Below are positions 1 through 64,000 of a DNA stretch of 64,000 bases, piece by piece. The stretch lies in the NCBI RefSeq assembly GCF_005862235.1, contig NZ_VCEK01000005.1, positions 186,001 to 250,000 on the forward strand. The letters are read 5' to 3'. A program made the position numbers and the translations under genes. This stretch comes from Saccharomonospora piscinae. Its GTDB lineage: Bacteria; Actinomycetota; Actinomycetes; Mycobacteriales; Pseudonocardiaceae. The notes under the pieces were generated by a model. It ran no database searches and was not told where the DNA came from. It saw only the letters and a list, made by a program, of their open reading frames with translations. Numbering within the stretch: position 1 is the stretch's first letter; every line of letters begins with the position of its first letter.

Positions 1-353
1 GCCGCGGCGGCGGCGAACGCGGGCACGCCCGGCGTGACGTCGTAGGGCACGCCCGCCGCGTCGAGGCGGCGCATCTGCTCGGCTACCGCGCTGTAGACGG
101 CGGGATCACCCGAGCACAGCCGGGCCACGTCGTGCCCGTCGGCGTGTGCCCGCGCCAGCTCGTCGATGATCTCGTCGAGAGTCAGGTCGGCGGTGTCGAT
201 CAGCCGCGCGTCGTCGGGGCAGTGCGCGAGCAGGTCGGTCGGGGTCAGGCTCCCCGGATACAGGCACACTCCGCAGCGCGCGAGCTGCTCGCGCCCTCGC
301 ACGGTGATCAGGTCGGCGGCTCCGGGGCCTGCACCGATGAAATGCACGGTCAT
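1..353 (-). CDS. cobM: precorrin-4 C11-methyltransferase, 3' part beyond window
   Basis: The 117 visible N-terminal residues belong to precorrin-4 C11-methyltransferase, which methylates C-11 of the corrin precursor with S-adenosylmethionine in the aerobic B12 pathway. The protein opens with [20 protein letters not shown], the glycine-rich start of the tetrapyrrole methylase fold, and continues with [19 protein letters not shown] and [12 protein letters not shown]. All are typical of CobM rather than CobI or CobJ. Its ATG at 353 overlaps the cobL stop in an ATGA tetranucleotide, so the two are translationally coupled, with cobL upstream. The remainder lies to the left of position 1. Confidence 0.93.
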
Positions 354-1546
354 ACACGCACGCTCCACTGGGTCACGGGGCGCGCGGGTTCCCAGCTCGT
401 GAAGGTCCCGAGTGGGGCCGCGCGCTGAACGGACAACCTGGTCAACTCGCCCCCATAGGCGGTGTGGGCCTCGGCCAGCGCCCGCTCCGCCTCGATGGTC
501 ACGCCGTGGGCGACGATCCTGCCGCCCGGCCCGAGGACGTCGTGGCACGCGGGCAGCAGGCCCGGCTCGCTCACCCCGCCCCCGACGAACACCGCGTCCG
601 GCCGGGGCAGCTCGCCCAGCACGCCCGGGGCGCTGCCGTGTGTGACGCGGACAGCCGCGCCGTGCCGTTCGGCGTTGTGGCGGATGCGCTCGGCCCGGTC
701 GGCGCGCGCCTCGACGGCCACGGCGCGGTTGGCGGGATGCAGCCGCGCCCACTCGACGGCCACGCTGCCGGAGCCGGACCCCACGTCCCACAGCAACTCG
801 CCCGGCCGGGGCGCCAGTGCGGCGAGTGCCGTGGCGCGCACGAGCGACTTGGTGAGCTGGCCGTCGTGGGCGAAGGCGTCGTCCGGCAGGCCGGGTGTCA
901 GCGGCGGGGCTTCGGGCCCCGCGACGGCGACGGCCAGCACGTTGAGTGGTGCGACGGGCTGGTGGGCCCAGTCGCGCGCCAGGCCGTCCAGCCTGCGTTC
1001 GTCGGCCGCGCCCAGGTTCTCCAGCACCGTGAGCCTGCTGTCGCCGAATCCGTGGCGCGCCAGCAGGTCCGCCACCGCACCCGGCGTGTCGCCGTCGGCG
1101 CTGAGCACGAGCACCCGGCCGCCGTCGCCCGCCGCGCGCAGCACGGGTGACACGTCGGTGCCGGTGATCCGCACGACCTCGGCTGTCTCGGCACCGTCGG
1201 CCGGCCAGCCCAGCCGGGCCCGTGCCAGCGCCACGGATGACACCGACGGCACCACCCGCACGGCCTTTGCTCCGAGGCGGCGCACGAGCGTGCCGCCGAT
1301 GCCCGACAGCAGCGGATCACCGCTGGCGAGCACCCCGACCCGGCGCCCGGCGTACTCGCGGAGCAGGCCGTCCAGCGCGGGCAGCAGGGGACTCGGCCAC
1401 GGCACCTGCTCGGCGCCGGTGTCGGGGACGAGGTCGAGCTGGCGCCGCCCGCCCAGCAGCACGTCGCAGCGGGTGAGTTCCGTGCGCGCGGCCGGGGGCA
1501 GTCCCGCCCAGCCGTCCGCCGGAATCCCCACTACGACAATCGTCAC
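350..1546 (-). CDS. cobL: precorrin-6Y C5,15-methyltransferase (decarboxylating), CbiE-CbiT fusion
   Basis: A 398-residue bifunctional enzyme of aerobic cobalamin synthesis that methylates C-5 and C-15 and decarboxylates the C-12 acetate. The N-terminal half (about residues 1-200) is the CbiE-type tetrapyrrole methylase fold, with [13 protein letters not shown]. The C-terminal half (about 210-398) is the CbiT-type Rossmann methyltransferase, with the SAM loop [19 protein letters not shown] and VFVGGG. Length matches the fused actinobacterial form. The GTG start at 1546 lies 8 nt after a TACAGT -10 box, so the mRNA is probably leaderless. It is divergent from the riboswitch-controlled unit at 1728, which means the riboswitch does not cover cobL-cobM. 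Confidence 0.93.
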
Positions 1547-1554
1547 GATCGGCC

Positions 1555-1560
1555 ACTGTA
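1555..1560 (-). promoter_or_regulatory. -10 box of a leaderless cobL promoter
   Basis: TACAGT read on the minus strand fits the actinobacterial TANNNT consensus and ends 8 nt before the cobL GTG. That spacing puts the transcript start at or next to the start codon. No Shine-Dalgarno sequence precedes the GTG. No clear -35 hexamer was recognised. Confidence 0.5.
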
Positions 1561-1567
1561 GTTCAGG

Positions 1568-1700
1568 TGTGTGCGATGATCGGTGCGCGGTCGTCGTGGA
1601 ACCCGGTGTGAATCCGGGACGGTCCCGCCACTGTGACCGGCCTCGCGCCGGGAGTCAGAGCTTCGGCGTCCGCCTTGGAACTGCTGGTGACGTGGGCGAG
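1568..1700 (+). promoter_or_regulatory. cobalamin (B12) riboswitch
   Basis: The stretch contains the hallmark of the adenosylcobalamin riboswitch: GGAACCCGGTGTGAATCCGG at 1599-1618, followed by GGACGGTCCCGCCACTGTGA at about 1617-1636, then the purine-rich GGGAGTCAGAGCTTCGGC at about 1650-1667. It lies 30-160 nt upstream of the chelatase start at 1728. By family knowledge, B12 binding would shut off the downstream biosynthesis operon. The outer boundaries are estimated, because the terminal P1 helix was not traced precisely. Confidence 0.93.
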
Positions 1701-1727
1701 GACACCCACGCTGGCGTTGGGAGAGCT

Positions 1728-3770
1728 GTGCGGCCGTATCCCTTCACCGCCGTGGTCGGCATGGCCGATCTGCGGCTGGCTCTGGTGCTGTCCGCCGTGG
1801 CGCCCGCCGTGGGCGGCGTGCTCGTGCGGGGCGAGAAAGGCACCGCGAAATCGACGATGGTGCGCGCGCTCGCCGGGTTGCTGCCCGACGTGACCGTGGT
1901 GCGCGACTGCCGGTTCTCGTGTGATCCGGCGGAGCCCGACGCGGAGTGCCCGGACGGGCCTCACCCGGACGGCGCAACCGGGAGGACCCGGCCCGCGCGG
2001 CTGGTGGAGCTGCCGATCGGCGCGGCCGAGGACCGCGTCGTGGGATCGCTGGATCTGGAACGCGCGTTGCGGGACGGCGTGACCGACTTCCAGCCGGGAC
2101 TGCTCGCCGCCGCGCATCGCGGACTGCTCTATGTGGACGAAGTCAACCTGCTGCCCGACCACCTGGTCGACACGCTGCTCGACGCCGCCGCGATGGGGCG
2201 CGTCACGGTGGAGCGCGAGGGTGTGTCGGTGACCCACCGGTCGCGGTTCGTCCTGATCGGCACCATGAACCCGGAGGAGGGCGAGCTGCGACCGCAGCTG
2301 CTCGACCGGTTCGGGCTCACCGTGGACGTCGCCGCCAGCCGCGAGCCCGCCGAGCGTGCCGAGGTGGTGCGCCGCAGGCTCGCCTACGAGGCCGACCCCG
2401 ACGGCTTCGCCGCCCGCTACACCGGCAGCGAGGCCGCGCTGGCCGCCGAGATCGCGGCCGCCCGTGCCCTGCTGCCGTCGGTGGAGCTGACCGACGACGT
2501 GCTGGTGCGCGTCGCGGAGGTGTGCGCGGCGTTCGAGGTGGACGGCATGCGGGCCGACATCGTCACCGCCCGCACCGCCGCCGCCCACGCCGCGTGGTGC
2601 GGGCGCACGCACGTGACCACGGAGGACATCCGCGTCGCGTCGCGCCTGGCCTTGCCGCACCGGCGCAGGCGCAACCCGTTCGACGCGCCCGGGCTCGACG
2701 AGGACACCCTCGACGACGCCCTCGGTGCCGACCCCGAACCGGACCCCGACCCCGACCCGCCCGGTGGCGGCCAGGACGACTCCGGGCCGGGGGAGCCGGG
2801 TTCCGACACCGGGAACTCCGGTGACGCCGGTGATGCCGGTGACTCTGGTGACGCTGCCGGACCTCCGCCGCCCGACGACGGTGAGGCCGGGGGCGGTGGC
2901 GAACAGCGCGTCGGGTCCGGCTCGCCGTATCGGTCGAAACTGTTCACCGTGGACGGCACCGGAACCGGAGCCCACGGCCGTCGCTCCCGCGCCACCACCG
3001 ACGACGGCCGCGTCGTGGGTGTGTGGCCCGGACAGGTGCGGCCCCGCGGTGCGCGCCCGCACCTGGTGGCCACCGTCGCCGCCGCCGCGCCGCACCAGCG
3101 GGCCCGCGAGCACACCGGACCGGGGCCCGCGCTGCGGGCGCAGGACCTGCGCTGGGCGCGCTGCGAGGGCAAGGAGGGCAACCTCGTGCTGTTCTGCGTC
3201 GACGCCTCCGGTTCGATGGGCGCGAGGTCGCGGATGCGCGAGGTGAAGTCCGCCGTGCTGTCGCTGCTGCTCGACGCCTACCAGCGGCGCGACAAGGTGG
3301 GACTGGTGACCTTCCGCGACCGGGGCGCGCGGCCCGCCGAGCTGGTGCTGCCGCCGACCGCCAGCGTGGAGGCCGCCGCGGCGCGGCTGGAGGACGTGCC
3401 CACCGGAGGCCGCACCCCGCTGGCCGAGGGGCTGCTGCGGTCGGCCGAGGTGCTGCGGGTGGAGGCGTTGCGTGATCCGCGCCGCCGTCCGTTGCTGGTC
3501 GTGGTCACCGACGGGCGAGCCACCAGTGGCCCCGACGCGGTGGCGCGCTCCCAGCAGGCTGCGGCGCTGCTGGCCGAGTCGGGCGTGGCGAGCGTGGTCG
3601 TGGACTGCGAGAGCGGGCGGATGCGGCTCGGCCTGGCCGCCCGGCTGGCGGACCATCTCGGCGCGGAACACGTGCCGCTGGGCGACGTCCGCGCCGACGC
3701 ACTGGCGGGCGAGGTGCGGCAGCGGACCGAGCGGACCGAGCGGACTGAGCGATACAGGAGGGCTTCGTGA
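1728..3770 (+). CDS. cobaltochelatase-type ChlI-ChlD fusion (AAA+ ATPase plus VWA domain)
   Basis: A 680-residue chelatase subunit that probably powers cobalt insertion into the corrin ring, given that it heads a B12-riboswitch operon. The AAA+ half has Walker A GEKGTAKST at residue 35 and Walker B LLYVDEVNLL around 137. A low-complexity linker rich in Asp, Pro and Gly spans about residues 325-400. The von Willebrand A half carries the MIDAS motif DASGS at 492-496. The GTG at 1728 (MRPYPFTAVVGM...) was chosen because GGGAG lies just upstream and the family starts at this YPFTAVVG region. The C-terminus ends in a 9-bp microrepeat (RTERTERTER). Its stop TGA overlaps the GTG of the next mini-gene. 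A magnesium chelatase role is possible on domain grounds but less likely here. Confidence 0.88.
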   Translation: MRPYPFTAVVGMADLRLALVLSAVAPAVGGVLVRGEKGTAKSTMVRALAGLLPDVTVVRDCRFSCDPAEPDAECPDGPHPDGATGRTRPARLVELPIGAAEDRVVGSLDLERALRDGVTDFQPGLLAAAHRGLLYVDEVNLLPDHLVDTLLDAAAMGRVTVEREGVSVTHRSRFVLIGTMNPEEGELRPQLLDRFGLTVDVAASREPAERAEVVRRRLAYEADPDGFAARYTGSEAALAAEIAAARALLPSVELTDDVLVRVAEVCAAFEVDGMRADIVTARTAAAHAAWCGRTHVTTEDIRVASRLALPHRRRRNPFDAPGLDEDTLDDALGADPEPDPDPDPPGGGQDDSGPGEPGSDTGNSGDAGDAGDSGDAAGPPPPDDGEAGGGGEQRVGSGSPYRSKLFTVDGTGTGAHGRRSRATTDDGRVVGVWPGQVRPRGARPHLVATVAAAAPHQRAREHTGPGPALRAQDLRWARCEGKEGNLVLFCVDASGSMGARSRMREVKSAVLSLLLDAYQRRDKVGLVTFRDRGARPAELVLPPTASVEAAAARLEDVPTGGRTPLAEGLLRSAEVLRVEALRDPRRRPLLVVVTDGRATSGPDAVARSQQAAALLAESGVASVVVDCESGRMRLGLAARLADHLGAEHVPLGDVRADALAGEVRQRTERTERTERYRRAS

Positions 3771-3895
3771 CGAGGATGGTGTGGTCGTCGGGAAGCCCGA
3801 CCGGGTGCGGGTGTCCCGCAAGTGACAGGAGGGCTTCGTGACGAGGATGGTGTGGTCGTCGGGAAGCCCGACCGGGTGCGGGTGTCCCGCAAGTG
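3754..3895 (+). repeat. perfect 71-bp tandem duplication
   Basis: Two identical 71-bp copies, 3754-3824 and 3825-3895, followed by a degenerate third start (ACAGAAAGGCTTCCTGA). Each copy carries an AGGAGGGCTTC ribosome-binding region, a GTG start and nearly a complete 24-codon frame. The period of 71 equals 75 nt of frame minus a 4-nt GTGA overlap, so the unit duplicated is one coupled mini-gene. Confidence 0.95.
3767..3841 (+). CDS. 24-residue mini-protein with CGC motif, copy 1
   Basis: This frame begins at GTG 3767 inside the chelatase stop (GTGA overlap), with AGGAGG just upstream. It encodes 24 residues: VTRMVWSSGSPTGCGC followed by PASDRRAS. The two closely spaced cysteines could bind metal, but that is inference only. 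Its stop overlaps the GTG of the identical second copy. An internal ATG-GTG (MVWSS) is an alternative start. I do not recognise a family. The case for translation rests on the RBS, coupled overlaps on both sides and perfect duplication without loss of frame. Confidence 0.5.
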   Translation: MTRMVWSSGSPTGCGCPASDRRAS

Positions 3896-3912
3896 ACAGA
3901 AAGGCTTCCTGA
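3838..3912 (+). CDS. 24-residue mini-protein with CGC motif, copy 2
   Basis: The second copy of the mini-gene starts at GTG 3838 in a GTGA overlap with copy 1 and ends at TGA 3910-3912, where TGATG overlaps the cobO ATG. It differs from copy 1 only near the C-terminus (SDRKAS instead of SDRRAS). The chain of overlaps from chelatase to copy 1 to copy 2 to cobO implies that ribosomes pass through all four frames. Function unknown. It may be a coupling leader or a small cobalt-handling peptide. Confidence 0.5.
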   Translation: MTRMVWSSGSPTGCGCPASDRKAS

Positions 3913-4514
3913 TGCCGCAGGGCAAACCGGAGTACGTGCCCGACGACGGGCTCACGACCCGCCAGCGCCGCAACCGGCCGATCCTCGCCGTCCACACGGG
4001 AGAGATGAAGGGCAAGTCCACGGCCGCGTTCGGCATGGCGTTGCGGGCGTGGAACCAGGGCTGGAACATCGGCGTGTTCCAGTTCGTGAAGTCCGCGAAG
4101 TGGCGCGTGGGCGAGGAGGCCGCGTTCCGCGCGCTCGACGCGAGCGGCGAGGGCGGCCGGGTCGAGTGGCACAAGATGGGCGAGGGCTGGAGCTGGGCCC
4201 GCAAGAAGGGTTCCGAGGACGACCACGCCGCCGACGCCCGCGAGGGCTGGGCGGAGATCAAGCGCAGGCTCGCCGACGAGCGCCACGACTTCTACGTGCT
4301 CGACGAGTTCACCTACCCGCTGCACTGGGGCTGGATCGACACCGACGACGTCGTGGACACGCTGCTCGCCCGGCAGGGCAGGCAGCACGTCGTGATCACC
4401 GGCAGGCGGGCGCCGCAGCGGTTGCTCGACGCCGCCGACCTGGTGGCCGAGATGACCAAGGTGAGGCACCCGATGGACGCGGGACAGAAGGGTCAGCGGG
4501 GCATCGAATGGTAG
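3912..4514 (+). CDS. cobO: cob(I)yrinic acid a,c-diamide adenosyltransferase
   Basis: A 200-residue CobO/BtuR-type enzyme that transfers the 5'-deoxyadenosyl group of ATP to cob(I)yrinic acid a,c-diamide. The P-loop variant HTGEMKGKSTAAFG (about residues 28-41) and FVKSAKWRVGEE, YVLDEFTYPL and VVITGRRAP are family signatures. Length is standard. The start ATG sits in TGATG with the mini-gene stop, and the 3' end overlaps cobB by 7 nt. It belongs to the riboswitch-controlled unit. Confidence 0.95.
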   Translation: MPQGKPEYVPDDGLTTRQRRNRPILAVHTGEMKGKSTAAFGMALRAWNQGWNIGVFQFVKSAKWRVGEEAAFRALDASGEGGRVEWHKMGEGWSWARKKGSEDDHAADAREGWAEIKRRLADERHDFYVLDEFTYPLHWGWIDTDDVVDTLLARQGRQHVVITGRRAPQRLLDAADLVAEMTKVRHPMDAGQKGQRGIEW

Positions 4515-5851
4515 CCAGGATCGTGGTCGCCGCGCCCGCATCGGGCCACGGCAAGACCACGGTGACCACCGGGCTGCTGGCGGCGTTGCGGGAGCGCGGG
4601 GTCGCGGTGACCGGGCACAAGGTGGGGCCGGATTTCATCGATCCGAGTTATCACGCCGTGGCGACGGGCACGCCGCCGCGCAACCTCGACCCGTTCCTCC
4701 AGGGTGAGCACCGGTTGGTGCCGCTGTTGCGGCACGGTGCGCGCGGAGCAGACCTCGCCGTGATCGAGGGCGTGATGGGGATGTTCGACGGCGCGCTCGG
4801 CACCGAGGGCTATGCCTCCACCGCGCACGTGGCCAAGCTGGTGTCCGCGCCGGTGGTGCTGGTGGTGGACGCGAGCGCGGCCAGCCGCAGTGTGGCGGCG
4901 CTGGTGCTGGGCTTCGCGCGCTACGACCCGGACGTCGAGCTGGCCGGGGTGATCCTCAACAAGCTCGGTTCGCAGCGGCACGAGGACGAGATCCGCGCCG
5001 CACTGCGCCCGACCGGCATTCCCGTGCTGGGGGCGTTGCGGCGCAGCGAGGACGTCCACGCGCCGGGGCGGCACCTCGGGCTCGTGCCCGCCGGGGAGCG
5101 GGAGGGCGAGGCGCGGCGACTGTCACCTCGGCTGGCCGAGTGGGTGCGCGGTGGCGTGGACCTCGACGCCGTGGTGCGGGTGGCGCGGTCGGCCGCGCCG
5201 CTGGGCGGGCCGCTGTGGAATCCCGCCGACGAGGTGGGTGCGGTCGCGTCCGGGCCGCGCCCGGTGGTGGCCGCCGCCGCGGGGGAGGCGTTCACCTTCC
5301 GCTACACGGAGACGGCGGAATTGCTGAGCGCTGCGGGTGTCGACGTGGTGGAGCTGGACCCGATCCGCGACAGCGCGCTGCCCGAGGGCTGTGCCGGGCT
5401 CTACTTCGGGGGCGGGTTTCCCGAGATGCACGTGGCCGATCTCTCCGGCAACACCGCGTTGCGTTCGGCGGTGGGAGCCGCGATCGCGCGGGGGATGCCG
5501 GTGGTGGCCGAGTGTGCCGGGCTGCTGTACCTGTGCCGGGAGTTGGACGGCCTGCCGATGGTGGGGGCGCTGGACGCGACCGCGCGCATGACCCGGGGCG
5601 GGGCGCTGGGCTACCGGCGTGCCACCGCCCCGGCGGACTCGGTGCTGGCCGCACGCGGCGTGGCCGTGACGGGGCACGAGTTCCACCGCACCGTCGTGGA
5701 ACCCGCGCACGGCGAGACGGCCGCGTGGGAGTGGGACGACCGGGCCGACGGGTTCGCCACGCCCACCCTGCACGCCTCCTACCTGCACGTCCACTGGGCG
5801 GGGCACCCGGAGCTGGCAAGGCGCTTCGCCACGGCGGTCCACAGTGGATGA
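4508..5851 (+). CDS. cobB: cobyrinic/hydrogenobyrinic acid a,c-diamide synthase
   Basis: A 447-residue glutamine amidotransferase that amidates the a and c side chains of the corrin ring using ATP and glutamine. The N-terminal P-loop is APASGHGKTTVTTGLL (residues 9-24), followed by KVGPDFIDPSYH and EGVMGMFDG. The C-terminal class I amidotransferase domain has LYFGGGFPEMH and the nucleophile Cys336 in VVAECAGLLYL, with a late histidine-rich ASYLHVHWAGHP. ATG 4508 is favoured because it overlaps cobO by 7 nt and gives the standard length. The cobC-like gene follows with an 8-nt overlap. Confidence 0.95.
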   Translation: MVARIVVAAPASGHGKTTVTTGLLAALRERGVAVTGHKVGPDFIDPSYHAVATGTPPRNLDPFLQGEHRLVPLLRHGARGADLAVIEGVMGMFDGALGTEGYASTAHVAKLVSAPVVLVVDASAASRSVAALVLGFARYDPDVELAGVILNKLGSQRHEDEIRAALRPTGIPVLGALRRSEDVHAPGRHLGLVPAGEREGEARRLSPRLAEWVRGGVDLDAVVRVARSAAPLGGPLWNPADEVGAVASGPRPVVAAAAGEAFTFRYTETAELLSAAGVDVVELDPIRDSALPEGCAGLYFGGGFPEMHVADLSGNTALRSAVGAAIARGMPVVAECAGLLYLCRELDGLPMVGALDATARMTRGGALGYRRATAPADSVLAARGVAVTGHEFHRTVVEPAHGETAAWEWDDRADGFATPTLHASYLHVHWAGHPELARRFATAVHSG

Positions 5852-6878
5852 GCACGGATTCGACCTGCATCATCACGGTGACCGCGAGGTCGGCGACGGC
5901 CTGGTGGATCTCGCGGTGAACGTGCGGCTGCCCCGGCCGCCCGAGTGGCTGCGCCGCGAGCTGGCGGACTGCCTGGCCGACCTCGCCGCCTACCCGGACC
6001 CGGGGGCCGCCACCGAGGCCGTGGCCGCGCGGCACGGACGCGAGGCGGCCGACGTGCTGCCCACGGCGGGTGCCGCCGAGGCGTTCACGCTGCTGGCCAC
6101 GGCGCTCACCCCGCGCGAGGCGGTGGTGGTGCATCCGCAGTTCACCGAGCCCGAAGCCGCGTTGCGGGCGGCGGGGCACCCGGTGCGCCGGGTGGTGCTG
6201 GACGCCGACGACGGTTTCGTGCTGCACCCGGACGCCGTGCCGGACACCGCCGACCTGGTGTTCGTCGGCAATCCCACCAACCCCACGTCGGTGCTGCACC
6301 CGGCGGGCACGCTGCGTGCGCTGGCGCGGCCGGGACGGCTGCTTGTGGTGGACGAGGCGTTCCTCGACGCGGTCCCCGGCGAGCCGGAGAGCCTGGCGGG
6401 GCGGCGCCTGCCGGGCGTGGTGGTGTTGCGCAGCCTGACGAAGACATGGGGAATCGCGGGCCTGCGCGCGGGATACGTCCTGGCCGAGCCGGACGTGATC
6501 GACACGCTGCGGGCGGTGCAACCGCCGTGGTCGGTCTCCACGCCGTCGGCCGTGGCGCTGGCGGCATGCAGCCGCGCCGACGCCGTGGCCGAGGCCGAGG
6601 CGCTGGCCGAGGACGCGCAACGGGACCTCGGTGCGCTGGTGGCCGGGTTGGGCGAGCTGGGCGGGTGCGGTGTCGAGGTGCCCGGTACCCCGCGTGGCCC
6701 GTTCGTGCTGATCCGCGTGCCGGACGGCGCCCGCGTCCGGCTGCGGTTGCGAGACGAGGGCTACGCCGTGCGCCGGGCCGACACCTTCCCCGGACTGGGC
6801 CCGGACTGGCTGCGCCTGGCCGTGCGAACGGATATGGCCCCGTTCCTGAAAACCCTGCGCGCGGTGCTGGAGGACTGA
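5844..6878 (+). CDS. cobC: CobC-like PLP-dependent aminotransferase / threonine-phosphate decarboxylase family
   Basis: A 344-residue fold-type I PLP enzyme of the HisC/CobC family (Rv2231c-like). In B12 synthesis this family is associated with making the (R)-1-amino-2-propanol phosphate linker from threonine phosphate. The PLP lysine is K200 in LRSLTKTWGIAGLRAGY. Other family marks are GAAEAF, VFVGNPTNPT and the final WLRLAVR. The GTG at 5844 overlaps cobB by 8 nt. It is the last gene of the riboswitch unit and ends convergent to the MgtE-like gene. Whether it is the decarboxylase or only a histidinol-phosphate-type aminotransferase cannot be settled from sequence. Confidence 0.85.
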   Translation: MDEHGFDLHHHGDREVGDGLVDLAVNVRLPRPPEWLRRELADCLADLAAYPDPGAATEAVAARHGREAADVLPTAGAAEAFTLLATALTPREAVVVHPQFTEPEAALRAAGHPVRRVVLDADDGFVLHPDAVPDTADLVFVGNPTNPTSVLHPAGTLRALARPGRLLVVDEAFLDAVPGEPESLAGRRLPGVVVLRSLTKTWGIAGLRAGYVLAEPDVIDTLRAVQPPWSVSTPSAVALAACSRADAVAEAEALAEDAQRDLGALVAGLGELGGCGVEVPGTPRGPFVLIRVPDGARVRLRLRDEGYAVRRADTFPGLGPDWLRLAVRTDMAPFLKTLRAVLED

Positions 6879-6894
6879 AGGCTCGCCACCGCAG

Positions 6895-7902
6895 TCAGGT
6901 CACGACCGCCGTGGCGGCGGCCAGGTACACCAGGATCGACAGCAGGTCCTGCACCACGGTGGCCAGCGGGCCCGAGCCGTAGACCGGGTCAACGCCGAGC
7001 CGGGACAGCAGCCACGGCAGGATCATCGCGACCACGGTCGCGATCGAACACGCGGCCACCAGCGCGATGCCCACCGCGACGGCCACCTGCCCGTCTCCCC
7101 AGAGCCAGAGCGTGAGCGCCGCCGCGGCGGCGGCCAGGCAGACACCGATCAGTAGCCCGGTGACCGACTCCCGCACCGCGACCCGGCGCACCGGCACCCC
7201 GACGGACAGGCCCCGCACGACCAGGGTCTCGGTCTGCGTGCCGACCGCGTCGGCGAGGTAGACCACGGCGGGCACGAAGAACGCCAGCAGCACCTGCCGT
7301 TCGAGAACGTCCTCGAACGCGCCGACCACCCCGGCCGCGAGCATCGCGCCGAGCAACCCGACCACCAGCCACGGCAACCGGTGCCACAGCCGCCGACGGA
7401 CCCGCTCGCCGCTGGCCGCCCGCGCGGCCGAGGCGGTGCCGAGGAAACCACCGAGCCGCGCGAGGTCCTCGTCGTGCTCGGCGAGCAGCACGGCCATCAG
7501 CCGATCGGGGGGAACGAGACCGCGAAAGACGCCGTCGTCGTCGACCACGGCGAGCCCGGGTTCGGCCCGGTGCACCGCCCTCCACGCGGCCGTCTCCTGT
7601 GTGGTCCGGGGAGTGACCACGGGCGGATCGGCGTCCATCACCGCGGCCACCGCTGTCCCCGGTGTGGCGCCCAGCAGTCGTTCGATCGAGGCCAGCCCGA
7701 CCAGCCGCTCGTCGCGGCACACCGCCACGACGGCCGCACTGTCGAAGCGGTGCCCGCGCAGGTTCGACAGCACGGTGTCGACCGGCTCGTCCGGCCGGGC
7801 GGTGGGCACGGCGAGCGTGGCGTGCGCGGCGGCGGTCCCGACGAACTCTCCCGCGCTGATGCGCTCAGTCCCGGACTCGGCGGGACCAGGCTTGGCACTC
7901 AT
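6895..7902 (-). CDS. MgtE-like divalent cation transporter with CBS pair, lacking the N-terminal MgtE domain
   Basis: A 335-residue membrane protein. Residues about 25-150 form two CBS-like repeats (DTVLSNLRGHRFDSAAVVAV and AVVDDDGVFRGLVPPDRL). After a short linker about five hydrophobic helices follow (about 175-335), including LPWLVVGLLGAMLAAGVVGA and the MgtE-type GSGPLATVVQDLLSILVY near the C-terminus. Classical MgtE has an extra helical N domain and is about 450 residues, so this is a short form. Magnesium or another divalent ion is the likely substrate. Its position inside a cobalamin cluster makes cobalt a possibility. It converges on the cobC-like gene with a 16-nt gap. Confidence 0.75.
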   Translation of the reverse strand: MSAKPGPAESGTERISAGEFVGTAAAHATLAVPTARPDEPVDTVLSNLRGHRFDSAAVVAVCRDERLVGLASIERLLGATPGTAVAAVMDADPPVVTPRTTQETAAWRAVHRAEPGLAVVDDDGVFRGLVPPDRLMAVLLAEHDEDLARLGGFLGTASAARAASGERVRRRLWHRLPWLVVGLLGAMLAAGVVGAFEDVLERQVLLAFFVPAVVYLADAVGTQTETLVVRGLSVGVPVRRVAVRESVTGLLIGVCLAAAAAALTLWLWGDGQVAVAVGIALVAACSIATVVAMILPWLLSRLGVDPVYGSGPLATVVQDLLSILVYLAAATAVVT

Positions 7903-8141
7903 GCCGCCGTTCTACGGCAGCGATCGTGATCCCGCGAGTCGCGACGGTGCGATCGGAAACAGCTCGTCTCTGGTCATTGCTCGTTTCACGATCTTTTCTA
8001 CAGAGGGTGCTGCGACGCAGGCCACGATGCCGTCCACTATGTCGTCAATTGCCCTGAAAAGCCGATTGTGTGTGCTTCTCGCGGTCTGGAAGGGTGGGCG
8101 ATCGATTAGCGGGGGTAACTATCGCTGGGGAGAGTGCGCGC

Positions 8142-11100
8142 GTGGTCGAACGGAATCAGCAGCGTCGAAGACGACGCCGTCAGCTTCGGGCCGGATCGGT
8201 GTCGGGGCTCGTGGTCGGCGTTCTCGCGAGTAGCGCCATGTCGGCGCCCGTCGTCGGGGCGGACGAGCAGCTGGTGACCCCGCAGGACCGGTCCGAGGTC
8301 ATGCGGATGTGGCTCGACGGCGGGGACGCGCTGCGTGCTGCCGCCGGGCAGGCCCTGGCGGGCACCGCGGACGAGCTCAAAGAGTTCCTGGACGGCGGGT
8401 CCGAGCGCGCCCGGCACCAGGATCTCCGAGTCCGGGTCGGCTGGATGATGGACAGCAGCGGCCCAGCCCTGCGATTCGCGGCGAACGAGGTGCTGGAGGT
8501 CGGCACCACCGAGGCGCTGGAATCCTTCCTGGACGGGGGGTTTCGCTCGTCCTACCGAACAGACCTGCGGTTCCGGACCGCCCGCGCCAAAGCGACCGGT
8601 GGCGAGGCGGTGCAGCTGGCCGCCGAGACCGCGCTGGACGCCGACACCGAGGAAGCGCTGGAGGAGTTCCTGCGGCAGGGATGGGCGCAGCGGCACCACA
8701 CCGATCTCAGGTTTCAGGTGACCCGCGCCAAAGCCACCGGTGAAGAGTCCGTACGGGAGGCGGCTGAGGCGGCACTGGACGCCGACACTGTCGAGGCACT
8801 CACGCTGTTTCTCCAGCATGAGTGGGAGGTGGCCCGGGCCCGCGACGGCGAGCCGGCCACGGTGACCGAACTGGTCGAGCGTGCCGACAGGGCCGGTCAG
8901 CAGGCCCGGGAACACACTGTGACAGCAGAGTGGGCCACCAGTCGTGCCGTCGCGGCGGCGGAGCGGGCCGAGGACGCCGCGGAGCGCGCCAGAGCGGAGA
9001 CCGAAGCGGCCCAGGGTGATGACTCGCTCGCTTCCGCCACTGCGGGCGAGGCCGCGCGTGCCGCGCGGCAGGCAGTCGTGGCCGCGCGCACGGCGATCGG
9101 CGCGGCGATCGCGGCGATCGATGCGGCGCGGGTGGCGGCCGACGCGGCCTCGCACGCGGCCTCGGCGGCGGGCCTGGCGGAGCAGGCGGCGGCGCAGGCG
9201 TACTCGGCCGCGTCCGCTGCGGCGCTGGATGCCGCCCAGGCTCCGGCCGCACGCGACGCCGCCGAGATCGCCCGCACCGCGGCGACGGGCGCGAACCGGG
9301 CGGCGGACGCGGCGCGCGACGCCGGGAGCGCGGCGCGGGACGCGGCCTCGGCGGGCGGGACGGCCGCGAGTACCGCGGCCCACGTCGCCGCTGCGGGTGC
9401 CGCCGCGACGCAGGCAGGCCAGTACCCCGGGGTTTCCGACGAGCAGGCACACCGTGCTGCCGCTGCGGGCGACGAGGCGCGGGCGCAGGCGCAGCAAATT
9501 CAGCGCGCGGTGGACGAGGCCACCACCCTGGCCGACCGTTCGGCCGCCGCAGCCGACAGCGCGGCCGACACGGCCACCTCGGCTTTCGAGGACGCGAACG
9601 ACGCGGCCGCCGCTGCCGAGCACGCGGCCGAGCACGCGGGCGACCAGGCGGGCGGACCGGAGGACGCGGCCAGCCATGCCGACAGCGCCATCGACGCGGC
9701 GCACGCCGCGGTGGCTGCCGCCGAGCAGTCCCAGGAAGCCCTCGGGGCGGCCCGGGATGCAGAGGCGGAGCGGGTCGAGCAGGACGAGCTGGCGCTCGTC
9801 CACACCGCCCAGCAGGCACACGATTCGTGGGAGGCCCACCAGGACCGTCAGGCGTGGGACCGGGCCGAGGAGGCCCGGATCAGCGAGCGGACCCGGCAGT
9901 TGCTGGAGGCGGCCACCGCGCCGGATGCGGATGACCAGACAGTGTTGACCAGCGGCCGACAGGCGGCGGTCGACATCCTGACCACCGGGGGAACGTGGAG
10001 CCGCCAGGCGGCCCAGCTCGCGTTGACGGGGACGGACGCCGACATCCGGCTTTGGCTCAGCGCTGGCCGGGAGGCCGCCGCGATCCAGGACGACCGCGCG
10101 ACCGTGGCGACTATCGCGGAGCAGGGCGAGCCGGGGGAGCTGCGGGCGGCGGCCGAGGCGGCGCTGGACGGTACGGACGAGCAGGTGCGCGAGTTCCTAG
10201 CCGATCGCGACTACGAGGGCCGCGTCACCTACGAGCGGTTACAGACCACGAAGATCAAGGCTGCCGCGATCGGGCCTGCGGTCACCGAGGCCGCCGAAGC
10301 CGCGTTGGACGGCACGCCGGAGGACGTGCGTCAGTTCCTGGAGGTCGGTCAGCATGAGGCGCGACAGATCGACATGAGGTTCGCGACCGCCCGGATCAAG
10401 TCCGCCGGTGGTCCGAGGACTCAGAGCGCGGCCGAAGCGGCTCTGCACGGGCCACCGCCATGGACGGAGAACTTCGTGTCGTCCGGGCATCAGCTCTCCG
10501 TGCAGCGCGATGAGCAGGCAGCCACGCACGCCGACGAGATGGACCGCCTGGCCGTCCTCGGCCTGCAGGGGGCAGCCGAAGCGGGCTGGGACGCGAACAC
10601 GGCGGCGGAGTCGGCCGCGCTGGCGCGTGGCGCGACGGACGAAGCGGCCGATTACGCGAGAGAAGCCGAGGACTCGGCGGCACGCGCCGCCGACTACGCC
10701 GAGCAGGCCGGGACGGCGGCGGACGAGGTCCAGGCGTCGGCGGAACGGGCCGAGGTGGCGATGGCGAGCGTCAAGGAGGCGGCGGACGACGCGAGACGGG
10801 CCGCGAGCGACGAGACGGAGTCGGTCGTCGGTCACCATCGTTCGGCTGCCGACGCGCGCGACTACGCTGGCGGCGCCTACACCGCAGCCGAGCAGGCCCG
10901 TGCGGAAGCGCTGGCGGCGGGTCTCGGCGACGAGGCGGCGGCGCTGGCCGCCGACGACGCTCGCCGGGCCGAGGTCATGCTCCGAGCGCAGGAGTACGAG
11001 GACAAGCGCCGAAATCGTCCGGAGATCACCGAAACGGACGTCGAACTGGCGTCGCGGGAATTCTCCTCCGACGAGCCTTCGGATCGGTGTCTTCCCCTGG

Positions 11101-11387
11101 TCGGTTTCCTGGGGGTCTACTGCTGGGACAACGTCGGCGCACCGTATGCGACCTCGGAGGAAGACCGGATCGACCGGATCGAACAGCGAGTCGCGGCACT
11201 CGATCGGAATCGGGACGGTCTTGGGCACTGTGCGGCTGTCCCGGTTGTGTCCGACGCGAGATCCGGTGTCACCGGGGGCTGGCTGGGAGGCACGCTCGGC
11301 GGTGGCGGGGGACTGTCGGACGGAAGCGTCCTGGGACGCACCGGTGGCGCGTTCTCGGAGACCGTCGTCGGTGCGCTCGTGTGCTAG
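8142..11387 (+). CDS. secreted ALF-repeat / alanine-rich coiled-coil protein
   Basis: A 1081-residue protein starting at GTG 8142, chosen because GGGGAGAG lies 8 nt upstream. The N-terminus has an arginine block (RRRRRR) then a hydrophobic stretch, SGLVVGVLASSAMSAPVVGA, read as a signal peptide. Residues about 45-230 and 600-770 contain repeats of the ALF type (for example LAGTADELKEFLDGG, LDADTEEALEEFL, LDGTPEDVRQFLEVG). Between and after them are long Ala/Glu/Asp coiled-coil stretches. The last 100 residues include CLPLVGFLGVYCWDNVG and a glycine-rich end (GTLGGGGGLSDG) finishing in VGALVC. Related actinobacterial proteins can carry a toxin tip, but none is recognisable here. Function unknown. 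Confidence 0.75.
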   Translation: MVERNQQRRRRRRQLRAGSVSGLVVGVLASSAMSAPVVGADEQLVTPQDRSEVMRMWLDGGDALRAAAGQALAGTADELKEFLDGGSERARHQDLRVRVGWMMDSSGPALRFAANEVLEVGTTEALESFLDGGFRSSYRTDLRFRTARAKATGGEAVQLAAETALDADTEEALEEFLRQGWAQRHHTDLRFQVTRAKATGEESVREAAEAALDADTVEALTLFLQHEWEVARARDGEPATVTELVERADRAGQQAREHTVTAEWATSRAVAAAERAEDAAERARAETEAAQGDDSLASATAGEAARAARQAVVAARTAIGAAIAAIDAARVAADAASHAASAAGLAEQAAAQAYSAASAAALDAAQAPAARDAAEIARTAATGANRAADAARDAGSAARDAASAGGTAASTAAHVAAAGAAATQAGQYPGVSDEQAHRAAAAGDEARAQAQQIQRAVDEATTLADRSAAAADSAADTATSAFEDANDAAAAAEHAAEHAGDQAGGPEDAASHADSAIDAAHAAVAAAEQSQEALGAARDAEAERVEQDELALVHTAQQAHDSWEAHQDRQAWDRAEEARISERTRQLLEAATAPDADDQTVLTSGRQAAVDILTTGGTWSRQAAQLALTGTDADIRLWLSAGREAAAIQDDRATVATIAEQGEPGELRAAAEAALDGTDEQVREFLADRDYEGRVTYERLQTTKIKAAAIGPAVTEAAEAALDGTPEDVRQFLEVGQHEARQIDMRFATARIKSAGGPRTQSAAEAALHGPPPWTENFVSSGHQLSVQRDEQAATHADEMDRLAVLGLQGAAEAGWDANTAAESAALARGATDEAADYAREAEDSAARAADYAEQAGTAADEVQASAERAEVAMASVKEAADDARRAASDETESVVGHHRSAADARDYAGGAYTAAEQARAEALAAGLGDEAAALAADDARRAEVMLRAQEYEDKRRNRPEITETDVELASREFSSDEPSDRCLPLVGFLGVYCWDNVGAPYATSEEDRIDRIEQRVAALDRNRDGLGHCAAVPVVSDARSGVTGGWLGGTLGGGGGLSDGSVLGRTGGAFSETVVGALVC

Positions 11388-11427
11388 CGGTGGATGACCC
11401 AGTCAGCGCCCCATGAGGTCTGAACCT

Positions 11428-11490
11428 CTGGCCAGGCAGGTGTAGACCCGCCTGGCCAGAGGCGCACGCCAGATCGGCCGGCGTCCCGTT
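11428..11490. repeat. direct repeat 1: copy of cobT 3' end plus terminator hairpin
   Basis: About 63 bp closely matching the region at 12300-12362, which is the cobT 3' end and its hairpin. It retains the inverted repeat CTGGCCAGGC / GCCTGGCCAG and, in the same orientation, the complement of the cobT C-terminal codons (GCCGATCTGGCGTG). Only scattered mismatches separate the two. It lies 40 nt after the ALF-protein stop and may act as its terminator. Confidence 0.8.
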
Positions 11491-11520
11491 ACGGTGGCTT
11501 TCGCTTAGAGAGTTGCGGAG

Positions 11521-11903
11521 ATGCCCTTCGAGTTTGTGTTCCCCGACAACGTCGAGCCCTTGGCTGGCGAGCGAGTGTTCGCCAGGTATCCCGCGAATCG
11601 GAGGCAAGGTGCGAACAACGCGGTCGGCGGGCTTTTATGGCTGACAAGTCATCGCGTATTGTTCACATCTCACGCGCTCGACTCTCGCTTGGGTGGGAAA
11701 AATTGGTCAACATCGCGCGACAATGTTGTGTCCGCTGATGTTGTTGCGTGAATTTGTTGGAGTTTTTTGGCGGAGGTCTGCGGAGGCGGCTGAAACTGGA
11801 ATTTCGCGTTGGAAAGCCTGAAATATTCGTCGTAGGTCAGTTCTCCGGTCCAGGCAACGTGAATCACGTCGTACTGGAATTCAGGTCCTGGATTCTTCGA
11901 TGA
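11521..11903 (+). pseudogene. GRAM-domain protein, broken by one frameshift
   Basis: ATG 11521 follows TTGCGGAG and opens a frame that stops early at 11751. Its residues read GERVFARYPANRRQGANNAV then GGLLWLTSHRVLFTSHALD, matching the start of small bacterial GRAM (PH-like) domain proteins. A different frame then continues without stops from about 11752 to TGA 11901-11903, encoding LEFFGGGLRRRLKLEFRVGK and PEIFVVGQFSGPGNV, which is what should follow in the same domain. A single-base deletion near 11748-11753 would join them into a product of about 127 residues. It could be a true pseudogene or a base-call error. The DNA is visibly AT-richer than its surroundings. Confidence 0.65.
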
Positions 11904-11914
11904 TTGAGCATCGT

Positions 11915-11978
11915 CTGACCAGGCAGGTGCGAGCTCGCTGGGTCAGAGGCTTGCACCAGATCAGTCAAGCGTTCCGTT
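11915..11978. repeat. direct repeat 2: diverged copy of cobT 3' end plus hairpin
   Basis: About 64 bp aligned over its full length with copies 1 and 3 (CTGACCAGGCAGGTGCGAGC at its start, CACCAGATCAG in the middle). It is more diverged, and the hairpin arms now hold mismatches (CTGACC / GGTCAG still pair at the base). It begins 12 nt after the GRAM pseudogene stop, in the same orientation as the other copies. Confidence 0.7.
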
Positions 11979-12084
11979 CATCCGAGTGCTTGGAGGGCGA
12001 TTGAGATTTCCGGATGACGGCGCGTTGACAGGTGCGGCGGGGAGTGAGTTTCTCGATTGCCTCTAGTGCAGATAGGTGTGACTG

Positions 12085-12246
12085 TTGAGCAGAGAGCAAG
12101 TCGTCAAAGCGTTAGCGTTGGTCGGCGTTGCGTGTTGTTTGACCGCTGTTATTGGAGGGTTAATAATAGGATTCTACTATATCGTGGTTTTGTCCGCTAT
12201 TGGTGTAGTGATCAATTTGTCGCTCTTTTTTATGCAACAGAAGTAG
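12085..12246 (+). CDS. small two-helix membrane protein
   Basis: A 53-residue frame with a TTG start at 12085, stop TAG 12244-12246. It begins SREQVVKALALVGVACCLTA, continues VIGGLIIGFYYIVV and LSAIGVVINLSLFF, and ends MQQK: two hydrophobic helices with a charged N-terminal cap. An in-frame TGA directly upstream limits the start to CTG 12082 or TTG 12085. The Shine-Dalgarno is weak (TAGG). No family recognised. Support comes from the coherent hydrophobic pattern and its position as the only content between repeats 2 and 3. The DNA is strikingly AT-rich for this genome. Another overlapping frame (12057-12317) is judged spurious. Confidence 0.45.
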   Translation: MSREQVVKALALVGVACCLTAVIGGLIIGFYYIVVLSAIGVVINLSLFFMQQK

Positions 12247-12299
12247 GGTTGCTTGGAGTTGGCTCTTCCGAAAGTACCGCATTCTCGGGTCGATTCACC

Positions 12300-12362
12300 C
12301 TGGCCAGGCAGGTGTGAGCCCGCCTGGCCAGCGGCTCACGCCAGATCGGCCAGCAGTCCCAT
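12300..12362. terminator. cobT terminator hairpin and direct repeat 3
   Basis: The inverted repeat CTGGCCAGGC (12300-12309) / GCCTGGCCAG (12322-12331) forms a strong 10-bp stem just past the cobT stop at 12336-12338 and, read the other way, past the upstream module. It lacks a T-run, as is common in high-GC actinobacteria. With the adjoining cobT C-terminal codons it forms the parent copy of the repeats at 11428 and 11915. Confidence 0.7.
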
Positions 12363-13379
12363 CTCGCTGATCACGGCCTGCGCCGAGCGCAGTAGTGGTA
12401 CCGCCTGGACGGCTCCGCTGCCTTCGCCGAGCCGCAGGCCGAGGTCCAGCAGCGGCGTCAGCCCGAGTGCCTTCAGCGCGAACGCCTGGGACGGCTCCGT
12501 GGAGCGGTGGCCCGCGAGCCACCAGCGCGGCGCTTCCGGGGCCAGTTCGGCGCCCACCAGCGCCGCCGCGCACGAGAACACGCCGTCGAGCAGCACGGGC
12601 GTGCGGCGTTCGGCGGCGCGCAGCACGAAACCCGCCGTGGCCGCCGCGCACGCGCTGCCCAGCGCCGTGAACGTCGACAGCGGGTCGCTCGCGCGGTCGG
12701 CGGTCCTGGCGAGCGCGGCGCGCACGGCCGCGACCTTGCGGGCGCGCCCCGCCTCGTCCACACCGGTTCCGGTGCCCACGACGTCCTCGGCCGGCAATCC
12801 GAGTACGGCCGCCACCAGTGTGGCGGCGACCGTGGAGTTGCCGATGCCCATGTCGCCGGGGATCAGCAGGTCCGCCCCGGCGTCGATCTCCGCGTCGGCC
12901 ACCGCCATGCCCGCCGCCAGGGCGCGTTCGGCCTCGCCGGGCGCGAGCGCGTCGGTGACGTCGATCGAGCCGGAGCCGCGCCGGATCTTGTGGGCGGTGA
13001 CCTCGGCGGGGACGTCCGCCAGCTCGCCGTCCACCGCGATGTCCAGCACCCGCACCCGCGCGCCGACCTGGCGTGCCAGCACGGTGACGCCGCTGGTGCC
13101 CGCGAGGAACACGCGCACCATCGACGCCGTCACCTCGCGCGGGTAGGCCGAGACGGCGCCGTGGGGGCCTGCCGGGTCGGACACGCCGTGGTCACCGGCG
13201 AACACGACCACGCGCACGTCGTCCAGCGGGCGGGGCGGCATGCTGCCGTGGGCGGCGGCCAGCCAGGCGGCCAGCTCCTCCACCCGCCCCAGGGAACCGA
13301 CCGGCTTCACGAGGCCGTCGAGGTGGGCCAGCGCCTCCAGGCGGGCGGTGTCGTCGGGCAGCGGGATATCGAAACGCAC
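12336..13379 (-). CDS. cobT: nicotinate-nucleotide:dimethylbenzimidazole phosphoribosyltransferase
   Basis: A 347-residue CobT that makes alpha-ribazole 5'-phosphate from nicotinate mononucleotide and dimethylbenzimidazole for the lower ligand of B12. Signatures are LVKPVGSLGRVEELA, VVVFAGDHGVSDPAGPHGAV, the nucleotide loop LLIPGDMGIGNSTVAA and GTGTGVDE. The family's late glutamate is probably in HRSTEPSQ. GTG 13379 was chosen because GAGAGGAC lies 6-10 nt upstream and the length fits. It follows cobU by 11 nt and ends in the hairpin at 12300. Confidence 0.94.
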   Translation of the reverse strand: MRFDIPLPDDTARLEALAHLDGLVKPVGSLGRVEELAAWLAAAHGSMPPRPLDDVRVVVFAGDHGVSDPAGPHGAVSAYPREVTASMVRVFLAGTSGVTVLARQVGARVRVLDIAVDGELADVPAEVTAHKIRRGSGSIDVTDALAPGEAERALAAGMAVADAEIDAGADLLIPGDMGIGNSTVAATLVAAVLGLPAEDVVGTGTGVDEAGRARKVAAVRAALARTADRASDPLSTFTALGSACAAATAGFVLRAAERRTPVLLDGVFSCAAALVGAELAPEAPRWWLAGHRSTEPSQAFALKALGLTPLLDLGLRLGEGSGAVQAVPLLRSAQAVISEMGLLADLA

Positions 13380-13390
13380 AGTACGTCCTC

Positions 13391-14026
13391 TCACAGGTGC
13401 AGGACCCGGCCCGCGACCACCAGTCGCACCGAGTCGGAGTTGGCGGCCACAGCGGTGTTCAGGGCACCGAGCACGTCGCGGAACAGTCGCCCCGACACGG
13501 TGGAGGGCACGATGCCCGAACCGACCTCGTTGCTCACCGCCACCACGGGCACGCGGGCGGAGCGCCACGCCTCCACCACGTCGGCGAGCCGGTCGTCGAC
13601 CCGCTGCTGCCATCCCCGGCGTTGTTCCCACGCGCCGAGCTCGTCGAGTTCCCGGGTCAGCCACGTGCCCAGGCAGTCCACGAGCATCGGCGCGGTGGAG
13701 CGGCGCAGCGTGTCGGCGAGGTCGGCGTTCTCGATCGTGCGCCACGCCAGCGGTCGCCGGGCCCGGTGCGCCGCGACCCTGGCCGTCCACTCCGGGTCGT
13801 CGTCGCTGGGTGGGCGGCTGCCCGCGAAGTAGACGACGTGCCCGTGCCGGGACATCAGCTCTTCGGCGTGGCGGGACTTGCCTGAGCGCACACCGCCCAG
13901 GACGAGCACCCGGCCACCGCCGGCGACCTGGCGGGTGTAGCGGCGGAGTGCGCGAGCTCCGGACTCGAGCCCGTGCGCCACGAGCCCGGCCGCGCGCCGC
14001 GTCGGATCGTTTGTCATGCCTGGCAT
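13391..14026 (-). CDS. cobU: adenosylcobinamide kinase / adenosylcobinamide-phosphate guanylyltransferase
   Basis: A protein of about 211 residues that phosphorylates adenosylcobinamide and then attaches GMP, preparing the nucleotide loop. The Walker A VLVLGGVRSGKSRHAEEL, the guanylylated-histidine region WTARVAAHRARRP and MLVDCLGTWLTREL are diagnostic, as is VVAVSNEVGSGIVP. Two in-frame ATGs are possible, 14026 (MPGMTNDP) and 14017 (MTNDP). Neither has a convincing Shine-Dalgarno, so the exact start is uncertain. It is divergent from cobD and upstream of cobT. Confidence 0.93.
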   Translation of the reverse strand: MPGMTNDPTRRAAGLVAHGLESGARALRRYTRQVAGGGRVLVLGGVRSGKSRHAEELMSRHGHVVYFAGSRPPSDDDPEWTARVAAHRARRPLAWRTIENADLADTLRRSTAPMLVDCLGTWLTRELDELGAWEQRRGWQQRVDDRLADVVEAWRSARVPVVAVSNEVGSGIVPSTVSGRLFRDVLGALNTAVAANSDSVRLVVAGRVLHL

Positions 14027-14040
14027 TGTTGCCCACCGGA

Positions 14041-14046
14041 TAAGGT
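14041..14046 (+). promoter_or_regulatory. -10 box of a leaderless cobD promoter
   Basis: TAAGGT fits TANNNT and ends 7 nt before the cobD GTG at 14054, so transcription probably begins at the start codon. The box lies in the short divergent interval with cobU. Confidence 0.5.
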
Positions 14047-14053
14047 CTGTGCC

Positions 14054-14998
14054 GTGATCTCGTCGGGGAATCTCGTGGCTGTCGGCATCGTCGCTGGGTA
14101 CGCGATCGACACGATCGCGGGTGATCCTCGCCGGGGACATCCCGTGGCGGCGTTCGGGGCCGCGGCCGGGGCCCTCGAGCGGCGGTGGTGGGCCGACTCG
14201 CGTCGCCGCGGAGCCTGCTACACCGCGCTGTGCGTGGGGACGATGGCCGGAGCGGGCGCGCTCGCGCAGGCGGCCACCGCGCGCAAGCCCGCGGCGCGCG
14301 TGGCGCTGACCGCCGTCGCGACCTGGGCGGTGCTCGGCGGGCGCGGGCTCGCCGCCGAGGGCGAGCGCATGGCCGACGTGCTCGACGCGGGGGACCTTGC
14401 CGCGGCCCGGCGGCGGCTGCCGCACCTGTGCGGGCGCGACGCCACCGGCCTCGACAGCGAACAACTGGCCAGGGCCGCCACCGAGTCCATTGCCGAGAAC
14501 ACCTCCGACGCCGTCGTGGCGCCGTTGGTGTGGGGCGGGCTGGCCGGAGTGCCGGGGCTGGTGGCGTACCGGGCGGTGAACACGCTCGACGCGATGGTGG
14601 GTCACCGCACGCCGCGCCACGAACGGTTCGGCTGGGCCTCGGCGCGCCTCGACGACCTCGCCAACAGCGTGCCCGCGCGGCTCACCGCCGCGCTGGCCGG
14701 CGTGCTCGCACCCGCCGTCGGGGGCCGCCCGCGCGATGCCGTGCGGGCATGGCGGCGTGACGCGCACCGGCACCCCAGCCCGAACGCCGGGCCGGTCGAG
14801 GCCGCCTTCGCGGGCGCGCTCGGGGTGCGGCTCGGTGGGACGAACACCTACGGCGCCCGCGTCGAGCACCGGGGCACGCTGGGCGACGGCCCGCCGCCGG
14901 GCTCCCGCGACCTGCGCCGCGCCGTCCGCCTGTCCCGCCTGGTGGGTGCGGCCTCGGTGGCCGTGGCGGCCGGGCTCGCGGTGCGCGCGGCCGGGTGA
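14054..14998 (+). CDS. cobD: adenosylcobinamide-phosphate synthase, membrane protein
   Basis: A 314-residue CbiB/CobD protein that joins adenosylcobyric acid to aminopropanol phosphate at the membrane. It has hydrophobic segments (NLVAVGIVAGYAID, VALTAVATWAVLGG, final ASVAVAAGLAVRAAG) and the conserved SIAENTSDAVVAPLVWGGLA, YRAVNTLDAMVGHRT and HPSPNAGPVEAAFAGALGV. The GTG start is set by the -10 box at 14041. Note that this CobD is the CbiB-type enzyme, not the decarboxylase that shares the symbol in enteric bacteria. Confidence 0.93.
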   Translation: MISSGNLVAVGIVAGYAIDTIAGDPRRGHPVAAFGAAAGALERRWWADSRRRGACYTALCVGTMAGAGALAQAATARKPAARVALTAVATWAVLGGRGLAAEGERMADVLDAGDLAAARRRLPHLCGRDATGLDSEQLARAATESIAENTSDAVVAPLVWGGLAGVPGLVAYRAVNTLDAMVGHRTPRHERFGWASARLDDLANSVPARLTAALAGVLAPAVGGRPRDAVRAWRRDAHRHPSPNAGPVEAAFAGALGVRLGGTNTYGARVEHRGTLGDGPPPGSRDLRRAVRLSRLVGAASVAVAAGLAVRAAG

Positions 14999-15039
14999 TG
15001 CGGTGCGGATTCCCGTCACCGCATCACCCGGCACCCGGC

Positions 15040-16494
15040 TCAGCTGATCGGCCGGTCCGTGGGCGCGATCGGGGTTGGCAGCACGTCGCGGCCGGTGAGG
15101 TAGGCGTCCACGCCCGCAGCCGCCGAACGGCCCTCCGCGATGGCCCACACGATCAGCGACTGCCCACGGCCCATGTCGCCGGCCACGAACACCTTGTCCA
15201 GGCTCGTCGCGAACGACGCGTCGCGGGCGACGTTGCCCCGCTGGTCCAGCTCGACGCCGAGCCCGTCCAGCAGGCCCTCCTGCTGCGGGCCGACGAAACC
15301 CATCGCCAGCAGCACCAGCTGCGCCGGAATCTCCCGCTCGCTGCCCTCGACGGGAACGAACCGGCCGTCGTCGTCGCGCTGCACCTCCACGAGCCGCAAC
15401 GCCGCCAGCTGGCCGTCCTGCCCGGCGACGAACTCCTGGGTGTTCACCGAGTAGAGCCGCTCGCCGCCCTCCTCGTGCGCCGACGACACCCGGTAGATCA
15501 TCGGATACGTCGGCCACGGGTGGGCCTCCGAGCGCGACTCCGGCGGCTTCGGCATGATCTCCAGCTGCGTGACCGACCGCGCACCCTGCCGGTGCGCCGT
15601 GCCCACACAGTCGGCGCCCGTGTCACCGCCACCGATCACGACGACGTCCTTGCCCGCCGCGTCGATCGGCGACGACTCCAGCGCCCCGCTCGCCACCCGG
15701 TTCGCCAGCGGCAGGTACTCCATCGCCTGGTACACACCGGGCACGTCGCGGCCCGGCGCGGGCAGGTCCCGCCACGCCGTCGCGCCACCGGCCAGCACCA
15801 CCGCGTCGTGGCCGTCCAGCAGCTCCCGCGTGGACAGGTCCACACCCACGTTCACGCCCGCACGGAACTCCGTGCCCTCGGCGCGCATCTGTTCCAGCCT
15901 GCGGTCCAGCCGGAACTTCTCCATCTTGAACTCGGGAATGCCGTAGCGCAGCAGCCCGCCGATGGCGTCCGCCCGCTCGTACACCACGACGTCGTGGCCC
16001 GCGCGCGTCAACTGCTGCGCCGCCGCCAGCCCCGACGGGCCCGAACCGACGACCGCCACCCGCTTGCCGGTCTTCGACTCCGGCGGCTGCGGCGTGACCC
16101 AGCCCTCGTCCCACGCCCGGTCGATGATCGAGATCTCGACCCGCTTGATGGTGACGGCGTCGTCGTTGATGCCCAGCACACACGCGGTCTCGCACGGCGC
16201 GGGACACAGCGTGCCCGTGAACTCCGGGAAGTTGTTCGTGGCGTGCAGGCGCTCGATCGCGTTCTGCCAGTCGTCGCGCCACGTCAGCGTGTTCCACTCC
16301 GGGATGAGGTTGCCCAGCGGGCAACCCTGGTGGCAGAACGGGATGCCGCAGTCCATACAGCGGCCCGCCTGGGCGGTGAGCTTCGACTGCTCGAACTCCT
16401 CGTAGACCTCCCGCCAGTCCCGGAGCCGGAGGTCGACCGGCCGGGATCGCGGAGTCTGTCGCTTGGTGGTGAGAAAACCCTTGGGGTCAGCCAT
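15040..16494 (-). CDS. gltD: glutamate synthase, small (beta) subunit
   Basis: A 484-residue FAD/Fe-S subunit of NADPH-type GOGAT that passes electrons from NAD(P)H to the large subunit. The N-terminal cysteine cluster is [20 protein letters not shown]. The FAD loop is [18 protein letters not shown] and the NAD(P)H loop is [14 protein letters not shown]. The C-terminal [19 protein letters not shown] closes the FAD site. ATG 16494 (MADPKGF) overlaps the gltB stop by 8 nt, so it is coupled to gltB. Confidence 0.96.
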
Positions 16495-19400
16495 GCGCCG
16501 CCTCCATGATCGCAACGTTCACGTCCCTGCCCTCGCGCTCCGCCTGGGCGCGCGCCTGCAGGACCCGCTTGTAGTCCTTCGGCATGACCTTCGAGAACCG
16601 CGCGAGGCCCGGTTCCCAGTCGGCCAGCAGCGCGTGCGCCACCGCCGACCCGGTCTCCGTGTAGTGCCGCTCGACGGCGTCGCGCAGTGTCTCCTCGTCC
16701 TCGTCGTCGAGGGGATCGAGGTCCACCATCTCGGGATTGACCCGGCCCGGCTGGAGGTCGAGCACGTAGGCCACGCCGCCCGACATTCCGGCCGCGAAGT
16801 TGCGGCCCGTGCGGCCCAGCACCACGACCTGTCCGCCGGTCATGTACTCGCAGCCGTGGTCACCGACACCCTCGACGACGGCGAGCGCGCCCGAGTTGCG
16901 CACGCAGAACCGCTCGCCGACCTGGCCCCGCAGGAACAGCTCGCCGCCCGTGGCGCCGTAGCCGATCACGTTGCCCGCGACGATGTGGTCCTCCGCGGCG
17001 AACTGCCCGTCGTGCGGAGGGCGCACCACGATCCGGCCGCCGGACAGGCCCTTGCCGACGTAGTCGTTGGCGTCGCCGAGCAGGCGCAGCGTGATGCCGC
17101 TGGGCACGAACGCGCCGAACGACTGGCCAGCCGTGCCCGTGAACGTGACGTCGATGGTGTCGTCGGGCAGGCCCTCGCCGCCCCACCGCTTGGTCAGCTC
17201 CGCGCCGAGCATGGTGCCGACCGTGCGGTTGACGTTGCGCACCGGCAGCTCCAGCCGCACCCGGTCGCCCGAGTGCAGCGCACCCTCGGCGAGCTGGATC
17301 AGCGTGTTGTCCAGCGCCTTGTCCAGCCCGTGGTCCTGCGCCACCACCTGGTGCCGCGCGGCGCCGGACTCCACCTCGGGGACGTGGAACACCGGCGACA
17401 GGTCCAGCCCCGCCGCCTTCCAGTGGTCCACGGCCTGGCGCATGTCCAGCACCTCCGCGTGCCCGACGGCCTCGGCGATCGACCGGAAACCCAGCTTGGC
17501 CAGGTACTCCCGCACCTCCTGGGCGATGAACTCGAAGAAGTTCACCACGTACTCGGCCTTGCCGGAGAACTTGGCGCGCAGCTCGGGGTTCTGCGTGGCC
17601 ACCCCCACCGGGCAGGTGTCCAGGTGGCAGACCCGCATCATGATGCAGCCCGACACCACCAGCGGCGCGGTGGCGAAGCCGAACTCCTCGGCGCCCAGCA
17701 GTGCCGCGATCACGACGTCGCGGCCGGTCTTGAGCTGCCCGTCGGTCTGCACCACGATGCGGTCGCGCAGCCGGTTGGCCAGCAGCGTCTGCTGCGTCTC
17801 CGCCAGCCCCAGCTCCCACGGGCCGCCCGCGTGCTTGATCGACGACAGGGGCGAGGCGCCCGTGCCGCCGTCGTGGCCCGAGATCAGCACCACGTCCGCG
17901 TGGGCCTTCGACACGCCCGCCGCGACCGTGCCGACGCCGACCTCCGACACCAGCTTCACGTGGATGCGGGCGTCCGGGTTGGCGTTCTTGAGGTCGTGGA
18001 TGAGCTGCGCCAGGTCCTCGATGGAGTAGATGTCGTGGTGCGGCGGAGGCGAGATCAGCCCCACCCCCGGCGTGGAGTGCCGGGTCTTCGCGATCCACGG
18101 ATACACCTTGCCGCCGGGCAGCTGCCCGCCCTCGCCGGGCTTGGCTCCCTGCGCCATCTTGATCTGGATGTCGTCGGCGTTGACCAGGTACTCGCTGGTC
18201 ACCCCGAACCGGCCGCTCGCGACCTGCTTCACGGCGCTGCGCCGCTGCGGGTCGTAGAGCCGTTCCGGGTCCTCGCCGCCCTCCCCGGTGTTGGACTTGC
18301 CGCCCAGCCGGTTCATCGCGATGGCCAGCGTCTCGTGCATCTCCTGCGAGATCGAACCGTACGAGATGGCGCCGGTGGCGAACCGCTTGACGATCTCCGA
18401 GACCGGTTCCACCTCCTCGACCGGCACCGGCGGGCGCACGCCCTCCTTCAACTCGAACAGGCCGCGCAGCGTCATCAACTGCTGCGACTGGTCGTCGACC
18501 GCGCGGGTGTACTCCTTGAAGATCTCGTACTTGCCCGAGCGGGTGGAGTGCTGCAACTTGAACACCGTCTGCGGGTTGAACAGGTGCGGTTCGCCCTCGC
18601 GCCGCCACTGGTAGTCGCCGCCGATGGCCAGTTCGCGGTGCGTCGCGTGGACGCCGTCGGCCGGGAACGCCAGCCGGTGCCGCTCGGTGACCTCGCGGGC
18701 CAGCAGCGGGAAGCCCACGCCGCCCAGCCGGGACGTGGTGCCCGCGAAGCACTCCTCGACGACCTCCGAACCCAGCCCGACGGCCTCGAAGATCTGCGCA
18801 CCGGTGTAGGAGGCGACGGTCGAGACGCCCATCTTGGACATCGTCTTGCGCACACCCTTGCCCAGCGCCTTGATCAGGTTGCGGGTCGCCTGCTTCGGCG
18901 TGGCCGTGCCCAGCCTGCCGCGCTCGGCCATCTCCTCGACGGTCCCCATCGCCAGGTACGGGTTCACGGCGGCGGCGCCGTAGCCGATGAGCAGCGCGAT
19001 GTGGTGGACCTCGCGGGCGTCACCGGCCTCCACGACCAGCCCCACCTGCGTGCGCGTCTTCTCCCGCACCAGGTGGTGATGCACGGCGCCGGTGAGCAGC
19101 AGCGACGGGATGGCCGCGTGCTCGGCGTCCACACCCCGGTCGGACAGCACGATCAGCCGCGCTCCGCCCGCGATGGCCTCGCTGACCTCGGCGCGGATCT
19201 CGGCCAGCCGCCGTACGAGCGCCTCGCCGTCGCCCGCGACCTCGAACGTGCCGTGCACGGTGTGGGACTGAAACTCGGGCAGGTCGCCGTCGTCGTTGAC
19301 GTGCACCAGCTTGGCGAGCTCGTCGTTGTCCAGCACCGGGAACGGCAGCACGATCTTGCGGCAGTGCTGCGGGCCCGCCTCCAGCAGGTTGGGCTCCGAG

Positions 19401-21019
19401 CCCAGCTGGGTGCCCAGCGCGGTCACCAGCTCCTCGCGGATGGCGTCCAGCGGCGGGTTCGTCACCTGCGCGAACAGCTGGGTGAAGTAGTCGAAGATCT
19501 GCCGGGGCCTGCTCGTGAGCGGCGCGAGCGGGGAGTCGTTGCCCATCGAGCCGATCGGCTCCGCACCCGTGCGGGCCATCGGCTCCAGCAGAACCCCCAG
19601 CTCCTCCTCCGTGTAGCCGAACGCCTGTTGCCTGCGCACCAGCGATGCGTGCGACGGCACCTCGCGCTCGCGTTCCGGCAGCTCACCGAGCCGCAGCAGG
19701 CCGGACTCCAGCCACTCGCCGTACGGGTGCTCCTCGGCCAGGCCGCTCTTGATCTCCTCGTCGTCGATGATGCGGCCCTCGGCGGTGTCCACCAGGAACA
19801 TGCGGCCCGGTTCGAGCCGCCCCTTGCGCACGATGGTGGCCTGATCCAGTTCCAGCACCCCGACCTCGCTGGCCAGCACCACAAGGCCGTCCTCGGTGAC
19901 CCAGTAGCGGGCGGGGCGCAGCCCGTTGCGGTCCAGCACCGCGCCGATCTGCGTACCGTCGGTGAACGACACCAGCGCGGGGCCGTCCCACGGCTCCATC
20001 AGCGTCGCGTGGAACTCGTAGAACGCGCGGCGCGCCGCGTCCATCTCGTCGTGGTTCTCCCACGCCTCCGGGATCATCATGAGCACCGCGTGCGGCAGCG
20101 GGCGCCCGCCCAGGTGCAGCAGCTCCAGCACCTCGTCGAACGACGCCGAGTCGCTCGCGCCGCGGGTGATCACCGGGTAGAGCCGGGACAGCTCACCGGA
20201 GAACAGGTCCGAGTCGAGCTGCGACTCCCGCGCGTCCATCCAGTTGCGGTTGCCCTTGAGCGTGTTGATCTCACCGTTGTGGGCGACGTAGCGATACGGG
20301 TGCGCCAGCGGCCACGACGGGAACGTGTTGGTGGAGAACCGCGAATGCACCAGCCCGATCGCGCTGTGGACGCGCTCGTCGGCCAGGTCGGGGAAGAACC
20401 GCTCGACCTGCGGCTCGGCGAGCATTCCCTTGTAGACGATGGTGCGAGACGACAGGCTGGGGAAGTAGACGTCCTGCTCGGCCAGCGTGTGCTCGGCGCG
20501 CTTGCGCACACAGAACGCGGCACGCTCCAGTGCGAGTCCTGTCACATCGTCGCGCTGCGGGGCCAGAAACACCTGCGCGAAGTGCGGCATCGTCGCCGCC
20601 GCCGTGGGGCCGACGTGCGCGGTGTCGACGGGCAGCTCGCGCCAGCCCAGCACCCGCATGCCCTCCTCGGCGGCGATGCGCTCCACTGTCGAGATCGCCT
20701 TGCCGCGCACCTGCTCGTCACGCGGCAGGAACGCGGTGCCCACGGCGTAGCCGCCGGGTTCGGGCAGGTCGAAGCCGGTCACCTCACGGTAGAAGGCGTC
20801 CGGGACCTGGATGAGGATTCCCGCGCCGTCGCCCGTCTCGGGCTCGGCGCCGCGGGCGCCGCGGTGTTCCAGGTTGCGCAGCGCCACCAGAGCCTTCGCG
20901 ACGATGTCGTGGTTGGCACGGCCCGCGAGATCGGCGACGAAGGCCACACCACAGGCGTCGTGCTCGTACTGCTCGTCGTACAGGCCCTCGGTGGGCCTGT
21001 GCGGTACGGGACGGGTCAC
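16487..21019 (-). CDS. gltB: glutamate synthase, large (alpha) subunit
   Basis: About 1510 residues: the large subunit of GOGAT, which makes glutamate from glutamine and 2-oxoglutarate. The Ntn-type glutaminase domain begins at the cysteine in [14 protein letters not shown], which becomes N-terminal after propeptide removal. The FMN/3Fe-4S domain shows [34 protein letters not shown] and the cluster [13 protein letters not shown]. The C-terminal beta-helix carries [14 protein letters not shown] and [11 protein letters not shown] 21019 (VTRPVPH) was chosen because GAGGAGGG lies about 10 nt upstream. A longer frame to 21049 exists but has no such signal. It is the first gene of gltBD. Confidence 0.96.
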
Positions 21020-21444
21020 GGCTGGCGGCCCTCCTCTTGCTCGGCACAACCGGGCCGGGCGGAAAGTCGGCTGGCGCGCGAGTTCGTCGCACCAGTCGGC
21101 TAACGGCCCGGCCCGATGTTGCGATGGTCAGATCAGGAAAGGTCGATGTCGCTACAGCGCGAACGGTTGCAGGCACATCGGGTGACCACACGGCGTTGTG
21201 CGGCGGGCGGAGCATCACGCGGTCCTCGGGACCGCCCACGGTTCGGCGGTTCCGGCGCGCGACAATGGGACTCCCGGGTTCGCCGGTCTTACGACACTAA
21301 TGTGAACTTCGGGTTAGCCAAATAGGCGCGAGGTTTCGCGTGGGAAACAACACGCCGGGATTGACGATCAGCGCGGAACTGTGCTTTCGCCGGTCTACCA
21401 CGCCGTGACCTGGTCAAACCTGGGGCGGCGGTAGGGTCTGGCTC
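21020..21444. other. 425-bp divergent intergenic region gltB / gcdH-like
   Basis: No plausible gene was found on either strand. The gltB side holds its Shine-Dalgarno close to 21030. The right side holds the gcdH-like -10 box at 21432. Local AT-rich patches around 21296-21325 (ACACTAATGTGAAC and GGTTAGCCAAATAGG) could be regulator or promoter elements. Nothing more specific could be assigned. Confidence 0.5.
21432..21437 (+). promoter_or_regulatory. -10 box of a leaderless acyl-CoA dehydrogenase promoter
   Basis: TAGGGT matches TANNNT and ends 7 nt before the ATG at 21445. No ribosome-binding site separates them, so the mRNA is probably leaderless. A TGGTCA at 21411 is a weak -35 candidate at 15-bp spacing. 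Confidence 0.5.
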
Positions 21445-22629
21445 ATGGTTGAGACCGGTACGGACCCAGGAGATTTCCTCGACGTCGACGGCGAGCTGAC
21501 CGCCGACGAACGCGACATCCGTGACACGGTGCGACGGTTCGCGAACGCGGAACTGGCCCCTCACGTGGCGGATTGGTATGAAAACGCAACCCTTCCGGCA
21601 CGCGATCTCGCGCGCGAATTCGGCCGGCTGGGGGTACTCGGCATGCACCTGTCGGGCTACGGCTGCGCGGGCTCGTCCGCCGTGGCCTACGGCATCGCCT
21701 GCCGCGAGCTGGAGGCCGTCGACTCGGGGCTGCGCAGTTTTGTGTCGGTGCAGGGCTCGCTGGCGATGTACGCGCTGCACCGGTTCGGCAGCGAGGAGCA
21801 GAAACAGCGCTGGCTGCCGTCGCTGGCGTCGGGGGAGGCGCTCGGGTGCTTCGGGCTGACCGAACCCGAGGCGGGCAGCGACCCGGCGTCGATGCGCACG
21901 CGCGCGCGGCGGGACGGGAGCGACTGGGTGCTGGACGGCACCAAGCTGTGGATCACGAACGGCACCGTGGCCGACGTCGCCGTGGTCTGGGCCCGCACCG
22001 ACGACGGCGTGCGGGGCTTCGTGGTGCCCACCGACACGCCCGGCTTCTCCGCCCGCGAGGTCCCGCGCAAGCTGTCACTTCGCGCGTCGCTGACGGCCGA
22101 GCTGGTGCTCGACGGCGTGCGGCTGCCCGCCGACGCGGTGCTGCCCGGCGTCACCGGGCTCAAGGGGCCGCTGTCGTGCCTCAACGAGGCGCGGTTCGGC
22201 ATCGTGTTCGGCGCCGTCGGGGCCGCACGCACCTGCTGCGAGACGGCCGTGGAGTACACCACGACACGCAGCCAGTTCGGCCAGCCGCTGGCGGCCTACC
22301 AGCTCACTCAGCGCAAGCTCGCCGATCTCGTGGTGGAGACCACGCGGGCCGGGCTCGTCGCGCTGCGGCTCGGCCGGTTGAAGGATTCCGGCGCGCTGCA
22401 CTACAGCCAGGTCAGCTTCGGCAAGCTCGCGAACGTGCGGGCGGCACTGGACGTGGCCCGCACCGCCCGCTCACTGCTGGGCGCCAACGGCATCTCGCTC
22501 GACTACCCGGTGATGCGGCATGCCAACAACCTGGAGACCGTGCTCACCTACGAGGGCACGGAGGAGATGCACGCGCTGTCGGTTGGTCAGGCCGTGACGG
22601 GCATCTCGGCGTTCCGCGTGTCGCCCTGA
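21445..22629 (+). CDS. acyl-CoA dehydrogenase, glutaryl-CoA dehydrogenase-like
   Basis: A 394-residue FAD flavoprotein of the acyl-CoA dehydrogenase family. The layout best fits glutaryl-CoA dehydrogenase: the RSFVSVQGSL segment, CFGLTEPEAGSDPASMRTRA, LKGPLSCLNEARFGI (GcdH typically has PLGCLNNARYGI) and the catalytic glutamate in LTYEGTEEMHAL. It would oxidise and possibly decarboxylate glutaryl-CoA in lysine or tryptophan breakdown. No glutarate-pathway gene is adjacent, so the substrate is an inference. The ATG at 21445 follows the leaderless -10 box. Confidence 0.8.
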   Translation: MVETGTDPGDFLDVDGELTADERDIRDTVRRFANAELAPHVADWYENATLPARDLAREFGRLGVLGMHLSGYGCAGSSAVAYGIACRELEAVDSGLRSFVSVQGSLAMYALHRFGSEEQKQRWLPSLASGEALGCFGLTEPEAGSDPASMRTRARRDGSDWVLDGTKLWITNGTVADVAVVWARTDDGVRGFVVPTDTPGFSAREVPRKLSLRASLTAELVLDGVRLPADAVLPGVTGLKGPLSCLNEARFGIVFGAVGAARTCCETAVEYTTTRSQFGQPLAAYQLTQRKLADLVVETTRAGLVALRLGRLKDSGALHYSQVSFGKLANVRAALDVARTARSLLGANGISLDYPVMRHANNLETVLTYEGTEEMHALSVGQAVTGISAFRVSP

Positions 22630-22649
22630 CACATCGTGTCCGCAGCCTG

Positions 22650-22689
22650 CGTAGGGATGTCCGCACCGCACGATGCGGACATCCCTACG
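22650..22689. terminator. 16-bp perfect inverted repeat between convergent genes
   Basis: CGTAGGGATGTCCGCA (22650-22665) pairs perfectly with TGCGGACATCCCTACG (22674-22689) across an 8-nt loop. It lies 21 nt after the gcdH-like stop and before the 21-bp repeat array. It is likely a bidirectional terminator. Both arms contain the TGTCCGCA / TGCGGACA core of the repeat family. Confidence 0.65.
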
Positions 22690-22694
22690 TGAAG

Positions 22695-22752
22695 TGCGGA
22701 CACGGCTACGCAACCTGCGGACACGGCTACGTGGCCTGCGGACACGGCGTCA
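22695..22752. repeat. 21-bp tandem repeat array A
   Basis: Three units starting at 22695, 22716 and 22737 share TGCGGACACGGCTACG followed by a variable 5 nt. The last is truncated to TGCGGACACGGCGTCA, whose final TCA is the complement of the neighbouring gene's stop codon at 22750-22752. A TGTCCGCAGCCTGCGTAGG unit in the opposite sense follows the gcdH-like stop at 22638. Confidence 0.85.
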
Positions 22753-23028
22753 GGCCAGGGCGGGCAGGGTGCCGAGGGCTCGCTTGCCCGCGTCCGTGAG
22801 GACGGCGGGCACGCGCCCGCCGGGAGTGCCGGGGTGGGCGGGGGCGATGAGGCCCGCTCGCGCGAGCCGGTGGACCGTGGTCTGGTCACAGCACGCGAGT
22901 CCGTCCACGAAGAGGTCGGGCTCGCAGCTGCAGGTGAGTTCCGCGCCGCCCTGCGCCACGGCGAACAGGGTCGCGCGTTCGCGATGGTTCAACTCGGGAT
23001 CGTTGCCGTCCTGAGGCACCTGAGGCAC
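22750..23028 (-). CDS. small cysteine-containing hypothetical protein
   Basis: A 92-residue protein starting at GTG 23028, with AAGGAGG placed 5-6 nt upstream. The middle reads ELTCSCEPDLFVDGLACCDQ followed by TTVHRLARAGLIAPA and LTDAGKRAL. This resembles a winged-helix wing with a cysteine group (CSC and CC) ahead of it. It may be a small metal- or redox-responsive DNA-binding protein, but no family was recognised. It stands alone, convergent with the gcdH-like gene, and its stop is embedded in repeat array A. Confidence 0.7.
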   Translation of the reverse strand: MPQVPQDGNDPELNHRERATLFAVAQGGAELTCSCEPDLFVDGLACCDQTTVHRLARAGLIAPAHPGTPGGRVPAVLTDAGKRALGTLPALA

Positions 23029-23125
23029 CTTCGCCTCCTTGCGTCATCGACCGGGTCCTGCACCGGTCGTTTCCGTTCGATTCAACCTCGCGACACCCGA
23101 ATGGCGCAAAGCTGTGAGGCGTATC

Positions 23126-25987
23126 TCATTCTTTGGTGGGGGGTCTCGACCACGTTCGCGTACCCAGGGCGTGATCGAGCACCTGCGCCAGGTGAAGGGA
23201 GCGCCGTCCGGTGAGGTCGGTGATCTGGGTGCGGCAGCTGAACCCGTCGGCGAGGACCAGCGTGCCGGGTGACGCGGCGCGCACGGCGGGCGCGAGCACC
23301 CGTTCGGCGGCGGCGACCGACACGTCGTAGTGGCCCCGTTCGACGCCGAAGTTGCCCGCGAGCCCGCAGCACCCGGAGTCGAGGGTCACGTTGTCCACAC
23401 CGGCGCGCCGCAGCACCCGTTCGTCGGCGTCGTGGCCGAGGACGGCGTGCTGGTGGCAGTGCTGCTGTGTCACGGCGGGCACGTCGAGCCGGGGGAACTC
23501 GACGCCCTCGCGGTCGAGGAACTCCGCGAGGGTCAGCGCGGGCACGGGTGGCGTGTCGAGCAGGTCGTGGACGTCGTGCCGGAGTACGGCGAGGCAGCTC
23601 GGTTCGAGACCGATGACCGGCACGCCCTCGGCGAGGTCGTCGGCCAGCACCCGCAGGGTGCGCCGCAGCACCCGCCGCGCGATGCCGAGCTGTCCCGTGG
23701 AGATCCAGGTCAGCCCGCAGCACACCGGTGAGCGGGGCAGCGTGACGTCGAAACCCGCGTAATCCAGCACGCGGGCGGCGGACACGCCGATCTCGGGCGC
23801 GAAGTGGTCGGTGAACGTGTCGGGCCACAGCACGACGCGGGGCCGCTCACCCCGGGATGGTGTGGGTCTGCGCCGCCACGCGCGCCGCAGCGTGGTGCGG
23901 GCGAAGGACGGCAGTGCGCGTTCGTCGGCGATGCCGCCGAGCCGCTTGGCCAGCCGTGCGGCACCGGGGGCGCGCAGCGCCGCGTTGACCAGCGACGGCG
24001 CGTGCGAGGCGAGCCGGGCCCACAGCGGCAGAAACCCGAGGGAGTAGTGGCTGGCGGGGCGCACCCGGCCCGCGTAGTGCTGGTGCAGGAACTCGGCCTT
24101 GTACGTCGCCATGTCCACATCGACCGGACAGTCCGACAGGCACCCCTTGCACGCCAGGCACAGATCGAGTGCGTCGCGGACCTCGGTGGAGTCCCACCCC
24201 TCGGTGATCGTCTCGCCGCGCATCATCTCGGCCAGCAGGCGGGCCCTGCCGCGCGTGGAGTGCTCCTCCCGGCCGGTGACCATGTAGCTGGGGCACATGA
24301 CGCCGGTGGTGGTGTCCACGCACTTGCCGACGCCGACACACCGGCGGGTGGCGGTGGCGAGGCTGCCCCCGTCGTGTGGGTAGCGCAGCGTGAGCGGTAG
24401 ATCGCGCACCGGCCCGGAGAAGCGGAGGTCGGCGTCCAGCGGCCGGGGCCGCACGAGCGTGCCCGGGTTGAGCAGGCCGTCCGGGTCCCAGATCGCCTTG
24501 AACGCCTCGAACAGGCGCAGCATGTCCGCCGAGTACATCCGGGGCAGGAGTTCGGCCCTGGCCTGCCCGTCGCCGTGCTCGCCGGACAGCGACCCGCCGT
24601 GGGCGACGACCAGATCGGCCGCGTCGGTGAGAAAGCGCCGGAAGGTGCGAAGGCCGTCGTCGGTGAGCAGGTCGAAGTCGATGCGCACGTGGACGCAGCC
24701 CTCGCCGAAGTGCCCGTACGGGATGCCGCGCAGCCCGTACTCGGCGAGCAGCGCGCGGAAGGCGCGCAGGTAGGAGCCGAGACGCTCCGGGGGCACGGCG
24801 GCGTCCTCCCAGCCGGGCCACGCCTCCGAGCCGTCGGCCATGCGGGTGGCGATGCCCGCGGCGGACTCGCGGATCGACCACAGCTGCCGCTGCCGTGCGG
24901 CGTCGGTGGTGACCGACGTCGTCGCTGCAGTCTCGCGAGCCAACGCCGCGGCCAGGGCCTCGGCCGAGTCCCGCGCCTCGGCGGGATCGTCGCCACCGAC
25001 CTCGACGAACAGCCACCCGCGCCCGGCGGGCAGCGCGTCGAGCGCGCTGGGACGGCGGCCCCGGGCCAGCAGAATGTCGATGAGGTCGGCGCCCATGCCC
25101 TCCACGGTCAGGGGCGCGTGCGGCAACACCTGCGGCACGGCGTCGGCGGCGGCGATGTCGTCGGCGAACCCGGCCACCACGAGTGCCCTGGCCGCGGGCG
25201 AGGGCACGAGCCGCACGGTGGCCTCGGTCAGCAGCACGCAGGTGCCCTCGCTGCCCACCAGCGCCCTGGCGACCTCGCCGCCGCGTTCCGGCAGCAGAGC
25301 GTCGAGCGCGTAGCCGGACACGCGCCGCGGCAGGGTGGGAAACCCGGTGCGCAGCAGCGCGAGGTGCTGCCGGGTCAGCGTGCGCAGTGCCTCCCGGATG
25401 CGCTCGGCGCCCTCGGTGTCGTCGGGGTCGAGCGGGTCGAGCGGGGTGACCGCGTCGCCCGGTCCCACCGTCAGCCGGGTGCCGTCGCCCGCGACGACGT
25501 CGAGTGAGACGACGTTGTCCGCCGTGCGTCCCCACGCCACCGAGTGCGACCCGCAGGCGTCGTTGCCGAGCATCCCGCCGAGCGTGCAGCGGCTGTGGGT
25601 GGAGGGGTCGGGACCGAAGGTCAGCCCGTGTTCGGCGGCGGCGGCACGCAGCGTGTCGAGCACGACACCGGGCTGCACCCGCGCCACTCTCCGCTCGGGA
25701 TCGATCTCCAGCACGCGGTTGAGGTGGCGGCCGTACTCCAGCACGACGCCCTCGCCGAGTGCCTGGCCGCCGATGCCGGTCCCGGCGCCGCGCGCGGTGA
25801 CGGGCACGCCGTGGTCCCGGCAGACGCGCAGGGTCGCTGCCACGTCGTCCGCGTCGCGAGGGAAGACGACGGCCTTCGGGACGTGCCGGTAGTTCGACGC
25901 GTCCATGCTGAACATCGCGCGGGCGGCGGCGCTGTCGTCGACCTCGCCCGACACCGCGCCGGTGAGGTCGTCGACGAGGGAACGCAT
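23126..25987 (-). CDS. FAD-linked oxidase / Fe-S oxidoreductase fusion, probable D-2-hydroxyglutarate (D-2-hydroxyacid) dehydrogenase
   Basis: A 953-residue fusion. The N-terminal half is a PCMH-type FAD domain (VPVTARGAGTGIGGQALGEG, FGPDPSTHSRCTLGGMLGND) with an FAD-oxidase C domain (GHFGEGCVHVRIDF, GGSLSGEHGDGQAR, WDPDGLLNPG). The C-terminal half has ferredoxin-like cysteines CVGVGKCVDTTTGVMCPS and CLACKGCLSDCP and two CCG modules (PVCCGLTW, SGCCGLAGNFG). This layout matches the YdiJ family, known to oxidise D-2-hydroxyglutarate, and also D-lactate oxidases. The neighbouring transhydrogenase gene, whose product is D-2-hydroxyglutarate, favours the former. ATG 25987 is used. A GTG at 25996 overlapping the upstream stop (GTGA) is equally possible. 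Confidence 0.82.
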   Translation of the reverse strand: MRSLVDDLTGAVSGEVDDSAAARAMFSMDASNYRHVPKAVVFPRDADDVAATLRVCRDHGVPVTARGAGTGIGGQALGEGVVLEYGRHLNRVLEIDPERRVARVQPGVVLDTLRAAAAEHGLTFGPDPSTHSRCTLGGMLGNDACGSHSVAWGRTADNVVSLDVVAGDGTRLTVGPGDAVTPLDPLDPDDTEGAERIREALRTLTRQHLALLRTGFPTLPRRVSGYALDALLPERGGEVARALVGSEGTCVLLTEATVRLVPSPAARALVVAGFADDIAAADAVPQVLPHAPLTVEGMGADLIDILLARGRRPSALDALPAGRGWLFVEVGGDDPAEARDSAEALAAALARETAATTSVTTDAARQRQLWSIRESAAGIATRMADGSEAWPGWEDAAVPPERLGSYLRAFRALLAEYGLRGIPYGHFGEGCVHVRIDFDLLTDDGLRTFRRFLTDAADLVVAHGGSLSGEHGDGQARAELLPRMYSADMLRLFEAFKAIWDPDGLLNPGTLVRPRPLDADLRFSGPVRDLPLTLRYPHDGGSLATATRRCVGVGKCVDTTTGVMCPSYMVTGREEHSTRGRARLLAEMMRGETITEGWDSTEVRDALDLCLACKGCLSDCPVDVDMATYKAEFLHQHYAGRVRPASHYSLGFLPLWARLASHAPSLVNAALRAPGAARLAKRLGGIADERALPSFARTTLRRAWRRRPTPSRGERPRVVLWPDTFTDHFAPEIGVSAARVLDYAGFDVTLPRSPVCCGLTWISTGQLGIARRVLRRTLRVLADDLAEGVPVIGLEPSCLAVLRHDVHDLLDTPPVPALTLAEFLDREGVEFPRLDVPAVTQQHCHQHAVLGHDADERVLRRAGVDNVTLDSGCCGLAGNFGVERGHYDVSVAAAERVLAPAVRAASPGTLVLADGFSCRTQITDLTGRRSLHLAQVLDHALGTRTWSRPPTKE

Positions 25988-25992
25988 GGTCG

Positions 25993-27270
25993 TCACCAAT
26001 TCCGCACCGAGTCGGTGAGGATGGCCTCCAGGTCGGTGTCGCGCACGGTCCGGGGCGCGACCGCCAGCAACCGCTGCTGCTGCAGCGCACCCGCCACCAG
26101 CGCGGGCACGTCGGAGGTCCCGTACCCGACGCCGTCGAGCCCGGCCGGCAGGCCGATGTCGCGCATGAGCGCGGTGAGCGCGGCCGGAAGCTTCTCGCTC
26201 GGCTCGTGCTCGGCGGCCACGGCGGGGTCGAGCAGGGTCGCGGCGTGGACGTGCTTGTCCGGGGCGGTGGGGAAGGTGAACCGGAAGGCCGCAGGCGCGG
26301 TCAGCGCCACGGACTCGCCGTGCGGGACGAGCGCCTCCTCGGGCGGGTAGTCGGCGGGCCGGTAGTCCCGCACGCGGCCGGCGATCGGGTAGGCGCAGGC
26401 ATGGGGAATGTGGACGCCCGCGTTGCCGAATCCCATGCCCGCGAACGTGGCGGCCAGCATCATGTCGGTGCGCGCGTCGAGGTCGCCGCCGTTGAGGACC
26501 GCCCTGCGGAACGAGCGCGCCAGCAGCTGCAGGGCTCGCTCGGTCCACGCGTCGGAGATCGGGTTGGCGCCGTTGTAGGCGACCCGGGTCTCGGGGGTGT
26601 GGCGGGCGAAGGAGTGGAACGGCTTGGCCGTGTAGGACTCCAGCGCGTGACACAGCACGTCCATCCCGCTGGCGGCGGTCACTCTCGGCGGCATCGACAG
26701 GGTGAGCAGCGGATCGATGACGGCGGTGGTGGGCCGCAGCCGGGGGTGGCTGATGCCGGACTTAACCTTGAGGTCGAGGAAGTCCATGATGCAGACCGGG
26801 GTGGTCTCCGAGCCGGTCCCGGCCGTGGTGGGCACCGCGACGAGCGGCTTGAGCGGGCCCGGCGGTGCCGCCGCTTCACCGAGTGGTTTGTTGACGTAGG
26901 TGAACAGGTTCGCCGGGTAGGTGGTCAGCAGGTTGACGGCCTTCGCCGTGTCGATCGCGGAGCCCCCGCCCACGCCGACGAAGCCGTCCCACTCGGACTG
27001 GCTCGCGAACGCGACGGCGTCGAGCACGCTCACGTCGGTGGGCTCGACGTGGACCCCGTCGAAGATCTCGGCGGTGATCCCGGCGGCCTTGGCGGCGTCG
27101 GCGACCCGCTCGGGGACTCCGGTGGCCGCGACGCCGGGGTCGGTCACGATCAGCACCCGCCGAGCGCCCTGCTGGGCGAGGTCGTGGCCGATCTCGTCGG
27201 CGGCACCCGCGCCGAACTTCAGCGGGGTGGCGCCCCACGTGAACACGGTCTCGTGCAGGTAGGCGGTCAT
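25993..27270 (-). CDS. hydroxyacid-oxoacid transhydrogenase (iron-containing alcohol dehydrogenase family)
   Basis: A 425-residue group III alcohol dehydrogenase. The nucleotide loop is GFVGVGGGSAIDTAKAVNLL. Metal-binding residues lie in ASGMDVLCHALESYTAKPFH and GFGNAGVHIPHACAYPI. The insert RVAYNGANPISDAW is what I recall as characteristic of hydroxyacid-oxoacid transhydrogenase, which moves hydride from 4-hydroxybutyrate to 2-oxoglutarate, giving succinate semialdehyde and D-2-hydroxyglutarate. Start ATG 27270 has GGGAGGG 4-5 nt upstream. The FAD/Fe-S gene begins within a few bases of its stop. Maleylacetate reductase or another Fe-ADH activity is the alternative. Confidence 0.82.
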   Translation of the reverse strand: MTAYLHETVFTWGATPLKFGAGAADEIGHDLAQQGARRVLIVTDPGVAATGVPERVADAAKAAGITAEIFDGVHVEPTDVSVLDAVAFASQSEWDGFVGVGGGSAIDTAKAVNLLTTYPANLFTYVNKPLGEAAAPPGPLKPLVAVPTTAGTGSETTPVCIMDFLDLKVKSGISHPRLRPTTAVIDPLLTLSMPPRVTAASGMDVLCHALESYTAKPFHSFARHTPETRVAYNGANPISDAWTERALQLLARSFRRAVLNGGDLDARTDMMLAATFAGMGFGNAGVHIPHACAYPIAGRVRDYRPADYPPEEALVPHGESVALTAPAAFRFTFPTAPDKHVHAATLLDPAVAAEHEPSEKLPAALTALMRDIGLPAGLDGVGYGTSDVPALVAGALQQQRLLAVAPRTVRDTDLEAILTDSVRNW

Positions 27271-27309
27271 GGACCCTCCCCGGTGAGCGTCGGCAGCACA
27301 CCGAGAGTG

Positions 27310-27322
27310 GCATGTGGCATGC
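27310..27322. promoter_or_regulatory. candidate GntR operator (GCATG-TGG-CATGC)
   Basis: The palindrome GCATG TGG CATGC lies 40 nt upstream of the transhydrogenase start, in the 99-bp gap between it and the GntR gene. Its symmetry and position fit an FCD-type GntR operator. No direct evidence for binding exists. Confidence 0.45.
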
Positions 27323-27369
27323 TACTCGTCAAGGCGGGCGCCCGGCCGCCGGGACGGGCGCGGTCCCGG

Positions 27370-28086
27370 TCAGTTCGCGAGGCGGGTCCAGTCGTAGGAC
27401 ACGGGCGGGACCTGCTCGCCGGCCCCGGAGAACTCGGCGGATTCCTGGGCGATGAGCAGCCGCGCGGTGGTGAGCAGGTGCTGCCGCATGGCGTCGGCCG
27501 CCTCGTCCGCGCCGCCCGTCTCGATCAACTCGGCGATGGCCTCGTGCTCGGCCAGGATGTCGCCGAGTCCCCTGCTGGTGTCCACAGTGGAGCTGCCACG
27601 CAGCAGCACCATGTCCCGCAGCGAGTCGACGTAACGCGCGAGGCGCAGGTTGCCCGACGCCATGTTGATCGCCTCGTGGAACCTCCGATCGGCCGCCATG
27701 AAGGCCGTCTCGTCGTGCTCGGCCGCCGCGCGCCGCATCTCGTCGAGCCGGCTGCGAAGGTCGGCGACGAGGCCGGGGGTGCGCTGCCCGGTCGCACGGA
27801 AGGTCGCGGGCACCTCCAGCAGCAGGCGGATGGCGAAGACCTCTTCCAGGTCGTGCAGCGAGGTCTGCAACACGCGGATGCCGCGGTTGCGTTCGAACCG
27901 CACCATGCCCCGCTCGGCGAGCTGGATCAGGGCCTCCCGCACGGGTGTGCGGGAGACCCCGAGCCGCGCGGCGAGATCGTGTACCGAGTACAGCGTGCCC
28001 GGCACGAGTTCCCCGCTGACGATCGCGCCCCGCAGTTCGTCGAGGATGGCCTTCGCGAGGTTACGGTCGGTGTCGATCTGCCGCAT
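27370..28086 (-). CDS. GntR-family (FCD/FadR-type) transcriptional regulator
   Basis: A 238-residue regulator. The N-terminal winged helix has LYSVHDLAARLGVSRTPVRE and ERGMVRFERNRGIRV. The C-terminal all-helical FCD ligand domain has FMAADRRFHEAINMASGN and ILAEHEAIAELIETGGADEA, whose Asp and His residues usually bind a metal and a carboxylate ligand. It lies just upstream of, and in the same direction as, the transhydrogenase and dehydrogenase pair. It therefore probably senses a related hydroxy- or oxo-acid and acts at the palindrome at 27310. Confidence 0.88.
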   Translation of the reverse strand: MRQIDTDRNLAKAILDELRGAIVSGELVPGTLYSVHDLAARLGVSRTPVREALIQLAERGMVRFERNRGIRVLQTSLHDLEEVFAIRLLLEVPATFRATGQRTPGLVADLRSRLDEMRRAAAEHDETAFMAADRRFHEAINMASGNLRLARYVDSLRDMVLLRGSSTVDTSRGLGDILAEHEAIAELIETGGADEAADAMRQHLLTTARLLIAQESAEFSGAGEQVPPVSYDWTRLAN

Positions 28087-28131
28087 CGGCTCATCTTCGC
28101 ACGTCGGGGCGGCGATGCGGCCGCACCCGCG

Positions 28132-28941
28132 TCAGGAGGGCACGCGCCCGGTGCCGACCAGGCTGCTCGCGTCGAGGGTGCCGAGGTCCGCCTCGCGCAG
28201 CCCCGCCTCGAACCGTGCCCGCACACGCTCCAGCGCCTCGGGCGGCAAGCCCTGCACGAACCCGCGCAGGGCAGCGCCGAGGTAGAACGTCCAGGCGTCG
28301 TCGGGATGCAGGGGGAAGCGGTAGTCCACCGGGTGGACCTCGACGTCGACCAGTCCCAGCGACAGCAGCCAGGACCGCATCTTCTCCTCGGAGTTGAGGC
28401 GGTCGCTCGCGCTCGGCCGCTGCCCGTGGGCCAGCTCGGGTCGTTCCGGCACGGCGGCGGCGTGGCCCACCGGCACGATCCGGTCCATCCCACCCGCGAG
28501 CCACGAGCTGACGGCGAACCGGCCACCGGGCCGCAGCCGCCGGAGCAGCGCCCGCGCGCCCGCGTCCATGTCCGGGAAGAAGAACACCCCGTAGCCGCAC
28601 TGCACGACGTCGTAGGGTTCGGCTCCGCCGTCCCAGGTGAGCACGTCACCGGTGTGGAAGCGCGCCTGGGCGAGCCCGGCGGCTTCGGCCTGTCGTGCCG
28701 CGTCGGCGACGAGACCGGCCGCGGCGTCCACAGCGTCCACGACTCCGCCGGGCCCGACGGCACGGGCGGCGGGCAGTGCCGAGGCCCCCGCGCCGCAGCA
28801 GGCGTCGAACACGCGCTCGCCCGGTGCGGGCCGGGACACGGCCGTGAGCAGTTCACCGAGCGGGCGCCACAGCCGGGCCGACCACAGCGCGAACTCGTCG
28901 CGCGCGGCGTGGAACACGTGTCCCGCGGTCTCGGGATTCAC
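28132..28941 (-). CDS. SAM-dependent class I methyltransferase
   Basis: A 269-residue methyltransferase. The SAM motif is [20 protein letters not shown], with VVDAVDAA as the acidic motif II and [15 protein letters not shown] as post-motif III. Its substrate is not evident; the fold resembles ubiquinone/menaquinone-type and small-molecule methyltransferases. The GTG at 28941 overlaps the L32 gene stop by 4 nt, so it is coupled to a Zur-type operon. This suggests a job in zinc starvation, perhaps on a ribosomal or metallophore substrate, but that is inference. Confidence 0.82.
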
Positions 28942-29144
28942 CGTCGGCCACCTCCGTTTCCCGACTCGGTAGCGGCGCTGTGCGCGCTGTGAAAGTACCG
29001 GACCAGCCTGCGGGGCACGAGCATCCGCTCGCCGTCGACGGTGATGGGCACCAGGCCCGGATCGGCCCGCCGCGCGCCCGCGATCCAGCGGGCCTTGCGG
29101 GCGCGGGTGTTCGCCCGTGACGTCCTGCGCTTCGGGACCGCCAT
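28938..29144 (-). CDS. rpmF: 50S ribosomal protein L32, zinc-independent form
   Basis: A 68-residue L32: [20 protein letters not shown] is the family start and [15 protein letters not shown] the conserved end. There is no cysteine, whereas zinc-binding L32 carries four, so this is the C-minus paralogue used under zinc limitation. A 20-residue tail ([15 protein letters not shown]) extends past the usual end. It is between the Mrf-like gene (43-nt gap) and the methyltransferase (4-nt overlap). Confidence 0.9.
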
Positions 29145-29187
29145 CAGCTCTGCCGCCTTCCGTCGCGTCGGTGGAACCTGCCGAAGT

Positions 29188-30405
29188 TCACGCGTTGTCC
29201 TTTCCGGTCGTGGTGACGGGGTGCTCGCCGTGGTGGGCGAACGGGTCTGGGTAGGCCGCCCACGCCTCGCGTCCCTCGGCGAGTTCGGCATCGGTGAGCA
29301 GCGCGCCGGACAGTGCCTCGCGGATCTCGCGCGGTTCGGCGAGGTGGCTGACGACGACGAGTTCCTGTGCCCGGTCGCCCCACACGGGGTGCCAGCGCAG
29401 CGACGCGAGTGCGCTTCGCTCGTCGGTGACCTCGTCCCAGTCCGGCGAGTCGGGCGCGTCCAGCCAGGGGCCGAGCACGGCGAGTCCGAGACCGCCGCCC
29501 GCCGATTCCAGCCACAGCGCGCTGTCGGGCCTGCTCGCGACCCACAGCCGTCCCCGGGTACGCACGACGCCGTCGAGCAGCACGTCGAGCGCGTCGTACA
29601 GCCTGCCGGGGTGGAAGGGCCGCTGCGCCGAGAACGTCGTGAGCTCGACACCGCAGTCGGCGTCGAGCGGCGGTTCGCCCCGCACGAGCGCGCCGTGCGG
29701 GTCCACGGGGGCGCCCCGGCGCGCGGTCCGGGGTGCCTCGGCCAGCGTCCGCAGCAGGGCGTCACCGGTCAGTCCCGGCAGGTCGAGCAGGGGCGCGGAC
29801 GGTGCCACCCTGGCGCGCACGGCGCCGGTGCGCGCGGCGGTCCACGGGTCGGGGGCGTGGCCCGCGAGCACGAGGACGTCGGCGAACTCCACCTGCGACA
29901 GTGCCACCTGCGCCACGGTGCGGCCGTCGTCGCCCGCTCCGTGCCACCCGCGCTCGGCCAGCAGGTCGTCGCCCGTGGCGTCGGCGAGCCAGGTGCCTGC
30001 GTCGAGCACCGTGACGACCCCGGCGATCTCCACGTCGGAGAGCACGGTCTCGCCGTCTACGGGCGTGCGGTGCAGTTCCCAGCACACGCGGTCGGGTTCG
30101 AGCACGCGGTCGAGGTGGCACACGAGGCGGTCCACGCCCGCGGTGCGCGCGAGCCGGCGCAGCAGCGGCAGCAGGTCGTGGCGCAGCGTGCAGGAGACGC
30201 AACCGTGGTCGAGTCGCACGATGGCGGTGTCCGCTGTGCCGTGGACTCGCACCGTGCGGTGTACCACGCCGTCGGCGACGTCGCGCAGGTCGTGGTACAC
30301 CACGGCGGTGTTCGGTTCGTCGGCGAAGCGGTCGGCGAGGTGCCGGGTGCCGTGGGCGGGCAGACCGCCGATCAGGACGAGGGGAACGCGGTGCTGGTCG
30401 ATCAC
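29188..30405 (-). CDS. mrf: CobW/COG0523-family protein, Mrf-like zinc-stress factor
   Basis: A 405-residue protein of the CobW metal-chaperone family. The metal motif appears as [20 protein letters not shown] (CxxC form) and the C-terminal CobW_C domain as [20 protein letters not shown] plus QELVVVSHL. The P-loop position reads [14 protein letters not shown] and lacks the Walker lysine, as I recall for mycobacterial Mrf, the factor that recruits the hibernation factor to zinc-free ribosomes. It heads an operon with zinc-free L32 and a methyltransferase behind a Zur-like box. GTG 30405 lies 7 nt after a TAGCCT -10 box, so it is probably leaderless. Confidence 0.85.
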
Positions 30406-30412
30406 ACCGAAC

Positions 30413-30418
30413 AGGCTA
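30413..30418 (-). promoter_or_regulatory. -10 box of the leaderless mrf-like promoter
   Basis: TAGCCT on the minus strand ends 7 nt before the GTG at 30405. The Zur-like box at 30421-30441 lies directly upstream, over the spacer and -35 region. Confidence 0.45.
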
Positions 30419-30420
30419 GA

Positions 30421-30441
30421 TGAAAATGATTGTCAATACTA
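30421..30441. promoter_or_regulatory. Zur-like operator upstream of the mrf-like operon
   Basis: TGAAAATGATTGTCAATACTA. Read on the minus strand it contains TGACAATCATTTTCA, an imperfect palindrome matching actinobacterial Zur sites. The box at 37646 in front of the other zinc-free ribosomal operon shares the same core with one difference. It overlaps the promoter region, consistent with repression when zinc is sufficient. Confidence 0.8.
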
Positions 30442-30445
30442 ATAG

Positions 30446-31327
30446 TCAGGTGTGCATGGACGTGCCGAACCACAGCCGTGCCAGCGCGTCGAACGACGGG
30501 GTGCCCGGCACAGGCATCCACGTCAGATACGTTCGTAGCGACGAGTACCGGTGCAGCAGCGTGTAGGCCAGGCAACGACGCGCGAACTCCTCGTCGGCGC
30601 TCAGGCCGTACCCGCGCAGGAACCCCCGCCACAACCCGGCCTCGCCCCCTGCGAGGTAGACCGACGCGGCCACGAACTCGTACTCCCTGGCGCCGGTCAT
30701 CGCGGGCTCGAAGTCGATGAGCCCCGACACCGACCACCGCTCGCCGTCACGTCGCACGAACACGTGCTCGCGCAGCAGTTCGGTGTGCAGGAGCACGGTG
30801 GGCGAGGCGGGCAGCGAGACGGAGTCCAGGAAATCCGGGATACGGGCCAGCCACTCAGGGGCCAGCTCCTGCGACCGGTGATGGGCTTCGACGGCCTCGC
30901 ACCGCTGCGCCACGAACTGCGCCCAGTCGGCGGGGCCGAGTTCGGCGCAACGGGAGTCGGTGACCGCGTGCAACTCCGCCGCCACCGCTCCGATCCGCTC
31001 GCACAGCCGCAGCCGCTCCGCCGGTGACAGCGACGGCCACACCTCGTCCAACCCCCGGCCCGGCACCCGCCGCATGAGCAGGTAGTGCCAGTCGTCGACG
31101 CCACCGTGGGCGACGGGTTCCGGTGTGGCCACGGGCAGCCTGCCGTCGAGCACGTCGAGCGCGGTCGCCTCGATCCGCGCCTCGTCGGCGTCCTCGGCGG
31201 GATAGAACTTCAACACCAGCTCGTCGCCGATGGCGTAGACGGGAAGTGAGCCGGTCTCGAACCGCTCGACGGCGCGGTCCGGCAGAGACAGGCGCGTGAG
31301 CGTCGCGCCGACGGGAGGCTGTGTCAT
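30446..31327 (-). CDS. APH-family phosphotransferase-like protein with altered catalytic loop
   Basis: A 293-residue protein of the aminoglycoside phosphotransferase / choline kinase fold. The N-lobe has ELVLKFYPAEDADEARIEA, with the ATP-binding lysine in LKFY. The catalytic loop reads LLHTELLREHVFV instead of the usual HxDxxxxN, with Glu in place of the catalytic Asp and His for Asn. The metal aspartate may remain in GLIDFEPAM. It may be a weak kinase, an enzyme of different specificity, or a binding protein. It ends just upstream of the Zur-like box of the mrf-like gene and is not obviously in that operon. Confidence 0.75.
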   Translation of the reverse strand: MTQPPVGATLTRLSLPDRAVERFETGSLPVYAIGDELVLKFYPAEDADEARIEATALDVLDGRLPVATPEPVAHGGVDDWHYLLMRRVPGRGLDEVWPSLSPAERLRLCERIGAVAAELHAVTDSRCAELGPADWAQFVAQRCEAVEAHHRSQELAPEWLARIPDFLDSVSLPASPTVLLHTELLREHVFVRRDGERWSVSGLIDFEPAMTGAREYEFVAASVYLAGGEAGLWRGFLRGYGLSADEEFARRCLAYTLLHRYSSLRTYLTWMPVPGTPSFDALARLWFGTSMHT

Positions 31328-31491
31328 GGCGGCACCCTAGAAAGGACTCCCGGTTCGGTGCGAGTGATTTCCGTGCTCCACAGTGGATCGCCGCTGCGGG
31401 CTTGATCTCCACCGCGGTCGAGGTTGCAGGCTGCTCGCATGACCGTGGAATGTAGCGCGCAGGCCCCGTCCTTCGGGGCGGGGTTAGTGCA

Positions 31492-31659
31492 TCAACTGCG
31501 TGTGTCGCGTGCCCAGCGGTGTACCTCTTCCACCGGGGCGGCGTTCGCGGCGGTGAGTAGGTACACCAGGTGCGCGTTCAGTGACCGGCCTTCTGTTTCG
31601 GCGGCGTCGGTGAGTTCACGGTGTAGTTCGTCGGGGAGGCGCAAACCAAGTCGAATCAT
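31492..31659 (-). CDS. small ribbon-helix-helix (Arc-like) protein in the TnpB element
   Basis: A 55-residue protein from ATG 31659 that begins MIRLGLRLPDELHRELTDAA and continues ETEGRSLNAHLVYLLTAANA. The short strand, LPDEL helix and RSLNxxLVYLL helix are the ribbon-helix-helix signature. It is divergent from tnpB with only 17 nt between the starts, in which GTGC TATTATG GCAC forms a dyad. It probably represses its own and the tnpB promoter. RHH partners are often found with solitary TnpB elements in actinobacteria. Confidence 0.75.
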   Translation of the reverse strand: MIRLGLRLPDELHRELTDAAETEGRSLNAHLVYLLTAANAAPVEEVHRWARDTRS

Positions 31660-31660
31660 G

Positions 31661-31675
31661 GTGCTATTATGGCAC
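31661..31675. promoter_or_regulatory. shared operator/promoter between RHH gene and tnpB
   Basis: The dyad GTGC-TATTATG-GCAC occupies nearly the entire gap between the divergent starts at 31659 and 31677. A TATTAT inside it could serve as a -10 element. It is a natural target for the RHH protein. Inference from position and symmetry only. Confidence 0.4.
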
Positions 31676-31676
31676 T

Positions 31677-32822
31677 ATGCAGCTTCGGTACAACTTCCGC
31701 GTCTACCCGACGCCCGGCCAGCGCACCGCGCTGGCCAAGGTGTTCGGATGCGCGCGGGTGGTGTACAACGACGCGCTCCGCGCACGCCAAGATGCCTACG
31801 AAGCGGGCGAGCGTTTGTCGGACACCGAGGTGCAGCGTCGTGTCGTCACCGAAGCGAAGAAGGTTTGCGCCCGCGCGTGGCTGTCGGAGGTCGCGTCGGT
31901 AGCGCTGGTGCAGGCGTGTCAGGACGCTCGCGCGGCGTACCGCAACTGGTTCGACTCGATGTCCGGCAAACGCAAGGGCCGCAAGGTTGGGCGTCCCCGG
32001 TTCCGGTCCCGCAAGGACAACCGGCAGGCCATCCGGCTCACCCGCAACGGATTCTCGGTGAAGCCGAACGGGAAGCTGTACGCGGCGAAGATCGGGGACC
32101 TGGACGTTCGCTGGTCGCGCGACCTGCCCTCGGTCCCGTCGTCGGTCACGTTGGTCAAGGACGCGTCCGGACGGTACTTCGCGTCGTTCGTGGTCGAGGT
32201 CAACGACGAGCCGCTACACGAGACCAGCAGCGAGGTCGGCATCGATCTCGGGCTGGTCACGTTCGCGGTGTTGTCGAACGGGAAGACGATCGAGTCTCCG
32301 AAGTTCCTGCGCCGCGCGGAACGCAAGCTCCGCAAAGTGCAACAGGACTTGTCTCGCAAGCAGCGGGGCAGCAACAACCGCGCCAAGGTCGGCCTGCGGG
32401 TGGCCAAGGCGCACGCCAAGGTCCGCGACTCGCGCACCGACTGGGCACACAAGAACACGACGGCGTTGATCCGCGACAACCAAGCGATCTACGTCGAGGA
32501 CCTTGCCGTGTCCGGCCTCGCGCGCACGAAACTCGCGAAGTCGGTGCACGACGCCGCGTGGGGCCAGTTCGTCCGCATGTTGGAAGACAAAGCCCAGAGG
32601 CACGGGCGTGTCGTGCACGAAATCGACCGCTGGTACCCGTCGTCGCAGGTCTGCCATGTGTGCGGCCGGATCGACGGACCCAAACCGCTGTCGGTTCGGG
32701 AGTGGTCGTGCCCGTGCGGCGCGCACCACGACCGGGATGTGAACGCCGCGAAGAACATCCTCGCCGCCGGACGGGCGGAGAGGTTAAACGCCTGCGGAGA
32801 GACGGTCAGCCTCTCCGCCTAG
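31677..32822 (+). CDS. tnpB: TnpB RNA-guided nuclease (IS200/IS605 accessory)
   Basis: A 381-residue full-length TnpB. The N-terminal helix-turn-helix region has YPTPGQRTALAKVFGCARVV. The RuvC-like core shows D190 in VGIDLGLVTFAV, E274 in IYVEDLAVSGLA, and the final aspartate region DRDVNAAKNILAAG (about 352-354). A zinc finger (CHVCGRIDGP ... CPCG) lies between the last two. All catalytic residues are present, so it is probably an active nuclease guided by RNA from the element's right end. The divergent RHH gene and the right-end hairpin flank it. Confidence 0.92.
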   Translation: MQLRYNFRVYPTPGQRTALAKVFGCARVVYNDALRARQDAYEAGERLSDTEVQRRVVTEAKKVCARAWLSEVASVALVQACQDARAAYRNWFDSMSGKRKGRKVGRPRFRSRKDNRQAIRLTRNGFSVKPNGKLYAAKIGDLDVRWSRDLPSVPSSVTLVKDASGRYFASFVVEVNDEPLHETSSEVGIDLGLVTFAVLSNGKTIESPKFLRRAERKLRKVQQDLSRKQRGSNNRAKVGLRVAKAHAKVRDSRTDWAHKNTTALIRDNQAIYVEDLAVSGLARTKLAKSVHDAAWGQFVRMLEDKAQRHGRVVHEIDRWYPSSQVCHVCGRIDGPKPLSVREWSCPCGAHHDRDVNAAKNILAAGRAERLNACGETVSLSA

Positions 32823-32881
32823 CGGGGAGCACGTCTTGATGAAACAGGAACCCACCGGAGCCGCACACGCGGCAGGAGGAA

Positions 32882-32903
32882 TCTCCCGCCTTCAAGCGGG
32901 AGA
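32882..32903 (+). ncRNA. right-end hairpin, probable 3' part of the TnpB guide RNA
   Basis: The stem TCTCCCGC / GCGGGAGA with loop CTTCAA sits 60 nt after the tnpB stop, followed by GAGGACGTCAA at the element end. In known TnpB systems the RNA scaffold comes from this region and the guide is the sequence just beyond the end, here starting about 32918 (ACACACCGGGCAACGCCG). The RNA itself is inferred by analogy. Confidence 0.5.
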
Positions 32904-32937
32904 GGACGTCAAACACACCGGGCAACGCCGGGCAGGC

Positions 32938-34296
32938 GTGCTGTGGACCCCCGAGCACCGGCGCACCACGGTGGGGTTGTTGCTGGTCGTCACCCTGCTC
33001 GCGTTCGAGAACATGGGTGTGGCCACCGCGATGCCCACGATGGTCGCCGATCTCGACGGCGGTGAGCTGTACTCGTGGCCGTTCACCGCGTTCCTGGTCG
33101 CCAGCGTCGCCGCCACCGTGTTGTCCGGGCGGATCTGCGACCACAGGGGTCCAGCGCTCCCACTGCTGATCGGACCGTGGATCTTCTTGGCGGGGCTGCT
33201 CACGGCCGGGCTGGCCCCCGGCATGGCGGCCCTGCTCGTGGGCCGTGCCCTCCAGGGCTTCGGAACGGGTGTGCTGCTGGTGGCGACGTCGCTGCTCATC
33301 GCGCTCGTCTACGACGACAGGGAACGGCCGGTGATCTACGCGGCCAACGCGGCGGCGTGGGTGCTGCCCGCCGTCCTGGGCCCGCCGATCGCGGGGCTCG
33401 TGACCGAGACGGCGGGCTGGCGCTGGGTGTTCCTCGGGCTCGTCCCGGTCCTGCTGGCGGGTGTGGCGATGCTGGTCCCCGTGGTCCGCGGCCTGCCCGG
33501 CCACGTCGCCGACGAGCACGTGCGGCGCGCGAGCATCGCGGCGGCCGTGGCGGTGGCGGTGGCCGTGGCCGCGCTGACCTGGGCGGCGCAGCGGCCGTCG
33601 GCGACCGCCGTCACCGTCGGGCTCGCCCTGGCGGCGCTGACGGTGCTGGCGGTCTCGCTGCGCGCGCTGCTTCCCGTCGGCACGCTGACCGGCAGGCCGG
33701 GCCTGCCGACCGTGGTCGGCTCCCGCGCACTGCTGGCCGGGGCGTTCGCCGGGCTGGAGGCGTACCTGCCGCTGACGATGTCCCGGGTCCACGGTCACGG
33801 CCCCGCGCTGGCCGGGCTGCCCCTCACGGTGGGCGCGCTGAGCTGGTCGGCGGCGTCCGTCGTGCAGGGCAGGAATCCTGACTGGAGCAGGCGGGCGCTG
33901 CTGCGAGCGGCGTTCGGGTTCGTCGCGGCGGGGTTGGCGCTGTTCGCCCTCGTGGCGTGGGCGGGAGCGCCTGCCTGGGTGGCGTTCGCCGCGTCGGCGT
34001 GCGCGGGCGCGGGCATGGGGCTGGGGATGCCGTCCATCTCCGTGCTGCTGCTGCGCCTGTCACCCCCGGCCGAGCGCGGCTTCAACACCTCGGCCACCCA
34101 ACTCGGCGACTGGATCACCTCGGCGCTGACGATCGGGGCCGGTGGCGTGTTGCTCGGCCTGCTGGGCGGCACGGGACGTCCGTCGGCGGCCGTCGCACTG
34201 CTGGCCGCCGCGCTCGCGCTGATCGCCGTCGTCGGTGGCCTGCTCGTGCACCGGGGGCTGCGCGAGCGCACACGGGACGTCCACCCCACGACGTGA
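32938..34296 (+). CDS. MFS transporter
   Basis: About 452 residues with some 12-14 hydrophobic segments, beginning TTVGLLLVVTLLAFENMGVA and TAMPTMVADLDGG. The loop 2-3 region has RICDHRGPALPLLIG, and GRALQGFGTGVLLVATSLLI marks an MFS drug-exporter type. The substrate is unknown. The reading frame runs back to 32836 into the insertion-sequence end. GTG 32938 is the first start beyond the element, but its Shine-Dalgarno (GGCAGG) is weak. The native 5' end and promoter may have been displaced by the insertion. Confidence 0.78.
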   Translation: MLWTPEHRRTTVGLLLVVTLLAFENMGVATAMPTMVADLDGGELYSWPFTAFLVASVAATVLSGRICDHRGPALPLLIGPWIFLAGLLTAGLAPGMAALLVGRALQGFGTGVLLVATSLLIALVYDDRERPVIYAANAAAWVLPAVLGPPIAGLVTETAGWRWVFLGLVPVLLAGVAMLVPVVRGLPGHVADEHVRRASIAAAVAVAVAVAALTWAAQRPSATAVTVGLALAALTVLAVSLRALLPVGTLTGRPGLPTVVGSRALLAGAFAGLEAYLPLTMSRVHGHGPALAGLPLTVGALSWSAASVVQGRNPDWSRRALLRAAFGFVAAGLALFALVAWAGAPAWVAFAASACAGAGMGLGMPSISVLLLRLSPPAERGFNTSATQLGDWITSALTIGAGGVLLGLLGGTGRPSAAVALLAAALALIAVVGGLLVHRGLRERTRDVHPTT

Positions 34297-34329
34297 GCGA
34301 CACCGCGGCTGTGGTCGACGCCACGCGAC

Positions 34330-34335
34330 TACCCT
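34330..34335 (+). promoter_or_regulatory. -10 box before the cysteine desulfurase gene
   Basis: TACCCT fits TANNNT and ends 9 nt before ATG 34345, supporting that ATG over the GTG at 34339 and suggesting a leaderless transcript. Confidence 0.4.
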
Positions 34336-34344
34336 GGTGTGACG

Positions 34345-35559
34345 ATGACCTACCTCGATCACGCGGCCACCACGCCACTGGTGCCCGAGGCCCTCGCGGC
34401 CCTGACCGACGCGCTGCCCATGCTGGGCAACGCCTCGTCACTGCACTCGTCGGGCCGCCGGGCGCGGCGCATGGTCGAGGAGGCCAGGGAGACCGTCGCG
34501 GAGTCGATCGGCGCGCGCCCCTCCGAGGTGATCTTCACAGCCGGGGGCACCGAGAGCGACAACCTCGCCGTCAAGGGCCTCTACTGGGCCCGCCGCGCCG
34601 CCGACCCGCGCCGCACGAGGGTCCTCGCGTCGGCGGTGGAGCACCACGCCGTGCTCGACGCCGTGCAGTGGCTCGCCGATCACGAGGGCGCCGAGGTGAC
34701 CTGGCTCGACGTCGACCAGCACGGCCGCGTCTGCCCCGACGTGCTGCGCGCGGCCGTGGCGGCCGAGGCGGACACCGTCGCGCTCGCGACGGTGATGTGG
34801 GCCAACAACGAGGTCGGCACGATCAACCCCGTGCCCGAACTGGCCGCCGTCTGTGCCGAGTACGACGTACCGCTGCACACCGACGCCGTGCAGGCCGTCG
34901 GTGCGGTGCCGCTCGACGTCGCCGCCAGTGGCGTCGACGCGCTGACCCTGACCGGGCACAAGCTCGGCGGCCCCTACGGCGTGGGCGCGCTGGTGCTGGG
35001 GCGGGACACGACGTGTACCCCGCTGCTGCACGGTGGGGGCCAGGAGCGCGAGGTGCGTTCCGGCACACTGGACGTCCCGGCTATCCATGCGCTGGCCACG
35101 GCCGTGCGGAGCGCGGTCGCGCGCAGGGCCGAGCACGTCGCCCAGCTCACGAAGCTGCGCGACGAGCTGGTGGCCGCCGTGCGCGCGCAGGTGCCGGACG
35201 TGGTGCTCAACGGGCCGCCGCTGGACGCGGGCGACCGCCTGCCCGGCATCGCCCACCTGACGTTTCCCGGCTGTGCGGGCGACAGCCTGCTGATGCTGCT
35301 CGACGCCAAGGGCATCGAGTGCTCCACCGGCTCCGCCTGCACCGCGGGAGTGGCCGAACCGAGCCACGTCCTGCTGGCGATGGGGGCCGACGCGGCCTCG
35401 GCGCGCAGCTCTCTGCGATTCTCGCTGGGGCATTCGTCCACCCGCGCCGACGTGGAGGCGCTCGCGGCCGAGGTCGGCGGCGTCGTGACCCGCGCGCGGC
35501 AGGCGGGGCTGTCGGGAATGCGCAAGACCCGAACCGGGCAGACCGAGCAGGAGGTGTAG
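34345..35559 (+). CDS. cysteine desulfurase (IscS/NifS family)
   Basis: A 404-residue PLP enzyme that removes sulfur from cysteine and hands it to acceptors, here most likely MnmA encoded 3 nt downstream. [20 protein letters not shown] is the family start. The PLP lysine is in [20 protein letters not shown] and the persulfide cysteine in [29 protein letters not shown] is also conserved. It is the Rv3025c-like copy next to mnmA in mycobacteria. Confidence 0.93.
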
Positions 35560-35562
35560 GCG

Positions 35563-36654
35563 GTGCGGGTACTGGCCGCGATGAGCGGGGGAGTGGACTC
35601 GGCGGTGGCCGCCGCCAGGGCCGTCGCCGCGGGACACGACGTCGTCGGTGTGCATCTGGCGCTGTCCGCGAAGCCCGGCACGCTGCGCACGGGCTCGCGC
35701 GGCTGCTGCACGATCGAGGACGCGGGCGATGCCCGCAGGGCCGCCGACATGCTGGGTATCCCGTACTACGTGTGGGACTTCGCCGAGCGTTTCACCGAGG
35801 AGGTCGTCGAGACCTTCGTCGGCGAGTACGCGGCGGGCCGCACTCCCAATCCGTGCGTCACCTGCAACGAGAAGATCAAGTTCGAGGCGCTGCTGGAGAA
35901 GGCGGTGGCGCTGGGCTTCGACGCGGTGTGTACCGGGCACTACGCCCGCCTGTCCGTGGTGGACGGCGTACCCGAACTTCGCCGCAGCGCCGACGAGGGC
36001 AAGGACCAGTCCTACGTCCTCGCCTCGCTCACCCCGGACCAGCTCCGGCACGCGATGTTCCCGCTCGGCGACTCGCGCAAGTCCGACGTGCGCGCGGAGG
36101 CCGCCGAGCGGGGCCTGTCCGTCGCGGCCAAGCCCGACAGCCACGACATCTGCTTCATCCCGGACGGCGACACCAAGTCGTTTCTGGAGAAGCGGCTCGG
36201 GCAGCGGCCCGGTGACCTCGTCGACGCCGAGACCGGCGCTGTGCTCGGGCAGCACACGGGCGTACACGGGTTCACCGTGGGCCAGCGCAAGGGCCTCGGC
36301 ATCGACGCGCCCGCGCCCGACGGCAGGCCCCGCTACGTGCTGGGGCTGGAGCCGGTGTCCGGCGCGGTGAAGGTCGGCTCCGCCCGCGACCTCGCGGTGC
36401 ATCGCATCGAGGCGGACCGGCCCATCTGGCCGGGCGAGCCGCTCCGGCCGGGGCCGACGGAGTGCGTGGCACAGGTCCGCGCCCACGGTGGCATGGCCCC
36501 CGCCGTGGCCGAGGTCGTCGACGGCGGCGTGGTGGTCGAACTGCGCGAGCCCCTGAGTGGCGTGGCGCCCGGCCAGGTCGTGGTGCTGTACCGGCCGGAC
36601 GCCGACGGGGGCGACGTCGTGCTGGGCAGCGCGAAGATCGCCGCAACGGCGTGA
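35563..36654 (+). CDS. mnmA: tRNA-specific 2-thiouridylase
   Basis: A 363-residue MnmA that thiolates U34 of Lys, Glu and Gln tRNAs. The P-loop is [20 protein letters not shown], the first catalytic cysteine is in [16 protein letters not shown], and the second is the Cys in [22 protein letters not shown] and [13 protein letters not shown] are conserved. The GTG at 35563 lies after GAGGTGTAG. It follows the desulfurase by 3 nt and probably receives its sulfur. Confidence 0.95.
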
Positions 36655-36676
36655 GATGGGCGCGTTCTCGGCCGTG

Positions 36677-36916
36677 TCACCCCCGCTGTGACGCCGGATA
36701 GGGCAGCAACGCCATCTCGCGGGCGTTCTTGATCGCGGTGGCGACCTGCTTCTGCTCCTGCGGGGTCAGCCCGGTCACCCGACGGGAGCGGATCTTGCCC
36801 CGGTCCGAGATGAACTGCCGCAACAGAGCGGCATCCTTCCAGTCGACCTCCTCGATTCCGTTGGCTCGCAGCAGGTTGCGCCTGCGCTGACCGGGGCGCG
36901 GAACTCGCTTCACCAT
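36677..36916 (-). CDS. rpsR: 30S ribosomal protein S18, zinc-independent form
   Basis: A 79-residue S18 with [40 protein letters not shown] and [12 protein letters not shown]. It lacks the N-terminal cysteines of the zinc-binding form. ATG 36916 has GGTAGGAGAG just upstream and is preferred over the longer frame to 36946. It is the last gene of the L28-L33-S14-S18 operon. Confidence 0.93.
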
Positions 36917-36923
36917 TGCTCTC

Positions 36924-37229
36924 CTACCAGCTCGACTTGGTGACACCGGGCAGTTCGCCGCGGTGCGCCATCTCGCGCAGCCGGATGCGCGACAGCCCGA
37001 ACGCGCGGTAGTACCCGCGCGGACGGCCGTCGACCGTGTCCCGGTTGCGGATGCGCGTGCGGCTCGCGTCGCGCGGCATCGCCGCCAGCGCCGACACGGC
37101 GGCGGCCTTCTCCTCCGGCGTGGACCGGGGGGAGCGGATCGTGGCCTTGAGGGCGGCCCGCCGGTCCGCGTACCGCGCGGCGATCACCTTGCGCCGCTCG
37201 TTGCGCGCGATCTTCGACTTCTTGGCCAT
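36924..37229 (-). CDS. rpsN: 30S ribosomal protein S14, long zinc-independent form
   Basis: A 101-residue S14 starting [20 protein letters not shown], with [20 protein letters not shown] and [20 protein letters not shown]. The zinc-binding form is about 61 residues with four cysteines; this one has none. ATG 37229 shares one base with the L33 stop (TGATG). Confidence 0.94.
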
Positions 37230-37393
37230 CACCGCTCCTCGCGAAACTCGACGTGGCGCCGCGCCACCGGGTCGTACTTGCGCAGCACCATGCGGTCCGG
37301 GTTGTTGCGGCGGTTCTTCCTGGTCACGTAGGTGTAGCCGGTCCCTGCGGTGGACCGGAGCTTGATGATCGGCCGCAGCTCGTCGCGAGCCAT
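37229..37393 (-). CDS. rpmG: 50S ribosomal protein L33, zinc-independent form
   Basis: A 54-residue L33: [20 protein letters not shown] followed by [20 protein letters not shown] and [12 protein letters not shown]. The CxxC pairs of the zinc form are absent. It starts 1 nt after the L28 stop and shares a base with the S14 start. Confidence 0.95.
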
Positions 37394-37394
37394 G

Positions 37395-37631
37395 TCAGCG
37401 AAGCACCCCTTTCGCGCGCAGCTCGGCGACCACCGCGTCGATGCCGCGCCTGTCGATGGTCTTCATTCCCTTCACCGACACCCGCAGCCGCACCCAGCGG
37501 CCTTCGCTGGGGACCCAGTACCGGCGTGACTGCAGGTTCGGGTCCCACCGGCGCGACGTCCTGCGGTGCGAGTGCGACACCTGCTTGCCGAAACCCGGCC
37601 TGCGGCCGGTGACCTGGCAGACAGCGGACAC
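37395..37631 (-). CDS. rpmB: 50S ribosomal protein L28, zinc-independent form
   Basis: A 78-residue L28: [20 protein letters not shown] then [19 protein letters not shown]. It has one cysteine, so no zinc knuckle. Of two in-frame GTGs (37637 and 37631) the second is preferred. AGGAGG then sits 5 nt upstream, and the product begins at the usual MSAVCQVTG. It is the first gene of the operon behind the Zur-like box. Confidence 0.94.
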
Positions 37632-37645
37632 GGACACCTCCTAGT

Positions 37646-37666
37646 TGAAACTGATTGTCATTATCG
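37646..37666. promoter_or_regulatory. Zur-like operator of the L28-L33-S14-S18 operon
   Basis: TGAAACTGATTGTCATTATCG. On the minus strand its core TGACAATCAGTTTCA differs by one base from the core at 30421. It ends 8 nt before the rpmB Shine-Dalgarno, with TACGAT as a possible -10 just upstream. Consistent with derepression under zinc limitation. Confidence 0.82.
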
Positions 37667-37764
37667 TAAAAGCTAGACTAGCGCGCGTCGTGCGGGAAGC
37701 TCGACAGTGGGGGCGCGGTCGCGTCTAATGGCGGAACCCGTCGAGCACTTCCCGGAGGACACCG

Positions 37765-39294
37765 ATGACGCCTGTCCGCTCCAGCACGGTCGCCGACATC
37801 CTGCGCCGCAGCGCCGCGCGGCACCCGGACCGGATCGCGCTGCGGTTCAACGCGGGCCCCGGTCGGGAATGGACCTACGCCGAACTGGACGAGGCGGTCA
37901 CCCGTACCGCCGCGCACCTGCTCTCCCTCGGGCTCGCCCCCGGCGACCGCGTGGCGGCGTACGGGAAGAACTCCGACGCCTACCTGCTCGGATTCCTCGC
38001 CTGTGCCCGCGCCGGTCTCGTCCACGTGCCCGTGAACTTCAACCTCACCGGCGACGACCTCGCCTACCTGCTGGAACAGTCGGGCAGCCGGGCGGCGCTC
38101 GTGGACCCCGTGCTGGCGGGCAACCTCGCGGACGCGGGCGTGGAGCCCGAACACGTGCTGGCTTTGCGCGACGCCGAGGGCAGCCTGCTGGAACAGGCGA
38201 GCACGGGCCCGGTGCCGGAGGTCGAGGTGGACGTCGCCGACACCGATCTCGCCCAGTTGCTCTACACCTCGGGCACGACGTCGCGGCCCAAGGGCGCGAT
38301 GATGACCCACCGGGCCCTGGTACACGAGTACGTGTCCTGCGTCGTGGACCTCGACCTCGCGCCCGACGACGCCCCGCTGCACGTGATGCCGCTCTATCAC
38401 AGCGCGCAGCTGCACGTGTTCCTCATGCCGTGGCTGGCTGTCGGTGCCACGAACACGGTGCTGGAGACGCCCGACCCCACCGAGATCCTGCGCAGGCTGG
38501 CCGCCGACCGGCACGGCGCCTTCTTCGCCGCCCCGACACTCTGGGTGGCGCTGGCCAACCACGACCACTTCGACCGCTCGGACCTGTCGTCGCTGCGCAA
38601 GGCCTACTACGGCGCGTCCATCATGCCGGTGCCGGTGCTGAACCGGCTCCGCGCGGCGATGCCACAACTCGGCTTCTACAACTGTTTCGGGCAGTCGGAG
38701 ATCGCGCCGCTGGCGACCGTGTTGCGCCCCGAGGAACACGACCGGCGTCCCGATTCGGCAGGCAGGCCGGTGCTGTTCGTCGAGGCGCGCGTGGTGGACC
38801 CGGACGGCCGCGACGTGGCCGCGGGGGAGCAGGGCGAGGTGATCTACCGGTCACCGCAGCTGGCGACCGGCTACTGGGACAAGCCGGAGGAGACCGCGGA
38901 GGCGTTCCGCGACGGCTGGTTCCACTCCGGCGACCTCGTGCGCGTCGACGACGAGGGCTACCTCTACGTGGTGGACCGCATCAAGGACGTCATCAACACC
39001 GGTGGGGTTCTCGTGGCGTCGCGCGAGGTGGAGGACGCCCTCTACACGCATCCCGGCGTCGCGGAGGTCGCTGTGGTGGGCCTGCCCGACGATCGGTGGA
39101 TCGAGGCGATCACCGCCGTGGTGGTGCCGAAGGGTGAGGTCAGCGCCGACGAACTGCTCGCGCACGTGCGCTCGGCCCTGTCGCACTTCAAGGTCCCGAA
39201 GGCCGTCCACTTCACCGACGACCTGCCCCGCAACGCCTCCGGCAAGATCCTCAAGCGGCAGCTGCGCGACGAGCTGGCCGCACCGCCGGGGTAA
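37765..39294 (+). CDS. AMP-dependent acyl-CoA synthetase / ligase
   Basis: A 509-residue ANL-superfamily enzyme that activates a carboxylic acid as an acyl-AMP and usually transfers it to CoA. The P-loop is LLYTSGTTSRPKGAMMTH, A5-type motif YNCFGQSEIAPLATV, A7-type WFHSGDLVRVDDEGYLYVVD and the catalytic lysine is in LPRNASGKILKRQL. ATG 37765 has GGAGGACACC upstream. The substrate is unknown; medium- or long-chain fatty acids or an aromatic acid are possible. It converges with the metallo-hydrolase gene, with a gap of 17 nt. Confidence 0.88.
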   Translation: MTPVRSSTVADILRRSAARHPDRIALRFNAGPGREWTYAELDEAVTRTAAHLLSLGLAPGDRVAAYGKNSDAYLLGFLACARAGLVHVPVNFNLTGDDLAYLLEQSGSRAALVDPVLAGNLADAGVEPEHVLALRDAEGSLLEQASTGPVPEVEVDVADTDLAQLLYTSGTTSRPKGAMMTHRALVHEYVSCVVDLDLAPDDAPLHVMPLYHSAQLHVFLMPWLAVGATNTVLETPDPTEILRRLAADRHGAFFAAPTLWVALANHDHFDRSDLSSLRKAYYGASIMPVPVLNRLRAAMPQLGFYNCFGQSEIAPLATVLRPEEHDRRPDSAGRPVLFVEARVVDPDGRDVAAGEQGEVIYRSPQLATGYWDKPEETAEAFRDGWFHSGDLVRVDDEGYLYVVDRIKDVINTGGVLVASREVEDALYTHPGVAEVAVVGLPDDRWIEAITAVVVPKGEVSADELLAHVRSALSHFKVPKAVHFTDDLPRNASGKILKRQLRDELAAPPG

Positions 39295-39311
39295 CGCACG
39301 GCACCGTTCGC

Positions 39312-40349
39312 TCAGGCGCGGTAGGTGCGCAACACGCCGTCGTCGGTGCCCGTCAGCGTCGCCCTGGCCACCAGCAGGTCCAGGTGTGCCGCCACTTCCA
39401 GCACGGCCAGCGCCTGGTTGAACGGGTCGAGATCGGACAGCGCCGTCTCGTGCCGGGTCCACGGCAGGCGCAGCGCCACCTCGTAGGCCGTGTGGGCGCC
39501 GAGCGACACGGTGTGCGCGATGTCGTCCAGCCTGCGGTCGTGGTGGCGCAGCAGCTCGTCCACCCGCGCGTGCACGCTCGCGCCGGTGGGGCCGTGGGCG
39601 GGCAGCATGCGGGCGTCCGGCAACGCGCGAACCCGGCGCAGCGACTCCAGGAAGTCCCGCAGCGGCAGCGGAACGGGGGCGGCGTGCAGGCCCACCGACG
39701 GGGTGATGTGGGGCAGCACGTGGTCGCCGGTGAACTGCAGGCCCTCGGTGCGGTCGGCGAACACCACGTGCCCCGCCGTGTGGCCGGGGGTGGCGAGCAC
39801 GTCGAGAGTCCTGCCTCCCACGGTGCTGCGGCGGCCCTCTCGCAGCCACTCGTCGGGCTGCTCCCACACCGTGTCGTCGGTGGGCGGTGGGGTCGCGGCG
39901 AACGCCTCGGTCAGCAGGGTGATCACCGCGTCACCGCCCGCGCGCCGCAGCAGCGGGAGCTGGTCGGCCATCGGCGGACGGCCCGGCGTCGCCACGGCGC
40001 GCAGAGCCGGTTCCTCCCGCGCCCCCAGCGCCACCGGAGTGCCGTGCTCTCGCCGCACCGGCAGCGCCAGCGTGTAGTGATCGCGGTGGACGTGGGTGAT
40101 CAGGAACTCGCCGACGTCGCCGAGCCCGGCGCCGAGTCCGGACAACGCCTTCTCCAGCGCCTCGTGCGCCTCGTCGCACGCCCAGCCCGAGTCGATGAGG
40201 GTGAGCGCGTCGCCGTCGGTGATCGCGTAGACGTTGACCGCTTTCAGCCCGGAGTTCGGCATCGGGAGCGGGATGCGGTGAACGCCGGGCGCCACCGAGT
40301 AGATCCCTGGTTCGGTCCAGTGCCGGGCCCCGTCGTCGAGCGGTCGCAT
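39312..40349 (-). CDS. metallo-beta-lactamase-fold hydrolase
   Basis: A 345-residue MBL-fold protein. The metal motif is ITHVHRDHYTLALP (HxHxDH), with ATPGHTAGHVVF and LQFTGDHVLPHITPSVG supplying further ligands. A C-terminal helical domain (LLRHHDRRLDDIAHT) resembles glyoxalase II or LACTB2-like proteins. The substrate is unknown. ATG 40349 (MRPLDD) is preferred. An upstream extension to 40376 is possible. A perfect palindrome 55 nt upstream (40404-40421) may control it. Confidence 0.85.
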   Translation of the reverse strand: MRPLDDGARHWTEPGIYSVAPGVHRIPLPMPNSGLKAVNVYAITDGDALTLIDSGWACDEAHEALEKALSGLGAGLGDVGEFLITHVHRDHYTLALPVRREHGTPVALGAREEPALRAVATPGRPPMADQLPLLRRAGGDAVITLLTEAFAATPPPTDDTVWEQPDEWLREGRRSTVGGRTLDVLATPGHTAGHVVFADRTEGLQFTGDHVLPHITPSVGLHAAPVPLPLRDFLESLRRVRALPDARMLPAHGPTGASVHARVDELLRHHDRRLDDIAHTVSLGAHTAYEVALRLPWTRHETALSDLDPFNQALAVLEVAAHLDLLVARATLTGTDDGVLRTYRA

Positions 40350-40403
40350 CCCGTGATGACACCAGGTTCGGACCACCCGCAGGAGGCCCGTGAGAGTCAG
40401 ATC

Positions 40404-40421
40404 ACTGAGCGGGCGCTCAGT
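40404..40421. promoter_or_regulatory. perfect palindrome, candidate TetR-type operator
   Basis: ACTGAGCG GG CGCTCAGT is an 8-bp perfect inverted repeat lying between the hydrolase start (40349) and overlapping the stop of the nitrilase gene. Its form is typical of TetR-family operators. No regulator gene is adjacent. Confidence 0.4.
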
Positions 40422-41250
40422 CGTGGCCGCTCTCGGTGATCAGCCGCTCCAGCTCCCGGCGCAGCAGCCCCATCCGTGCGTCCGCCAGCAGCGGCATCTC
40501 CCGCCGCCGCCTGCGCACCGCCGTGAGGTCGATGTCGATCATCGTCAGCGACTCCTCCCAGGTGGGCGCCGTCGCCACGGCCGAGCCCCACGGGTCGACC
40601 ACCCGGGAGCCACCCCAGAACCGCACCCCGGCCTCGTCGCCCACCCGGTTCACGAACACCACCCAGCACTGCTGCATCCGGGCGGTGAAGGTGAGCAGGT
40701 CGTGCCAGTACTCCGCCGGGTCGAACGAGCCGCCGGTCAGCTTCGCGGCGCTGTTCGCGGGCACGATCAGCAGTTCGGCGCCGTCCTGTGCGGCGAGCCA
40801 CGGCAGCATCGGTTGCCAGGCATCGTTGCAGATGAGCGTGGCGAACCGGCCGTGCCCCGCCTCGAACGCCCGCATGTGCTGGCCGGGGCTCGCGTGCTTG
40901 CGTTCCTCCCAGATCAGGTAGTTCGGGAGGTAGAGCTTGCGGTGGTTGTGGACGAGCCTGCCGCCGGACAGGTACAGCGCCGAGTTGTGCCTGCGGATGC
41001 GGCCGTCCTCCAGCAGCCCGATCACCACGTCCGGCCCGTGCCGCGACAGCGTGGCCAGCCGAGGGTCGTCGGGCCACAGCGAGATGTCGTCGGCCAGCTG
41101 GCCCAGCGCGTACCCGGTGAGGCTGAGCTCGGGAAACACCACCAGCTCGGCGTCCGCCTCGGCGGCGTCCTTGACGATCCGCTCGGCCGACGCGAGGTTG
41201 CCGTCCACGTCGCCGAGCCTGCAGTCCGTCTGCGCCAGCGCCACCCGCAC
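40417..41250 (-). CDS. carbon-nitrogen hydrolase (nitrilase superfamily)
   Basis: A 277-residue amidase-type enzyme with the full triad: glutamate in LVVFPELSLTGYALG, lysine in HNHRKLYLPNY and cysteine in ATLICNDAWQPMLP. The start MRVALAQTDCRLGDVDGNLA is typical. It probably hydrolyses a small amide. The GRFATLICNDAW form resembles NAD-synthetase-type or ureidopropionase-like members, but no exact substrate can be given. It is divergent from the MetE-like gene. Confidence 0.87.
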   Translation of the reverse strand: MRVALAQTDCRLGDVDGNLASAERIVKDAAEADAELVVFPELSLTGYALGQLADDISLWPDDPRLATLSRHGPDVVIGLLEDGRIRRHNSALYLSGGRLVHNHRKLYLPNYLIWEERKHASPGQHMRAFEAGHGRFATLICNDAWQPMLPWLAAQDGAELLIVPANSAAKLTGGSFDPAEYWHDLLTFTARMQQCWVVFVNRVGDEAGVRFWGGSRVVDPWGSAVATAPTWEESLTMIDIDLTAVRRRRREMPLLADARMGLLRRELERLITESGHD

Positions 41251-41380
41251 CGGGGCTCACCTCCCTCACCGACACCCCCGACGGTACGCACGTCGCCCCG
41301 GTGCTGCGACGGCGAACCGTGTGGTGAGCCGGGCGGACCCCGTCGTGAACCACGGTGTCCGCGGCGGGACAATCGGTGCC

Positions 41381-42433
41381 GTGACCAGTGGTGTGACACA
41401 GCGTTCGCTGCGGCCGTGGCCGACCGGCGCGGCGACCGGGGTCGGCTCGATGCCGGGCACCGACTCCGGCGAGGCCGCCGCCGTCGTCTTCGGCGAGCTG
41501 CCCGAGTTCCCCCACCTGCCCGAACTGCCCGCCCGAGGGGTGGGGGCCGACCTGCTCGGCCGCACCGCGGCGGTGCTCGTCGACCTGGCCGTGGACGTCG
41601 TGCCGTCCGGTTACCGCGTGGCCGCCCGCCCGGGGCGTGACCAGCGCCGGGCGGTGGACCTGCTGCGGTGGGACATCGACGCCGTCACCGAGGCAGCGGG
41701 TCGCGGCGCGCCCGAGGTCGTCAAGACCCAGCTCGCGGGGCCCTGGACGCTCGCGGCGGGCGTGGAACTGGCCCGGGGCCACCGCGTGCTCACCGACCGG
41801 GGCGCGGTGCGGGACTTCACCGACTCGCTCGTGGAGGGACTCGCCGCCCACGTCGCCCAGCTCGCCGAGCGCACGGGCGCCCGCGTGGTGGTGCAGTTCG
41901 ACGAACCCAGCCTGCCGGACGTGCTCGCCGGGGCGCTGTCCACACCGTCCGGCTACGGCACGGTGCCCGCCGTGCCCGAACCGGAGGCCAGGGACCTGCT
42001 CGGCACGGTCATCGAGGCGGCGCGCGAGCGCACCGGTGCGGCCGTGGCGGTGCACTGCTGCGCACGCCGTCCCCCGGTGGGGCTGCTGCGGGCGGCCGGC
42101 GCCGACGCCGTGTCGCTCGACGCGACGCTGCTGACCGGCGCGGGTGGGGCGTTGCTCGACGAGATCGGCGAGGCCTACGACGCGGGCACGACGCTGTTGC
42201 TCGGACTCGTGCCCAGCACGGCGCCCGCCACGCCGCCCGAACTGAAGACCCTGGCGCGCCCCGCGTTCGACCTGGTGGACCGGCTCGGCTTCGCCCGCGC
42301 CACGCTGGCCGAGCAGGCCGTGCCCACACCGACCTGCGGGCTCGCGGGCGCGACGGCCGACTGGGTGCGCCGGGCCCTGTCGCTGACCCGCGATCTCGGC
42401 AAAGCCTTCGTCGAGCCCGTCGAGGGCTGGTAG
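41381..42433 (+). CDS. MetE C-terminal-domain (core-MetE-like) methyltransferase
   Basis: A 350-residue protein matching only the catalytic half of cobalamin-independent methionine synthase. The start has TGVGSMPGTDS, the zinc site seems retained in AVAVHCCARRPP (HxC) and PTPTCGLAGAT (C), and VVVQFDEPSLPDVL is conserved. Full MetE is about 750 residues. Related short proteins sit upstream of ligA in mycobacteria (Rv3015c). The methyl donor may not be a folate; in some prokaryotes core-MetE uses a corrinoid. GTG 41381 was chosen by the family start. Confidence 0.75.
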   Translation: MTSGVTQRSLRPWPTGAATGVGSMPGTDSGEAAAVVFGELPEFPHLPELPARGVGADLLGRTAAVLVDLAVDVVPSGYRVAARPGRDQRRAVDLLRWDIDAVTEAAGRGAPEVVKTQLAGPWTLAAGVELARGHRVLTDRGAVRDFTDSLVEGLAAHVAQLAERTGARVVVQFDEPSLPDVLAGALSTPSGYGTVPAVPEPEARDLLGTVIEAARERTGAAVAVHCCARRPPVGLLRAAGADAVSLDATLLTGAGGALLDEIGEAYDAGTTLLLGLVPSTAPATPPELKTLARPAFDLVDRLGFARATLAEQAVPTPTCGLAGATADWVRRALSLTRDLGKAFVEPVEGW

Positions 42434-42444
42434 GACTGGGCGGC

Positions 42445-45305
<2,861 letters not shown>

Positions 45306-45307
45306 CC

Positions 45308-45397
45308 GTGTCCGCAGCCTGCGTAGCCGTGTCCGCAGCTTATGGAGCCGTGTCCGCAGGTTGTGTAGCCGTGTCCGCAGCGCGCGTAGCGGTGTCA
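45308..45397. repeat. 21-bp tandem repeat array B
   Basis: Four units at 45308, 45329, 45350 and 45371, each starting GTGTCCGCAG, with a 21-bp period and a variable middle (CCTGCGTAGCC, CTTATGGAGCC, GTTGTGTAGCC, CGCGCGTAGCG). It is the reverse complement of the array A unit. It starts 3 nt after the ligA stop and ends at TCA 45395-45397, the complement of the next gene's stop. Confidence 0.88.
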
Positions 45398-45994
45398 GTC
45401 TCGAACCCGGAGTAGCACCGCCACGACCAGGGCGAGCGTCAGCACCCCGAGGGCGGCGACCACCGTGCCGCCCACGCCGAGGTGATCCACCACCCAGGCG
45501 AGGGTTCTCCGGCTGCGGGACCGTGGGTTGGCGAGGACGACCGCGGCGAACCCGGCGGCTGCGACTCCCACCCCCGCCAACACCCATCGTCCCCGTCGAC
45601 CGTCAAGGCCGGCGCGATGCACGATCACCTGTCCCGCCCGCAGGATGCGCCGTACGCGCAGGATGCGAAACGCCCCGAGTGCCAAGAACACCCGCAGCAC
45701 CTGCACCGGGCCGACCACGAACACGACCGCAGGCACGGTCAGTCCCACGATCAGCAACTGTGCCCGGTATCGCTGTGCGAACACCCGGACACTGCCGCTG
45801 AACCAGAGCAACACCGCTGATTCCCCGGTCAGCACAGCCAGTGACCCCCAGTTGAGGGCCGCGCCGATGAGGCCGGTGACTCCGGGCGTGGCGGCGAGGA
45901 AGACCGCCGGAACCGACACGAGTGCCGCCGCCAGTACCGGAACCGCCAGGCGGTCCTGCCAGCGGCGAGTGCGCTCGTCGTGGATGTCGGGCAT
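45395..45994 (-). CDS. multi-pass membrane protein resembling a voltage-sensor domain
   Basis: A 199-residue protein with about six hydrophobic segments: VPVLAAALVSVPAVFLAA, WGSLAVLTGESAVLLWF, LLIVGLTVPAVVFVVG, then VLRVFLALGAFRILRVRRIL, an arginine-spaced helix like the S4 of voltage-gated channels, and two more helices near the C-terminus. There is no K+ channel selectivity filter (TVGYG-like). It may be a voltage sensor without a pore or a degenerate channel. ATG 45994 (MPDIHDE) is preferred. It lies between repeat arrays B and C. Confidence 0.72.
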   Translation of the reverse strand: MPDIHDERTRRWQDRLAVPVLAAALVSVPAVFLAATPGVTGLIGAALNWGSLAVLTGESAVLLWFSGSVRVFAQRYRAQLLIVGLTVPAVVFVVGPVQVLRVFLALGAFRILRVRRILRAGQVIVHRAGLDGRRGRWVLAGVGVAAAGFAAVVLANPRSRSRRTLAWVVDHLGVGGTVVAALGVLTLALVVAVLLRVRD

Positions 45995-46047
45995 CAGCCC
46001 ACGACGGTACGCGGTGTTCGTCCGGTTCGGCCGGTGTGGCCGCAACC

Positions 46048-46147
46048 TGCGGACTCGGCTACGCAGTCTGCGGACTCGGCTACGCAGACTGCGGACACGA
46101 CTACACAGCCTGCGGACACGGCTACGTAGGCTGCGGACACGGCGTCA
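46048..46147. repeat. 21-bp tandem repeat array C
   Basis: Four full units at 46048, 46069, 46090 and 46111 plus a truncated fifth at 46132, in the form TGCGGACACGGCTACG plus 5 nt; the first two have TGCGGACTCGGCTACG. The array ends TGCGGACACGGCGTCA, identical in form to array A. The TCA is the complement of the ACT gene's stop codon. Confidence 0.88.
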
Positions 46148-46804
46148 GCCGTCCAGGACCACCGCCACGATGCCCGCGAGGTGGGCCAGCCGGGCGACTT
46201 CGGCGGCCCGGAACATCGGGCCGCCGGGCCTGCCGACGAGCAGGGCCCTTCCGGGCTTGCCGATGGGGGTCGCGGCGAGCTCCGTGCCCAGCTCACGCCA
46301 CATCTCCGGCACCCACGGCGCCTCGGCGTCGAGCACCGTGGCGCGCTCCAGCGGCAGCCACGGCAGGTCACCCAGCGGTGCCTCGGGCGCCGCGGTGGAG
46401 GACGCGAGGCGGATGGTGCCACCGGAGTCGGCGCCGAGTTGCACGACGAGCGACCAACCGGACCGCACGATCCGGGGAACGCCGTCGGCCAGGAGTTCCA
46501 GCCCCGACGCGGGCTTGGCGGCGATCTCCTCGACGAGTTCGAGTTCCCGGTGGGTGTCGAGCACTCCCGCGTACGGCCGGACGGCGTCGACTTCGACGCC
46601 GTCGACGCTCTCGGCCGCGGTGATGAGGCTGTCGGGCAGCCTGCCGGAGGGGAGTTCCACCACCAGGTCGTCGATCGCCACGCCGTTGCCGCGCTCGACG
46701 ACGTCGACACTGAGAATGTCGGCTCCCGCCAGGCCCAGGGCACCGGCCACGGCACCGAGAGTTCCGGGGCTGTCCGGGAGTTGCACCCGGATCAGGAACG
46801 ACAA
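46145..46804 (-). CDS. ACT-domain amino-acid-binding protein (Rv3013-like)
   Basis: A 219-residue protein. The N-terminal ACT domain SFLIRVQLPDSPGTLGAVAG is followed by GADILSVDVVERGNG and a second region with GKPGRALLVGRPGGPMFRAA. Proteins of this form lie beside gatC in mycobacteria and are thought to sense an amino acid. TTG 46804 was chosen because GAGGAAAGGGG lies 6 nt upstream and the product starts directly at SFLIRVQLP. It is divergent from gatC, and array C is at its stop. Confidence 0.8.
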   Translation of the reverse strand: MSFLIRVQLPDSPGTLGAVAGALGLAGADILSVDVVERGNGVAIDDLVVELPSGRLPDSLITAAESVDGVEVDAVRPYAGVLDTHRELELVEEIAAKPASGLELLADGVPRIVRSGWSLVVQLGADSGGTIRLASSTAAPEAPLGDLPWLPLERATVLDAEAPWVPEMWRELGTELAATPIGKPGRALLVGRPGGPMFRAAEVARLAHLAGIVAVVLDG

Positions 46805-47020
46805 CGTGAACCCCTTTCCTCGGCCAGCGTCCTCACCTCGTCCACTCCTCACGCGATTGCCGACCGATGATTGTGACAGTTCCGGCCGTGCTGTGGGTAG
46901 TCGCCGCCGGGCCAGGACCCGGGACGAGCGATCGGGTTCGTACGCCATAGACTGCCCTGGGTAACACCCGAATCGACAACGGCTGAGTTGAGAATCGAGA
47001 ACACCCCGGGAGTCGCCCGC

Positions 47021-47320
47021 GTGTCGAATATTTCCCGCGACGAGGTCGCGCATCTGGCCAAGCTTGCGAGGATGGCCGTCACCGACGAGGAACTAGACGT
47101 CTTCGCGGGCCAGCTCGATCAGATCCTCGACGCCGTCGCGAAGGTCGGTGAGGTCGCGTCGGACGACATCCCGCCCACGTCGCACGCCGTGCCGCTGACC
47201 AACCGGTTCCGCACCGACGAGGTGCGGCCGGGGCTGAGCCAGCAGGAAGCGCTGGCGGGTGCTCCCGCGGCGGAGGAAGGCCGGTTCCGGGTACCGCGAA
47301 TTCTTGGGGAAGAGCAGTGA
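47021..47320 (+). CDS. gatC: Asp/Glu-tRNA amidotransferase subunit C
   Basis: A 99-residue GatC that stabilises the amidotransferase converting Glu-tRNA(Gln) or Asp-tRNA(Asn) to the amide form. [35 protein letters not shown] and [16 protein letters not shown] are typical. The GTG at 47021 is favoured by length. An in-frame ATG-like extension to 46988 is less likely. It overlaps gatA by 4 nt. Confidence 0.93.
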
Positions 47321-48825
47321 CCGATCTGACGCGGCTGTCCGCCGCCGAACTGGCTGACAAGATTCACTCCCGCGAGGTGTCCGCCGAGGACGTGACCAGG
47401 GCGCATCTCGACCGGGTGGCCGAGGTGGACACCGACCTGCACGCTTTCCTGCACGTCGACGCCGACGGCGCGCTCGCCGCGGCCCGTGCCGTCGACTCCG
47501 GGCTGGCACGGGGTGAGCGCCCCGCGTCGGCGCTGGCGGGTGTCCCGCTCGCGCTCAAGGACGTGTTCACCACTCGTGACATGCCGACGACGTGTGGTTC
47601 GCGGACGCTGCGGGACTGGACCCCGCCGTACGACGCGACGGTGACGCGCAGGCTGCGTGAGGCCGGTGTCCCGATCCTCGGCAAGACCAACATGGACGAG
47701 TTCGCGATGGGTTCGTCCACGGAGAACTCGGCGTTCGGCCCGACCCGGAACCCCTGGGACCGCGAGCGCATTCCCGGCGGCTCGGGCGGAGGGTCGTCGG
47801 CCTCGGTGGCGGCCTTCGAGGCGCCGCTGGCCATCGGCACCGACACGGGTGGCTCGATCCGCCAGCCCGCGTCGGTCACCGGGACGGTGGGCGTGAAGCC
47901 GACGTACGGCGGCGTGTCCCGCCACGGCCTCGTGGCGTTCTCGTCGTCGCTGGACCAGGGCGGGCCGTGTGCGCGCACGGTGCTCGACGCCGCGTTGCTG
48001 CACGAGGTGATCGCGGGTCACGACCCGCTCGACTCGACGTCGATCGACGCGGCCGTGCCGCCGGTGGTCGAGGCGGCGCGGCGCGGCGGCGACGGCGACC
48101 TGTCCGGCGTGCGGGTCGGCGTGGTGCGGGAACTGTCGGGTGAGGGCTACCAGCCGGGTGTGCTCGCCTCGTTCGAGGCCGCGGTGGAGCAGTTGCGGCA
48201 GCTGGGCGCCGAGATCGTCGAGGTCTCCTGCCCGCACTTCACCTACGGCCTGTCGGCCTACTACCTGATCGCGCCGAGCGAGTGCTCGTCCAACCTGGCG
48301 CGGTTCGACGCCATGCGCTACGGGCTGCGGGTGGCCGACGACGGCGACCACAGCGCCGAGGAGGTCATGTCGGCCTCCCGCGAGGCCGGGTTCGGCGCCG
48401 AGGTCAAGCGCCGCATCATGCTCGGCACCTACGCGCTGTCGTCGGGCTACTACGACGCCTACTACGGCTCCGCGCAGAAGGTGCGCACGCTGATCACCCG
48501 CGACTTCACCTCGGCGTTCGAGCAGGTGGACGTGCTGGTGTCGCCGACGACGCCGACCACGGCGTTCCGGCTGGGTGAGCGCGTGGACGACCCGCTGGCC
48601 ATGTACCTGGCCGATCTGTGCACCATCCCGGCCAACCTGGCGGGAAACGCCGCGATGAGCGTGCCCAGCGGCCTGTCCGCCGACGACGGCCTGCCGGTCG
48701 GGTTGCAGATCATGGCGCCCGCGCTGGCGGACGAGCGGCTCTACCGGGTGGGCGCGGCCTACGAGACCGCGCGCGGCCCGGTGCTGGACCGGATGCCCGA
48801 GCTGAAGGGAGCGGCGGCGAAGTGA
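47317..48825 (+). CDS. gatA: Asp/Glu-tRNA amidotransferase subunit A
   Basis: A 502-residue amidase that releases ammonia from glutamine for the GatCAB complex. The Ser-cisSer-Lys triad is present: lysine in [12 protein letters not shown], the serines in [20 protein letters not shown] and [15 protein letters not shown]. Start and stop codons both overlap the neighbours by 4 nt (GTGA), which marks tight coupling in gatCAB. Confidence 0.96.
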
Positions 48826-50327
48826 CCGCGGTGGCCGATCTGATGGACTACGCCGAGGTCGTCGAGCGCTACGACCCGGTGCTGGGGCTCGAGGTCCATG
48901 TCGAGCTCAACACGAACACCAAGATGTTCTGCGGGTGCCCGAACCGCTTCGGCGGTGAGCCGAACACCCACGTCTGCCCGACCTGCCTGGGGCTGCCGGG
49001 TGCGTTGCCGGTGGTGAACGGCACGGCCGTGGAGTCGGCGATCCGCATCGGGCTGGCGCTGAACTGCGAGATCGCGCAGTGGTGCCGGTTCGCCCGGAAG
49101 AACTACTTCTATCCGGACATGCCGAAGAACTTCCAGACGTCGCAGTACGACGAGCCGATCGCGTTCGACGGCCACCTCGACGTGGTGCTCGACGACGGCG
49201 AGGTCGTGCGGGTGGGCATCGAGCGTGCCCACATGGAGGAGGACACCGGCAAGTCGCTGCACGTCGGCGGTGCCACGGGCCGGATCCACGGCGCGGAGCA
49301 CTCGCTGCTGGACTACAACCGTGCGGGTGTGCCGCTCATCGAGATCGTCACCAGGCCGATCGTGGGCATGGGCGAGCGGGCGCCCGAGGTGGCGCGCGCG
49401 TACGTCACCGCGTTGCGCGACCTGTTGCGGGCCATGCACGTGTCGGACGTGCGCATGGACCAGGGTTCGCTGCGCTGCGACGCCAACGTCTCGCTGATGC
49501 CGAAGGGCACCGAGGAGTTCGGCACGCGCACGGAGACGAAGAACGTGAACTCACTGCGCAGTGTGGAGCGCGCCGTCCGCTACGAGATGACCCGGCAGGC
49601 GGCCGTGCTCGCGGCGGGCGGGGACATCGTGCAGGAGACCCGGCACTTCCAGGAGGCCGACGGCACCACCTCGGCCGGCCGGGTCAAGGAGACGGCAGAG
49701 GACTACCGCTACTTCCCCGAGCCCGACCTGGTGCCGATCGCGCCGTCGCGCGAGTGGGTCGAGCAGTTGCGCACCACGCTGCCGGAGCTGCCCTGGGAAC
49801 GCCGCAGGCGGATCCAGCAGGAGTGGGGTCTGACCGACGAGGAACTGCGTGACCTGGTCAACACCGGCGCGGCCGACCTCGTGGCCGCCACGGTGGAGGA
49901 GGGTGCGACGCCGGGCGAGGCACGCAGCTGGTGGGTGCAGTACCTCAACCAGCAGGCGAGCGGCCGGGAGGTGGAGCTGGCCGCACTGCCGATCACGCCG
50001 GCGCAGGTGGCGCGGGTGATCGCGCTGGTCAACTCCGGGGAGCTGACCAACAAGCTGGCGCGCGAGGTCGTGCAGGGTGTGCTGGCCGGTGAGGGCGAGC
50101 CCGACGACGTCGTGGAGAAGCGCGGGCTCAAGGTCGTGTCGGACGACTCGGCGCTGATCACCGCCGTGGACGAGGCACTGGCCGCGCAGCCCGACGTGGC
50201 TGACAAGATCCGCGGCGGCAAGGTGCAGGCGGCGGGCGCCATCGTGGGCGCCGTGATGAAGGCCACGAAGGGCCAGGCGGACGCCAAGCGCGTGCGGGAG
50301 CTGGTCCTGGAGCGGGTCGGCGCCTGA
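48822..50327 (+). CDS. gatB: Asp/Glu-tRNA amidotransferase subunit B
   Basis: A 501-residue kinase/transamidase subunit that activates the misacylated t[43 protein letters not shown] (zinc cysteines) and [16 protein letters not shown] are family motifs. The C-terminal YqeY-like helical domain covers about residues 350-501. The GTG at 48822 sits in GTGA with the gatA stop. Confidence 0.96.
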
Positions 50328-50329
50328 CC

Positions 50330-50881
50330 GTGGCCGCGCGGGCGCGCCGGGACCGGCGGGGCTGGTCACCGGCCCTGGTGTCGTGGCGCGAGTGGCTCGG
50401 CCTGGGTGCCGCGCTGCTCGCGGTGGTGTCGTTGTTCCTGCCGTGGACCCGGTTGAGCGCGGCTGATCCCGCGGTGAGCGCGGCGCTGGCCGAGCTGCCT
50501 GCCGGGGACGTGTCGCGCTCGGTGTGGCGGGGGACGTTCTTCGCGTGGCTGGCGCCGATGCTGGTCGTGCTCGCCGGGGTGGCCGTGGTCGTGGCGGGGC
50601 AGCGTCCCGCACTGCGGCGCAGTGGCCTGCCGCACTTGTGGCTGGTCGCGGCGGCGGTGGCCGCGTGCTCGGTGGTGTTCGCGTGGGTCTTCGCGGACTG
50701 GCAGTTCGGCGCCGAGCAGCGCGCCTTCCTCGCCGACAGCGGCGTGGCGGTGCAGGCCGCGCTCGGCCGCTACCTGGGTGCCGCGGCGGTGCTGGTGTCG
50801 CTGGTGGCCGCGGTGTGCGACGTGCGTGCCGAGGGCCCGGTCAGTCGCGGCCGGAGCCGGAAGCGGGCTGGCGCACGATGA
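50330..50881 (+). CDS. four-helix membrane protein of unknown function
   Basis: A 183-residue protein with about four hydrophobic helices (WLGLGAALLAVVSLFLPW, WLAPMLVVLAGVAVVVAG, LWLVAAAVAACSVVFAWVFA, YLGAAAVLVSLVAAVC) and basic ends (ARARRDRRGW and SRGRSRKRAGAR). It starts 3 nt after gatB, so it is probably cotranscribed. Its last 41 nt overlap the 3' end of the opposing lipoprotein gene. No family recognised. Confidence 0.75.
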   Translation: MAARARRDRRGWSPALVSWREWLGLGAALLAVVSLFLPWTRLSAADPAVSAALAELPAGDVSRSVWRGTFFAWLAPMLVVLAGVAVVVAGQRPALRRSGLPHLWLVAAAVAACSVVFAWVFADWQFGAEQRAFLADSGVAVQAALGRYLGAAAVLVSLVAAVCDVRAEGPVSRGRSRKRAGAR

Positions 50882-52025
50882 GCACCACGCGGTCGTCGCT
50901 CGACACCGGGGTGCCGCCGTCCTTGTTGATCGTGCCCGCGACGGCGACGTCGCCGGTGACCTGGTCGAGGCTGCCCAGCAGACCGTAGCCGTTGTCCTCG
51001 CCGTCGAGCGTGACCTGCGGCTCGCCGCCGACGGAGCCGTCCTCGGTCAGCGGCAGGTTCTGGATGTTGCCCGCCTGCTCCGTGGACACGGCGAGCATGT
51101 CGGTCCAGTCGGCGCAGCCGCTCACCCCTGGCCGGTCCTTCCAGGTCCACGCCGGTACCGACAGTTCCTCGCCCGCCTCGATGCGGTACACCGCGTCGCG
51201 GTCGGCGGTCTGGTCGGTGACCCAGAGCCGGGAGCCGTCCTCCGTGCCGCACATCCCGCCCGGCGCGTGCAGGCCGCGCGCGTACACGGCGGAGTCCGCC
51301 GCGGGGTTGTCGCCCGCAGGCGCGCCCGAGGGGTCGATCCGCAGAATCTTGCCCGCCAGCGAGGTGCGATCGGCCGCGGCGGCGGCGTCTCCGGCATCGC
51401 CGGTGGCGACCAGCAGCGACCCGTCGGCCCCCGCGAGCAGGGCGCCGCGGTTGTGGTCGGCGCCCTTCGGGATGCCGGTGAGGACGGGTTGGGGCTCCTG
51501 TCCTTCGGCGAAGCGCACGATCCGGTTGTCCTCGGCGGTCGTGAGGTAGGCGAACACGAGCCCGTCCTCGGCGTAGGTGGGGGACAGGGCGAGCCCCGTC
51601 AGCCCGCCGTCGCCCGTGGGCTCGACGTCGAGGGTGGCGTACTCCTGCGGTTCACCGTCGCTGTTGACGAGGAACACCTCGCCGCTGCGGCGCTCACCGG
51701 CGAGCGCGGTGACGCTGGAGCCGTCCGAGGGCAGGGCGGCGACGGCCGACACGGTGTCGAGGCAGGTGGCGATGACGGCCTTGTCGTAGTCGGTGCAGCC
51801 CTCGGGGGGCGGTACCGGGGTCTGGGAGGTCGAGGGGCCGCCGGGTTCGGCACTGCCTTCGGCTTCGGGCAACTGGGGCTGCGGGCCGGCCTCGGCACTC
51901 AGTTCCGGGGCCGACCGCCAGTCCGTCTCGGCGGTCGAGTCGTCGAAATCGGCGCAGCCCGCGGGCACGACCACGGCGCAGGCCAGGACCACGGCCGACC
52001 ACGAGCGTCTCGGACCCCTGCGCAC
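50841..52025 (-). CDS. lipoprotein with glucose/sorbosone dehydrogenase-like beta-propeller (LppZ-like)
   Basis: A 394-residue protein starting at GTG 52025 (VRRGPRRSWSAVVLACAVVV) with lipobox VPAGC at about residues 21-25, so it is likely anchored outside the membrane. A Pro/Glu/Ser-rich stretch follows. The propeller has GGLTGLALSPTYAEDGLVFA, ADHNRGALLAGADGSLLVAT and KILRIDPSGAPAGDN, typical of PQQ-type sugar dehydrogenases. Mycobacterial LppZ (Rv3006) lies at the same place relative to gatB and ilvB. Activity on a sugar is not proven. Its 3' end overlaps the opposing membrane protein gene by 41 nt. Confidence 0.85.
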   Translation of the reverse strand: MRRGPRRSWSAVVLACAVVVPAGCADFDDSTAETDWRSAPELSAEAGPQPQLPEAEGSAEPGGPSTSQTPVPPPEGCTDYDKAVIATCLDTVSAVAALPSDGSSVTALAGERRSGEVFLVNSDGEPQEYATLDVEPTGDGGLTGLALSPTYAEDGLVFAYLTTAEDNRIVRFAEGQEPQPVLTGIPKGADHNRGALLAGADGSLLVATGDAGDAAAAADRTSLAGKILRIDPSGAPAGDNPAADSAVYARGLHAPGGMCGTEDGSRLWVTDQTADRDAVYRIEAGEELSVPAWTWKDRPGVSGCADWTDMLAVSTEQAGNIQNLPLTEDGSVGGEPQVTLDGEDNGYGLLGSLDQVTGDVAVAGTINKDGGTPVSSDDRVVLIVRQPASGSGRD

Positions 52026-52097
52026 AGTGGTCCAGCCTAGGCGGCGCCGGGTGAACCTGGGGTAAGCGGGTCTCGGCGGATCGGTCACGATGGTGGG

Positions 52098-53018
52098 GTG
52101 ACCATCACGGTTCTGGTTCCCCACGACGAGGGTGTGCCGGTGCTGGCCGACGTGCCCGGCATCCGCCCCGTGCGCTACCGCGTCGAGGCGCTGGGCGACG
52201 CGCTGCCCGCCGAGGCCGCCGACGCCGAGGTGCTCATTCCGGGTGCCCGCTCGGCGGCGCTGCGGCCGTTGCTGGAGGCGATGCCGCGCCTGCGGCTGAT
52301 CCAGTTGCTCTCGGCGGGCGCGGAGGACTGGACGGACACCGTGCCGTCCGGGGTCCTGCTCTCGACCTGCCGAGGCGCGCACGGCGGCAGCACGGCGGAG
52401 TGGGTGATGGCCGTCCTGCTGTCCGAGCTGCGCGGGCTGCCCGGGTTCGCCGAGGCGCAACGTGCGGGCACCTGGAGCCCCGAGACGACCCGCACCCTGC
52501 AGGGCAGGCGGGTGCTGGTGGTCGGTGCCGGGGACGTCGGACACCAGCTGCACCGGCGGCTCGCCGCGTTCGACGCACAGGTCACGATGGTGGGCCTGTC
52601 GCCTCGCGACGGCGTCGAGGGGGTCGAGCAGCTGCCCGCCCTGCTGGCCGACGCCGACGTCGTGGTGCTGCTGGTGCCGCTGACCACCCGCACCCGGGGC
52701 ATGGTGGACGCGGCCTTCCTCGCCGCGCTGGCGGACGGGGCGTTGCTCGTCAACGCCTCGCGTGGCGCGGTGGTGGACACCGGCGCGCTGCTCGCCGAGC
52801 TGGGGTCAGGCAGGCTGCGTGCGGCACTCGACGTCACCGACCCCGAGCCGCTACCCCCGGAGCACCCGTTGTGGACGGCGCCGAACGTGGTCGTGACGCC
52901 CCACGTGGCGGGAGCGGTGTCCGGGGCGCGCTGGCGGTCGTACCGGGTCGCGGCGGCGGAGATCGAGCGCTACGTGCTGGGGGAGCTGCCGGACAACCTG
53001 GTGCAGGGCGAGTACTGA
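52098..53018 (+). CDS. D-isomer-specific 2-hydroxyacid dehydrogenase
   Basis: A 306-residue NAD(P)-dependent dehydrogenase. The Rossmann loop is RVLVVGAGDVGHQLHRRLAA. Catalytic Arg is in LVNASRGAVVDTGALL, Glu in DVTDPEPLPPEHPLW and His in VVVTPHVAGAVSGARW. The substrate is unknown; glyoxylate/hydroxypyruvate-type or phosphonate-type reductases are options. It stands alone between the LppZ-like gene and doxX. Confidence 0.88.
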   Translation: MTITVLVPHDEGVPVLADVPGIRPVRYRVEALGDALPAEAADAEVLIPGARSAALRPLLEAMPRLRLIQLLSAGAEDWTDTVPSGVLLSTCRGAHGGSTAEWVMAVLLSELRGLPGFAEAQRAGTWSPETTRTLQGRRVLVVGAGDVGHQLHRRLAAFDAQVTMVGLSPRDGVEGVEQLPALLADADVVVLLVPLTTRTRGMVDAAFLAALADGALLVNASRGAVVDTGALLAELGSGRLRAALDVTDPEPLPPEHPLWTAPNVVVTPHVAGAVSGARWRSYRVAAAEIERYVLGELPDNLVQGEY

Positions 53019-53079
53019 CGACAGCCGTGTTTCGCGCGACAACCCGGGCGAAGTCCGCACCCACGGCCCCGGGGTGGCC

Positions 53080-53085
53080 TACGCT
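53080..53085 (+). promoter_or_regulatory. -10 box of a leaderless DoxX-gene promoter
   Basis: TACGCT fits TANNNT and ends 8 nt before the ATG at 53094, with no Shine-Dalgarno between. Confidence 0.45.
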
Positions 53086-53093
53086 GCGCGGCC

Positions 53094-53723
53094 ATGAGCG
53101 TTCACCAGGGTGACGACCAACCGACCACCACGCTGCGCACCTCGGACTTCGACGGTTCCGGGTTCACGGCGGCTCCCGCCGCGGCCTCGACCCCGACGGA
53201 CGACACCGGCGGCCGTGCCGCCGTGGGAGATCGCTGGCACGGCGGGCTGGACTTCGGTCTGCTCGTGTTGCGGATCGCGGTGGCGGGCATCGTCATCGCC
53301 CACGGGCTCCAGAAGTTCGGGCTGCTCGGCGGGCCCGGCATCGGCGGGTTCGCCGAGGCGCTGACCGCGATGGGCTTCACGAGTCAGACGACGTTGCTGT
53401 CCTGGATCACCGCGTCGTCCGAGGTGGTGGGCGGTGTGCTCCTGCTCGTCGGCCTGTTCACCCCGCTCGGCGCCGCCGCGGTGATCGGCGTGATGGTCAA
53501 CGTGGTGTACGCCAAGGCGGGTCAGGGGTTCTTCGCCGGAGACGGCGGGTTCGAGTTCGATCTGCTCGTCGCGCTGGCCGCGTTCGCGCTGCTGTTCACC
53601 GGCGCGGGCAGGCTGGCCCTGGACCGCAACACCCCGTGGCGGCGCAGGCCACTGCCGTTCGCTCTGGTCGCGCTCGTGCTCGCCGCCGCCGCGTCGGTGA
53701 CGGTGATCGTGCTGTTCCGCTGA
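53094..53723 (+). CDS. DoxX-family membrane protein
   Basis: A 209-residue protein with a hydrophilic N-terminus (about 50 residues) and four helices: GLLVLRIAVAGIVIAHGLQK, SEVVGGVLLLVGLFTPLGAA, FDLLVALAAFALLFTG and FALVALVLAAAASVTVIVLF. GLQKFG and a following glycine-rich loop are DoxX signatures. The family has been linked to redox or thiosulfate metabolism, but the role here is unknown. It is preceded by the leaderless -10 box. Confidence 0.85.
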   Translation: MSVHQGDDQPTTTLRTSDFDGSGFTAAPAAASTPTDDTGGRAAVGDRWHGGLDFGLLVLRIAVAGIVIAHGLQKFGLLGGPGIGGFAEALTAMGFTSQTTLLSWITASSEVVGGVLLLVGLFTPLGAAAVIGVMVNVVYAKAGQGFFAGDGGFEFDLLVALAAFALLFTGAGRLALDRNTPWRRRPLPFALVALVLAAAASVTVIVLFR

Positions 53724-53772
53724 CCGCCCGCCGGCCGGTGGTGCCGGCGGCGCCGCGAGCGAAAGGTGCTGT

Positions 53773-54240
53773 TCAGCGCAGTACCGGACCATCGAAGTAG
53801 TCGTCTCCGGGGTCGTCGTCCCGATCGTCCCGGTCCGCGGGGCGGTCGGGGGTCGACGGAGGTCCACCCGGTTCGATGATCTCGTCGAGTTCGTGCCCCT
53901 CGTTGATCATCACGTAGGCCTGGCGCATGCCTTCGACGCCGCCCTCCAGCGCCCTGCGTACCTGGGGGTCGTCGAGGAACCGGCCCTCGGCGATGTCGTT
54001 CCACGACACCTCGCCGCTGTCGATGCGGGCCTGGAGCTCGCGCAGTTCCTTCGGCGCGTCCTTGCTCCGGGCGTGCTGGGCGATCTGCTCGATGTCCTTC
54101 CGCGACAGCCCGGACTTCGGCATCCGGCTCTGTAGCTGCCTGGCCTGGCTGATGCTGCGGTCGAGCCCCGCCTCCGCCTGTTCGAGCTTCGCCATGGCCT
54201 CGGCGATGCGCGGATTGTTCGTCGGGTCCGTACCCGTCAT
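53773..54240 (-). CDS. unknown helical protein, last gene of the RHS toxin operon
   Basis: A 155-residue acidic protein. The first 55 residues are helical (IAEAMAKLEQAEAGLDRSIS), the middle reads LRELQARIDSGEVSWNDIAE followed by GRFLDDPQVRRALEG, and the tail is Asp/Pro/Arg-rich and probably disordered. It overlaps the 152-residue gene by 4 nt (ATGA), and so belongs to the toxin operon. It may be a chaperone, secretion partner or second immunity factor. No family recognised. Confidence 0.72.
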   Translation of the reverse strand: MTGTDPTNNPRIAEAMAKLEQAEAGLDRSISQARQLQSRMPKSGLSRKDIEQIAQHARSKDAPKELRELQARIDSGEVSWNDIAEGRFLDDPQVRRALEGGVEGMRQAYVMINEGHELDEIIEPGGPPSTPDRPADRDDRDDDPGDDYFDGPVLR

Positions 54241-54695
54241 GGTCGTGCTCCTTCGGGCCGTCCGGTGACGATCCAGTTCTCGTCCTCCTCCTCGAACACG
54301 CCGACGGCCGTGGAGCCGTCCTGGGCGACCGCCACGAAATCGGGTGAGCCGCATCGCTGCCGCAGCGTCGCGAGGAAGCCCGTTCCCTCGGGCGCGCGGA
54401 CCACCACCCACGGCAGCCGGAACGCCCCGGGGCCGGTGACGCAGACGCAGAACACGCCGTCGTCGCCGAACAGGCCCACTTCGTCGGCGGTCTTGCGCCA
54501 CGCCCGCTCGGTGGCGGCGTCGGCGGTGTCGGTGTCGGCGGCGTCGAGATCCACCCGCGCGCGCGGGGTGGCCGTCGCGGAGATCAGCGGCGTGGCGGCC
54601 TGCTCCGGGGTGACGCCAGCCGCGTCGTCGCGTTCGCCGAGCACCGGGAATCCCGCTGCCCGCAGGATGTCGACCCGATCGGCCTGACTCGTCAT
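54237..54695 (-). CDS. candidate immunity protein of the RHS toxin
   Basis: A 152-residue protein directly downstream of the toxin gene, with an 18-nt gap and GGGAGCGC as Shine-Dalgarno. Conserved-looking segments are ERAWRKTADEVGLFGDD, FRLPWVVVRAPEGTGFLATL and FVAVAQDGSTAVGVFEEED. It has no signal peptide or membrane helix. In polymorphic toxin loci the gene right after the toxin usually encodes its immunity protein, which is the only ground for this call. The fold is not recognised. Confidence 0.6.
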   Translation of the reverse strand: MTSQADRVDILRAAGFPVLGERDDAAGVTPEQAATPLISATATPRARVDLDAADTDTADAATERAWRKTADEVGLFGDDGVFCVCVTGPGAFRLPWVVVRAPEGTGFLATLRQRCGSPDFVAVAQDGSTAVGVFEEEDENWIVTGRPEGARP

Positions 54696-54713
54696 GCTTC
54701 GCGCTCCCTCGCG

Positions 54714-57700
54714 TCACGACCCCGGCGGGGCCACGCCGTAGAACATGTGGTGGCTGCCGCCGATCTGACTGTAGCGTTCGATCTCGCTGTTCGGCCGGTC
54801 GCTCCAGCCGAAGTCGACCATCTCGCGCGTCGGGTCGATCTTCGGTTGCCCCGCGTGGAAGTGCGGGCCGGGGGCGTTGGGGTCGCTGGTGTGCTCCGCG
54901 ATCACCCGGGAGCCGTTGTCGGTTTCGAACTGCATGTAGCGGCCGTGGGTTCCGAGGTCCTCGGAGTGCCGGTAGTCGGGTTCGCCGTAGCGCAGATAGT
55001 CGTTGCCGACCTCCCACACCGCGTCCGGGTCGGTTCCCCGGGGGATACCCGCCCGGTCGTAGGCGGCGCCCAGCGCCTCGTCCCGCGTCTGGTAGTAGGT
55101 GTTGCACGCGGCGAGCCCCCACGGGTCGAGCCAGAGGGTGGGATTGGGCACGTAGGCGTGCGGGTTCGCGGCGGGCGCGAGGCCCAGCGGGTCGTTGCTG
55201 ACATAGCGGCCGGTCTCGGGGTCGTAGTGCCGCTGGTAGTTGTAGTTCAGTCCGCTCTCGGGATCGTGGTACTGGCCAGGAAACCGCAGCGGGACGGACA
55301 CCGCCGCGCGCTCCGACACGGTGGCGCCCCACACCGACCGTGCCGCGTGCCACGCCAGCCCGCCCTCGGCGTCCACCAGCTCCGTCGGGGTACCGGCCAG
55401 GTCGGTCACGATCGCGTGGAAGCGCTGGTCGATCCACTCCTGGGAGGCGGTGTCGGCGGGGTTGCGCCGCACCCGCGTCAGCTGGGTGAGCGGACGGTAG
55501 GAACCGGGCGCCCAGTCCCAGGTCGTCGCCGTGCCCGACGAGTGCACCTGTTCGGCGAGCACGGTGCCGTCCCAGGTGAACAGGACCTCCTCGGCGATCT
55601 CGCCACCGCCGTTCACGCGCTGCTTGGCGATCCGGCGGCCGAGCGCGTCGTAGCGGTAGCGCCAGCGCGCACCGTCCGGAGTGATCACCCCCACCAGCCG
55701 GTCCTCGGCGTTCCACGTGTAGTGCCAGACTCCGGGTTTGCGCGACAGGCGGGTCTTCTCGCGTCGCACGAGCCTGCCCTGCGCGTCGTAGTGGTAGCGG
55801 ACCCCGCCCGCCGAGCGCACGAGGTTGCCCGCGAACTGCCGCGGTCCGGCGGCGTCGCCACCCGGCCACGACCCCGCCGCGACGTTGCCCAGCGCGTCGT
55901 AGGAGTACTGCTCGCGCCAGCCCGGTCCGGTGACATCGGTGATGCGCCCCACGGGATCGAGTTCGAACCGGCGTGGGCCCCCGACGCGGTCGTCGACGGC
56001 GGCCAGGTGGCCGTCGGCGTGGTAGTGGAACGTCCGCTCCTGTACCAGCCGCGCCGCCCTGCCACCGGGATTGCCCGCCGGGGTGCCCGCGCTCGTGGAG
56101 AGCGTCTGGGAGAGCAGGCGGTGGCCCGGCGTCCACGACTGGGCGAGCACGGTTCCGCCGTCGATGACGCGCTGGATCTCCCGGCCCGCAGCGTCGTAGC
56201 CGAACGTCACGTCCCGGCCCCCGGTGTGCAGCGCGGCGGGCCGGTGGTTCGCCGTGTAGCTCCAGCTCGACTCACTTCCCGTCGGGGTGCGTCGCAGAGT
56301 GCGTCTCCCCGCGGCGTCGTAGCCGTAGCCGCTGGTCCGCCCGTTGACCCGTTCCGCGAGAACCCTGCCGAGCGCGTCGCGGTGCAGGGTGACGTCCGCG
56401 TCGGAGTTCACCGCCCGCACGAGACGGCCCGCCGGGTCGAACTCGAACCGCGAGACCGCACCCTCGGCGTCGCGTTCCCGCACCCTGCCGAGTGCGTCGT
56501 AGGAGAAGCGGGTCGTCTCTCCCGCGCCGTTGGTCCTCGCCGTGAGCTGCCCCGCCGGATCGTACTCGTAGTGCAGCACCCTGCCGTTGAAGTCGGTCTC
56601 CCGCACGAGCCTGCCTGCCTCGTCGTAGACGTAGGTCCAGTCGAGCCCGTGCGACGTCGTCACGCTCGTGGGGCGGAGGTTGGCGTCGTAGCCGTACTGA
56701 AGCCACGACCCGTCGGGCAGCACCTGCCGTCTCGGCAGGTCGAAATGGGTCGTCTCGATGCGCGTGGCGCGTCCCATCGCGTCGGTGTAGGACACGGTGT
56801 TGCCCTCGCCGTCGTAGCGCCAGTGCTCCGTGGCACCGTGCGGGTCGGTCCGGGCCACCACCCTGCCCTCGACGTTGTAGCGGAAACGTGTGCGTCCCCC
56901 GAGCGGGTCGACGGTCTCCACGATGCGGCCGAACAGGTCCCGCACGTGGCGCATCGTGGCGCCGGCCGGGTCGGTGATCGCCACGGGGAGCCCGGCCGCG
57001 TCGGTGCGGACGGTGCGCCTCGCTCCGGTCTCGTCCACGGTCGCGACGTGGTGTCCGCGCTCGTCGTAGGTGTGCCTGCGGGTCGCGCCCGTGGGGTCGG
57101 TCAACGCGAGGAGGTTGCCGCGCTCGTCGTAGTCGTGGCGCCAGACGGCCCCGTCCGGGTCGGTCACGGTGACCGGCAGGCCGAGCTCGTTGTACTCGGC
57201 GCTCGACCGCGAGCCGTCGGGCCGGGTGACGGCGATGAGGTTGCCGTCCGCGTCATAGGTGTGGTGCGTGGTCCTCCCGAGTGCGTCGGTCCGCGTGACG
57301 AGCCGGTCGTGTTCGTCCCACTCGGACCGGACGCTTGCGCCGAGCGGGTCCGTCCGCACGGCGACGTTGCCCCGTTCGTCGAGCACGTAGGTGGTGATGT
57401 TGCCGAGCGCGTCGGTGAAGCGCGTGGTCCGGTTGCCGGGGTCGTAGGAGAAGGTTCCGTTCAGGAAGCCGCCGGAGCCCTGGTTGGCGACACAGCGGCC
57501 CTCGGAGTCGTAGAGGTAGCGGTACCACTCGCCGTTGCGGTCGATCCACCGCGTGAGGCGGCCCTCCGGGTCGTAGTCGAACCGCATCGCCCGGCCCGAC
57601 GAGTTCACGACCTCGGTGAGCGCCCCGGTGTCGTCGTAGCCGTAGCGCAGAACCGTGGCCTCCCCGCCGCGCTGACCACGCAGGCGCAGCTCGGACACCC

Positions 57701-59204
57701 GACCCTGTTCGGTGGCCACGTCGACGTGGTAGCCGCCGTCGTGGCGCACAGCGGTGACGGCCCCGTCGGGGCCGCGGTCGATGTCGATGCGGTTGCCGTT
57801 GCGGTCGGCGATCGCGGCCAGCCGTGCGGTCCCCGACGCCGATGCGGCGGGGAAGTGCAGCACCCTGGCAGGCCCGCGGCGGGTCACCGTGTAGCCGTGC
57901 TCGGTGCGCCGCAGTGGCCACCGGGGGCCGAACCGGGGCAGCACCCGCCCGCCCCGTTCCGGCATCGGGTACACGAGGATCATGCCGTCGTCGGCGACGT
58001 AGACCACGCCGTCGGAGTCGAACTCCAGCCGCTGGTCCACTGTGGCCGCCCACGTGCGGCCGAACGACTCGCCCGCGCGGTATCCCGAGATGTGGGTGCG
58101 GCGGAGCACGAGCGGCAGGACGCCGGGCAGCGTCAGATCGGTCTGCCCCAGCACAACCTCGCCGCTGGCGATGTCGACCGGGTCGTTCTCGCACACCCGG
58201 AAGTCCTCCGGCGTGCGGGTCGTCTGCGGGTCCTGCGGGCGGGCGGGGTTGTCCGAGCCGGGGCGCGGACGGCCGGAGTCGCCGCCGTCACCGGACGACG
58301 CGCCGGTGCCCGTCGCCGAGCCGTCGCCACCCGACGACGGCGAGGTCTCCCGCGTGGCACCGCGTTCTTCGCTCAGCCCGCGCGCGTTGTCCACCGCGCT
58401 CGACGTCGAGGTGCGGACATCGCCTGCCGCGCTGGAGGCCTGGGTCGCGCCGTCGCGCACCGAGGACGCCCCGTCGCGGACGTCGGCCACACCCTGGCCG
58501 AGGTCGTTGGCGGAGTTCAGGGCGCTGTTGAGGTTGCCGGAACCGCCGAGCTGCGACAGCGCGGTGCCCACCGACGTGATGCCCCCGATGACCTGCTGGG
58601 CGCCCTCGATGATCGACCGGATGCCGTCGATCAAATCCATGATCGCGTTGTAGATCTGGATGCCGTCGTAGACGAGCTTGACGGCCCTGCCCCAGCCGAC
58701 CACCGGGATCGGCAGCATCGCCGCGGCCTCGATCAGCTTGTTGACCAGCCGTTCGATCAGGTGGAGTGCCTGGTCACACGCGCGCTTGGACCCGTCGGCG
58801 ACCTTGCTGAGCGCGACGCCGATGAGCTTCGCGGTCTGCGCGTCGGCCTCGATCCCGAGCGTCCACGTGGTCCCGATCAGCTCGGAGAAACTCTCGGCCG
58901 CATCACCCGCCCACGCGGGGCGTAGCTCCTCCAGCCCCGCGTTGAGGTTGTTGCGCACGGCCTGGAGGGCGTCACGCACGTTGTTCCACTGCGCCGCCGC
59001 CTCGGCGATCTTCTCGAAGTCACCCGTGATGGGCGTGATGATGGAGGACACGAGGTCCTCGCCGACCACCTTCTGCCACACCCAGTTGACCGCCTGCACC
59101 TGGAAGCCCGCGTCGGCGATCGCGTCCTCGATCGAGGATCCGCCCGCGAGGCCGGGGTCCTGCGCCAGCAGTGCCGCCGGGTCCTCCACGTCCGCGTACG
59201 CCAT
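54714..59204 (-). CDS. WXG-headed RHS-repeat polymorphic toxin with HNH-type C-terminal domain
   Basis: A 1496-residue protein, ATG 59204 overlapping the upstream stop (TGATG). Residues about 1-230 are helical and WXG/LXG-like (NNVRDALQAVRNN, ELRPAWAGDAAESFSELIG), suggesting export by a type VII (ESX) system. A Ser/Thr/Asp-rich linker follows, then from about 340 the RHS shell (DPVDIASGEVVLGQTDLTLP) with many YD repeats (for example YDADGNLIAVTRPDG). The shell ends at YQRHYDPETGRYVSNDPLGL and NPTLWLDPWGL. The last 130 residues form the variable tip, with AEHTSDPNAPGPHFHAG and GGSHHMFYG, an E-H / H-F-H / H-H pattern like the HNH-EHHH toxin nucleases. DNase activity is inferred. Confidence 0.88.
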   Translation of the reverse strand: MAYADVEDPAALLAQDPGLAGGSSIEDAIADAGFQVQAVNWVWQKVVGEDLVSSIITPITGDFEKIAEAAAQWNNVRDALQAVRNNLNAGLEELRPAWAGDAAESFSELIGTTWTLGIEADAQTAKLIGVALSKVADGSKRACDQALHLIERLVNKLIEAAAMLPIPVVGWGRAVKLVYDGIQIYNAIMDLIDGIRSIIEGAQQVIGGITSVGTALSQLGGSGNLNSALNSANDLGQGVADVRDGASSVRDGATQASSAAGDVRTSTSSAVDNARGLSEERGATRETSPSSGGDGSATGTGASSGDGGDSGRPRPGSDNPARPQDPQTTRTPEDFRVCENDPVDIASGEVVLGQTDLTLPGVLPLVLRRTHISGYRAGESFGRTWAATVDQRLEFDSDGVVYVADDGMILVYPMPERGGRVLPRFGPRWPLRRTEHGYTVTRRGPARVLHFPAASASGTARLAAIADRNGNRIDIDRGPDGAVTAVRHDGGYHVDVATEQGRVSELRLRGQRGGEATVLRYGYDDTGALTEVVNSSGRAMRFDYDPEGRLTRWIDRNGEWYRYLYDSEGRCVANQGSGGFLNGTFSYDPGNRTTRFTDALGNITTYVLDERGNVAVRTDPLGASVRSEWDEHDRLVTRTDALGRTTHHTYDADGNLIAVTRPDGSRSSAEYNELGLPVTVTDPDGAVWRHDYDERGNLLALTDPTGATRRHTYDERGHHVATVDETGARRTVRTDAAGLPVAITDPAGATMRHVRDLFGRIVETVDPLGGRTRFRYNVEGRVVARTDPHGATEHWRYDGEGNTVSYTDAMGRATRIETTHFDLPRRQVLPDGSWLQYGYDANLRPTSVTTSHGLDWTYVYDEAGRLVRETDFNGRVLHYEYDPAGQLTARTNGAGETTRFSYDALGRVRERDAEGAVSRFEFDPAGRLVRAVNSDADVTLHRDALGRVLAERVNGRTSGYGYDAAGRRTLRRTPTGSESSWSYTANHRPAALHTGGRDVTFGYDAAGREIQRVIDGGTVLAQSWTPGHRLLSQTLSTSAGTPAGNPGGRAARLVQERTFHYHADGHLAAVDDRVGGPRRFELDPVGRITDVTGPGWREQYSYDALGNVAAGSWPGGDAAGPRQFAGNLVRSAGGVRYHYDAQGRLVRREKTRLSRKPGVWHYTWNAEDRLVGVITPDGARWRYRYDALGRRIAKQRVNGGGEIAEEVLFTWDGTVLAEQVHSSGTATTWDWAPGSYRPLTQLTRVRRNPADTASQEWIDQRFHAIVTDLAGTPTELVDAEGGLAWHAARSVWGATVSERAAVSVPLRFPGQYHDPESGLNYNYQRHYDPETGRYVSNDPLGLAPAANPHAYVPNPTLWLDPWGLAACNTYYQTRDEALGAAYDRAGIPRGTDPDAVWEVGNDYLRYGEPDYRHSEDLGTHGRYMQFETDNGSRVIAEHTSDPNAPGPHFHAGQPKIDPTREMVDFGWSDRPNSEIERYSQIGGSHHMFYGVAPPGS

Positions 59205-59557
59205 CACGCACCCCCGACGGTCACGTCGCGGGCGCCCTCGACCAGGCCGCCGAGCCTGCCCAGTTCGGCGCTCGACGCCTCCTCACGCGCGTCGTACCGG
59301 TCGGCCGCGGTGAGGAGGTCGTCGCGGACCTCGGTCATCCGGTCGTGGGCGAACTCCACCGTCTCGGTGTAGAGGCCGACCACGCCGGTGACGACGGGCG
59401 CCAGCAGTTCGAGCAGTCCGGTGTAGCCGCTCGTGTCGCCGCCGCGTTCGGCGGCGTGCCGTCCGATGGCGGTGAAGTGCCGGGCCTGCCGATCCGCGAG
59501 GTCCGCATACCCTCGAAGTTCGCCGGTCTCTACCTGGTGTCCTCCGCCGTCCGGCAT
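59204..59557 (-). CDS. small WXG100/ESX-type secretion partner protein
   Basis: A 117-residue all-helical protein: LRGYADLADRQARHFTAIGR, LLELLAPVVTGVVGLYTETV and LLTAADRYDAREEASSAELG. The size, helical hairpin and position before an RHS gene with a WXG-like head match type VII-secreted partner proteins. A YxxxD-like YDAREE element occurs near the C-terminus. ATG 59557 (MPDGGG) has GGGGGG upstream and is preferred to the longer frame to 59629. It is the first gene of the operon. Confidence 0.75.
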   Translation of the reverse strand: MPDGGGHQVETGELRGYADLADRQARHFTAIGRHAAERGGDTSGYTGLLELLAPVVTGVVGLYTETVEFAHDRMTEVRDDLLTAADRYDAREEASSAELGRLGGLVEGARDVTVGGA

Positions 59558-59654
59558 AGCCAACCCCCCACTCGTCCGCCGAATTGCCGATCTGACGTAC
59601 GAGCGGTGTGTCCGGTTCCGGGCGTCCACGCCCGGGGAGGGGAAGGGGGCTGGC

Positions 59655-61499
59655 TCAGCGGTTCGGGTCGCGCACCGCGCCCGTGTCGGCCGAGGTCGCC
59701 ATGCGGGCGTAGGCGCGCAGCGCCCCGGTGATCGGGCGGTCCCGGTCGGCGGGCTGCCACGGCCGCTCGGCGGCCTCCATCTTCGCGCGCCGCTCGGTGA
59801 GCACGTCGTCGTCGACGAGCAGCGACAGCGTGCGCTCGCGCACGTCGATCAGGATGCGGTCGCCGTTGCGCACGAGCCCGATGGCACCACCCGCGGCGGC
59901 CTCGGGGGAGATGTGTCCTACCGAGATGCCCGACGAGCCGCCCGAGAAGCGCCCGTCGGTGATCAGCGCGCACTTCGCACCGAGGCCCGCGCCCTTGAGG
60001 AAAGCAGTGGGGTGCAGCATCTCCTGCATTCCCGGTCCACCCGAGGGGCCCTCGTAGCGCACCACGATCACCTCGCCGGGGCGTACCTCCTTGTTGAGGA
60101 TCGCCGAGACGGCCTCCTCCTGGCTCTCGACCACGCGGGCGGGTCCCTCGAAGTGCCACAGTGCCTCGTCGATGCCCGCCGACTTGATCACCGCGCCGTT
60201 CTCGGCGAGATTGCCGCGCAGCACGGTGAGTCCGCCGCTGGCCGTGTAGGCGTGGGCGACGTCGCGGATGCAGCCCTCGGCGGCGTCGGTGTCCAGGGAG
60301 GACCACCGGTTACCGGTCGAGAACGCCTCCGTGGTGCGGACCCCGCCCGGGGCGGCGTGGAACAGCTCCCAGGCGCGCTCCGACACGGTCTCGGCTCGGA
60401 TGTCCCAAGTGGACAACCAGTCGGACAGCGAGGAAGCGTGGACCGCGTGAACGTCGGTGTTGAGAAAGCCGCCCCGGTACAGCTCACCGAGGATCGCGGG
60501 AATTCCACCGGCCCGGTGGACGTCCTCCATGTGGTAGTCCGAGTTCGGTGCCACCTTGGACAGGCACGGCACCGTCCGCCCGATGCGGTCGATGTCGTCG
60601 AGCGTGAAGTCGATCTCGCCCTCCCGCGCGGCGGCGAGAACGTGCAGCACCGTGTTGGTGGACCCGCCCATCGCCATGTCGAGCGCCATCGCGTTCTCGA
60701 ACGCCTCGCGCGACGCGATGGACCTCGGCAGCGCCGACTCGTCGTCCTCTCCGTACCAGCGGTGGCACAGTTCCACGACCGTGCGCCCCGCGTCGGTGAA
60801 CAGGTCGCGCCGCGCGGCGTGGGTGGCGAGCGTGGAGCCGTTGCCGGGAAGTGAGAGGCCGAGTGCCTCGGTGAGGCAGTTCATCGAGTTGGCCGTGAAC
60901 ATGCCGGAGCACGAGCCGCAGGTCGGGCACGCCGAGCGTTCCACAACGGACAACCCGTCGTCGTCGACGGCCGAGTTCGCGGACGCCGCGATGGTGGTGA
61001 TGAGGTCGGTGGGTGCCTGAGCCACGCCGTCGACCACCACGGCCTTGCCCGCCTCCATGGGGCCGCCGGAGACGAACACGACCGGGATGTTGAGCCGCAT
61101 CGCGGCGTTGAGCATCCCCGGCGTGATCTTGTCGCAGTTCGAGATGCACACCAGCGCGTCGGCCTGGTGTGCGTTGGCCATGTACTCCACCGAGTCGGCG
61201 ATGATCTCGCGCGACGGCAGCGAGTAGAGCATCCCGCTGTGGCCCATCGCGATGCCGTCGTCGACCGCGATCGTGTGGAACTCGCGCGGCACACCACCGG
61301 CCTCGCGCACGGCCTCCGCGACGACCTCGCCGAGGTCCTTGAGGTGGACGTGTCCCGGCACGAACTGGGTGTACGAGTTGGCGATCGCGACGATCGGCTT
61401 GCCGAAGTCGCTGTCGGTCATGCCGGTCGCGCGCCACAGGGAGCGGGCTCCCGCGGCGTTGCGGCCGTGGGTCGTGGTTCGGGAACGCAGAGCAGGCAT
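59655..61499 (-). CDS. ilvD: dihydroxy-acid dehydratase
   Basis: A 614-residue Fe-S dehydratase that forms the 2-oxo acids of valine and isoleucine synthesis. [20 protein letters not shown] is the start, [19 protein letters not shown] and [20 protein letters not shown] hold the cluster cysteines, and [20 protein letters not shown] is the C-terminal signature. ATG 61499 gives the family length. It is close to ilvB, with which it shares the pathway, but reads away from it. Confidence 0.96.
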
Positions 61500-61551
61500 G
61501 GGCGAGAGCGTACGCCCGTCGTGCGGGCCCCCGTGCGCCGGTCGTGCCCGG

Positions 61552-62181
61552 TCAGCCGGACTTCTCGCCACCGCCGGGCTCGTCGCGGGTGGCCGTGTCG
61601 TCCGCAGTGTCGTCCGCGGATTCGTCGGTGGCGTCCCCGGTGGCTTCCGCCGGGACGGCGCCGGCGCGGCCGGGTTCCGGCTCGGCACCGGGCTCGGCAT
61701 CGGACTCGGCAGCGGGCTCCGTGGGCTCGTCGAGCACGCCCGACGGGTCGGGCAGCCTGCCCTCGCTCACCAGCGAGAGCACCGGGAGGTGGCGGGTGCG
61801 GACCGAGGGCAGCGCCACGGTGGTGTCGTCCTGGCACACCGCCGTGACCGTGGACTTCGGGGTGATGCGCAGCCCCTTCACCGCGGCCCACGGCAGCTCT
61901 TTGGTGCCCAGCAGGGTCCGCACGGTGAGGCCCTCCCGCGTCGCGACGGTGCGCGTCCGCATGATCCAGACGGCGGCCACGATCGGGATGAGCAGGAACA
62001 CCATCAGGTACGGCGCCGAGGCCGCGAAGGGAAACACACCCATGAACAGCATCAGGACCCCGATGAGGGCGGTCCCGGGAACGCGGAACACCGCCGTCTG
62101 CCCGCGCGAGCCGGAGCTGCCGGTGCTGCCGGTGCTGCCACTGTCTGGAGTCCCGCTGTCCGGCCGCCGTGTCGCCGTCAT
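61552..62181 (-). CDS. membrane protein with PH-like domain (CFP6-like)
   Basis: A 209-residue protein: a Ser/Gly/Thr-rich N-terminus, a two-helix hairpin ([18 protein letters not shown] and [17 protein letters not shown]), then a PH-like domain ([35 protein letters not shown]) and an acidic disordered tail. Mycobacterial CFP6 (Rv3004) has the same form and is next to ilvB. ATG 62181 is preferred; a start further upstream (62223) is possible. Divergent from ilvB. Confidence 0.82.
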
Positions 62182-62300
62182 CGTCGCGTCCTGCCTTCCC
62201 TGCGCCACGTATCGATGGTGCACCGCAGGTCGGCGGCCGTCTCACGCGGGGGCGTCCGACGGTCGGACGGTCCAGTATCCGGGATCACGATCCCGCAGAG

Positions 62301-62330
62301 TTGACACCGCTGACCGGGGGCGATTAACGT
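62301..62330 (+). promoter_or_regulatory. ilvB promoter (TTGACA / TAACGT)
   Basis: TTGACA at 62301-62306 and TAACGT at 62325-62330 (TANNNT type) are 18 bp apart. The latter ends 7 nt before the leader-peptide GTG at 62338, so the leader peptide is probably translated from a leaderless end. Confidence 0.65.
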
Positions 62331-62337
62331 CGTCGCC

Positions 62338-62382
62338 GTGACACCGCAGATTCTCGTACTTCCCCAGCGCATCGGCGCGTAG
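62338..62382 (+). CDS. branched-chain leader peptide of the ilvB attenuator
   Basis: GTG 62338 to TAG 62380-62382 encodes 14 residues, [14 protein letters not shown]. The run ILVL plus a later I gives five branched-chain codons. Starvation for Ile, Leu or Val would stall the ribosome here and prevent the terminator at 62416 forming. Leader peptides of this type precede ilvB in several actinobacteria. Confidence 0.85.
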
Positions 62383-62404
62383 GGAACGTCTCTGCGTCGA
62401 TGCG

Positions 62405-62444
62405 CGACCCTCGTGCGACCACTCCTGGTCGGCGGGGGTTTTTT
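62405..62444 (+). terminator. ilvB attenuator: terminator and competing antiterminator
   Basis: CGACCA (62416-62421) pairs with TGGTCG (62426-62431) over a CTCC loop, followed by GCGGGGG and a six-T run at 62439-62444: an intrinsic terminator. An upstream CGACC at 62405-62409 could pair with the same GGTCG and block it, which provides an antiterminator. The spacing from the leader-peptide stop fits ribosome-mediated attenuation. Confidence 0.8.
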
Positions 62445-62494
62445 CATGCGAAGACCCCGACAACCCGCACACCGAGACCACGAGGCGAGAACCG

Positions 62495-64000
62495 ATGACA
62501 AGCGCCACCTCGCGATCGGACACGAACGCCGGGTCGACACCGGACACGGCGTCGTCCGGCCACTCTGGCCCCCGTCCCAAGCCCGCGCCACCGGCAGGAA
62601 CACCCGTTCGGGTGACGGGTGCGCAGTCGCTCGTGCGGGCGCTCGAGGCCGTCGGCGTCGAGGTGGTCTTCGGCATTCCCGGCGGCACCATCCTGCCCGC
62701 GTACGACCCGCTGCTGGACTCCACGAAGGTCCGGCACGTGCTCGTGCGGCACGAGCAGGGCGCAGGGCACGCGGCGACCGGCTACGCCCAGGCCACCGGC
62801 AAGGTCGGCGTCTGCATGGCGACCTCGGGGCCCGGCGCCACGAACCTCGTGACCCCGCTGGCGGACGCGCACATGGACTCGGTGCCCCTCGTGGCGGTCA
62901 CCGGGCAGCAGTCCCGGGCCCTCATCGGTACCGACGCCTTCCAGGAAGCCGACATCTGCGGCATCACGATGCCGATCACCAAGCACAACTTCCTCGTCAC
63001 CGATCCCGCCGACATCCCCAGGGCGATCGCCGAGGCGTTCCACCTGGCGAGCACCGGCAGGCCGGGCCCCGTTCTCGTGGACATCCCCAAGGACGTGCTG
63101 CAGGAGACCACGTCTTTCGCCTGGCCGCCGGACATGAACCTGCCCGGCTACCGGCCGACGCTGCGCCCGCACGGCAAGCAGGTCAGGGAGGCGGCGCGGC
63201 TGATCCGCGACTCGCGCCGTCCCGTCCTCTACGTGGGCGGCGGTGTGCTCAAGGCCAAGGCGTCCGAGCACCTGCGGGAACTGGCCGAACTCACGGGCAT
63301 TCCGGTGGTCACCACGCTGATGGCGCGTGGAGCCTTCCCCGACTCGCACCCGCAGCACCTGGGCATGCCCGGCATGCACGGCTCGGTCGCCGCCGTGGCC
63401 GCCATGCAGCGGGCCGATCTGCTGCTGGCGCTGGGCGCCCGGTTCGACGACCGCGTCACCGGCAGGCTCGACTCGTTCGCGCCCGACGCCACCGTGGTGC
63501 ACGCCGACATCGACCCCGCCGAGATCTCCAAGAACCGCAAGGCCGACGTGCCCATCGTCGGCGACTGCGCTGAGATCATCACCGAGTTGATCGCGGCGGT
63601 GAAGGCCGAGGTCGCGGATACCGACGAACCCGACCTGTCCGCGTGGTGGACCCAGCTGGACTCGTGGCGGGGCACCTTCCCCGCCGGGTACGAGTGGCCC
63701 TCCGACGGCACGCTGTCGCCGCAGTACGTCATCGAGCGGATCGGGGACATCGCCGGGCCGGACGCCGTCTACGCGGCCGGTGTCGGCCAGCACCAGATGT
63801 GGGCGGCGCAGTTCATCAAGTACGAGAAGCCGGCGACGTGGATCAACTCCGGCGGCCTCGGGACGATGGGCTTCGCGGTGCCTGCCGCGATGGGAGCCCA
63901 GTTCGGCAGGCCGGGCACCCCGGTGTGGGCCATCGACGGCGACGGCTGCTTCCAGATGACCAACCAGGAGCTGGCGACGTGCGCCATCGAGGGCGCGCCC
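62495..64000 (+). CDS. ilvB: acetolactate synthase large subunit, 3' end beyond window
   Basis: 502 residues are visible of the catalytic subunit of acetohydroxyacid synthase, which condenses pyruvate with pyruvate or 2-oxobutyrate using thiamine diphosphate. The catalytic glutamate is in [20 protein letters not shown], with [37 protein letters not shown] and [15 protein letters not shown]. The TPP motif starts at [14 protein letters not shown] Ser/Pro-rich N-terminal extension of about 40 residues precedes the core. ATG 62495 follows a weak GAGGCGAG. The attenuator controls it. Confidence 0.96.

What the first reader, a model, noticed from the sequence alone, without database searches (positions are those of the whole stretch)
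11428..12362. Two foreign modules flanked by three copies of the cobT 3' end and its terminator
About 63-bp direct repeats at 11428, 11915 and 12300 each contain the CTGGCCAGGC hairpin and the reverse complement of the last cobT codons. They bound a GRAM-domain pseudogene and a small membrane-protein gene, both in AT-richer DNA. Copy 1 is closer to the parent than copy 2. The arrangement looks like repeated capture of small cassettes at the cobT 3' end, either by site-specific integration or by recombination between terminator hairpins. No integrase is present.
Basis: partly seen in the sequence, partly recalled or inferred. Interest (0 to 1): 0.76.

Follow-up and report, generated by a model that had tools for sequence, protein, structure and literature searches.

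The report
Copied terminators beside a toxin-immunity gene
Three related hairpins, two of them copies of the end of a vitamin B12 gene, sit among the worn remains of a probable antibacterial toxin's immunity gene; this looks like an old local duplication rather than a DNA-capturing site.

Summary
The three direct repeats are real: 11428-11487, 11915-11969, 12300-12362. Each holds a hairpin (strong in two) plus sequence from the last ~30 bp of cobT; copy 1 is closer to the cobT copy than copy 2. A 72-nt query finds them nowhere else in the genome. The exact hairpin is absent from 11 other genus genomes, and among 91 cobT loci only the window has copies of the cobT 3' end above background.

The gene left of copy 1 is a UmbC-type umbrella-toxin gene (eight ALF repeats; PDB 8w20, E 2e-101). 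A GRAM-like gene follows UmbC, or a UmbC-like protein, in 5 of the 12 genomes that have it. So the broken GRAM gene is probably UmbC's usual partner (candidate immunity gene), and copy 1 lies inside that pair. The membrane ORF has no relative in 389 other family genomes and may be an older decayed GRAM copy (weak, mixed evidence).

Best reading: local, probably tandem, duplication of GRAM plus the cobT terminator junction, then decay. No tyrosine or serine recombinase match lies on this contig. Repeated cassette capture is not supported.

The parts
8070..11387 (+). UmbC-type umbrella toxin gene (eight ALF repeats as four plus four, Ala-rich stalk, Gly-rich C-terminal domain ending in Cys); open 1105-aa ORF
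   Evidence: Pfam ALF E 1.2e-53; eight repeat matches; phmmer to PDB 8w20_A, residues 39-992, E 2.3e-101
11428..11487 (+). R1: hairpin plus decayed copy of the cobT 3' end, between umbC and the GRAM pseudogene
   Evidence: 6 of 55 differences from R3
11521..11903 (+). GRAM-like pseudogene, candidate immunity gene of the umbC; frame broken near 11748 (pieces 11521-11751 and 11748-11903)
   Evidence: profile from relatives hits frame 1 (1.3e-27) and frame 0 (4.2e-9) in a six-sequence search; 58% and 51% identity to the G005 gene
11915..11969 (+). R2: most diverged copy, 14 of 55 differences from R3, 10 of them GC in R3 and AT in R2; one stem pair changed on both sides (G4-C29 to A4-T29)
12085..12246 (+). 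53-aa TTG-start hydrophobic ORF, doubtful gene, possibly part of an older decayed GRAM copy
   Evidence: no relative in 389 other family genomes; block of 45 alignment columns with 33 identities, 12187-12231 aligned with 11725-11768
12300..12362 (+). R3: parent copy, terminator-like hairpin 12300-12331 plus the last codons of cobT
12336..13379 (-). cobT (nicotinate-nucleotide--dimethylbenzimidazole phosphoribosyltransferase); GTG start presumed
   Evidence: Pfam PF02277 E 1.8e-111; translation; the enzyme name for this family is recalled

Best explanation
The locus is a umbC toxin gene with a worn-out candidate immunity gene (GRAM-like) that ended up convergent with cobT. The hairpin next to cobT serves as terminator, probably for both directions. 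The junction 'hairpin + last ~30 bp of cobT' was then duplicated locally twice. The simplest route is tandem duplication of a unit running from just before the GRAM gene, through its terminator, into the end of cobT. This gave umbC - (GRAM-R)n - cobT, followed by loss of the first GRAM copy and decay of the others: R1, broken GRAM, R2, unrecognisable remnant with the small ORF, R3. Shown: homology of the three copies, cobT as the source of the tail, absence of comparable copies in the relatives searched, and umbC-GRAM pairing elsewhere. Inferred: the tandem route, the deletion, the terminator function and the immunity role.
For: The tail CCAGATCGGCCAGCA... is cobT coding sequence conserved at the cobT end in relatives without the hairpin, so R3 is the source. 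The three copies lie within 1 kb and nowhere else in the genome. Of 91 cobT loci only the window has downstream copies above background: R1 E 2.6e-15 and R2 5.2e-8, against 2.0e-5 for the best of the other 90 and 3.4e-7 for the best upstream control match. A GRAM-like gene lies just after a UmbC or a UmbC-like protein in G000, G002, G344, G005 and G004, that is 5 of the 12 genomes with the gene out of 390. In G002 the pair has hairpins of its own after umbC and after GRAM. The R2-R3 interval aligns with the GRAM module in the same order better than most dinucleotide shuffles: 22, 25, 14 and 27 of 1500 as good under four scorings. After the shared tail R1 and R2 read CGTCCCGTT and CGTTCCGTT, while R3 reads AGTCCCATC. 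No PF00589 or PF00239 match on this contig.
Against: A GRAM profile does not recognise the R2-R3 interval, and the GRAM genes of G005 and G002 do not align with it better than shuffles (227 and 832 of 1000 as good). Against 268 real AT-rich windows 10, 14, 0 and 8 score as well under the four scorings, so the similarity is unremarkable under three of them. Strict local tests of the 100 bp right and left of the copies fail (162 and 423 of 500 shuffles as good). The left flanks show nothing in any pair (R1-R2 225, R1-R3 132, R2-R3 114 of 300 as good), though the model predicts GRAM 3' ends left of R2 and R3. The R1-R2 right-flank test (4 of 300) hardly differs from R1-R3 (16) and R2-R3 (10 of 300). 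The model needs an extra deletion because R1 follows umbC directly. In G005 the 34-bp gap before GRAM has no strong hairpin, so a terminator there is not universal. R2's E-value (5.2e-8) is less than tenfold better than the best control match.
Confidence: 0.5

Rival explanations
1. Only the terminator junction was copied, by template switching or end-joining at the strong hairpins, into pre-existing gaps after umbC and after GRAM; the R2-R3 interval is unrelated DNA.
For: R1 and R2 sit where hairpins sit in the G002 pair; similarity hardly extends past ~60 bp; no deletion of a first GRAM copy is needed; one R2 stem pair changed on both sides, as if the hairpin was kept.
Against: Two separate insertions of the same ~60-bp stretch are needed; the R2-R3 interval shows weak collinear similarity to the GRAM module.
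Confidence: 0.27
2. Site-specific integration: small elements carrying a copy of the cobT 3' end and hairpin as attachment site integrated twice at cobT and restored its end each time; the enzyme acted in trans or was lost.
For: Direct repeats include the gene's own 3' end, as at many integration sites (recalled); intervals are AT-rich.
Against: No PF00589 or PF00239 match on the contig, though the genome has 8 and 1 elsewhere; of 91 cobT loci no other has copies above background; copy spacings of only 487 and 385 bp; GRAM is a recurrent neighbour of umbC, so its landing next to umbC would be a coincidence.
Confidence: 0.12
3. A genome-wide terminator or REP-like element that happens to lie here three times.
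For: The unit is a strong palindrome.
Against: Three places only in the own genome, exact hairpin pattern absent from 11 other genus genomes, and the copies carry cobT coding sequence.
Confidence: 0.02

Closest known systems
Umbrella toxin loci (umbC with downstream umbD), Zhao et al. 2024, PMC11062931
   Same: [quoted passage not shown] abstract and sections 4, 10 and 35 read, passages of sections 5-7, 11 and others seen)
   Different: The neighbour is a GRAM-like gene, here broken; no trypsin-like (UmbA) match on the contig; C-terminal domain without a Pfam match; cobT-derived hairpin repeats in the gaps
Homogeneous polyimmunity loci, Zhang et al. 2012, PMC3482391
   Same: Possible tandem copies of one immunity-type gene behind a toxin gene (passages seen)
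   Different: Only one recognisable copy, broken; the second is a weak inference
Genomic islands integrated at the 3' end of a gene (recalled, not from a call)
   Same: Direct repeats that include the target gene's 3' end
   Different: No recombinase match on the contig, very small intervals, no other occupant found in the cobT loci searched

Membership tests
[quoted passage not shown]
   Eight matches, four within 194289-194834 and four within 195957-196490 of contig C7
Umbrella toxin UmbC | Homology to the solved UmbC1 scaffold | tested here: met
   PDB 8w20_A, E 2.3e-101, residues 39-992; that 8w20 is the umbrella particle is recalled, the depositor's molecule name reads 'Intein C-terminal splicing domain-containing protein'
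Umbrella toxin UmbC | N-terminal TAT signal | not tested
   An Arg-rich start followed by a hydrophobic stretch is visible in the sequence; no predictor was run
Umbrella toxin UmbC | Variable C-terminal toxin domain | tested here: inconclusive
   C-terminal 120 aa without a Pfam match; related tails in G002 and G005
Umbrella toxin UmbC | UmbB encoded within ten genes | not tested
   No UmbB model at hand
Umbrella toxin UmbC | umbA (trypsin-like) nearby; orphan umbA elsewhere is allowed | tested here: not met
   Seven trypsin matches in the own genome, none on C7; G002 has one at 3079461-3080072 beside its umbC
Integrative element at a gene 3' end | Direct repeats containing the gene 3' end | tested here: met
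Integrative element at a gene 3' end | Integrase or recombinase in or next to the element | tested here: not met
   PF00589 and PF00239 matches all on other contigs
Integrative element at a gene 3' end | Occupied and empty sites among relatives | tested here: inconclusive
   Of 91 cobT loci only the window shows copies above background, but no second strain of the species was available
Homogeneous polyimmunity locus | Two or more tandem paralogous immunity genes | tested here: inconclusive
   One recognisable GRAM copy; second copy only weakly suggested

The most novel reading that the evidence does not exclude
Arrays of immunity genes behind umbrella toxins grow by tandem duplication that drags along the convergent neighbour's terminator and 3' end, so each added copy arrives with its own insulating hairpin; this locus is a fossil of such growth.
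Probability: 0.12. Interest if true: 0.5.

Novelty: new member of a known kind. Interest (0 to 1): 0.27.

Why it matters
It removes a claimed capture hot spot and replaces it with a local duplication. It also points to a GRAM-like small protein as a candidate immunity family for umbrella toxins, and to a genome in which the toxin ORF is open while the only recognisable candidate immunity gene is broken, which would be informative if tested.

Tried and rejected
Genome-wide terminator element: rejected. Recurrent insertion at cobT in relatives: 91 loci tested, nothing comparable (G011 was left out because only a ~51% identical relative of cobT was found there, and some loci had less than 10 kb downstream). 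Mobile GRAM gene: the G005 protein has no match at E 1e-3 in the plasmid or phage records. Repeat arrays near other GRAM genes: parts of five regions were searched for direct repeats of 40 nt or more within 3 kb. L132 and L134 had none; L133 had three 43-nt copies (63-72%); L136 a 21-nt-period repeat tract; L135 one two-copy repeat (300 and 192 nt, 77-78%, about 1.87 kb apart). None of these was compared with a neighbouring gene end. Proof that the R2-R3 interval is a GRAM copy: tried by DNA alignment and by profile, outcome mixed to negative. One profile row (G367) was read in a wrong frame, which blurs that profile. In one search several query proteins (the aminotransferase, mgtE and cbiB stretches) were taken in a wrong frame and say nothing; one search replaced them. 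UmbC in G344: missed with low-complexity masking at E 1e-4, found as one stalk stretch without masking. Papers: search listings only. No listed paper held 'umbrella toxin' together with 'GRAM domain' (10 of 48 listed). None of the six listed of 90 held cobT. One search found none. An earlier count gave the similar block as 12189-12233; computed it is 12187-12231.

Full report
Observation. R1 (11428-11487) and R2 (11915-11969) are copies of R3 (12300-12362), which is a 32-nt hairpin followed by the last codons of cobT on the minus strand. Ungapped over 55 positions, R1 differs from R3 at 6 and R2 at 14; ten of the latter are GC in R3 and AT in R2. In the own genome (4.9 Mb, 11 contigs) a 72-nt R3 query finds only these three places. 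R1 and R3 fold far better than shuffles, R2 only modestly. In R2's stem one pair changed on both sides (G4-C29 to A4-T29), two pairs became G-T and one broke.

Direction of copying. The tail of R3 is cobT coding sequence that is conserved at the cobT end in genomes without the hairpin: G001, G004, G005 and G007 of the genus and others of the family. In the family search 18 of 390 genomes, the own included, have a match at E 1e-4; in all rows listed for the other genomes the match starts at query position 27 or later, after most of the 32-nt hairpin (only two candidates per genome were scored there). So R3 is the source and R1 and R2 are copies.

Uniqueness. The exact hairpin pattern is found in 1 of 12 genus genomes, the own one; three of the others are only 82-83% complete. 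I tested 91 cobT loci (80 from genome contigs, 10 from the genus, and the window; G011 left out) for a second copy of the 120 nt around the cobT end, up to 10 kb downstream. The window gives E 2.6e-15 (R1) and 5.2e-8 (R2). The best of the other 90 is 2.0e-5 (L063). The upstream control of the same test reaches 3.4e-7 (L082), so R1 stands far above background, R2 only somewhat, and nothing else does. Downstream of cobT, six genus genomes have a directly adjoining, mutually similar sequence that I take for cobS (recalled, not run against a library). The four nearest (G004-G007) have other ORFs there.

The genes around the repeats. The ORF left of R1 (8070-11387) carries eight ALF repeats as four plus four and matches PDB 8w20_A over residues 39-992 at E 2.3e-101 (that this entry is the umbrella particle is recalled). 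That is the architecture described for UmbC of umbrella toxins (PMC11062931; abstract and sections 4, 10 and 35 read, passages of others seen). In that paper a candidate immunity gene lies immediately downstream of umbC1 (passage). Here the next gene is a GRAM-like one with a broken frame near 11748; a profile from relatives finds both pieces in two frames. A search of 390 family genomes finds the gene in 12. It follows a UmbC-type gene in G002, at 3.07 Mb, far from that genome's cobT at 1.0 Mb. It follows a UmbC stalk fragment in G344: missed with low-complexity masking, found without it (54.5% over 121 aa, E 2e-10, no hit in 12 control regions). In G005 it follows, and in G004 it is fused to, a small protein similar to UmbC's C-terminal domain (E 9e-11 and 2e-9) and, less clearly, its start (2e-5 and 0.005); these are two-sequence searches without composition correction on Gly-rich sequence, so the E-values are optimistic. 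In the remaining seven no UmbC was seen; four of those were examined only over about 3 kb. R1 therefore interrupts a gene pair that recurs elsewhere without it, and GRAM need not be a captured cassette. In G002 the pair has other hairpins of its own after each gene, so the positions of R1 and R2 have precedent; G005's 34-bp gap before GRAM, however, has no strong hairpin.

The small ORF. The 53-aa hydrophobic ORF (12085-12246) has no relative in 389 other family genomes at E 0.01, a sub-cut-off Pfam hit only and no NCBIfam hit. The interval that holds it shows weak similarity to the GRAM module in the same order: 22, 25, 14 and 27 of 1500 dinucleotide shuffles score as well under four scorings, and a block of 45 alignment columns has 33 identities (11725-11768 with 12187-12231). 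Against 268 real AT-rich windows the figures are 10, 14, 0 and 8. Earlier, simpler tests gave 1 of 200, 1 of 500 and 6 of 1000. Against it: the GRAM genes of G005 and G002 do not align with the interval better than shuffles (227 and 832 of 1000), a GRAM profile does not see it, and strict local tests of the 100 bp right and left of the copies fail (162 and 423 of 500). I count this as a hint, not a result.

Mechanism. The facts need a local process that copied hairpin plus cobT end twice towards umbC. Tandem duplication of 'GRAM plus terminator plus cobT end' explains why R2 lies behind GRAM, why R1 is followed by GRAM and R2 by DNA that hints at GRAM, and why no enzyme is needed; it requires one extra deletion between umbC and R1. 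Copying of the terminator alone requires no deletion but two insertions. Site-specific integration fits the repeats but not the absence of a recombinase match on the contig (8 tyrosine- and 1 serine-recombinase matches, all on other contigs; transposases not searched), the small intervals, or the lack of other occupants at the cobT loci searched. I put local duplication of some form at about 0.77 in all, the tandem route at 0.5.

Limits. Only one genome of the species was available, so the empty-site test between strains could not be made. Terminator function, immunity function of the GRAM-like protein and toxicity of the UmbC C-terminus are inferred. The own genome holds no second GRAM-like gene at E 1e-5, so either the toxin domain is inactive, another gene protects the cell, or the GRAM-like gene is not the immunity gene.

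Verdict. It is most likely a local duplication scar, so far seen in one species, in a degenerating umbrella-toxin locus.

Noticed in passing
window 8070-11387 and 11521-11903: Open UmbC ORF next to a broken candidate immunity gene, with no second GRAM-like gene in the genome at E 1e-5 and no trypsin-like match on the contig.
   Followed up: partly
L116 9597-9976 (G005) and L115 8713 onward (G004): A small protein (126 aa in G005) that resembles UmbC's signal region and C-terminal Gly-rich domain but lacks the ALF repeats and the stalk; in G004 it is fused to the GRAM-like gene.
   Followed up: partly
about L116 9435-9525, L115 8300-8390, L114 12170-12275: A similar ~95-bp stretch with AAACTCA..TGAGTTT-like palindromes upstream of the small UmbC-like gene, and beside cobT in G007; looks like an operator or promoter, seen by eye only.
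   Followed up: no
L132 (G002), contig 3076311-3078514: The ALF repeats of G002's UmbC lie in two open frames (520 and 647 aa), so that gene may be broken or misassembled; a trypsin-like match lies beside it at 3079461-3080072.
   Followed up: no
L117 3972-4055 (G006): A stray cobT fragment next to runs of unknown bases, probably a scaffolding artefact.
   Followed up: no
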